From positions 1 through 32,226 of the forward strand of contig JAFUUB010000095.1 of assembly GCA_017483985.1 (NCBI GenBank): a stretch of DNA of 32,226 bases. The letters run 5' to 3'. Below the pieces are notes generated by a model, which saw only the letters and a program-made list of their open reading frames with translations, had not been told where the DNA came from and ran no database searches. A program made the position numbers and the translations under genes. Shown piece by piece: positions 1 to 32,226 of this stretch. How positions within the stretch are numbered: position 1 is the first letter of the stretch; each line of letters begins with the position of its first letter. This DNA comes from Bacteroidales bacterium (GTDB taxonomy: Bacteria > Bacteroidota > Bacteroidia > Bacteroidales > UBA932).

Positions 1-88
1 ACTTGTACTTCCCGGTCGCAATCTCCCGTTCATCGTACCATCCAAGGTTCTCATTCCAGAACCTCTGCTTGACTGTTTTCTGTTCCAT
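1..88 (-). CDS. 5' end of an unidentified gene, cut by the window edge
   Basis: On the minus strand an ATG at 88-86 opens a frame of 29 codons that is still open when it leaves the window at base 1. The peptide begins MEQKTVKQRFWNENLGWY and continues DEREIATGKYK. It reads like a normal soluble N-terminus, with mixed charged and aromatic residues and no signal peptide. It is divergent from the AraC regulator gene that starts at 157, which suggests that it is that regulator's target. I do not recognise the family from so few residues. It could still be a chance frame, but its composition and the divergent layout with an inverted repeat between the genes favour a real gene. Confidence 0.55.
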   Translation of the reverse strand, partial: MEQKTVKQRFWNENLGWYDEREIATGKYK

Positions 89-122
89 TGACTCTTTGTT
101 TTTAGCCCTCACAAAGTGTCAA
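88..122. promoter_or_regulatory. inverted repeat in the divergent promoter region
   Basis: The arm TTGACTCTTTG at 88-98 is matched by CAAAGTGTCAA at 112-122, whose reverse complement is TTGACACTTTG (10 of 11 identical). The spacer is 13 bases. The repeat lies between the left-edge gene (start at 88) and the AraC-family gene (start at 157). Each arm also ends in CTTTG, close to a Bacteroidetes -7 box, so it may be an operator, a pair of divergent promoters, or both. The role is inferred from position only. Confidence 0.4.
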
Positions 123-156
123 CTTTTTTCAGTTCAAGTCAGTATATGCGCAGTCC

Positions 157-981
157 GTGGATGCGCCGGTCCTTCATCCGCTGATCGCCGTGGTCAGTTA
201 TGACGAGGTTTCCCCCATCCACAGCAGCCTGAACAATTACGGGGTTTACGGCCTTTTCATCCAGCAGCAGTTCCCCAAATACCTGTCATACGGGACCAAG
301 TCCCTCATCGTGGGAGACCGTTCTATCCTGGCGGTGGCACCCGGGCAGGTGGGCGGTGCGGAAGACAACGGGACTCCGCTTTACATCAACGGATGGGCCT
401 TGCTCTGGTCGGGAGAACTGCTCAGCCCCGACTACCCGTTCTTCTCCTATTTTTCCACAGACTCGCTCCGGATGGAGCCGCAGGAATGGGAACGGATTTC
501 CCTGCTTTTGTCCACACTCAGGACGGAATTGCGGGAAAACGCCGACTCCCCCGCCCTCCGAACCATCATCACGGGCTATCTCCAACTGATCCTGGGTTAT
601 TGCAACCGCATCTACCTCCGTCAAATTTCAGAAAAGGAGCAGGGAGACAGCGATATCCTCAAACGCTTCCACCGTCTGCTGGTGGATTATTTCACGAAGG
701 GGCTGCAGCATGAAAAAGGCCTGCCCACCGTGGGATGGTGCGCTTCGGAGCTGGCTTATTCCGCGGGATATTTCGGCGATCTGGTGCACCGGGAGACCGG
801 CGGCACGGCCATCGGGTACATCCACGAGTTTGTGATCGGTGAAGCCAAGAACCTGCTGATGAAAGGCCTCAGCATCGGAGAAGTGGCCGACCTGCTGGGA
901 TTCAATTATCCGCACCACTTCAGCCGCCTGTTCAAGAAAGTAACCGGCAGTGCGGCCTCCGATTTCCTGAAGAAGCAATAA
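157..981 (+). CDS. AraC-family transcriptional regulator
   Basis: This 274-residue protein has a C-terminal AraC/XylS-type DNA-binding domain of about 100 residues (roughly 170-272). The second helix-turn-helix is recognisable in SIGEVADLLGFNYPHHFSRLF, followed by KKVTGSAASDFLKK. The N-terminal 150 residues would be the ligand-sensing part, as in many Bacteroides regulators of this size. The first usable start in the open frame is GTG at 157; no in-frame ATG lies upstream after the stop at 103-105. It is divergent from the truncated gene at the left edge, probably its target, and its 3' end overlaps the convergent alkD-like gene by 50 bases. Family assignment is secure; ligand and regulon are unknown. 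Confidence 0.9.
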   Translation: MDAPVLHPLIAVVSYDEVSPIHSSLNNYGVYGLFIQQQFPKYLSYGTKSLIVGDRSILAVAPGQVGGAEDNGTPLYINGWALLWSGELLSPDYPFFSYFSTDSLRMEPQEWERISLLLSTLRTELRENADSPALRTIITGYLQLILGYCNRIYLRQISEKEQGDSDILKRFHRLLVDYFTKGLQHEKGLPTVGWCASELAYSAGYFGDLVHRETGGTAIGYIHEFVIGEAKNLLMKGLSIGEVADLLGFNYPHHFSRLFKKVTGSAASDFLKKQ

Positions 982-1678
982 GATAGGATTTCCTCAGTTC
1001 CTCCGGGAACTTCTCGATGGCATAGCGCAGCATGGTCCGGGGCATGGAAGTGCAACGGCTGTCCAGGAAGGCGCAGAGCCGCTCTTCATCCCGCTTGCCG
1101 GCTTCGCGGAGCAGCCACCCGACCGCCTTCTGGATCAGGTCGTGCGGATGATGCAGCAGGATTTCGGCGATGGCGTAGGTGTCATCCAACTGTCCGTGAC
1201 GGACGAAGGTCATCGTGGAAACGATGCCGATGCGCTGCTCCCAGAGGCTCTTTCCGCTGCGGGCCAGCCCATACAGCAGCGTCCGGTCCTTGTCCAGGAG
1301 CCATTCGCCCAGCAACGGATAGCAGGACAAATCCACCAGATCCCAGTTGTTGATCCGGTCGGTATGCTTCAGGTAGAAGTCCACGCAGCGCTGCCGGAGG
1401 GAAGGATCTTTTTTGGCATGGGAGAAGATCTCAACCAGGGCCAGCAAGGCCGCCAGCCGGACCTCATGATAGTCATTCAGGATGCAGGTTTCCAGATCAT
1501 CAAAGCTGCAGAAACGCCAGCAGGCTTTCACCACGCTGCGCGTCACGGGGACCTTGATTCCCAAGAACTTGTCACCTTCCCCATACTGTCCCGGACCGGT
1601 TTTGAAAAAACGGGAAAGCCCGGCCACCTGGGAGGGGTCGGCATGGGACAGCATTTCCGTCAGAAGTACATTATCCAT
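932..1678 (-). CDS. AlkD-like DNA alkylation repair protein
   Basis: This 248-residue, all-helical protein fits the DNA_alkylation (AlkD/AlkC, HEAT-like repeat) family, which excises positively charged alkylated bases such as 3- and 7-methylpurines. Family-type segments are YLKHTDRINNWDLVDLSCY, containing the NNWDLVD signature, and later SLWEQRIGIVSTMTFVRHG and KAVGWLLREAGKRDE. I chose the ATG at 1678 (MDNVLLTEM). It overlaps the stop of the upstream NUDIX-HD gene by 8 bases, which implies translational coupling; the ATG nine codons upstream would overlap more deeply. It is the last gene of a leftward unit with DUF1846 and NUDIX-HD, and it runs 50 bases into the 3' end of the convergent AraC gene. 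Confidence 0.88.
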   Translation of the reverse strand: MDNVLLTEMLSHADPSQVAGLSRFFKTGPGQYGEGDKFLGIKVPVTRSVVKACWRFCSFDDLETCILNDYHEVRLAALLALVEIFSHAKKDPSLRQRCVDFYLKHTDRINNWDLVDLSCYPLLGEWLLDKDRTLLYGLARSGKSLWEQRIGIVSTMTFVRHGQLDDTYAIAEILLHHPHDLIQKAVGWLLREAGKRDEERLCAFLDSRCTSMPRTMLRYAIEKFPEELRKSYLIASSGNRRPHCRLLS

Positions 1679-2684
1679 GGGTTTCTTCCGCGTAGATCCG
1701 CTCAAACAGCGTCCGAAGCGTCACCTCGTCCCGGATGATGGCCCGCAATTCCTCCAGCCGGGCGGCATTGGGCGATTCGGGGATCCAGAGTTTCAGGTAG
1801 CCGCCTTCGGCATATTTCTCGTGCAGGTGGTCCAGGGTCCGCTGCCAATGACCCTCCCGCGGCAGCTCCGGATAATGGGCAAGGCCGAATTGGATGGTCC
1901 GGCGGATGATGGATTCCGGAACGATCTGCCGGTCCGCTTCGGCCACGATCCGGCCGTATACGGAACGGGGCTCATGGTCTGAGGAAGCCCGGTGATCCTC
2001 AGCGGCTTGGGCGATCTGTTCGATCTGCCCGTCACCGAACCAACGGCGGAGTTCCGCCATTTCCCGGATGATCCGGCCGCTTTCCAGGTGATGGGTTTTC
2101 CGGTCGACACAGAGACCGAGGTCGTGGCAGGCCGCAGCCGCATAGAGCATGTTCCGGTCCACGGGGTACCAGGCCGACAGGTCGATGGCCCGCGAAACCA
2201 CGCTGCGGGCATGGTCTTCCCGATGGGCCTTGTCAAATCCGGCATACCGCGGGATGACCTGTGTTTCCAGGAAGATGGCCAGCGTCGGATCGACGCCCAG
2301 CAATTCCGCGGCCAGCAGCGGCAGCAGGCCCTCGTCGGCCGGGAGCCAGCGGACGTCATGCAACTGCGTATAGTCCAGCCAGCGGGCCGCCTCGTGTTCG
2401 TTCAGATGCAGTGCCTCAGTCTGCAATGAGCACAGGAAACAATGCAGGGTCAGGTGGAAGGCGGGATAATCCCATTCCACGGTCTCCAGGAAACGGTCGA
2501 TGCGGATCTCTGTGGAGAGCTCTTCCCGGATTTCACGGACCAGGGCAGCCTCCGGGGTCTCCCCCGCTTCCATCTTTCCGCCCGGGAATTCCCACCAGTC
2601 TTTGAAGTCACCGTACCCGCGCTGGGTCGCAAAGATCCGGCCTTCCCGCCGGATGACGGCGGCGACGACCTCAATCCGTTTCAT
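1671..2684 (-). CDS. NUDIX hydrolase fused to an HD-domain hydrolase
   Basis: The protein has 337 residues and two domains. Residues 1 to about 128 are a MutT-like NUDIX domain, with W30/W31, EFPGGKMEAGET and the box G36-x5-E42-x7-R50-E51-I-R-E-E (51-55); the usual glycine two residues after the last Glu is Ser57. Such domains cleanse oxidised or modified (d)NTPs. Residues from about 140 to the end are an HD phosphohydrolase domain: H154/H158, the HD pair H187-D188 in ACHDLGL, H231 and D251. The gene overlaps DUF1846 upstream by 14 bases and alkD downstream by 8, so the three are co-translated. Substrates of either half cannot be read from the sequence. The unbroken frame and the absence of an internal start signal support a genuine fusion. 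Confidence 0.88.
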   Translation of the reverse strand: MKRIEVVAAVIRREGRIFATQRGYGDFKDWWEFPGGKMEAGETPEAALVREIREELSTEIRIDRFLETVEWDYPAFHLTLHCFLCSLQTEALHLNEHEAARWLDYTQLHDVRWLPADEGLLPLLAAELLGVDPTLAIFLETQVIPRYAGFDKAHREDHARSVVSRAIDLSAWYPVDRNMLYAAAACHDLGLCVDRKTHHLESGRIIREMAELRRWFGDGQIEQIAQAAEDHRASSDHEPRSVYGRIVAEADRQIVPESIIRRTIQFGLAHYPELPREGHWQRTLDHLHEKYAEGGYLKLWIPESPNAARLEELRAIIRDEVTLRTLFERIYAEETHG

Positions 2685-4158
2685 CGCGCTGGACCTTGAG
2701 CTTCCGTACCGGATCGCAGGTCAGGCCGATCCCCAGTTTGTGGAAGGTCTTGCGGTCCACCTCGCTCAGCATGACCGTCGAATGGACCTGCGCGCCGGCC
2801 AGGTTCGGCAGCTGGTCCAGGGCCATCTTGCAGTTCTCATCGATCAGGCTCATCATGGAGATCGCGACCAGCACTTCGTCCGTATGCAGGCGCGGATTGT
2901 GGCCGTGCAGGTAGTTGACCTTGGTCTTCTGGATCGGGGCGATCATCTGCTGCGGAATGAGCTTGACATTGTGGGCGATGCCGGCCAGATGCTTCAAGGC
3001 ATTGAGCAGCAAGGCCGCGCTGGGTCCCAGCAGGGAGCTGGTCTCGCCCGTCAGGAGGGTCCCGTCACAAAGCTCGATGGCGGCGGTCGCATACTGGGAT
3101 TTCTCCAGGCGCTCCTTGGCAGCCACGGTGCACTTGCGGTCGTCAGTCGTGATCTTCGCCTTCTTCATCAGCATCGCGATCTTGGCGATCTCCGCCTCGC
3201 TTCCCTTTCCTTCCGCATAATTGCAGAGGGCGGAATAATACCGGCGGATCACCTCCTGCAAGGAAGCCTTGCTGCATACCTCGTCATCGCTGATGCAGTA
3301 TCCGATCATGTTCACGCCCATGTCCGTAGGAGACTTGTAGGGAGTCTGGCCAGAGATGTCGTCGAACAGGGCGTTCATCACCGGGAAGATTTCGATATCC
3401 CGGTTGTAGTTGACCGCGGTCTCGCCATAGGCATCCAGGTGGAACGGGTCGATCATGTTCACGTCGTCCAGGTCGGCCGTCGCCGCTTCGTACGCGATGT
3501 TGATCGGGTGGGACAGCGGCAGGTTCCAGACCGGGAAGGTCTCGAACTTCGCATATCCCGCCTTGATGCCGCGTTTGTTTTCCTGGTACAGCTGGCTCAG
3601 GCAGACGGCCATCTTGCCGCTGCCCGGCCCGGGAGCGGTCACCACGACGAGCGGCTTGGTCGTCTCGACATAGTCGTTCTTGCCGAAGCCCTCTTCGGAA
3701 TCGATCAGGGCGACATTGTTGGGATAGCCCTCGATCGTATGGTGATAATAGACCTTGATCCCCATGTTTTCCAGGCGCTTGCGATAGGCTTCCGCACTGG
3801 ACTGGCCGTTGAAATGGGTGATCACGACGCTGTTGACGCTCAGTCCCCGGTCCATGAACTCGTCCCGCAGGCGCAGGACGTCCATGTCATAGGTGATGCC
3901 CAGGTCGTTGCGGATCTTGTTCTTCTCGATGTCCACGGCACTGATGACGATGATGATTTCAGCATCGTCACGCAGTTGCATGAGCATTTTGAGCTTGCTG
4001 TCGGGTTCGAAACCCGGAAGTACTCGGCTGGCGTGGAAGTCATCGAAGAGCTTTCCGCCGAATTCCATGTAGAGTTTGTCGCCGAAGGTGGCGATGCGCT
4101 GTTTGATGCGATCCGATTGGATCTTCAGGTACTTTTGGTTGTCGAATCCGTATTCCAT
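2671..4158 (-). CDS. DUF1846 (UPF0371) family protein
   Basis: This soluble protein of 495 residues matches the DUF1846/UPF0371 family in length and in segments such as GFDNQKYLKIQSDRIKQRI, EFGGKLFDDFHASRVLPGF and YHHTIEGYPNNVALIDSEEGFG. The family has a solved structure but, to my knowledge, no settled biochemical role. A glycine-rich APGPGSGK stretch about residue 180 resembles a nucleotide-binding loop. The ATG at 4158 (MEYGF) is preferred over the one at 4185, because the latter lies inside a good Bacteroidetes promoter (4183-4213). It heads a leftward unit with NUDIX-HD and alkD, overlapping the next gene by 14 bases. Confidence 0.9.
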   Translation of the reverse strand: MEYGFDNQKYLKIQSDRIKQRIATFGDKLYMEFGGKLFDDFHASRVLPGFEPDSKLKMLMQLRDDAEIIIVISAVDIEKNKIRNDLGITYDMDVLRLRDEFMDRGLSVNSVVITHFNGQSSAEAYRKRLENMGIKVYYHHTIEGYPNNVALIDSEEGFGKNDYVETTKPLVVVTAPGPGSGKMAVCLSQLYQENKRGIKAGYAKFETFPVWNLPLSHPINIAYEAATADLDDVNMIDPFHLDAYGETAVNYNRDIEIFPVMNALFDDISGQTPYKSPTDMGVNMIGYCISDDEVCSKASLQEVIRRYYSALCNYAEGKGSEAEIAKIAMLMKKAKITTDDRKCTVAAKERLEKSQYATAAIELCDGTLLTGETSSLLGPSAALLLNALKHLAGIAHNVKLIPQQMIAPIQKTKVNYLHGHNPRLHTDEVLVAISMMSLIDENCKMALDQLPNLAGAQVHSTVMLSEVDRKTFHKLGIGLTCDPVRKLKVQRDETD

Positions 4159-4182
4159 AAGAGATGTCGTGAACACGGGTTG

Positions 4183-4213
4183 CAAAAGTAGGGAAAATAC
4201 CGAAGATTTCCAA
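4183..4213 (-). promoter_or_regulatory. Bacteroidetes-type promoter for the DUF1846 unit
   Basis: On the minus strand a TACTTTTG box (4190-4183) matches the Bacteroidetes -7 consensus TAnnTTTG. TTGG lies 19 bases upstream (4213-4210), close to the TTTG -33 box. Transcription would start near 4176, leaving a short leader before the ATG at 4158. This separates the DUF1846-NUDIX/HD-alkD genes from the upstream ior operon. Confidence 0.6.
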
Positions 4214-4215
4214 TT

Positions 4216-5514
4216 TTATTTCGCTCCCAGCCGCAGGAAAGCATAGCCGAAACGCTCGCAGGCGGCCTTTTCCAGTTCCTCCCGGTCGTCCGGATGGGCG
4301 ATGGAAATCAAAGCCTTGGCGCGCTCCGCCAGATTCTTGTTCCGCAGGTAGACAATGCCATATTCCGTGGCCACATATTGCGTCTGGAACCGCGTGGTCA
4401 CGACCCCCGCGCCCGGCGCCAGGTGGGCGACGATCTTGTTCTTGCCCTTGAGCGTCCGGGACGGCAGGGCGATGAACGTCTTCCCTCCCTCGGACAGGGA
4501 GCCGCCGTACATGAAGTCATGCTGCCCGCCCACGCTCGAGAAGATCATGTCTCCGATGCTGTCCGCACAGACCTGGCCGGTCAGGTCCACCTCGATGGCG
4601 GAATTGATGGCGCAGACCCGCGGATTCTCCCGGATCCGGAACGGATCGTTGGTATAGGCCACATCGTAGAACTCGACGTCCTTGTTGTGGTCCAGGAACT
4701 CGTACATGTGCTTGGACCCCAGGGCCAGCGAAGCGATGCTGACCCCGCGGTGGTTCTTCTTCAGGGTGTTGTCGATGACCCCTTCCTCCATCAGCCGGAC
4801 CACCCCGTCGGTCATGGCCTCGGTATGCAGCCCCAGGTGCTGATGATGCTTGATGCCGTTCAGGATGGCGTTCGGGATGCCGCCCACGCCGATCTGGAGG
4901 GTCGCCCCGTCCGGGATCTCGCCCGCGATATGGGCGCCGATGGCCGCCTCGATTTCGGTCGGCGGCCCGAATTCCATGGCCACGGGCGGGATGTCGCATT
5001 CCACGGCCGCCGTGATCTGGGACTCATGGATCAGGCACTTTCCGTACAGGTACGGGATGCTCTTGTTGACCTGGGCGATGACCACCCGGGCACACTCGAC
5101 CGCGGCGACGGAGATGTCCGCCGAGATGCCGAAACTGCAGTAGCCGTTCTCGTCCGGCAGGGAGCAATTGATGAAGGCCACGTCGATGGGCAGCTGGCCG
5201 CTCCGGAACAGGTAGGGCACCTCCCCGAGGAATGCCGGGACCATGCTGCCGTATCCGGCCGCCACGTGCTTGCGCTGGTCGGCGCACAGGAAGATGCTGT
5301 TGACGATGAAGGAATCCTTGTATTCCGGTTTGCAGAACGGTGCCGGGCCGGTCGTCACGTTGAATCCGGACACGATCTTGACGTCCCGCAATTCATCGGC
5401 CCGGTGGGTCAGCGCTTCCTGGAGCATGACCGGGACGGAGGTGCTGCCCTGGCAGCAGATGGTGTCGCCGCTGCGAATCAGTTTCATCGCATCATCGGCA
5501 CTCATGTATCTCAT
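4216..5514 (-). CDS. acetyl-CoA hydrolase/transferase family CoA-transferase
   Basis: This 432-residue family I CoA-transferase resembles 4-hydroxybutyrate and acetyl-CoA hydrolase/transferase enzymes, which move CoA between carboxylates through a glutamyl-CoA intermediate. Visible marks are GVGGIPNAIL (209-218, oxyanion loop), HTEAMTDG with Glu232 at the position I take as catalytic by analogy with AbfT, INSAIEVDLTGQV (303-315), and GGQHDFMYGG (329-338). The length is usual for the AbfT/Cat2 group. Its start codon overlaps the stop of the aminotransferase gene (ATGA), so it belongs to the ior operon. There it could recycle CoA from arylacetyl-CoA onto acetate or another acid. The exact substrate is inferred from context only. 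Confidence 0.88.
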   Translation of the reverse strand: MRYMSADDAMKLIRSGDTICCQGSTSVPVMLQEALTHRADELRDVKIVSGFNVTTGPAPFCKPEYKDSFIVNSIFLCADQRKHVAAGYGSMVPAFLGEVPYLFRSGQLPIDVAFINCSLPDENGYCSFGISADISVAAVECARVVIAQVNKSIPYLYGKCLIHESQITAAVECDIPPVAMEFGPPTEIEAAIGAHIAGEIPDGATLQIGVGGIPNAILNGIKHHQHLGLHTEAMTDGVVRLMEEGVIDNTLKKNHRGVSIASLALGSKHMYEFLDHNKDVEFYDVAYTNDPFRIRENPRVCAINSAIEVDLTGQVCADSIGDMIFSSVGGQHDFMYGGSLSEGGKTFIALPSRTLKGKNKIVAHLAPGAGVVTTRFQTQYVATEYGIVYLRNKNLAERAKALISIAHPDDREELEKAACERFGYAFLRLGAK

Positions 5515-6830
5515 ACGCGTTCTGTATCTAATTGGACGAAAAGACGCAGTCTTTCATCGAGGGTTTCAAAGTCTTCTTCAGTCAGCAGCCGGGACACGCA
5601 GACCCGGATACCGCATTGTCCGCTGCCGGTGGTGTTCAGGGCGACGGCATTGATGCCGCAGCGCATCAGCCTTGTCAGCAAGGTATTATTATCCAGGTCC
5701 TTATATCCGACGGTATAGAAGAAACCGTCGCCGATGGACTGGTCCATGTCCTTGTCATAGACCAGGTGGAAGCCATGCCGTTCGAACAGGTAGCGGGACC
5801 GTTCGGACCGGCGCCCGTATTCCCGCAGTTCCTTCACGAAATCATACCGGCCTTCCACCGCCGCCTTCAGCATGGCCGCCAGGGCGTACTGGGCCGAATG
5901 GGACGTTCCGGAGGAGGCGACGTACAGGTAGGTCAGGATGTAGTTGTCCCCGAACTTGCCGATGCCGAACCGGCGGCGCAGGGAAGGATACTCCCGGTGG
6001 TAGAGCTTGTCGGAGATGACGGCCAGGGCGATGCGTTCACCCGCGTAGCTGAAGATCTTGGACGCGGAGAGCGTGATGACATAGTTGTCGGTATACCGCG
6101 CCACGGTCGGCTGGAACGGCGGTTCGAACGGACGGGACATGTCCTTGCGGAAATCCATGCACAGGTAAGCCATGTCTTCCAGGACGATGACATCGTATTT
6201 GTCGGCGCATTCCCCGATGATCCGGAGTTCTTCGTCGGTCAGGCAGATCCAGGCCGGGTTGTTCGGATTGGAATACAGGATGGCAGCGATGTTGCCCTTG
6301 GACATGAATTCCTCCAGCTTGTCGCGCAGCTTTTCCGCCCGGTAATTGTAGATATCGAAATAGACGTTCTTGATGCCCAGCACGTCCGGCTGCCGGCCAT
6401 GGGCCGAGAAACCCGGACAGATATACAGGATCGTATCTTTCTCCGGCTGCAGCTGCGCGCTTTCCAGCACCAGGTTGAAACTCGCCTGCATCGAACCGAC
6501 CGTCGGGACGATGCACTCCGGCGGCACGTCGATGTCGATGAAGGCCTTGACGAACTGCGAGGCATTCTGCTTGAGTTCCGGCAGGCCGCTGATGATCGGA
6601 TAGACCGAGGCCACCCCCCGGTCCAGGGCCTCTTTCTGGGCCTGGATGCCGACCGGACAGGCTTCGATACCGGGGACGCCGATCTCCAGGTGGACGAAGG
6701 GCTCCCCCACTTCCTTTTCCAGGGCGGCGCCCACCGCGACGTTCTGCCGGATGGTCGCCCTCGAGATATCCTGGATATCGTTCTTCTCCAGGATCTCGTC
6801 TATGATTCGCTGGTCAATCGGTTCTTTCAT
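5511..6830 (-). CDS. PLP-dependent class I/II aminotransferase
   Basis: This 439-residue fold-type I aminotransferase has the NPNNP loop (188-192), Asp219 in LEDMAY for the pyridine nitrogen, the Schiff-base lysine K258 in TLSASKIFSYAGER, R266 for the phosphate, and a C-terminal CGIRVCVS that should bind the substrate carboxylate. It would interconvert an amino acid and its 2-oxo acid. It sits between iorB (ATGA overlap at its start) and the CoA-transferase (ATGA overlap at its end), so aromatic amino acids are the likely substrates, with IOR taking the arylpyruvate. Specificity is inferred; a branched-chain or alanine-type role cannot be excluded. Confidence 0.9.
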   Translation of the reverse strand: MKEPIDQRIIDEILEKNDIQDISRATIRQNVAVGAALEKEVGEPFVHLEIGVPGIEACPVGIQAQKEALDRGVASVYPIISGLPELKQNASQFVKAFIDIDVPPECIVPTVGSMQASFNLVLESAQLQPEKDTILYICPGFSAHGRQPDVLGIKNVYFDIYNYRAEKLRDKLEEFMSKGNIAAILYSNPNNPAWICLTDEELRIIGECADKYDVIVLEDMAYLCMDFRKDMSRPFEPPFQPTVARYTDNYVITLSASKIFSYAGERIALAVISDKLYHREYPSLRRRFGIGKFGDNYILTYLYVASSGTSHSAQYALAAMLKAAVEGRYDFVKELREYGRRSERSRYLFERHGFHLVYDKDMDQSIGDGFFYTVGYKDLDNNTLLTRLMRCGINAVALNTTGSGQCGIRVCVSRLLTEEDFETLDERLRLFVQLDTERV

Positions 6831-7423
6831 CGCGCAAGGTGTTCTTTCGCATAGGCAAACCCGGCATCAAAGGCCGCGATGTTCGTTTCCACGACGGCAT
6901 CGCCCTTCCGGGCGAAGACCTTCCGGATGCCGTCCCGGAGCTTGTCCGGGTCCAGGATCCGCAGGACGGAAGCCGTAGCTCCGAGCAGGACCATGTTGGC
7001 GCTGCGGGGGGAACGTACCTCCTTGGCAAGGGCGTCCACATCGATGGCAATGACATGGGGAAGCCGGTGAAGTTCATCCCGAAGGGCCGTTTCTTCGGGA
7101 TAGTTGGGAATGTTGACGAACGGGGTCGTATTGGTGATGATCCATCCGTCTGCGGCCAGGTAGGGTAAGTAGCGGAGCGCCTCCATCGGTTCGAGGGAGA
7201 CAATCAGGTCGCAGCAGCCCTTCGGGATCAGGTCGCTGCAGATCGGTTCGGAGGAAAGGCGGAGGTTGCTCTGGACATCCCCGCCACGCTGGCTCATGCC
7301 GTGGACTTCGGCCTGCTTGAGATAGAGGTCCTGGTCCAGGGCGGCCCGCCCGATCACGGTCGCGATGGACAGGATGCCCTGTCCGCCGACGCCGGCTAAA
7401 ATGATATCTTGTTTCATGGTCAT
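6827..7423 (-). CDS. iorB: indolepyruvate oxidoreductase, beta subunit
   Basis: This is a 198-residue gamma-type domain of the 2-oxoacid:ferredoxin oxidoreductase superfamily. Marks are DIILAGVGGQGILSIATVIG, AEVHGMSQRGGDVQSNLR and a later ANMVLLGATAS. It pairs with IorA to decarboxylate aryl-pyruvates oxidatively to aryl-acyl-CoA. I chose the ATG at 7423 (MTMKQDII), 13 bases after the iorA stop and preceded by AAAAGAA at good distance; the ATG at 7417 is an alternative. The longer open frame upstream lies inside iorA and is not real. The stop overlaps the aminotransferase start (ATGA). It carries no cysteine cluster of its own. Confidence 0.92.
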   Translation of the reverse strand: MTMKQDIILAGVGGQGILSIATVIGRAALDQDLYLKQAEVHGMSQRGGDVQSNLRLSSEPICSDLIPKGCCDLIVSLEPMEALRYLPYLAADGWIITNTTPFVNIPNYPEETALRDELHRLPHVIAIDVDALAKEVRSPRSANMVLLGATASVLRILDPDKLRDGIRKVFARKGDAVVETNIAAFDAGFAYAKEHLAR

Positions 7424-7436
7424 TCGTTCTTTTCGG

Positions 7437-9029
7437 TTACTTCTTGGCCGCGTGACGGCGGGCGGTCTGGATGCATTCGCGGCGGCAGATGATGACGGAG
7501 ACGCCGTGATATTCAATCTCTTCCCGGATCGTCTGTTCCATTTCCGGATAGTTCTTCGGCAGCGGGACGATCGTCCGCAGGTGCTCCGGCGCGACCCCCA
7601 GGCCCAGGCAGATGGATTCCAGGCGACCGGTGCCCGCGGAATCCTGTCCGCCGGTCATTCCGGTCGTCAGGTTGTCGGAGATGCAGAGCGTGATGTCCGC
7701 CCCGGAATTGACCGCATCCAGCAGCCCGGTCATGCCGCTGTGCGTGAAGGTCGAATCACCGATCACGGCCACCGACGGCCATACGCCGCTGTGGGCCGCT
7801 CCGGTCGACATGGTCACGGATGCGCCCATTTCCACGCAGGTGTGGAAGGCATGGAACGGAGCCAGCCAGCCCAGGGTATAGCAGCCGATGTCGCTGAAAA
7901 CGCGGGCGGTCGGATAGTCCTTCAGGACGTTGTTCAGGGCCGTGTAGAAATCGCGGTGGCCGCAGCCCTGGCAGAGGGCCGGCGGGCGCGGGACGGTCAC
8001 CTGGGAGGCTTCCGGCCGCGGGAGGTCCGGCAGTCCGAGGGCGGTGCGGACACAGTCCGGCGTCAGCTCCCCGGTGCGCGGGAGGGTTCCGTCGAGACGG
8101 CCCTTGATCGTGAGCCCGCTGTCAAAGATCCCCTTCAGGCGGGTTTCCACCAGCGGCTGTCCCTCTTCCAGGACCAGCAGGGTCCGGCACTGCGCGGCGA
8201 GCCGGCGGGCCAGTCCGGCCGGGAACGGATACTGGGAGACTTTCAGCACCGGATACGGACAGCCGTCCGGGAAATTCTCCATCAGATAATTATAGGCGAT
8301 GCCGCAGGCAATGATACCCAGGGACTTGTCCGGTCCGTCGGTCAGGACGTTGAACGGAGAAGCCTCCGCCGCTTCGGCGAAACGGGCGTGGTCGGCGATC
8401 AGGGCTTCGTTGCGCACCTTCGCATTGACCGGCAGCAGGACCCACTGGCGCGGGTTCTCCGGGAAGGAGAGGCCGTTCTGGGCGCGGAGGTCGCCGGTCT
8501 CGACCACGGCCCGGGAATGGGCCATACGGGTGGTCAGTCGCATCAGGACCGGGATCCGGTGGGCTTCCGAGAAGTCGAAGGCATGACGGACCATGGCGTA
8601 GGCTTCCTGCTGGGAGGAAGGTTCGAAACAAGGGACCATGGCGAAATCCGCATAGAACCGGGAATCCTGTTCATTCTGCGAGGAATGCATCGAGGGATCG
8701 TCGCAGGCCGTCACGACCAGGCCGCCGTTCGCCCCGGTCATGGCCGCACCCATGAAGGCGTCGGCACAGACGTTCATTCCGACATGTTTCATGCAGACCA
8801 GGGCCCGTTTCCCGCAATAGGAGACGCCCAGGGCGGCCTCCATGGCGGTCTTTTCATTGGAACTCCAGTCGCAGTGGATATTTCTTTCCCGCGTCAGCGG
8901 GTGGTTCTGGATGAACTCGGTGATTTCGGTGGACGGGGTACCGGGATAGGCATAGACGCCGGAAAGACCGGCGTGCAAGGCGCCCAGCGCCAGCGCTTCA
9001 TCCCCCAGAAGCAAATGTTTTTCAGCCAT
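7437..9029 (-). CDS. iorA: indolepyruvate oxidoreductase, alpha subunit (TPP-binding)
   Basis: The 530-residue catalytic subunit converts indolepyruvate and other arylpyruvates plus CoA to aryl-acetyl-CoA and CO2. The pyrimidine-binding domain is at the N-terminus (GDEALALGALHAG, YAYPGTPSTEI). The central domain follows (FNVLTDGPDKSLGIIACG). The TPP-binding domain carries CQGCGHRDFY (353-362), SDIGCYTLG (379-387) and GDSTFTHSG (424-432) with N453. The two-[4Fe-4S] ferredoxin domain usually found at the C-terminus is absent: the chain ends about 15 residues after VSVIICRREC. It is the first gene of a four-gene operon with its own promoter at 9069-9099. Confidence 0.93.
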   Translation of the reverse strand: MAEKHLLLGDEALALGALHAGLSGVYAYPGTPSTEITEFIQNHPLTRERNIHCDWSSNEKTAMEAALGVSYCGKRALVCMKHVGMNVCADAFMGAAMTGANGGLVVTACDDPSMHSSQNEQDSRFYADFAMVPCFEPSSQQEAYAMVRHAFDFSEAHRIPVLMRLTTRMAHSRAVVETGDLRAQNGLSFPENPRQWVLLPVNAKVRNEALIADHARFAEAAEASPFNVLTDGPDKSLGIIACGIAYNYLMENFPDGCPYPVLKVSQYPFPAGLARRLAAQCRTLLVLEEGQPLVETRLKGIFDSGLTIKGRLDGTLPRTGELTPDCVRTALGLPDLPRPEASQVTVPRPPALCQGCGHRDFYTALNNVLKDYPTARVFSDIGCYTLGWLAPFHAFHTCVEMGASVTMSTGAAHSGVWPSVAVIGDSTFTHSGMTGLLDAVNSGADITLCISDNLTTGMTGGQDSAGTGRLESICLGLGVAPEHLRTIVPLPKNYPEMEQTIREEIEYHGVSVIICRRECIQTARRHAAKK

Positions 9030-9068
9030 ATTGCAATCTGTGTGTTAAATAATGTGGTTGTTCTGCTA

Positions 9069-9099
9069 CAAAATTATAAATTTTAAGAAAAATAACAAA
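9069..9099 (-). promoter_or_regulatory. Bacteroidetes-type promoter for iorA operon
   Basis: On the minus strand TTTG (9099-9096) is followed after exactly 19 bases by TAATTTTG (9076-9069). This matches the TTTG-N19-TAnnTTTG consensus of the primary Bacteroidetes sigma factor. It lies 40 bases upstream of the iorA start, in an AT-rich gap between the divergent iorA and priA genes. Confidence 0.8.
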
Positions 9100-9190
9100 T
9101 AACAAACGAAAGAATAATTGCAAAAACGTTTTCGACTTTTAATTAATCATTCTCCCCATATCGGCAAAAATGCCTATCTTCGCCTTTGCA

Positions 9191-11329
9191 ATGGACCGGA
9201 AGACCTGCATATCCGTCATCCTGCCGCTCCGGCTGGCCTGGACCCCGTCCTACTGGGCGGAGGAAGGAAGCGTCGTGCGCGGGAGCCGGGTCCGGGTCCG
9301 GTTCGCGAACAAGGTCTACAGCGGCGTGGTCGAAGCCCTCGCCGTCGAACCCTCGGCCGATCCGTCCAAGATCGCGGACATCCTGGCCGTCGAAGACCTC
9401 CCGCCCGTTTCCGAGGCGGAACTCCGGCTCTGGCAGTTCATCGCCGAGTACTACCTTTGCTCGATCGGCGAGGTCTTCCGCTGCGCCAGTCCGGCCGGCG
9501 CCATCGCCCAGCAGCAGACAGCCGTGCGGGTCCGGGAACGGATGGAGAAACAACTGGAAGGGATCCGCGACAAGATGACCCGGGCCCGGAGGGACGATAC
9601 GCGGCAGCGCTACGCAGCCGCCGCGGCCATCCTGGAAGCCCGGCTTTCCGGGGCACCCGTCCCCCAGGAAGCCCTGCCGGAAATCCACCTGTCCGATCTG
9701 CAAAGCAAAGCTTTAGGTCAGATACGGAAAGCCTTTCTGGAAGAAAAGATTGTACTGTTGAACGGCGTGACCGGTTCCGGGAAGACGGAGCTCTATGCCC
9801 AGCTGGCCCGGGAGACCCTTGCCCAGGGCCGGAACGTCCTGTACCTGGTCCCGGAAATCGCCCTGAGCCGCCAGCTGGAAGACCGCCTGGAAGCCTTTTT
9901 CGGCGACACTCTGCAGGTCTTCCATTCCGCCCTCACCGCGGCCCGCCGCCAGGAAGTGGCCGATACCGTCCGGAAGCATCCCTACATCGTCCTCGGCACC
10001 CGTTCCGCCCTGTTCCTGCCGCACCGGGACCTCGGGCTCGTCATCGTGGACGAAGAGCATGACACTTCCTACAAGCAAGACAGCGCGCCCCGCTACCAGG
10101 GCCGCGACACCGCGGTCGTACTCGGGCGGATCCATGGCAGCCGGATCATCCTCGGCTCGGCGACGCCCTCTTTGGAATCCCTGTACAACTGCGAAACCGG
10201 GCGCTATGCACTGGTTTCATTATCAGAAAAATATCACGGAGGACCGGAAGCGGAGGTCGAGATCATCGACACCCGCGCGGAGCGGCGGAAAAACGGCATG
10301 ACCGGCAGCTTTTCCCGCAAGCTGGCCGCCCGGATCTCCCAGACCCTCTCGGAGGGCGGACAGGCCGTCATCCTGCGCAGCCGCCGCGCCTATGCGCCCG
10401 TAGTGCAATGCACCGCCTGCGGCATGATCCCGAAGTGTCCCAACTGCAACGTATCCCTGAGCTACCACAAGACCACCGGCAGGCTGGTCTGCCACCATTG
10501 CGGCCACCAGGAAGCCTATACGGGCACCTGCCCGTCCTGCGGACAACCGCTGGAGCCGCTCGGCGCCGGGACGCAGCGCATCGAGGAGGAGCTCCATGCC
10601 CTGTTCCCGGAAGCCCGCATCGCCCGGCTGGACAGCGACGCCGCCCAGGACAAGCTGCATGAGCAGCAGGTCATCCGGGATTTCGCCGAGCGCAGGACCG
10701 ATATCCTCGTAGGCACGCAGATCGTTACGAAAGGCTTTGATTTCGAAGGACTTTCCCTGGTCGCCGTCCTGCAGGCGGATTCCCTCCTCGGACAGCAGGA
10801 TTTCCGCGCGGACGAACGGGCCCTGCAACTGCTGGAGCAGTTCCGGGGACGCTGCGCCCGCCGGGGAAGCCCCGGGCGCTTCGTCATCCAGACCGCCCAG
10901 GCCGACCATCCCGTCTACCGGCAGCTGGCCGGGCAATCCCCTTCTCCCGATTTCATCGGCGACCTGCTCGCCGAACGGCGGGCCTTCGGATACCCGCCCT
11001 ATTCCCGCATCATCCTGCTGATCTGCCGGGATACCGACCCGCTCCGGCTGGACCGGCTCTGCCGCCAGCTGACCGACGCCCTGTGCGCCGCCTTTGTCAT
11101 CCAGCCGTCGCTGCTCGCCTCTCCGGCGCAGGGCAGCATCCAGCTGACCGGTCCCTATGCGCCGCCCCTCGACCGGACGGCCGGCCAATTCATCCGCCAC
11201 ATCCGCCTGACCCTCCGCAAGGACGCCTCCCTTTCCGCCAACAAACAATTGCTGGCCAAGACCCTCGCCCAGTTTGAGAAAGACGCCCGCTATCCCGGGC
11301 ATATCTTCGCCGACGTCGATCCCGTGTAG
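9191..11329 (+). CDS. priA: primosomal protein N' (replication restart helicase PriA)
   Basis: This 3'-to-5' superfamily 2 helicase reloads the replisome at stalled forks. Numbered from the ATG at 9191 (712 residues), it shows an N-terminal DNA-binding region, Walker A GVTGSGKT (192-199), Walker B DEEH (287-290), and the PriA insertion of eight paired cysteines (about 407-450: CTACG, CPNC, CHHCG, CPSCG) that binds two zinc ions. IVTKGFDFEGLSLVAVLQAD follows. The frame is open seven codons further upstream to an ATG at 9170, but MDRKTCISVILPLRLAW looks like the family start, and a promoter-like TATCTTCG lies at 9175-9182. It is divergent from iorA. The C-terminal third is somewhat compact but carries the usual conserved segments. 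Confidence 0.95.
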   Translation: MDRKTCISVILPLRLAWTPSYWAEEGSVVRGSRVRVRFANKVYSGVVEALAVEPSADPSKIADILAVEDLPPVSEAELRLWQFIAEYYLCSIGEVFRCASPAGAIAQQQTAVRVRERMEKQLEGIRDKMTRARRDDTRQRYAAAAAILEARLSGAPVPQEALPEIHLSDLQSKALGQIRKAFLEEKIVLLNGVTGSGKTELYAQLARETLAQGRNVLYLVPEIALSRQLEDRLEAFFGDTLQVFHSALTAARRQEVADTVRKHPYIVLGTRSALFLPHRDLGLVIVDEEHDTSYKQDSAPRYQGRDTAVVLGRIHGSRIILGSATPSLESLYNCETGRYALVSLSEKYHGGPEAEVEIIDTRAERRKNGMTGSFSRKLAARISQTLSEGGQAVILRSRRAYAPVVQCTACGMIPKCPNCNVSLSYHKTTGRLVCHHCGHQEAYTGTCPSCGQPLEPLGAGTQRIEEELHALFPEARIARLDSDAAQDKLHEQQVIRDFAERRTDILVGTQIVTKGFDFEGLSLVAVLQADSLLGQQDFRADERALQLLEQFRGRCARRGSPGRFVIQTAQADHPVYRQLAGQSPSPDFIGDLLAERRAFGYPPYSRIILLICRDTDPLRLDRLCRQLTDALCAAFVIQPSLLASPAQGSIQLTGPYAPPLDRTAGQFIRHIRLTLRKDASLSANKQLLAKTLAQFEKDARYPGHIFADVDPV

Positions 11330-11346
11330 GCCGGATCCCCCATTCC

Positions 11347-11388
11347 GTGGAACATTTTTCGCCGACTGTGGAACAAAAGTCGGCGAAA
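11347..11388. repeat. direct repeat and hairpin between priA and parA
   Basis: GTGGAACA occurs at 11347-11354 and again at 11368-11375, 21 bases apart. The second copy forms most of the loop of an 11-bp hairpin (TTTCGCCGACT 11357-11367 with AGTCGGCGAAA 11378-11388). No T-run follows directly, so it is a poor priA terminator. Because it sits just upstream of parA, it may bind a regulator. GTGGAACA resembles one arm of a parS-type site, but no full palindrome is present. Confidence 0.4.
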
Positions 11389-11413
11389 CCGGAAATCTCT
11401 CGTTTTTATTTAT

Positions 11414-11421
11414 TAAATTTG
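11414..11421 (+). promoter_or_regulatory. -7 promoter element for parA operon
   Basis: TAAATTTG matches TAnnTTTG and lies 27 bases before the parA ATG, giving a leader of about 20 bases. I see no good TTTG at -33. Confidence 0.55.
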
Positions 11422-11447
11422 CATGTTTACAGTAGAACCATTCATCC

Positions 11448-12233
11448 ATGGGAAAAGTCATCGCCATCGCCAACCAGAAAGGCGGCGTCGGAAAAACCAC
11501 TACCGCCATCAACCTGGCGGCCTCCCTGGCCGTGTTGGAAAAGAAGGTGCTCATCATTGATGCAGACCCGCAGGCCAACACGACCTCCGGTCTCAACTTC
11601 TCCCCCGAAGACGACCAGAAACGGACCCTGTACGAAGTCATGATCGGTGCCCTGGACATCCGTGACGCCCTCATACAGACCGAGATGCAGAACCTGCACA
11701 TGATTCCCTCCCACATCAACCTCGTGGGAGCCGAAATCGAGATGCTGGACAGCGAGAACCGGGAATCCATCCTCAAGCACGCCCTCGCCCCGATCCGGGA
11801 CGACTACGATTTCATCATCATCGACTGCTCCCCTTCCCTGGGACTGATCACGGTCAATTCCCTGACGGCGGCCGATTCGGTCATCATCCCCGTCCAGCCC
11901 GAATTCTTCGCCCTCGAAGGACTCGGCAAGCTCCTCCAGACCATCCGGCTGGTGCAGGACGGCGTCAACGGGAACCTGCAGATCGAAGGCTTCGTCGTCA
12001 CCATGTTCGACGGCCGGACCAAGGTACACTCCCAGGTCGTCAGCCAGTTGCGCGAGCATTTCAAGGACATGGTTTTCAAGACCATCATCCAGCGGAGCAT
12101 CCGCCTGAGCGAAGCCCCTTCCCACGGCAAGCCGATCATCCTGTACGACGTGATGAACAACGGTACCGCCAATTACCTCAACCTCGCCAAGGAAGTCCTC
12201 GAGCGGAACGGCCTGGCCCCAGAAATCCAATAG
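11448..12233 (+). CDS. parA: chromosome partitioning ATPase ParA/Soj
   Basis: This 261-residue ParA/MinD-type ATPase has the deviant Walker A KGGVGKTT (11-18), followed by IDADPQANTTSGL (switch/Walker A') and DFIIIDCSPSLGLITVNSL (Walker B). It binds DNA non-specifically when loaded with ATP and moves the ParB-parS complex, so the newly replicated origin is segregated. The ATG at 11448 lies just downstream of a -7 promoter box. parB follows after three bases, with a double stop (TAG TAA). The order parA-parB-DUF5683-LysM transglycosylase is a known Bacteroidales chromosomal arrangement, so this is the chromosomal system and not a plasmid one. Confidence 0.95.
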   Translation: MGKVIAIANQKGGVGKTTTAINLAASLAVLEKKVLIIDADPQANTTSGLNFSPEDDQKRTLYEVMIGALDIRDALIQTEMQNLHMIPSHINLVGAEIEMLDSENRESILKHALAPIRDDYDFIIIDCSPSLGLITVNSLTAADSVIIPVQPEFFALEGLGKLLQTIRLVQDGVNGNLQIEGFVVTMFDGRTKVHSQVVSQLREHFKDMVFKTIIQRSIRLSEAPSHGKPIILYDVMNNGTANYLNLAKEVLERNGLAPEIQ

Positions 12234-12236
12234 TAA

Positions 12237-13172
12237 ATGAGCAGCAAATCCCCCGCACGCGGATTGGGCAAGGGCCTCGGCGCCCTGCTCGGTGAAGCCG
12301 GAGACCTGAGCAGTTTCCGCAAACCGGTCGGCTATGTCAACAAGGAAGTCGTCGGTGCCAAGGAGCCCCAGGATACGGCAGACATCCTCCGCATCCCGGT
12401 CGACCTGATCGAGCCGAACCCTTTCCAGCCCCGCAAGTCCTTCGACCAGGAGGCCCTCGCGGAACTGGCGGAATCCATCCGCACCTTCGGCCTCATCCAG
12501 CCGGTCACCGTGCGCAAGAAAGATAATGGCAAATATCAGATAATCAGCGGCGAGCGCCGCTTCCGTGCCTGCCGTCTGGCCGGACTGGAGATGGTTCCCG
12601 CCTACATCCGGGACGCCAACGACCAGGGCATGCTGGAGATGGCGATCGTCGAGAACATCCAGCGGGAGAACCTCGATCCGATCGAGGTGGCCATGAGCTA
12701 CCAGCGGCTGATCGAGGAATGCAACCTGACCCAGGAGCAGATGGCCGAGCGGGTCGGAAAGAAACGCGCCTCCGTCACCAACTACCTGCGCCTGCTCAAG
12801 CTTCCCGCCAAGGTCCAGCACGACCTGAAAGTCGGCATCCTGAGCGTGGGACACGCCAAGGTCCTGCTCGGCGTGGACGACCCCGTCCTCCAGGAACAGC
12901 TCTGCGACCTGGTGATCCGCGGCGACCTGAGCGTCCGCCAGCTGGAAGAGAAGGTCCGCAAGATCGGCAGGGAGGGCGCCAAGCCCGATACGACCCAGGT
13001 CCCGGAGCTCCCGGATACCTACTACAAGGTCCTCGAGCACATGGGCCGCTGGTTCGGTGACAACATCAGCCTTCGCCGTTCCCCCGCCGGAAAAGGCACC
13101 ATGACGGTACGGTTCAATTCGGACGAGGAGATGGAACGTTTCCTCAAGGCATTGGACCAGAACAATTTGTAG
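12237..13172 (+). CDS. parB: chromosome partitioning CTPase ParB/Spo0J
   Basis: This 311-residue ParB has the N-terminal ParA-contact stretch with GLGKGLGALLG (9-19), the CTP-binding motifs GERRFRACR (105-113) and ENIQREN (139-145), and a central helix-turn-helix that reads parS (about 164-185, LTQEQMAERVGKKRASVTNY). A short C-terminal dimerisation region ends in RFNSDEEMERFLKALDQ. It loads at parS, spreads as a CTP-gated clamp and stimulates ParA. It is co-transcribed with parA and followed after three bases by the DUF5683 gene. I did not find a convincing full parS palindrome in the window. Confidence 0.95.
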   Translation: MSSKSPARGLGKGLGALLGEAGDLSSFRKPVGYVNKEVVGAKEPQDTADILRIPVDLIEPNPFQPRKSFDQEALAELAESIRTFGLIQPVTVRKKDNGKYQIISGERRFRACRLAGLEMVPAYIRDANDQGMLEMAIVENIQRENLDPIEVAMSYQRLIEECNLTQEQMAERVGKKRASVTNYLRLLKLPAKVQHDLKVGILSVGHAKVLLGVDDPVLQEQLCDLVIRGDLSVRQLEEKVRKIGREGAKPDTTQVPELPDTYYKVLEHMGRWFGDNISLRRSPAGKGTMTVRFNSDEEMERFLKALDQNNL

Positions 13173-13175
13173 CCT

Positions 13176-14078
13176 ATGCGGAAATTTTACGGCATCCTGG
13201 TCTGCTTCGGACTGCTCCTGCTGGCAACCCAGCCGGCCCGGGCCCAGTTCCGGGAAGAAGCCTTCTCCCAGCAGTACAACGACGACGCCGACTCCCTCGG
13301 GCGCGACTCCACGGATGTCATGTTCTCCTTCAAGGATTATTTCGGCGGTCTCCGGCACAAGAAGGAAGCCAAGATCGGGACCATGTTCGCCGGTTCGACC
13401 CTCTTTGTCGGCGGCCAGCAGGTCTACAACCGCCAGTACTGGAAACTGCCGGTGATCTACGGCGGGCTGGCCGCGACGGCAGGCCTCGGCATCCATTACC
13501 GCCACCGGTACAACGACGGCGGCTCGGACCATGACAAGCTGATGAGCAACCTGATGTTCGCCGGGACGGGGCTCATCTACTGGGGGGCGCTCCTGGACGG
13601 CGTCGCCTTCTACCGCACGGACAGCCCGCACCTGCCGGGTCGCGCGACCCTGTACTCGATCCTGCTGCCCGGCCTGGGCCAGTCCTATAACGGGGAATAC
13701 TGGAAAATCCCCCTGTACTACACCGGCATGATCGTTTCCGCCAGCCTCCTGGTGACCAACAACACCAATTACCGGCGCTACAAGCGGATCCACAACGAAG
13801 CCACGGCCGAGGACGGGACCTACGACGGTCCGGTCACCGCGCAGACCGCCTTGTACTATCGCAATGTATTCCGCCGCTACCGCGACTATTCCATCGTGGC
13901 GCTGGCAGGCTTCTATCTCCTGCAAGTCATTGATGCAAATGTATTTGCATACATGCAGGATTTTGAAGTTTCGGACGATATCACCCTCCACGTCGCTCCG
14001 GCCGTCATTGCGCCCGAGCGAACCTATGCATTCGGCAACCAACCCGCCTTCGGCATGAGCCTGGGCCTGAGATTCTGA
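13176..14078 (+). CDS. DUF5683 family exported/membrane protein
   Basis: The 300-residue product begins with a clear signal peptide (charged MRK, then a hydrophobic run, cleavage expected near ARAQ at about residue 24). Glycine- and aromatic-rich segments follow: QQVYNRQYWKLPVIYGGLAA, RATLYSILLPGLGQSYNGEYW and KIPLYYTGMIV. The LPGLGQ-Y-x-GEYWKIP motif is the DUF5683 signature. The family sits next to parAB in many Bacteroidetes; its job is unknown, and an envelope location is inferred. It lies three bases after parB and four before the transglycosylase gene, so it is in the same operon. Confidence 0.85.
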   Translation: MRKFYGILVCFGLLLLATQPARAQFREEAFSQQYNDDADSLGRDSTDVMFSFKDYFGGLRHKKEAKIGTMFAGSTLFVGGQQVYNRQYWKLPVIYGGLAATAGLGIHYRHRYNDGGSDHDKLMSNLMFAGTGLIYWGALLDGVAFYRTDSPHLPGRATLYSILLPGLGQSYNGEYWKIPLYYTGMIVSASLLVTNNTNYRRYKRIHNEATAEDGTYDGPVTAQTALYYRNVFRRYRDYSIVALAGFYLLQVIDANVFAYMQDFEVSDDITLHVAPAVIAPERTYAFGNQPAFGMSLGLRF

Positions 14079-14082
14079 TAAC

Positions 14083-15774
14083 ATGAAGATACGAACGATC
14101 CTCCTTCCCCTCCTCCTCTGCGGCGCATTCTCCCTTTCCCCGGTTTCCGCACAGATCCCGGACCGGACGACCGTGCCCGAGAAGAACAACCCTTTGAAGA
14201 ACAATCCGCTCAAGTCGCGCAGACAGCTCAAGAAAGAAAACGAGCAGATGAAAGCGGAACTGGAAGCGCTTCGCCAGCAGTTGGAAGACATGCAGGAACA
14301 GTATCACGCCAGCGACAGCATCGCGGCGGAGATGATCGAAATCTTCGAAGAAAACGAGGACCGCCTCGGCACCGGCATCGCGCCCGAAGACTATACCCCG
14401 GAAATCACCGACAGCCTGCTGAACCTGTGGTACCAGAGCCGCCGGGTACGCCGGGCCAACTACGACCTCAGCCCGGAGATCGAGTACAACATGGACTCGG
14501 TGCACTTCACCTCCGACGTCCCTGATTCCGTCTTCCTCCAGCGGCTGGCCAAGATGAATGCCTATATCACCCTCCCGTACAACGAGACGGTCAAGAACTA
14601 CATGATCCTCTATTCCGAGAAGATGCCCACCAAGATGCGGCTCATGCTCGGACTGGCCGACTATTACATGCCGATCTTCGAGGAGACCCTCAACAAGTAC
14701 GACATGCCGGAGGAACTCAAATACATGGCCATCATCGAGTCCGCCCTCAACCCGGTCGCCGTGTCCCGCGCCGGCGCCAAGGGCATGTGGCAGTTCATGC
14801 ACACCACCGCCAAGAGCTACGGCCTGAAGATCAACTCCTATGTGGATGAACGGCTGGATCCGGTCAAGGCGACCGACGCCGCCGCCCGGTACCTGAAGGA
14901 CGCCTACCGCATCTTCGGGGACTGGAACCTCGCCATCTCCTCGTACAACTGCGGCGCCGGCAATGTCAACAAGGCCATCCGCCGGGCCGGAGGCAATGAC
15001 AATTTCTGGGCGATCTACGAATATCTTCCCCGGGAGACCCGCGGCTATGTACCGGCCTTCGTCGGCGCCATGTACGCCTTCCATTATTACAAGGAACACG
15101 GACTGGTTCCCGATGACGTGGACATGCCGGCCCATGTGGACACCTTCGAGATCCGCCGCAACCTGCATTTCGCCCAGATCTCCGAGCTGGTCGGCGTTCC
15201 GATGGACATGATCCGGGAACTCAATCCGCAGTACACGCATGACATGATCCCGGGCAACGAGAGTCCGTATATCCTCCGGCTCCCTTCCCAGTACACCACC
15301 GCCTTCATCGACCACCACGATTCCCTGTATACGTACAAGGCGAAGGAGCTCTTCTCCCCCGCCACCCTGGAGAACATCAAGGCGGCCGGCAGTTCCTCTT
15401 CCCGGACGCAAACCACCTATGTCGTCAAGCGGGGGGATTACCTGGGCAAGATCGCGGCCCGCAACCATGTCACCGTGTCCCAGATCAAGAGTTGGAACAA
15501 CCTGCGCAGCAATACCGTCCGGGTCGGCCAGCGGCTGATCATCTACAAGGGCGGCAGCGCTCCGGCGCAGGCTTCGCAGGCGGCATCCTCCTCCGGCAGC
15601 ACCCAGGCGGCATCCTCCGGAGCCGGTTACACGACCTACACCGTCAAGAAGGGCGACAACCTCTACGAAATCGCCCGCCGCTACCACGGCGTGACCGCCG
15701 ACCAGATCAAGAAATACAACGGCATCGGTAACAACATCCGGGTCGGCCAGAAGATCAAGATTCCGCACAAATAA
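14083..15774 (+). CDS. mltD: membrane-bound lytic murein transglycosylase D-like, with LysM repeats
   Basis: This 563-residue exported enzyme cleaves the glycan strands of peptidoglycan. The signal peptide covers residues 1 to about 24 (ending SAQ), a charged coiled-coil region follows (about 45-75), then an SLT domain with catalytic Glu219 in IIESALNP, SRAGAKGMWQFM (228-239) and SSYNCGAGNVNKAI (286-299). Two LysM domains (about 444-488 and 517-561) are joined by a low-complexity Ala/Ser linker (491-515) coded by partly repeated DNA. It ends the parA operon. The link between segregation and wall remodelling is conserved in the order but unproven in function. Its 3' end faces the convergent helix-hairpin-helix gene four bases away. 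Confidence 0.9.
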   Translation: MKIRTILLPLLLCGAFSLSPVSAQIPDRTTVPEKNNPLKNNPLKSRRQLKKENEQMKAELEALRQQLEDMQEQYHASDSIAAEMIEIFEENEDRLGTGIAPEDYTPEITDSLLNLWYQSRRVRRANYDLSPEIEYNMDSVHFTSDVPDSVFLQRLAKMNAYITLPYNETVKNYMILYSEKMPTKMRLMLGLADYYMPIFEETLNKYDMPEELKYMAIIESALNPVAVSRAGAKGMWQFMHTTAKSYGLKINSYVDERLDPVKATDAAARYLKDAYRIFGDWNLAISSYNCGAGNVNKAIRRAGGNDNFWAIYEYLPRETRGYVPAFVGAMYAFHYYKEHGLVPDDVDMPAHVDTFEIRRNLHFAQISELVGVPMDMIRELNPQYTHDMIPGNESPYILRLPSQYTTAFIDHHDSLYTYKAKELFSPATLENIKAAGSSSSRTQTTYVVKRGDYLGKIAARNHVTVSQIKSWNNLRSNTVRVGQRLIIYKGGSAPAQASQAASSSGSTQAASSGAGYTTYTVKKGDNLYEIARRYHGVTADQIKKYNGIGNNIRVGQKIKIPHK

Positions 15775-15778
15775 GCAT

Positions 15779-17413
15779 CTACCAGTTGCGCTGAACCTGT
15801 AACTTGAGCCCGGCCCTGCCGGGCTTATCCTTTCTGTAAAGAAGCGAAGCCTGCAGCCAGATGGACCATTTCCGGCCTTTCCGCCCGGCGTACACCGCCC
15901 CTTCCCAGCCCCGGCCGTAATAGGACGGGACCGAGAAATATCCCGGGGCATTCCGCTCATAGGCATAGATCCGGTCCTCCCAGTCATCGATCCGGAATGC
16001 CGTTGCGCGCAGCCACGCCTGCCCCCGCGTCCCCTTCCACCCGGCCTCCGCATAGGCCAGCAGTCCCGTTTTCCGGGAATGCGACGCCTCCGTCCGGCCG
16101 GTCAGCAGCCACCCGCCCCGCTGCCACAGCCAGTCGGAGCAGACATCCACCCGCAGCCGGGGCTCCGCCATCCGGTAGCGGCCGCCCAGGCGGTATTTCC
16201 AGGTCCACGGGCCCCGCTGCCACAAGACACCGGCCGACAGGAGCTTCACCTGTCCCTGCCGCTTGGACGGATGCCAGGCCGCATCCAGCGACGCCGTCAG
16301 CAGCAGGGTACTGAATGCAACGGCCGCCCCGGTCTCATCCGACACCTTCGAGCCGCTCCGCACCGCGCCGGCATCCCGGGAGACATAGCCCTCCGGGAAG
16401 TGACGGGCCATCAGGGCCAGCCGGCCGCCGTCCCCTACCGGCAGGATCAGCCCGCCGACTGCCGCCGTCTTCCCGGAAGGCAGGTCCTTCGCCACCTCGG
16501 CGAAATAATCCGTCCCGTCCCAACAGAAACGCGCGTCCACGGCCGCCCGGCCCGAACCGTCCGGACGCCGGAAGGCCGTCGCCGAGAGCTGGCCGAACCG
16601 GCCGAACCAGGCCACGTTGCCGCCGACCGGGCCCTCCCGGGTCCCGAACAAGGTAAACGTCCAGCGTCCCGCCTCGAAATCCGCAGCCAGGCCCCGGTAG
16701 CCGGATCCCGCATAGGAACGGCTGACCGACAGGCCGGAGGGCCGCCGGATGGCCGCGGCCGGCGACGCGACACCGCTGAGTGAGAAACCGCTCCACAGGG
16801 CCAGTCCCTGGCCGAAGCGGACCTGGTAATCGCCCAGGACCAGCCGCCACCGCCGCCGGTAGAGCGCCACGAAGGACGACCGGCCCGACGGCGGCCAGGA
16901 AAGCCGTTCCCCATAGACCGTACGGCCCGCGAGTCCGGCCTCCCAGCGGTCTTCCCGTGAAAGGGAGAGGCGTCCTCCTCCGCTCCCGTCCCCGCTGCGC
17001 CAGGCGCCCCGCAGGGTCAGTTCCCCGCGCAGGGATGGCTTCTGCACCGGCTGTCCCGGCAGGCGGGACGAGGAGAAGGAGAGGAACGGCGCCAGCAGGG
17101 CGGCCTGCGCCTGGCCGAAGCCGTCGATCCGGGCCAGTTCGGATGCGGAGAGGATGTCCCCCTCGTTCTCCCGCCAGTCCAGCAGCGTGGCGACCTGGTA
17201 ACGGGAGAACAGCCCGCAGGCGAGCAGCCGGCTCCGGGAGAGCACATTGATCCGCAGCGGATGGGCCAGGTAGTGTCCGTACTGCTCCGCCTGGGAGGCG
17301 TCCAGCGATTCCACATCGGCCAGTCCGTCCAGGGCTCGGAACGTTTCCTCCTGGGCGGCGCAGACCCGCAGGGACAGCAGCAGGAGGACGGTTATGCACA
17401 TTCTTTTTTCCAT
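15779..17413 (-). CDS. helix-hairpin-helix protein with outer-membrane barrel-like region
   Basis: This is a 544-residue exported protein. The signal peptide is MEKRMCITVLLLLSLRVCAAQ. Residues 30-115 hold helix-hairpin-helix repeats related to ComEA (INVLSRSRLLACGLFSRYQV, ASELARIDGFGQAQAALL). The remaining 400 residues alternate Arg/Trp/Tyr-rich and small residues in amphipathic strands (VALYRRRWRLVLGDYQVRFG, GLALWSGFSLSG) and end in an aromatic residue (QVQRNW), as outer-membrane barrels do. The family is common in Bacteroidetes, annotated only as helix-hairpin-helix domain-containing. A role in DNA handling at the envelope is speculation. It is convergent with mltD and divergent from hpt-adk. 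Confidence 0.75.
   Translation of the reverse strand: MEKRMCITVLLLLSLRVCAAQEETFRALDGLADVESLDASQAEQYGHYLAHPLRINVLSRSRLLACGLFSRYQVATLLDWRENEGDILSASELARIDGFGQAQAALLAPFLSFSSSRLPGQPVQKPSLRGELTLRGAWRSGDGSGGGRLSLSREDRWEAGLAGRTVYGERLSWPPSGRSSFVALYRRRWRLVLGDYQVRFGQGLALWSGFSLSGVASPAAAIRRPSGLSVSRSYAGSGYRGLAADFEAGRWTFTLFGTREGPVGGNVAWFGRFGQLSATAFRRPDGSGRAAVDARFCWDGTDYFAEVAKDLPSGKTAAVGGLILPVGDGGRLALMARHFPEGYVSRDAGAVRSGSKVSDETGAAVAFSTLLLTASLDAAWHPSKRQGQVKLLSAGVLWQRGPWTWKYRLGGRYRMAEPRLRVDVCSDWLWQRGGWLLTGRTEASHSRKTGLLAYAEAGWKGTRGQAWLRATAFRIDDWEDRIYAYERNAPGYFSVPSYYGRGWEGAVYAGRKGRKWSIWLQASLLYRKDKPGRAGLKLQVQRNW
15807..15825 (+). terminator. possible terminator of the parA operon, inside the opposing gene
   Basis: AGCCCGG (15807-15813) pairs with CCGGGCT (15819-15825) around a 5-base loop, followed by a T/C-rich stretch (TATCCTTTCT). 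It lies 33 bases past the mltD stop, inside the 3' end of the convergent gene. The T-run is weak, so this is tentative. Confidence 0.35.
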
Positions 17414-17503
17414 ACGGACGCAAGGTAGCGGGATTCCGGATGCACTTTGTTGCGCGACGGAACATCTGCCTGCTGTTTTTTACGTTTTTTAGCGAAAAAG
17501 CGT

Positions 17504-17511
17504 TATTTTTG
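17504..17511 (+). promoter_or_regulatory. -7 promoter element for hpt-adk
   Basis: TATTTTTG fits TAnnTTTG and ends at 17511. Transcription would begin near 17518, so the GTG at 17511 cannot be the start codon and the ATG at 17535 is favoured. No clear TTTG is seen at -33. Confidence 0.6.
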
Positions 17512-17534
17512 TGCACCTGATTCGTCAAGCAACC

Positions 17535-18680
17535 ATGGATAACAAAATCAAACTTCTCGACAAGACCTTCAAGCCGTTCCTTTCCCACGAAGTCATCGAA
17601 AAGGCCATCGACCGGGTCGCCGCCCGTATCAATGCGGATTTCGAAGGCTGCCCCGACATCCCCGTCCTCCTGTGCATCCTCAACGGATCCATCATGTTCA
17701 CGGCGGAACTCATGAAAAGGCTCACCTTCAACTGCGAACTGGTTTCCATGAAACTCTCCTCCTATATCGGCACCCGCTCGACCGGGCAGGTCCGCGAGGT
17801 CATGGGTGTCACCGGGAGCCTCAAGGACCGCCGCGTCATCATCGTGGAGGACATCGTGGATACCGGCAACACGATCGAGGACCTCTCCCGCATCGTCCGG
17901 GAAAGAGGCGCCCGGGAAGTCCGGATCTGCACCATGCTGCTCAAGCCGGATGTTTACGACAAGGACATCAAGCTGGACTATGTCGCCATGGAGATTCCGA
18001 ACGATTTCATCGTCGGATTCGGGCTGGACTATGACGAACTCGGCCGCAACCTCAGGGACATCTATGTCCTCGACCCCGATCCGGATTATCACGTTATCGA
18101 TCATAAAATGAACTACTACATCTTATTCGGTCCTCCGGGTGCGGGCAAAGGCACCCAGGCCTCGGCCATGGTCGAGAAGTACAACCTGTGCCACATTTCC
18201 ACCGGTGCCCTCCTCCGCAAGGAGATCGCCGCCAACACCAAGCTCGGCCTTAAGGCCAAGAGCCTGATCGATGCCGGCGAACTCGTCCCCGACGAGGTGG
18301 TCGAAGGCATGATCGAGCACGAATTCGACACCGTCAAAGGCGTATCCGGCTTCCTGCTGGACGGCTTCCCGCGCACGATCGCCCAGGCCGAAGCGCTGGA
18401 CAAGATCCTCTCCGCCCGCAGCGAGGGTGTCACCTCCGTCGTTTCCATCATGATCCCCGACGAGATGATCAAGGAGCGCATCCAGCACCGCGCCGCCATC
18501 GAAGGCCGGGCGGACGATGCCTCCGAAGAGACCATCAACACCCGGATCCGCACCTACCACGAGAAGACCGAACCGCTCATCGACTTCTACCGCAAGGCCG
18601 GCAAGTATGTCGAAATCGACGGCACCGGCACCATCGAGGAGGTCCGCGCCAAGATTTTCACGGAAATGGACCGCTTCTAA
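17535..18680 (+). CDS. hypoxanthine phosphoribosyltransferase fused to adenylate kinase
   Basis: A single open frame of 381 codons encodes two purine enzymes. Residues 1 to about 186 are HPRT, which makes IMP/GMP from hypoxanthine/guanine and PRPP; the PRPP loop is VEDIVDTGNT (104-113). Residues 192-381 are a short-lid adenylate kinase (ATP + AMP to 2 ADP), with P-loop GPPGAGKGT (199-207), STGALLRKE and DGFPR (276-280). No stop separates them; the join reads DPDYHVIDHKMNYYILFG. The adk Met (18108) is in frame, so internal initiation could also yield free kinase, but I see no clear ribosome site before it. Both halves look complete. obgE follows after six bases; separate hpt, adk and obgE genes are usual neighbours in Bacteroidales. 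Confidence 0.88.
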   Translation: MDNKIKLLDKTFKPFLSHEVIEKAIDRVAARINADFEGCPDIPVLLCILNGSIMFTAELMKRLTFNCELVSMKLSSYIGTRSTGQVREVMGVTGSLKDRRVIIVEDIVDTGNTIEDLSRIVRERGAREVRICTMLLKPDVYDKDIKLDYVAMEIPNDFIVGFGLDYDELGRNLRDIYVLDPDPDYHVIDHKMNYYILFGPPGAGKGTQASAMVEKYNLCHISTGALLRKEIAANTKLGLKAKSLIDAGELVPDEVVEGMIEHEFDTVKGVSGFLLDGFPRTIAQAEALDKILSARSEGVTSVVSIMIPDEMIKERIQHRAAIEGRADDASEETINTRIRTYHEKTEPLIDFYRKAGKYVEIDGTGTIEEVRAKIFTEMDRF

Positions 18681-18686
18681 GCAGGA

Positions 18687-19679
18687 ATGGCCGACAGCAA
18701 CTTCATAGATTACGTAAAGATTTTCTGCGCCTCAGGCCACGGCGGCGCCGGATCCACCCACCTGTATCGGGCCAAATACATCCCGAAAGGCGGGCCGGAC
18801 GGCGGTGACGGCGGCCGGGGCGGTCACGTCATCCTGCGGGCCAACACGCAGTTCTGGACGCTGATCCACCTGAAATACCGCAAGGTAGTCCGGGCGGAGA
18901 ACGGTGCCCCGGGCAGCGGTGCGCTCTGCAAAGGCAAGCAAGGGACGGACATCTTCCTGGACGTCCCGGTCGGTACGGTCGTCAAGGACGCCGAGACCGG
19001 CGAGGTGCTCGCCGAACTGGTGGAAGACGGCCGTCAGTTCATCCTCTGCCGCGGCGGAAAAGGCGGACTGGGCAACAACAACTTCAAGAGTGCCACCAAC
19101 CAGACGCCCCGGTACGCCCAACCGGGCGAGGAAGGGCAGGAAGGATGGTTCATCCTGGAGCTCAAGGTCCTGGCCGATGTCGGCCTGGTCGGCTTCCCCA
19201 ATGCGGGCAAGTCCACCCTGCTGGCTTCCGTCACCTCCGCCAAGCCCAAGATCGCCAACTATGCCTTCACGACCCTGGAACCCAACCTGGGGATCGTCCG
19301 GTACCATGACGACCGTTCCTTCGTGATGGCGGACATCCCGGGCATCATCGAAGGGGCCCATGAAGGAAAGGGCATCGGCCTGCGTTTCCTGCGGCACATC
19401 GAGCGGAACTCCGTCCTGCTGTTCATGGTCAGCGTCGAAGAGGAGAACATCAACGAAAGTTACAAGGTTCTCCTGAAAGAGCTGAAGATGTACAATCCGG
19501 AACTCCTGGCCAAGGACCGCATCCTCGCCGTGACCAAGTGCGACATCGCGGATGAGGAGATGCGCAAACGCGCCCGGCGCCACCTGCCCAAAAGCATCCC
19601 GACCGTCCTGATCTCCTCCGTGACCGGAGAAGGACTTCCGGAGCTCAAAGACCTGCTCTGGAGCGCTTTAAACGGCTGA
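18687..19679 (+). CDS. obgE: Obg-family GTPase ObgE/CgtA
   Basis: This 330-residue ribosome-associated GTPase acts in 50S assembly and the stringent response. The glycine-rich Obg fold spans about 1-158 ([35 protein letters not shown]). The G domain has G1 GFPNAGKS (169-176), G3 DIPG (216-219) within the Obg signature [24 protein letters not shown]4 TKCD (283-286) and G5 SSV (310-312). It ends soon after G5, so it lacks the variable C-terminal extension of longer homologues. It lies six bases after hpt-adk and four before the PAP2 gene, in one operon. Confidence 0.95.
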
Positions 19680-19683
19680 TCCC

Positions 19684-20286
19684 GTGAGCGACGCCCTCCA
19701 TACCATCCATGGGCTTGATCAGGACATTACCCTCCTGATCAATGGTTTTCATAGCTTTTTCACGGACCACGTCTTCCTGTTCCTGTCCAAGAAATGGTTC
19801 TGGGTTCCCTTGTACGGGATGATCGTCGTCTACCTGTTCTACCGGCTCGGCTGGAAGAAAGCCCTGGTCTGTATCGCCTCCATCGTCCTGACCATCGTAG
19901 CCTGCGACCAGTTCGCCAACCTGATCAAGGACGGGGTGGCACGGCTGCGGCCCTGCTACAGCAGCCGGATGCTGGAAGGCGGACTGCACATGCTGGAAGG
20001 CCGGGGGAACCATTTCGGTTTCTTCTCCGCCCATTCCGCCAACGCCTTCGGGCTCGCAGTCTGTTCAATCCTGGCGTTCCGCAACGACAAAACCCTCTCC
20101 TACCGCAAATACACCGCGACGATCCTGACCTGGGCGGCGCTGGTATCCATCAGCCGGATCTTTGCGGGAAAGCATTATCTCGGGGACGTAATCGTCGGCA
20201 TCCTGATCGGCTGCCTGTTCGGATGGGTGTTGGGCCGGACGGCCCGGTGGGTCATCCGCAGATACATTGAAAAACCGGCCGCCTGA
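19684..20286 (+). CDS. PAP2-family membrane phosphatase
   Basis: This 200-residue membrane protein has the three PAP2 phosphatase motifs: K82-x6-R89-P90 (KDGVARLRP), SAHS with H117 in place of the commoner PSGH, and SR157-x5-H164-x3-D168 (SRIFAGKHYLGD). Several hydrophobic segments flank them. Such enzymes remove phosphate from lipid carriers (undecaprenyl diphosphate, phosphatidate, lipid A); which one cannot be told. The start is GTG at 19684, four bases after the obgE stop. The stop lies within a bidirectional terminator hairpin shared with murF. Confidence 0.9.
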   Translation: MSDALHTIHGLDQDITLLINGFHSFFTDHVFLFLSKKWFWVPLYGMIVVYLFYRLGWKKALVCIASIVLTIVACDQFANLIKDGVARLRPCYSSRMLEGGLHMLEGRGNHFGFFSAHSANAFGLAVCSILAFRNDKTLSYRKYTATILTWAALVSISRIFAGKHYLGDVIVGILIGCLFGWVLGRTARWVIRRYIEKPAA

Positions 20287-20299
20287 AGCGACCGGTTTT
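20271..20299. terminator. bidirectional intrinsic terminator between PAP2 and murF
   Basis: AAAACCGG (20271-20278) pairs with CCGGTTTT (20292-20299). Three more pairs (20280-20282 with 20288-20290) lie inside, after one mismatch, around a 5-base loop. U-tracts follow on both strands, so it can end both the obgE-PAP2 transcript and the convergent murF operon. The PAP2 stop codon lies in its loop. Confidence 0.8.
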
Positions 20300-20302
20300 C
20301 TT

Positions 20303-21628
20303 TTACAACGAAGGAATGACTTTCTCCATCTGGATGCCGCGGGAGCCTTTGACCAGGACCGTGGCGCCGGACAGCGGATGCTCCTGCAGCCACACGGCCA
20401 GGTCCGCCGAGGTGGCGAACCAACGGATTGTATCCGGTGTTCCCGTGATTTCCAGTGCCTTGCGGAATTCTTCCCCGACCAGGCAGGCGGTCTGGGCGCC
20501 GAGTTTGCGGACGATGGCCACATGTTCCTGGACGGAATCCGCTCCCAACTCGCGCATGTCTCCCAGCAGGGCGACCTTCTTCGGGTCGGCCACGGCCGCG
20601 AAATTGTCCAGCGCCGCGGCCATGCTGGTCGGATTGGCGTTATAGGCGTCCAGGATCAGGGTATTGCGTTCCGTCCGGGTCATCTGCGAACGGCTGTTGG
20701 CCGGGACATAGTCCGAGGCGGCCTGCAGCGCATCTTCCAGGTCCACGCCGAAATGCCGGCCGATGGCCAGGGCGGCCAAGACGTTGTTCGCATTGTAGGC
20801 GCCGACCAGGTGCGTTTCCAATCCCAGCAGGGTCTCGGGATCCTCTTCCGAAGGGACGGCCATCCGCAGGTAGGGATGGGCCGCGTCGGAAGGAAGGACC
20901 AGCACGTCCCAGGCTTTGATGCCGTACGGGATGGTGGAAAGCCCGCGACCGGCCGCCATGGCGGAAAGGTCGGGATCGTCGGCATTCAGGAAGATGGCCT
21001 TCCCATGCGCCGCGATATAGTCATACAACTGTCCCTTGGCCCGCTTGACCCCTTCGAAACTGCCGAAACCCAGCAGGTGGGCCTTGCCGACGTTCGTGAT
21101 CAGGCCGTAGTCCGGTTCCGCGACCGTCACCAGGTGCAGGATGTCATCCGGATGGCTGGCGCCCATCTCGATGACGGCGAGCTCGGTGGCGGCATCCATC
21201 TTCAGCAGGGACAGCGGCACGCCGATGTCATTGTTCAGGTTCCCTTCCGTCGCGGTAACCTTGTATTTCTTCGACAGGACCGAGCGGATCAGTTCCTTGG
21301 TCGTCGTCTTGCCGTTCGTGCCGGTCAGTCCGATGACCGTCAGGCGTTCTCCGTTTACGGTAAGGTGTTCCCGGTGATACCGGGCCAGGTCCTTCAGCGC
21401 CTCCAGCGTATCCGGGACCGGGATGACCTTCTCCCCTTCCACGCCGGCATCGGCATTCACGACCGCATAGGCGGCACCGGCCTCCAGGGCCTTCAGGGCA
21501 TATTGGTTCCCGTCGAAATTCTCCCCTTTCAGGGCGAAGAACAGTTCGCCGCCCCGCAGGGTGCGGCTGTCAGTGGTAACACGGCCGCCGCAGGACAGGT
21601 AGATACTATATAATTCTTTGATATCCAT
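20303..21628 (-). CDS. murF: UDP-N-acetylmuramoyl-tripeptide--D-alanyl-D-alanine ligase
   Basis: This 441-residue Mur ligase adds D-Ala-D-Ala to the UDP-MurNAc-tripeptide, the last cytoplasmic step of the peptidoglycan precursor. Marks are an N-terminal MurF-type uridine-binding domain with TTDSRTLRGGELFFALKGENFDG, the ATP loop GTNGKTTTKE (103-112), EGNLNNDIGVPLSLL, VIEMGASHPDDI and the C-terminal ILDAYNANPTSM. The length is usual. It is the last gene of the tgt-lptG-dut-murF operon, six bases after dut, and stops beside a shared terminator. Confidence 0.95.
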   Translation of the reverse strand: MDIKELYSIYLSCGGRVTTDSRTLRGGELFFALKGENFDGNQYALKALEAGAAYAVVNADAGVEGEKVIPVPDTLEALKDLARYHREHLTVNGERLTVIGLTGTNGKTTTKELIRSVLSKKYKVTATEGNLNNDIGVPLSLLKMDAATELAVIEMGASHPDDILHLVTVAEPDYGLITNVGKAHLLGFGSFEGVKRAKGQLYDYIAAHGKAIFLNADDPDLSAMAAGRGLSTIPYGIKAWDVLVLPSDAAHPYLRMAVPSEEDPETLLGLETHLVGAYNANNVLAALAIGRHFGVDLEDALQAASDYVPANSRSQMTRTERNTLILDAYNANPTSMAAALDNFAAVADPKKVALLGDMRELGADSVQEHVAIVRKLGAQTACLVGEEFRKALEITGTPDTIRWFATSADLAVWLQEHPLSGATVLVKGSRGIQMEKVIPSL

Positions 21629-21634
21629 AATACT

Positions 21635-22069
21635 TTATTTGACGCCGGTCGAGCCGAAACCGCCGGCTCCCCGTTCCGTTTCATCCAATACCTCGACCGC
21701 TTCCCAATCCACCCGTTCGTGGCGGGCAATCACCATCTGGGCGATCCGTTCCCCGGGCTGGACCGCGAAATCCTCATGGGAAAGGTTGACCAGGATCACC
21801 CGGAGCTCGCCCCGGTAGTCCGCGTCGACGGTGCCGGGCGAATTCAGGACCGTGATCCCCTTCTTGGCGGCCAGGCCGCTGCGGGGCCGGACCTGGGCCT
21901 CATAGCCGGCGGGCAAGGCGATATACAGGCCGGTCGGGATCATTGCCCGCTCCAGCGGACGGAGGACGACCGGTTCGGAAAGGTGGGCCCGCAGGTCCAT
22001 GCCGGCCGACAAAGCCGTCGCGTAGGCAGGGAGCGGGTACGGGGAATGGTTGACAATCTTGACTTGCAT
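21635..22069 (-). CDS. dut: dUTP diphosphatase
   Basis: This 144-residue trimeric dUTPase converts dUTP to dUMP, keeping uracil out of DNA and supplying thymidylate synthesis. All five family motifs are present: SAGMDLRA (21-28), RPRSGLA (61-67), [13 protein letters not shown] (76-88, with the catalytic Asp82), PGERIAQM (105-112) and the P-loop-like [10 protein letters not shown] (133-142). The gene is one base from lptG and six from murF, in a tight operon. Confidence 0.97.
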
Positions 22070-22070
22070 G

Positions 22071-23171
22071 TTATTTCGGGGCTATTCGGTACAGGACGGC
22101 GGCGATAACCGCATAGATGATGTTCGGCAGCCACAGGGCCAGGCCCGGCGACAGGGAGCCGGTATAGACGAACATCTGGGCGAACCGCAGGAACAGGATA
22201 TAGGAGAAACTCAGCGCGATGCCGATGGCCAGGTTCCATCCGATGCCGCCGCGCTTCTTCTTGGAAGACAGGGCGACGCCCATGACCGTCAGGATGAACG
22301 CCGAGAACGGCAGGGCGAACCGGTTGTTCTTTTCGATCAGCGAGTATTTGACATCGGCATCCCCGCGCATCCGCTGGGTCGCGATGTAGCGGTTCAGCTG
22401 GCCGAAACTCATCTCTTCGACGGACTCGTCATTCCGGTAGAAATCCTCCACCGTCAGCTGGATGACCGTATCCAGCTGGGCGCCGGAGCGGATCCGGTCC
22501 TGCATCAGGCCCTTTTCGTAATCCCGGATGAAATACTTCTTCAGGGTCCAGCAGCCCTTCAGGCTGTCCCAGGCGGCCGTTTCGGCCGACAGTTTGGATA
22601 TCAGTTCATTCTCCTCCATACGTTCCAGCGTGAACTTGTAGGCCGTATTGTTCCAGCGGCTGAATGACTCGACGAAGACGAACTGCCCCGGAGAGATTTG
22701 GTAATGGATATTCCGCAAGCGGCCGGTATGGTCGTGCCTTCGGGAAGTATAAGTATTCTGGAACTCAAGCCGTTCCACATTGGAATGCGGGATGACCCAG
22801 AGGTTGAGCGTCAGGGAGAGCAAGGCGATCAGGGCCGCCGAGAAGATGTAGGGCACCATCATCCGGTGGAAATTCACGCCGCACGAAAGGATGGCCACGA
22901 TCTCGGAATTGGCCGCCATGCGGGAGGTGAAGAAGATGACCGTGATGAACACGAACAGCGGGCTGAACATGTTCATGAAATACGGGATGAAATTGACGTA
23001 ATAATCGAAAATGATCGCCTTGAGCGGAGCCTTGTTCTGCACGAAGTCATCCACCTTTTCGCTGATGTCGAAGATGATGACGATGCCGATGATCAGCAGC
23101 AGCGCGATGAAGAAGGTCGTCAGGAACTTCTTCGTGATATAGATATCCAGTTTCTTGGGTCTCAGGTCCAT
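22071..23171 (-). CDS. lptG: LptF/LptG-family lipopolysaccharide export permease
   Basis: This 366-residue YjgP/YjgQ-family membrane protein is part of the ABC transporter that extracts LPS from the inner membrane. Six membrane helices are expected: the first follows [20 protein letters not shown], others are near 60-80 and 100-125, and three lie near the C-terminus ([38 protein letters not shown]). A periplasmic beta-jellyroll sits between the third and fourth. LptF and LptG are hard to tell apart here; proximity to tgt is the common Bacteroidetes arrangement. The gaps are five bases or fewer to both neighbours. Confidence 0.88.
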
Positions 23172-23175
23172 GACA

Positions 23176-24315
23176 CTACAGTCTAGTCATAAGTTTAGGG
23201 ACGGTGGCGTCCTTCCACGCGGCGAAATCCCCGGCGATGATATGCTGGCGGGCCGTCCGGACCAGGTCCAGGTAGAAGGCCAGGTTGTGCTCGGACGCGA
23301 TCATGGCGGCAAACATCTCCCCGGCGATGAACAGGTGACGGAGATAGGCCTTGCTGTACTGGTGGTCGACAAAAGACGTGCCTTGCGGGTCCAGCGGGCT
23401 GAAATCGTCCGCCCACTTCCGGTTGCGCATGTTCATGATGCCGTTCCATGTGAACAGCATGCCGTTGCGGCCGTTGCGCGTCGGCATGACGCAGTCGAAC
23501 ATGTCCACGCCGCGGGCGATGCCTTCCAGGATGTTGGCCGGCGTGCCGACCCCCATCAGGTAGCGGGGCTTATCCTCGGGAAGGAGCGGGTTCACCAGTT
23601 CGAGCATCTCATACATCTTCTCGGTCGGTTCGCCGACGGCCAGTCCGCCGATGGCATAGCCGCCGCGGTTCGGTCCGTCCAGGGTGAGGGCGTGCTCGAC
23701 GGCCTGGCGGCGCAGGTTGGGATAGACGCAGCCCTGGATGATCGGGAACATGGTCTGGGAATAGCCGTACAGCGGTTCGGTCTCGTCGAAACGGCGGCAG
23801 AAACGCTCCAGCCAGGACTGGGTCAGTTTCAGGGACTTGGCCGCGTATCGTTCGTCCGCGTCACCCGGGCAGCATTCGTCGAAGGCCATGATGATGTCCG
23901 CGCCGATCTTGCGCTGGGTATCGACGTTGTTCTCCGGCGTGAAGGTATGGCGGGAACCGTCGATGTGGGAGGCGAACGTGCAGCCGTCCGGGGTCAGCTT
24001 GCGGATGCCGGTCAGGGAAAAGACCTGGAACCCGCCGCTGTCCGTCAGGATCGGACGGTCCCAACCGATGAATTTATGCAGGCCGCCCGCCTGGTACAGG
24101 GTATCCAGTCCGGGACGGAGGTAGAGATGATAGGTATTGCCCAGAATGATCCGGGCCTGGATGTCCTGTTCCAGATCCCTGTGGTACACGCCCTTGACCG
24201 ACCCTACCGTACCGACCGGCATGAAAATCGGCGTTTCTACGCTGCCGTGGTCCGTGGTGAAAATGCCGGCTCGGGCGGCGCTGGCGGGATCTGACGCTAT
24301 CTTCTCAAATTTCAT
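23176..24315 (-). CDS. tgt: tRNA-guanine transglycosylase
   Basis: This 379-residue TIM-barrel enzyme exchanges G34 of GUN tRNAs for preQ1 in queuosine synthesis. LTDSGGFQVFSL carries the general-base Asp92, and GVDMFDCVMPTRNGRNG (269-285) holds the nucleophilic Asp; IIQGC and GGLAVGEP form the guanine pocket. The zinc cluster (CxCxxC...H) normally after SPLD is not there: the segment reads SPLDPQGTSFVDHQYSKAY (306-324) without cysteine. From memory, other Bacteroidetes Tgt proteins read similarly, so this need not mean loss of function. It is the first gene of tgt-lptG-dut-murF, with a promoter element just upstream. Confidence 0.93.
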   Translation of the reverse strand: MKFEKIASDPASAARAGIFTTDHGSVETPIFMPVGTVGSVKGVYHRDLEQDIQARIILGNTYHLYLRPGLDTLYQAGGLHKFIGWDRPILTDSGGFQVFSLTGIRKLTPDGCTFASHIDGSRHTFTPENNVDTQRKIGADIIMAFDECCPGDADERYAAKSLKLTQSWLERFCRRFDETEPLYGYSQTMFPIIQGCVYPNLRRQAVEHALTLDGPNRGGYAIGGLAVGEPTEKMYEMLELVNPLLPEDKPRYLMGVGTPANILEGIARGVDMFDCVMPTRNGRNGMLFTWNGIMNMRNRKWADDFSPLDPQGTSFVDHQYSKAYLRHLFIAGEMFAAMIASEHNLAFYLDLVRTARQHIIAGDFAAWKDATVPKLMTRL

Positions 24316-24332
24316 TCACTGCATTTTTTCAA

Positions 24333-24373
24333 GCTACAAATGTAGCAATTTCCGCCAATTTAACCTATATTTG
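24333..24373. promoter_or_regulatory. divergent promoter region of tgt and nupG with a palindrome
   Basis: On the plus strand TATATTTG (24366-24373) is a -7 box for the permease gene. On the minus strand TACATTTG (24344-24337) is a -7 box for tgt. The latter lies in a 14-base palindrome, GCTACA-AA-TGTAGC (24333-24346), which also falls about where the -33 box of the permease promoter should be. A factor bound there could affect both genes. No good TTTG -33 boxes are seen. Confidence 0.5.
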
Positions 24374-24415
24374 TGAGTTACCATATGCACTGAAAACAAT
24401 AAACATTTCTCCGAT

Positions 24416-25696
24416 ATGCAAAACAAACAGCTTACCATCAAGCTCATCGTGATGAACTTCCTGGAGTTCGCCGTCTGGGGTGCCTACCTGACCTCCCTCG
24501 GCCGCTACCTGGGCAATGCCGGCCTCGGCCCGCAGATCAAATGGTTCTTCGCGATGCAGGGCATCGTCTCCATCTTCATGCCGACCCTCATGGGCATCGT
24601 CGCCGACCGCCACATCCAGGCCCAGAAGGTCCTGTCCCTCTGCCACGGTCTCGCCGGCCTGTTCATGATCGCCGCCGGCCTGTATTGCATGAACGCGGGC
24701 GCCAGCCTGGCCTTCGCTCCCCTGTTCGTCCTGTACAGCATCAGCGTCGCCTTCTTCATGCCGACGATTGCCATCGCCAACTCCGTGGCATACAACGCCC
24801 TGACCAAGGCCGGGATGGATCCGGTCAAGGATTTCCCGCCGATCCGCGTCTTCGGGACCGTCGGTTTCATCTGCAGCATGCTGGTCACCAACTTCCTGAA
24901 AATCGGCGGCACCGCCATGCAGGATTCCTATACCCAATTGATTTCCTCCGGTATCCTGTCCCTCGTCCTCTGCGGCTATGCGCTGACCATGCCGGCCTGC
25001 GAGACCAACAAGGGCGGCGGAGAGCAGACCCTCGCGGAAGCGTTCGGACTCAAGGCTTTCGCCCTCTTCAAGGACCGCCAGTTCGCCATCTTCTTCATCT
25101 TCTCGATGCTGCTGGGTGCCTCCCTCCAGATCACCAACGGCTACGCCAACACCTTCCTGGGTTCCTTCGCCGAAAACCCGGCCCTGGCCGACACCTTCGC
25201 CGTCAAGAATTCCAACGCCCTGATCTCCATCAGCCAGATCTCCGAGACCCTCTGCATCCTGCTGATCCCGTTCTTCATGAAGCGGTTCGGCATCAAGAAG
25301 GTCATGCTGATCGCCATGTTCGCCTGGGTCTTCCGCTTCGGTTTCTTCGGAGCCGGCTCCCCGGACATGCCGGGTGTCATCCTCTTCGTACTGAGCTGCA
25401 TCGTCTACGGTGTCGCCTTTGATTTCTTCAACATCTCCGGCTCCCTGTACGTCGAGCAGAACACCTCCACGGACATCCGCTCCAGCGCCCAGGGCCTGTT
25501 CATGCTGATGACCAACGGCCTCGGTGCCACCATCGGTACCCTCGCCGCCGGTGCCGTCGTGGACGCCACCGTCTACAACGCCGCCAATCCTTCCTGGAGC
25601 AAGGCCTGGTACATCTTCGCCGCCTACGCCTTCGTCGTCGGCATCCTCTTCATGATCCTGTTCAAGGATCCCCAGAAGCAGGAGGCTGCGAAATAA
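24416..25696 (+). CDS. nucleoside:H+ symporter (NupG/XapB family MFS permease)
   Basis: This 426-residue protein has about twelve hydrophobic segments and the features of the Nuc_H_symport family: the N-terminal KLIVMNFLEFAVWGAYLTSLG, the loop RVFGTVGFICSMLV, and SSAQGLFMLMTNGLGATIGT in the C-terminal half. It should import nucleosides driven by protons, feeding salvage enzymes such as the HPRT-adenylate kinase in this window. It is transcribed alone, divergent from tgt, and convergent with the M3 peptidase gene. Fine substrate choice cannot be read off. Confidence 0.9.
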   Translation: MQNKQLTIKLIVMNFLEFAVWGAYLTSLGRYLGNAGLGPQIKWFFAMQGIVSIFMPTLMGIVADRHIQAQKVLSLCHGLAGLFMIAAGLYCMNAGASLAFAPLFVLYSISVAFFMPTIAIANSVAYNALTKAGMDPVKDFPPIRVFGTVGFICSMLVTNFLKIGGTAMQDSYTQLISSGILSLVLCGYALTMPACETNKGGGEQTLAEAFGLKAFALFKDRQFAIFFIFSMLLGASLQITNGYANTFLGSFAENPALADTFAVKNSNALISISQISETLCILLIPFFMKRFGIKKVMLIAMFAWVFRFGFFGAGSPDMPGVILFVLSCIVYGVAFDFFNISGSLYVEQNTSTDIRSSAQGLFMLMTNGLGATIGTLAAGAVVDATVYNAANPSWSKAWYIFAAYAFVVGILFMILFKDPQKQEAAK

Positions 25697-25720
25697 AAAA
25701 AAGGGACCCTACAGGATCCC
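25695..25720 (-). terminator. intrinsic terminator of the M3 peptidase gene
   Basis: On the minus strand GGGATCCTGTAGGGTCCC (25720-25703) forms a hairpin followed by eight T residues (25702-25695). It starts inside the peptidase CDS and includes its TAG stop. For the convergent permease transcript the same hairpin lacks a U-tract, so it mainly serves the minus strand. Confidence 0.75.
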
Positions 25721-27721
25721 CAGTTTGCGCAGCAAGGCTTCCGGCTGCGGGTCATGCCCCCGGAAGTTGCGATACAAGACACTTTCATCCTCGGACGAAC
25801 CCCGTTCGAGGATGTTTTTTCTGAAGCGGCCGGCCGTCACCCGGTCGAAAATCCCGTTCTCCTGGAAGAGGGCGAAGGCATCGGCTTCCAGGACCTCAGC
25901 CCATTTGTAGCTGTAGTAGCCGGCGCTGTATCCGCCGGAGAAGATGTGTCCGAAAGAGGGGCATACCGCCGTCCCTTCCACGGCAGGCAGGGTCCGGCAG
26001 GAGGCCAGGACCCGGTTCTCAAAGGTTTCCACATCCTCGTCCGGGACCTCGGTCAGGGTATGCCAGGCCATGTCAAGCAGGCCGAACTGCAGCTGGCGGA
26101 CCTGGGCGTAGCCCGCCTGGAAATTGCGGGCGGCCACGATCCGGCGGATGTATTCTTCCGGCAGGGGTTCCCCGGTTTCATAATGCCGGGCGAAGGTATC
26201 CAGCCAGGCGGGCTCATAGGCCCAGTTTTCCATGATCTGGGAAGGCAGTTCCACGAAATCGCGCGCCACGTTCGTACCGCTCTGGGACGGGTAGCGACCG
26301 CGGGACAGCATCCCGTGCAGGGAATGGCCGAACTCGTGCAGGAAGGTCTCCACTTCGCCATGGGTCAGCAGCGAAGGCTTGCCGGCGGCAGGCTTGGAGA
26401 AATTGGTCACGATGCTGATGAAGGGACGGTAATCCTTTCCGTCCTGCATGTACTGACCCCGGAATTCCGTCATCCAGGCTCCGCCGCGCTTGCTTTCCCG
26501 CGGGAAGAAATCGGCATAGAAAAGGGCCAGGTGCTCCCCCTTCTCATCCAGGACCTCGTAAACCCGGACATCCTTGTGATAGACCGGGATATCCTTCCGC
26601 TCCGAGAAGGAAAGGCCATACAGGCGGCCGGCCAGTCCCAGCACGGCGCCGATGGTATCATCCAGGTTGAAGTAGGGCTTGAGCAGCTGTTCGTCGACAT
26701 CGAAGCGGGCCCGGCGCATCCGTTCCGACAAGAAACTGAAATCCCAGGGCATCAACGGTTCCCCGAACCCTTCCGCCCGTGCGAAACCGGACAGTTCCTG
26801 CACCTCCCGGCGGGCCACCGGGAGCGAAGGTTCCATGAGCCGGTCCAGGAACCGGTCGACCGTCCCGCGGGTTTTCGCCATCCGGGGCTCCAGCGCGTAG
26901 TCCGCATAGGTCCCGTAGCCCAGCAGGCGGGCCAGCTCGAGCCGCAGCCGGACGATGTCCCGGATCACCGGCGCGTTCGTATCCAGCGCACGGCTGTTGT
27001 ACGCCCGCCACATCCGCTCACGCAGGTTCCTGCGGGTGCTGAACTTCAGGAAAGGACCGTAACTCGGGGCATGCAGCGTGAACAGCCAACCCTCCTGACC
27101 CTTCTCCTGCGCCGCTTCGCGGGCGGATTCCCGTACATATTCCGGCAGGCCTTCCAGATCCGCCTCCTCCGTCAGCAGCAGGGAAAACGCATTGGTCGCC
27201 GCCAGGGTCTGCTGCCCGAATTTCAACTCCAGCAGATCCAGCTGTTCCCGGATCTGCCCGAACCTACCACGCTCGGCTTCCCCGAGGGCCGCGCCGCTGC
27301 GGACAAAGCTCCGGTAGGTCTCTTCCAGCAGCCGCTGCCGGTCCCGTTCCGTTTCCTGTGCCGCCTGGTGGACCTGACGGACCCGTTCGAACAGGGGCCG
27401 GTTCAGGGAGACATACAGCGAGAACTCCGTCAGCATCGGGGATACCTGCTCGGCGATCGCTTCCATCTGCGGGTCCGAGTCGGCCTCCAGGAGATTGAAG
27501 AAAATTCCTTCAACCGCGGCCAGGTCACGGCCAGCGTATTCCAGGGCCTCCACCGTATTGGCGAAGGTCGGCGGTTCGGGGTTGCCCACAATGGCGTCGA
27601 TTTCCGTTTTCGCCCGGCGTACCGCCTCTTCAAAGGCGGGAACGTAGTGTTCTTTCCGGATCAGGTCGAAACGCGGTGCGCCGAAAGGGGCGTCAGAAGG
27701 GATCAGGAGCGGATTATCCAT
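25709..27721 (-). CDS. M3-family metallopeptidase (oligopeptidase A / peptidyl-dipeptidase Dcp type)
   Basis: This 670-residue zinc peptidase cleaves short peptides. The site is HEFGH (462-466) in VETFLHEFGHSLHGMLSRGRYPSQSGT, with E491 of DFVELPSQIMENW as third ligand. The largely helical N-terminal half and the C-terminal GYSAGYYSYKWAEVLEADAFALF are typical of Dcp/OpdA. No signal peptide is visible, so it is probably cytosolic. The ATG at 27721 overlaps the stop of the zinc-ribbon gene upstream by 8 bases, so both are likely made from one transcript. A terminator overlaps its 3' end. Confidence 0.93.
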   Translation of the reverse strand: MDNPLLIPSDAPFGAPRFDLIRKEHYVPAFEEAVRRAKTEIDAIVGNPEPPTFANTVEALEYAGRDLAAVEGIFFNLLEADSDPQMEAIAEQVSPMLTEFSLYVSLNRPLFERVRQVHQAAQETERDRQRLLEETYRSFVRSGAALGEAERGRFGQIREQLDLLELKFGQQTLAATNAFSLLLTEEADLEGLPEYVRESAREAAQEKGQEGWLFTLHAPSYGPFLKFSTRRNLRERMWRAYNSRALDTNAPVIRDIVRLRLELARLLGYGTYADYALEPRMAKTRGTVDRFLDRLMEPSLPVARREVQELSGFARAEGFGEPLMPWDFSFLSERMRRARFDVDEQLLKPYFNLDDTIGAVLGLAGRLYGLSFSERKDIPVYHKDVRVYEVLDEKGEHLALFYADFFPRESKRGGAWMTEFRGQYMQDGKDYRPFISIVTNFSKPAAGKPSLLTHGEVETFLHEFGHSLHGMLSRGRYPSQSGTNVARDFVELPSQIMENWAYEPAWLDTFARHYETGEPLPEEYIRRIVAARNFQAGYAQVRQLQFGLLDMAWHTLTEVPDEDVETFENRVLASCRTLPAVEGTAVCPSFGHIFSGGYSAGYYSYKWAEVLEADAFALFQENGIFDRVTAGRFRKNILERGSSEDESVLYRNFRGHDPQPEALLRKLGIL

Positions 27722-28157
27722 GGTTCTTGTTTTTCATCTTCACAGACGGCAAAGTTACATCATTTTCGCCGGTCTTCCGCCTCGGCACGGCAATTTTGGT
27801 CAAATTGGAGACCTGCACCGGGGTCTGGCGGAAGCGGATGTCGTAGCACATGTACTCGAACCGCTTCCCGACCGGAATGGCCGCCGTCACATACTGGGGA
27901 TCATACCCCAAGGCACGCAGGTCGTACAGGTTCATCCGGCTGATCCCCAGCTTGAGCAGGTCATTCAGCACTTCGTAATTCCGGGACAGCGTTGCCTTGA
28001 CCTTGACCCGGTAGCTCCGGGAGGCCTTTTCCAGGCGGTTGTGCCACCGGTTCTTGCAGCTTTCGCAGCAGAACTTCTTGTCCGGGCGGCCATACGTGAT
28101 GGCATCGCCGCACTCCAGGCAGTGCACCAGGGCATCCTCATCGATCTTGTAAGCCAT
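27714..28157 (-). CDS. small zinc-ribbon protein, function unknown
   Basis: This basic protein has 147 residues. C13-x2-C16 and C30/C31-x2-C34 (HCLECGDAITY...KKFCCESCKNRW) form a likely zinc ribbon. A helical stretch follows (LSRNYEVLNDLLKLGISRMN), then LYDLRALGYDPQYVTA, and a tail rich in Lys/Arg. I chose the ATG at 28157 (MAYKIDEDAL) since conserved-looking sequence begins there; the frame is open a further 16 codons upstream. It looks like a conserved Bacteroidales hypothetical protein, but I know no function for it. It overlaps the M3 peptidase start by 8 bases. Binding to nucleic acid is a guess from charge and zinc ribbon. Confidence 0.75.
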   Translation of the reverse strand: MAYKIDEDALVHCLECGDAITYGRPDKKFCCESCKNRWHNRLEKASRSYRVKVKATLSRNYEVLNDLLKLGISRMNLYDLRALGYDPQYVTAAIPVGKRFEYMCYDIRFRQTPVQVSNLTKIAVPRRKTGENDVTLPSVKMKNKNHG

Positions 28158-28531
28158 CGTCTCTGATTTTTCGCACAAGGTCGGTTCCTTTCCCCTATTC
28201 CGCAAGCAAAACTTGCCCGGGAAACGGATTTTACCCGAATCTTTTCCATCCTAACTTTTTTCCTTGCCGTCCCGGCGCAATACAGGATCATCTTGGCGGC
28301 AAAAGAAAAAATCCAGCCCGGGCCCGGAGCAAGTTGCCCGGGCCGGGAGATCCGCCGGATCCGCCCAAAAACCCGCTGTCCTGAAGCCGCATGGCAAAAA
28401 GGTGCGGCAAAATTCGGAAGTCCGTCCGTTGCTTGGGGGAAACCCCGTCCGGAATCACCTTACTTTGCCCCTGTCCACCAAGCGCGCAAAGAGAACGTGG
28501 AACCCAAGTTCAACCGAAAAATCATGCAACC
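28158..28531. other. intergenic region between the zinc-ribbon gene and ssb
   Basis: These 374 bases hold no credible gene. They contain GC-rich repeats of the core GCCCGGG (around 28214, 28316 and 28336), a small hairpin GCAAG-CAAAA-CTTGC (28202-28216) in the leader of the zinc-ribbon gene, a GGGG-GAAA-CCCC stem (28435-28446), and the ssb promoter box. I see no tRNA or known RNA fold. Confidence 0.5.
28460..28467 (+). promoter_or_regulatory. -7 promoter element for ssb
   Basis: TTACTTTG differs from TAnnTTTG at one position and lies 65 bases before the ssb ATG. No exact TTTG at -33 is visible. Confidence 0.4.
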
Positions 28532-28696
28532 ATGGAACAAATCAACAAAATTGAAATCGTCGGCCTCGTCGGCAGCGTCCGCACCAACATGGTCTCCGGC
28601 AACCTGGTCGTCAACTTCACCGTCGCGACGACCGCCGCGTACAAAGGAAGGGATGGCAACGCCATCATGGATACGACCTGTTATAGCAACAGATAG
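28532..28696 (+). pseudogene. ssb: single-strand DNA-binding protein, truncated by element insertion
   Basis: The ATG at 28532 starts MEQINKIEIVGLVGSVRTN and continues VVNFTVATTAAYKGRDGNAIMDTT, the N-terminal half of a Bacteroidales SSB OB-fold. The next codons should encode W-(H/Y)-N-V, but at 28676-28680 (ACCTG) the host sequence runs into the left end of the mobile element. The frame then reads CYSNR and stops at 28694-28696. Only about 48 native residues remain, too few for the OB-fold, and the acidic C-terminal tip is missing. The rest of the gene should lie beyond the right end of the window. Since SSB is normally essential, another intact copy, a mixed population or an assembly join must be considered. 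Confidence 0.85.
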
Positions 28697-28703
28697 ATTA
28701 TCA
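28676..28703 (+). repeat. left terminal inverted repeat of the RIT element
   Basis: It begins ACCTGTTAT and ends TTATCA and matches the reverse complement of 32198-32225 at 19 of 28 positions; the outer nine and inner six are identical. GTTAT/ATTAT repeats at 17-base spacing inside it resemble paired recombinase-binding arms. The ACCTG also belongs to the ssb reading frame, so the exact crossover is uncertain by a few bases. Confidence 0.7.
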
Positions 28704-28718
28704 CAAGTACATTACTGA

Positions 28719-28749
28719 AGTTGCCCATCACGGTTAATGACGGGCAACT
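28719..28749 (+). terminator. terminator-like hairpin just inside the left end
   Basis: AGTTGCCCATCA (28719-28730) pairs with TGACGGGCAACT (28738-28749), 11 of 12 pairs with one mismatch, around a 7-base loop. CTTTTGCTTTTTCTCTTTT follows on the plus strand. It would stop transcription entering from the broken ssb gene. It also lies 28 bases past the last recombinase stop and may end that transcript, though without a U-tract on that strand. Confidence 0.7.
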
Positions 28750-28776
28750 CTTTTGCTTTTTCTCTTTTGATAACGA

Positions 28777-29802
28777 TTATACCAGGCTTTTTAAGTATTC
28801 CTTTAGCTTGCTATTTCTTTCCCACGATTTGACCTTCGGCTCGGTTAAGCCAACTTCAGCGTAGGCGTTTTCCAGTGCTTTCCGTTTCTGTTCCGAGTCT
28901 GCCCTTGCGTATATCTCAGTAGTTTGTATTGACACGTGTCCTAAGATGTCCCTTATGTAGATCAGATTTACGCCAGCTTGTAGAAGATGCATCGCTCTAG
29001 AGTGCCTTAAGACATGAGGGCTGATCTTTTTCGGGACGAGTTCATCATGAAGGAGTTGAGCTTCATGATAGTACTTATTCAAGACATATGTTATTCCAGC
29101 GGTAGTCAGTTTTTCTCCCCAGGTATTATAGAAGAGGGGATGTGATTCTCGACTAGGAAGATTTAAGTGCTGCTCATTAAGGTATGTCTCAAGGAGGTGT
29201 ACGATATTACCGTCCAGAGGGACGATCCTCGTTTTATTCCCTTTACCGTGTATCATAACAACGCTAGGTTTTGACAAGCGCAAAGAGGAGGGAGTAAGGT
29301 CTATCAGTTCCTGTACTCTTGCTCCTGTATTATAGAGCAAGGATAACATGGTCAGGTCTCTACGTCCTTTTACGGATGACACGTCGATGGTTTCCAAGAC
29401 GGATTTGATACCATCTATCGTCAGATAATGGATTGATCCTTGTGGGCCTTTTTTATTCTGGATAGAGCACACCTGTTTCCACTGGGCCATATGCAGAGGG
29501 TCCACGTACATCAGATATTTACAGAAGGATTTCATGACCACACATCTGTGATTCCTTGTCCTGACCGTGGCTGATTTGTTGGTTTCCAGCCAGTCCAGGT
29601 AGTTCAAGACATTGACCTTATTGACATTAGCCAATGATATTCTATCTGGCTTTATATGATGTTCGTCCTCCAGATATGACAGGAAGAGTGTGAAGGCGTC
29701 TCTATATGCCCTTATTGTATTTGTGCTACATCCCTTTTCCTGCACGAGATATCCCATGAAGAACGATTCCAGCACTTTTGCAAAGTCTTTATACTGATCC
29801 AT
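28777..29802 (-). CDS. tyrosine recombinase, third gene of the RIT trio
   Basis: This 341-residue phage-integrase-family recombinase has an N-terminal SAM-like core-binding domain (about 1-110) and a C-terminal catalytic domain with R162 (TGARVQEL), K187, H263-V-L-R266 (SPHVLRHSRA), H289 (LGHVSIQTT) and the nucleophile Y298 (EIYAR). All are intact. The ATG at 29802 (MDQYKDF) gives a 14-base overlap with the middle gene, the same overlap as at the other junction. The ATG at 29823 is an alternative. The domain is closest in look to short XerD-like integrases. In known RIT elements this would be the RitC position. Confidence 0.88.
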   Translation of the reverse strand: MDQYKDFAKVLESFFMGYLVQEKGCSTNTIRAYRDAFTLFLSYLEDEHHIKPDRISLANVNKVNVLNYLDWLETNKSATVRTRNHRCVVMKSFCKYLMYVDPLHMAQWKQVCSIQNKKGPQGSIHYLTIDGIKSVLETIDVSSVKGRRDLTMLSLLYNTGARVQELIDLTPSSLRLSKPSVVMIHGKGNKTRIVPLDGNIVHLLETYLNEQHLNLPSRESHPLFYNTWGEKLTTAGITYVLNKYYHEAQLLHDELVPKKISPHVLRHSRAMHLLQAGVNLIYIRDILGHVSIQTTEIYARADSEQKRKALENAYAEVGLTEPKVKSWERNSKLKEYLKSLV

Positions 29803-30811
29803 TTTTGTGTGCGTTAACGGCATTGTTTATTATAGCATCAAGAGAACAGGAGAGCGGCTCCGTTAGTTTTATTATGTCGGGATACGCCATTTGAGCGAGC
29901 CTGAGATAGTATTCCGTGGCCTGGACATCACAATGTCCCATATATACGGCCAACGATGGCAGACAGCAATATGGATCTTTCCCAGAGTTGACCATTTTTA
30001 TCAAGGCGTGCACGCAAGCAGTATGTCTTAGGTCATGTACCCTGATACCGTGGCGGCCTTGCTGGTGTTCTATCCCGGCATTTCTGCAGATTGCCTTAAA
30101 GCGCAATAAGATAGTCCCTGAGTTACATTTTGTCCCATCAGCCTTTATAAAGAAGGGGCTTGACGGGTCTTCTATTCCTCGCTTATGGATTCTGCTCCTA
30201 TTTTTTATGTATTCTCGTAGTACAGTTTCTAGGGATTCGTTGATTGGGGCGAACCTGTCGCTATTATTCTTGGTGTTTCGTATGACTATGCAATGCTTGT
30301 CAAACATGACATCGCGATTCTCTATCCCAAGAGCTTCATTTATTCTAACACCGGTGCTGTAAAGGAGGCGAAGCAATGCCGGCATCACGAGTTGATGGCT
30401 GTCTTTCGTATATAGTCGATTCCTCCAGTCATCACATTCTTGGAAGATTCTGGCCATTTCGTCGTACGAGAAGATATACGGAACAAAGGTTCTTTTGCCT
30501 GGTTTGGGGAGCCGCGGGATATGACATAGCACCCCACAACCACATAAGTATTTGAGGAACCTTGACATATAAGCCGCCTCGTGATACAGAGTTATCTGGT
30601 TTAGTTTGTTCCATCTATCCAACCAGCCCTTGTATATGTCCTCTGACAGGAGTTGATCAGCCTGATAGTTGACCTTCACGAGGTGTTGATCAAAGGTTCG
30701 AAGTGCGAACTCAACCAATTTGGGATTCTTCCCTTGAGATTCATATTCGGCAAGGTATGCTCTCATATAAGGAGCAAGGGGACTGACAAAGTCATACTCA
30801 ATTTTCTCCAT
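29789..30811 (-). CDS. tyrosine recombinase, middle gene of the RIT trio
   Basis: This 340-residue tyrosine recombinase has R156 (TGVRINEAL), K181 (NTKNNSDRF), H259-D-L-R262-H263 (VHDLRHTACVHAL), H293 (MGHCDVQAT) and the nucleophile at Y301/Y302. All catalytic positions are kept. The spacing between the HxxR box and the second His is longer than usual (IKMVNSGKDPYCCLPSLAVY), which looks typical of this subgroup. The ATG at 30811 is preceded at 7 bases by a strong GGAGGG; the ATG at 30826 lacks such a site. It overlaps both neighbours by 14 bases. This is the RitB position. Confidence 0.88.
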   Translation of the reverse strand: MEKIEYDFVSPLAPYMRAYLAEYESQGKNPKLVEFALRTFDQHLVKVNYQADQLLSEDIYKGWLDRWNKLNQITLYHEAAYMSRFLKYLCGCGVLCHIPRLPKPGKRTFVPYIFSYDEMARIFQECDDWRNRLYTKDSHQLVMPALLRLLYSTGVRINEALGIENRDVMFDKHCIVIRNTKNNSDRFAPINESLETVLREYIKNRSRIHKRGIEDPSSPFFIKADGTKCNSGTILLRFKAICRNAGIEHQQGRHGIRVHDLRHTACVHALIKMVNSGKDPYCCLPSLAVYMGHCDVQATEYYLRLAQMAYPDIIKLTEPLSCSLDAIINNAVNAHKNGSV

Positions 30812-32039
30812 ACAATATCCCTCCATATTGATTGTAGTACTTACTATCCACCATGGGAACATCAAGAGAACAAGCTAACAGCGAGTTTATGTCAGTATTC
30901 AAGTATAGCATCGTTGAACTCGTGAACTCATGACCTAATGCCTCTGATATAACAGGTAGTTCTACCCCGTCATTCAATAAAGTCGATGCCAAGCTATGTC
31001 TTAGAGAATGCGGGCCAGCGTGCCTCCCAGATATGTCCGCCCCTGAGTTTATGATCCAACGATGGACACGGGATGTAATTAGGTTCGTCGTGACAGGCCT
31101 GTCCGGATATGTATGGCTTACGAAGATATTCTTTATCTCGGTCGGAGGGCGTCCATTTCGGATATAGTCTATTATTGCATTGCCAACATCTTCAAGTAAA
31201 GGAAGTGCGACATATATGCCGGTTTTCGATTGTTCTATCTCGATTATGTTCCTGTCCCAGTCAATATTTGAGAACTTTAGAGAACAGATGTCACCCGCTC
31301 TTATACCGAGCCGTGAAGCTAGGAGAACCATAGCGTAGTCGCGCTTCCCTACGGCGGTAGATCTATCGATAGAAGACTCAAGCTTTATAACTTCCTGAGG
31401 ACTATAGAACGACGGAAGCTTTCGACGCTCCTTATAATGTATGTCATCCAGACAACTCTTTTGTTCATAACTGATCAGGTTCTGCTCATACGCAAAGGTT
31501 AATAAAGATTTGATTAGTATACGGATTCTACGTTTTTGGAAGTTGGAAGAGTCAATATAACGGACAATAACGTCCCTGGACAGATTTTTTAGTGTGATTT
31601 TCTGCGCATGCATACTGACACAGAAGTAGCTTAGATAACTTCTGTATTGCGCAATAGTTGCCGTTCCAACATGACCCTCCATAGACTCAAGTAATGACAG
31701 GGCCGTTGAACCGATTTCTCCAGGGAACGAGCGAGTTTTGGGACAAGCTCCGCGCCGGTATATTGTATCGGAAGAAGTGCTCAAGATTAAGTTCAATCGC
31801 TTTATAAATTTATGTGCTCGCACCTTGATCCTGTCTTTCCACGACGAGGTTGCAACCATCTTGAGATACTTTTCCCCAACTAATGGCGTGTAATATCGAC
31901 ATGCTGTTTCTGTCATGTATTCAATCAGACGCCTAGCGTCCCAGACATATGCAACAATGACTCTTTCTGAGAAGCCACTTGCAATGAGGACCGCCCTACA
32001 TCGATGGATGATCCTTTCTTTTGAGATGTTCTTTTTCAT
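30798..32039 (-). CDS. tyrosine recombinase, first gene of the RIT trio
   Basis: This is the largest of the three, with 413 residues. The extra N-terminal region (about 1-105) precedes a core-binding domain (about 110-205). The catalytic domain has R247 (LGIRAGDICSL), K272 (QSKTGIY), H344-S-L-R347-H348 (GPHSLRHSLAS), H370 (LGHEFTSST) and nucleophile Y379 (MLYLN). All are intact. I chose the ATG at 32039 (MKKNISKER), because the 23 codons upstream to the ATG at 32108 run through a terminator-like hairpin and an unlikely Cys/Ser/Leu-rich stretch. It ends 14 bases inside the middle gene. This is the RitA position. Confidence 0.88.
   Translation of the reverse strand: MKKNISKERIIHRCRAVLIASGFSERVIVAYVWDARRLIEYMTETACRYYTPLVGEKYLKMVATSSWKDRIKVRAHKFIKRLNLILSTSSDTIYRRGACPKTRSFPGEIGSTALSLLESMEGHVGTATIAQYRSYLSYFCVSMHAQKITLKNLSRDVIVRYIDSSNFQKRRIRILIKSLLTFAYEQNLISYEQKSCLDDIHYKERRKLPSFYSPQEVIKLESSIDRSTAVGKRDYAMVLLASRLGIRAGDICSLKFSNIDWDRNIIEIEQSKTGIYVALPLLEDVGNAIIDYIRNGRPPTEIKNIFVSHTYPDRPVTTNLITSRVHRWIINSGADISGRHAGPHSLRHSLASTLLNDGVELPVISEALGHEFTSSTMLYLNTDINSLLACSLDVPMVDSKYYNQYGGILYGEN
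30819..30824 (-). promoter_or_regulatory. strong Shine-Dalgarno for the middle recombinase gene
   Basis: GGAGGG on the minus strand ends 7 bases before the ATG at 30811, within the end of the preceding gene. Bacteroidetes genes rarely use such sites, and none is apparent before the host genes I checked, so it hints that the element has a host history outside the phylum. Confidence 0.6.
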
Positions 32040-32051
32040 ACAATTGTTATC
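32040..32051 (-). repeat. subterminal copy of the terminal-repeat core
   Basis: GATAACAATTGT on the minus strand (32051-32040) is identical to 32199-32210 on the plus strand inside the right terminal repeat. A related plus-strand sequence, TTTGATAACGATTAT at 28766-28780, matches TTTGATAACAATTGT (32196-32210) at 13 of 15 bases. Thus TGATAA-type sites occur at both ends, directly before the first gene and at the end of the last. They may be accessory recombinase sites or operators. Confidence 0.5.
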
Positions 32052-32076
32052 GATAGAGATTATCAAAAGATACGAT

Positions 32077-32111
32077 AAAGAACAAAAAGAAAAAGAGGTG
32101 CAGTGCACCTC
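32077..32111 (-). terminator. terminator-like hairpin in the leader of the recombinase operon
   Basis: On the minus strand GAGGTGC-ACT-GCACCTC (32111-32095) is a perfect 7-bp hairpin followed by TTTTTCTTTTTG. It lies between the right end and the first recombinase gene (ATG at 32039), so transcripts entering from outside, or from a promoter near the end, would stop before the genes. An 8-bp inverted repeat upstream (32118-32125 with 32153-32160) could take part in attenuation. Confidence 0.65.
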
Positions 32112-32164
32112 AAGAATAGCTTGTTATCTAAGTCCTTAACACTGCTGGGCACAACAAGCTGAAA

Positions 32165-32193
32165 ACCATGCAGAGGACACCGGTTTATGTCAA
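32165..32193 (-). promoter_or_regulatory. weak sigma-70-like promoter upstream of the recombinase operon
   Basis: On the minus strand TTGACA (32193-32188) is followed after 17 bases by CATGGT (32170-32165). The -35 is perfect; the -10 matches poorly. It would drive a leader through the hairpin at 32111-32095 into the first recombinase gene. Confidence 0.3.
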
Positions 32194-32197
32194 GATT

Positions 32198-32225
32198 TGA
32201 TAACAATTGTCTTTGGATAACAGGT
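32198..32225 (-). repeat. right terminal inverted repeat of the RIT element
   Basis: Read on the minus strand it begins ACCTGTTAT and ends TTATCA, like the left end, with the same 28-base length. It contains GTTAT twice at 17-base spacing. The window ends one base later, so neither the exact boundary nor any target duplication can be checked. Confidence 0.7.
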
Positions 32226-32226
32226 G

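Follow-up and report, generated by a model that had tools for sequence, protein, structure and literature searches.

A cargo-free RIT element interrupting an ssb-like gene in Bacteroidales, and a possible mode of movement together with a flanking palindrome

RIT (recombinase in trio) elements are a poorly understood class of mobile DNA, both in their movement and in their use of three recombinases, and we here compare one such locus, at the end of a 32,226-nt stretch of Bacteroidales DNA (the window), with its relatives. Published RITs consist of adjacent, overlapping ritA, ritB and ritC genes in ~3.5 kb with inverted repeats 28-9 or 34 bp long (PMC3414803; PMC10214605), can lie inside other genes, radC and a transposase gene among them (PMC2864759), and have ends that do not fit the usual recombinase sites (PMC3414803); their target specificity, empty site and movement are listed as not tested in PMC10214605.

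In the window, ritA (30798..32039, 413 aa), ritB (29789..30811, 340 aa) and ritC (28777..29802, 341 aa) all lie on the minus strand, with starts at 32039, 30811 and 29802 and overlaps of 14 nt each (30798-30811 and 29789-29802), and each product matches PF00589, bearing out the claim of a sequence-only reading of this DNA that three tyrosine recombinase genes lie on one strand with equal 14-base overlaps. The assignments draw on the ORF list, domain matches, alignment and tree for all three, besides model matches for RitB and RitC and structure models for RitA and RitC. That reading also had R, K, HxxR, H and Y kept in all three, and these residues are indeed conserved among aligned relatives: R156, K181, H259, R262, H293 and Y302 of RitB and R162, K187, H263, R266, H289 and Y298 of RitC are invariant, as are R247, K272, H344, R347 and Y379 of RitA, whose H370 is present in at least 90% of the aligned sequences. 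In line with its claim that no other gene is carried, none is apparent between the element ends, setting aside two possible antisense frames (148 aa and 90 aa) that overlie ritB and ritA.

Several traits place the trio among RITs. In a tree of 11 trios (two from pHG1), built without a Xer outgroup, each Rit protein groups with its counterparts from other bacteria (support 99/98 for RitA, 100/99 for RitB and 100/99 for RitC). The RitA model (mean pLDDT 84.9) has helices at 7-87 and 107-185 that form two four-helix sets ahead of the catalytic domain, as judged by helix count rather than by comparison to solved core-binding domains, and the RitC model has an extra C-terminal helix at 331-340 (block pLDDT 80) beyond the helix at 303-316 (blocks 58-63); two sequential core-binding domains in RitA and an additional C-terminal helix in RitC have been described for RITs (PMC8138268). 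The tree, these helices, the gene order and overlaps, and a repeated unit of ~3.5 kb together firmly identify 28681-32220 as a cargo-free RIT element, as the sequence-only reading had it. In one respect it departs from described RITs, for which overlaps of 4-8 nt are called characteristic (PMC3414803), in contrast to the 14 nt seen here. The viral contigs scanned with RitB gave no match.

The exact extent of the element was settled by copies in three other assemblies, two of them 99.94% and one 91% identical to it (loci L001, L002 and L003), which align with the window over 3548, 3551 and 3552 bases and diverge in their flanks beyond. The repeated unit without cargo, hereafter E, thus spans 28681..32220 (3540 bp). 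It is bordered on the ritC side by a 6-bp core, GACCTG (C1; 28675..28680, plus strand), and at the ritA end by CAGGTG (reverse complement CACCTG; 32221..32226, plus strand), the expected inner joint C2. Counting these cores, the ends proposed earlier, 28676-32225, were right to one base. The 28-bp framing repeats proposed with them fared less well: a terminal inverted repeat is present but imperfect in the window copy, where, taken alone, it is weak (18/28 bases match, or 21/34). A score of 21 was reached in 2/60 shuffles anywhere in the end windows and in 0/2000 in fixed register, and when the window was searched automatically for inverted repeats by itself, the true ends were not listed. Near-perfect inverted repeats of 28-36 bp occur in the copies from Salipiger, Phaeobacter, Sagittula and R. 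albus and at L019 and L020. By pattern search, the ritC end carries an outer motif, TTATAGCAAC (28681..28690, plus strand), repeated directly with a 17-bp pitch as an inner motif, TTATCACAAG (28698..28707, plus strand). The ritA end has the outer motif TTATCCAAAG (32211..32220, minus strand) and, at the same pitch, the inner motif TTATCAAATC (32194..32203, minus strand), the latter recognized by eye outside the pattern list. The pattern search further located a subterminal motif, TTATCAAAAG, twice, at 28764..28773 (minus strand) and 32060..32069 (plus strand), facing the opposite way.

E interrupts an ssb-like gene, whose 5' half (28532..28680, plus strand) reads MEQINKIEIVG...IMDTT up to the core. 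This 49-aa fragment gives a weak SSB/ssb match below curated cut-offs; for the joined L002 homologue, the PF00436 match exceeds the cut-off. Both 99.94% copies are in Bacteroidales assemblies, and one of them, L002, sits at the same ssb codon with E reversed, its ritA end facing the ssb 5' half where the window has the ritC end. L002 and L003 occupy other ssb genes and L001 (genome G001) a transposase-like gene. These copies at different sites in three other assemblies argue, if indirectly, for the mobility suspected of this intact-looking element. The L001 target gene lacks 27 bp relative to its homologues, just upstream of the join, at which matching proteins have K-[Y/W]-G, while joining through C1 gives K-N-G and through the outer core of the other side (C3) T-P-G.

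In other copies the conserved unit goes on beyond one end, through a ~20-bp palindrome (S) and a further 6-bp core. Extension past the proposed ends was one of the outcomes that the sequence-only reading had set against itself, and it is partly seen here; the RIT unit is enlarged by it, without becoming a piece of some larger island. A palindrome at RIT flanks had already been noted (PMC3414803; PMC10214605 Table 1). The layout in relatives is target-C1-E-C2 (inverted)-S-C3-target. S lies past one end of E in 26 of the 31 trio loci read, from Bacteroidota, Proteobacteria and Ruminococcus, on the ritA side in 14 and the ritC side in 12 (25 scored loci, 14 ritA and 11 ritC, plus L064, ritC). Although S was first located by eye, so that the test was not blind, a palindrome score of at least 10 was found in 17/25 S loci and in 0/1480 control windows. 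Copies of one family have the same S at different targets, and its half-site motif is shared with the ends of E. At L002 S adjoins the ssb 3' half; at L001 and L007/L024 it lies at the ritA end. The window stops at the core at 32221..32226, and its own S would follow beyond the last base. Two loci depart from the layout, L003 with S at both ends and two different ssb 3' halves as flanks, and L021 with no S and two topB-like 5' halves; each would need a second event or a chimeric assembly. The ends of E at L033b and L033c were looked for and not found. What the sequence-only reading missed was the ssb target gene and the palindrome S, with which the unit in other copies is longer by ~26 bp at one end.

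Exact empty sites, with 220/220 flank identity and neither E nor S, were found for L035 (L044) and L037 (L045 and L046). Among six tested cases in which the outer cores differ, the empty allele has the E-side core in three, the S-side core in one and neither in two. The empty core equals C1 for L035, L037 and L039; counter to C1 being the native core, the nearest empty relative of L034 has the C3 core and a second relative neither. A third core appeared in distant relatives (170/220) of L035 (L048) and of L030, for which no empty site of high identity was found, and the relative read for L038 differs in both 5' flank and core. C2 and C3, as seen in relatives, can differ from the native core. 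In Phaeobacter P66, the pP66_h copy has CACGCA as its native C1 and GGCTCA as C2, and the pP66_b and pP66_c copies, with different flanks, both have CACGCA as C2 and GGCTCA as C3, which is the very pair expected on a circle from the pP66_h copy, provided that the circle is closed by C1; the cores of the three likely trace descent from parent to offspring within a single strain. The Sagittula loci L038 and L039 share one pair of 6-mers, the C2 of each being the C3 of the other.

We consider it likely that a RIT travels as E together with S, with 6-bp cores as boundaries, through a circle with two S-core-E joints either of which can integrate. Such a circle, ~3.57 kb for the window element, would have a joint (S|core|E) at each end of E, ritA and ritC, both of them dif-like sites of half-site, 6 bp and half-site. 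Because S is palindromic, the two joints would look alike to the recombinases, and either could recombine with the core of the target. The target's own 6-mer would then stay at the E side as C1, that of the used joint would go to the S side as C3 and that of the unused joint would remain inside as C2; in the next round, the donor's C1 6-mer would close the circle and travel along. With either joint usable, E could face either way, and S would stay on the target side set by core polarity. The P66 copies and the Sagittula pair fit this scheme, in which circle, excision and transposition are deduced entirely from sequence comparison. It is a guess that RitA, RitB and RitC divide among themselves the end motifs, outer and inner, and the half-sites of S. 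In more general terms, and with somewhat less assurance, we favour describing RITs as two-part transposons (E plus the ~20-bp S) with a circle of equivalent dif-like joints, with 6-mers that record earlier targets at C3 and C2 beside the native C1, and with families homing on conserved-motif codons of genes common on mobile DNA: the HExxH of ArdC-like proteins, IS110 and other transposases, SSB and topB.

Both orientations of E occur in complete plasmids of one Salipiger strain (L026/28/29/30 versus L027), of Phaeobacter P66 (L035 versus L037 and L064) and of Gemmobacter (L040 versus L041), as the scheme would allow. They could also arise if E entered one way and later flipped in place through its inverted end cores C1 and C2, as a phase-variation switch. 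C1 and C2 are indeed inverted copies of one 6-mer at L019, L020 and L026-L029, and the Salipiger loci L026, L029 and L027 share IS110 flanks with E reversed. Flipping, however, leaves C3 unchanged, which does not account for the exchange of C2 and C3 in the Sagittula pair or for another copy's C1 inside the copies on pP66_b and pP66_c. Moreover, E lies on the same strand in the Phaeobacter records of each of three plasmid sizes (4/4 of 57.8 kb, 3/3 of 125,569 bp and 3/3 of 115.5 kb, among the 60 of 406 records listed), although these may be clonal. We therefore regard flipping as unlikely. The variable orientation and the one-sided palindrome might instead come from misassembly of a repeat that exceeds the read length, the nearest relatives of the window being draft assemblies and both the window and L001 stopping at the repeat, but the same layout recurs in complete plasmids of six genera (Salipiger, Phaeobacter, Sagittula, Gemmobacter, Ruminococcus and Cupriavidus). 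As an account of the general layout this is rejected as highly improbable, and it may still hold for L003 and L021.

The position of S, outside the terminal inverted repeats and at one end only wherever both ends were read (L003 excepted), would also suit a pre-existing palindromic attachment site in the target, with E alone mobile. The S-free empty sites with 220/220 identical flanks contradict this, and the constancy of S across different targets within a family and the half-site motif that it shares with the ends of E likewise speak against it; E as sole mobile unit was rejected, its probability being very small. We give just as little credence to the trio serving a larger island as its integration module. 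Predicted islands with RIT trios have been described (PMC3414803), but the copies here are cargo-free, with the same interrupted gene on both sides and exact empty sites for two, and across homologue clusters the length of the longest contig has its peak at 3500-3599 bp (54 among the 355 rows listed, against 12 and 18 in the bins on either side), as would be expected of a free-standing repeated unit. The island reading was rejected on these three grounds.

Other systems share parts of this scheme. SE elements (strand-biased circularizing integrative elements) resemble it in that their circle takes along 6 bp from the left flank of the donor, which end up as a fingerprint on the far side of the new site, and differ in having four conserved genes (IntA, Tfp, IntB and Srap) plus cargo, with no palindrome mentioned in the sections of PMC10214605 considered. 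GInt islands likewise have three recombinase-type genes, circles, a 6-7 nt staggered overlap and heteroduplex repair that alters att sequences, but need a fourth gene, ginD, and reach at least 76 kb (PMC5385486); by analogy, such repair could explain the odd L034 core. No counterpart of this fourth conserved gene (ginD or srap) is apparent between the ends of the window element, the two antisense frames aside. Tn554 encodes TnpA, TnpB and TnpC, the last not known to be a recombinase, with no third recombinase, whereas all three genes here match PF00589. In the Tn554 family, two recombinases act together and a 6-bp donor sequence moves along, and TnpC is by structure prediction the counterpart of Srap/GinD (PMC10214605). 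The proposed joint, half-site, 6 bp and half-site, is that of Xer/dif, and the best model matches of RitC, although below cut-off, are XerD/XerC. Motifs such as TTATGTAAAG resemble the XerD arm of dif. In contrast to Xer/dif, RITs are mobile and encode their own recombinases, and we noticed no clear arms in their targets.

The comparison thus supplies exact RIT ends, a 6-bp core, empty sites and a use for the palindrome. Neither the cores and empty sites nor S as a joint, free orientation and core transfer are given in the sections of the RIT literature covered here, which exclude Ricker 2013 and Van Houdt 2009, so that parts of this may be in print. If the scheme is true, the 6-bp cores are a short heritable record of earlier targets. 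On the 3' side of ritC, a palindrome search located a hairpin, AGTTGCCC...GGGCAACT (28719..28749), followed on the plus strand by a T-rich run, possibly a terminator against read-through from the target gene.

The window element carries ritA (30798-32039, 413 aa), ritB (29789-30811, 340 aa) and ritC (28777-29802, 341 aa) on the minus strand, with a 14-nt overlap at both the ritA/ritB and ritB/ritC junctions. RitA, RitB and RitC all match PF00589, their Xer-type model matches lying below cut-off, and their catalytic residues are invariant in aligned rows chosen from the homologue lists (46 RitA, 32 RitB and 40 RitC), except for RitA H370, which is kept in at least 90%. In a tree of 11 trios the three proteins were separated with strong support; RitA has two N-terminal helix sets and RitC an additional C-terminal helix, both given as features of RIT (recombinase in trio) proteins in a passage of PMC8138268. 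The tree includes two trios from pHG1, a replicon that PMC3414803 and PMC2864759 call RIT-rich. RIT membership is firm, and the window carries an ordinary RIT that looks intact. Among 355 homologue rows (one list of 115 taken whole and the top 120 entries from each of two others, of 3201 and 7996, which may share elements with it and with each other), the longest contig measures 3500-3599 bp in 54, and the adjoining bins hold 12 and 18. The neighbouring genes, tgt, murF and dut with model scores above cut-off and lptF/G-like and dcp-like genes with scores below it, suggest a chromosomal location. A 163-aa open frame with no NCBIfam matches (27714-28205, minus strand) lies between the dcp-like gene and ssb.

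A RitB scan with one genome per species yielded three close relatives (L001, L002 and L003), all in Bacteroidales assemblies, which points to a Bacteroidales host for the window; one assembly names water buffalo omasum as its source in its title, and the RUG isolates are rumen genomes. Over 3548-3552 bases, L001 and L002 are 99.94% and L003 91.4% identical to the window, and comparison with them bounds the recombinase segment, E, at 28681-32220, a 6-bp core adjoining it on each side. An ssb-like gene, present as its 5' half (28532-28680), lies upstream of the left core. In L002, from a different genome, E splits ssb at the same codon in the reversed orientation, the 5' half adjoining the ritA end, compared to the ritC end in the window, and the joined flanks give an SSB-family protein reading through. 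The L001 copy, in genome G001, lies inside a transposase-like gene without a Pfam match, its second side being on contig C45 (L007/L024); compared to its homologues, this interrupted gene (L024/L001) lacks 27 bp directly before the core.

At its other end in L002, E is joined to the ssb 3' half via a core, the palindrome TTATCACAATCTTTTGATAA and a second core. This palindrome, S, was followed through 31 trio loci (the window, L001 with L024, L002, L003, L019-L023, L025-L032, three trios of L033, L034-L043 and L064), a selection that includes five of six matches in 398 genomes (the sixth is L001) and plasmid loci picked among 60 listed of 406 records for RitB and 60 listed of 484 for RitA; a second L026 copy, viewed on one side only, was left out of the count. 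S occurs at one end in 26 of the 31 loci (ritA side 14, ritC side 12), and the opposite end joins the target directly in 22 of these 26, being unlocated in L023, L025, L040 and L042. The remaining five are L003, with S at both ends, L021, without S, the window, which ends first, and L033b and L033c, whose ends were not found. The palindrome score reached at least 10 in 17 of 25 loci scored, compared to none of 1480 control windows, where the highest score was 9, in a test that was not blind, since S had been located by eye beforehand. The other eight are five Salipiger copies (score 3), with 11-bp arms around a 10-bp loop, which the score disallowed, L037 and L043 (both 9), and L001, not properly scored because it is at a contig edge. 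By eye, the ends of E have two same-direction motif copies at ~17-bp pitch and S has two facing copies. According to PMC3414803, ritA and ritC are bordered by an inverted repeat of 28-9 bp with a palindrome overlapping it, and these do not fit usual sites. A second TTATCAAAAG motif pair lies inside both ends of the window element (28764-28773 and 32060-32069), opposite in direction to the end motifs, and may represent arm or regulatory sites. In L003 (JAFYYM010000026.1) two distinct ssb genes each contribute a 3' half to the flanks of E, and this locus is either a reciprocal recombination product of two insertions or a chimeric contig; in its mirror, L021 (G118:C117), the flanks of E are topB-like 5' halves that differ slightly and are inverted relative to each other.

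Cores were compared in 16 loci, written with E before S, as C1 (target to E), C2 (E to S) and C3 (S to target). One 6-mer occupies all three places, inverted at C2, in six loci (L019, L020 and L026-L029), so that the two outer cores repeat each other directly and the pair on either side of E is inverted. Each of the other ten shows 6-mers with one or more base differences or a register unsure by 1-2 bases (L031, L032 and L033a). In all five Salipiger loci S occupies the IS110 5' side, with E facing either way, and in both ssb loci showing S (L002 and L003) it is on the ssb 3' side. The small Salipiger profundus plasmid pTPRO8 (L026, 11.2 kb) has two RIT copies in opposite directions, and in both S and the 5' half of an IS110 gene are found at the ritA end. 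Joined flanks read in a single frame in L002, L019, L026, L028, L030-L032 and L034-L039; those of L020 gave no convincing frame. Pfam assigns the joined targets to SSB (L002), Amidase_3 (L019), IS110 transposase (L026), a DDE transposase with a Mu-type C-terminal domain (L031), presumably IS21-like, and an ArdC N-terminal plus zincin-like domain (L035), while the L038/L039 target is annotated as strawberry-notch and the flanks of L016 and L023 match topB models. Several insertions fall, as judged by eye, within conserved motifs such as HExxH.

Insert-free plasmids with 220/220 identical flanks were found for L035 (L044) and L037 (L045 and L046). With the R. albus register moved by one base and L033a excluded, outer cores are unequal at 7 of 15 loci; six of these were compared with empty alleles, L032 being the seventh. 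The empty 6-mer equals C1 in L035, L037 and L039 (flank identity 205/220 in the last), C3 in L034 (214/220) and neither in L030 (170/220) and L038; still other cores occur in additional relatives, L061 for L034 and L048 for L035. Native and incoming cores can differ at three of six bases (CACGCA compared to GGCCCA), and full core identity is thus not required. Together, the relatives support a specific transposition model, in which an E-plus-S circle would have two S-core-E joints, either able to integrate, and the palindrome would explain the free orientation; we infer the circle, and likewise the roles of RitA, RitB and RitC. In P. inhibens P66, the pP66_h copy has native C1 CACGCA at the ritC end and C2 GGCTCA at ritA-S, and a circle from it that kept C1 would have CACGCA at ritC-S and GGCTCA at ritA-S. 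The pP66_b and pP66_c copies, whose flanks are different, both have the ritA end at C1, with C3 GGCTCA and C2 CACGCA. Two Sagittula strains (L038 and L039) share the pair GGTCCG/TGTCCG with C2 and C3 exchanged, a swap to be expected if one circle type entered via different joints; flipping of E in place after integration, the alternative, would leave C3 unswapped. Read from static sequences, the P66 and Sagittula trail may also fit other parents. Repair of mismatched 6-7 nt overlaps is reported for GInt in PMC5385486, and similar repair in RITs would blur this rule of core fate. A passage of PMC10214605 notes donor 6-bp fingerprints in SEs and Tn554, and lists target specificity, the empty site and movement of RITs as untested.

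Plasmid p3 of Gemmobacter fulvus (L041 with L063) has a 6334-bp cargo-bearing RIT, whose ends enclose a DEAD/DEAH helicase gene; compared to it, the p4 copy (L040), read at one end only, has S at the opposite end. In Ruminococcus albus 7, ritC (L031) or ritA (L032) is annotated as two reading frames, and both copies are probably decayed.
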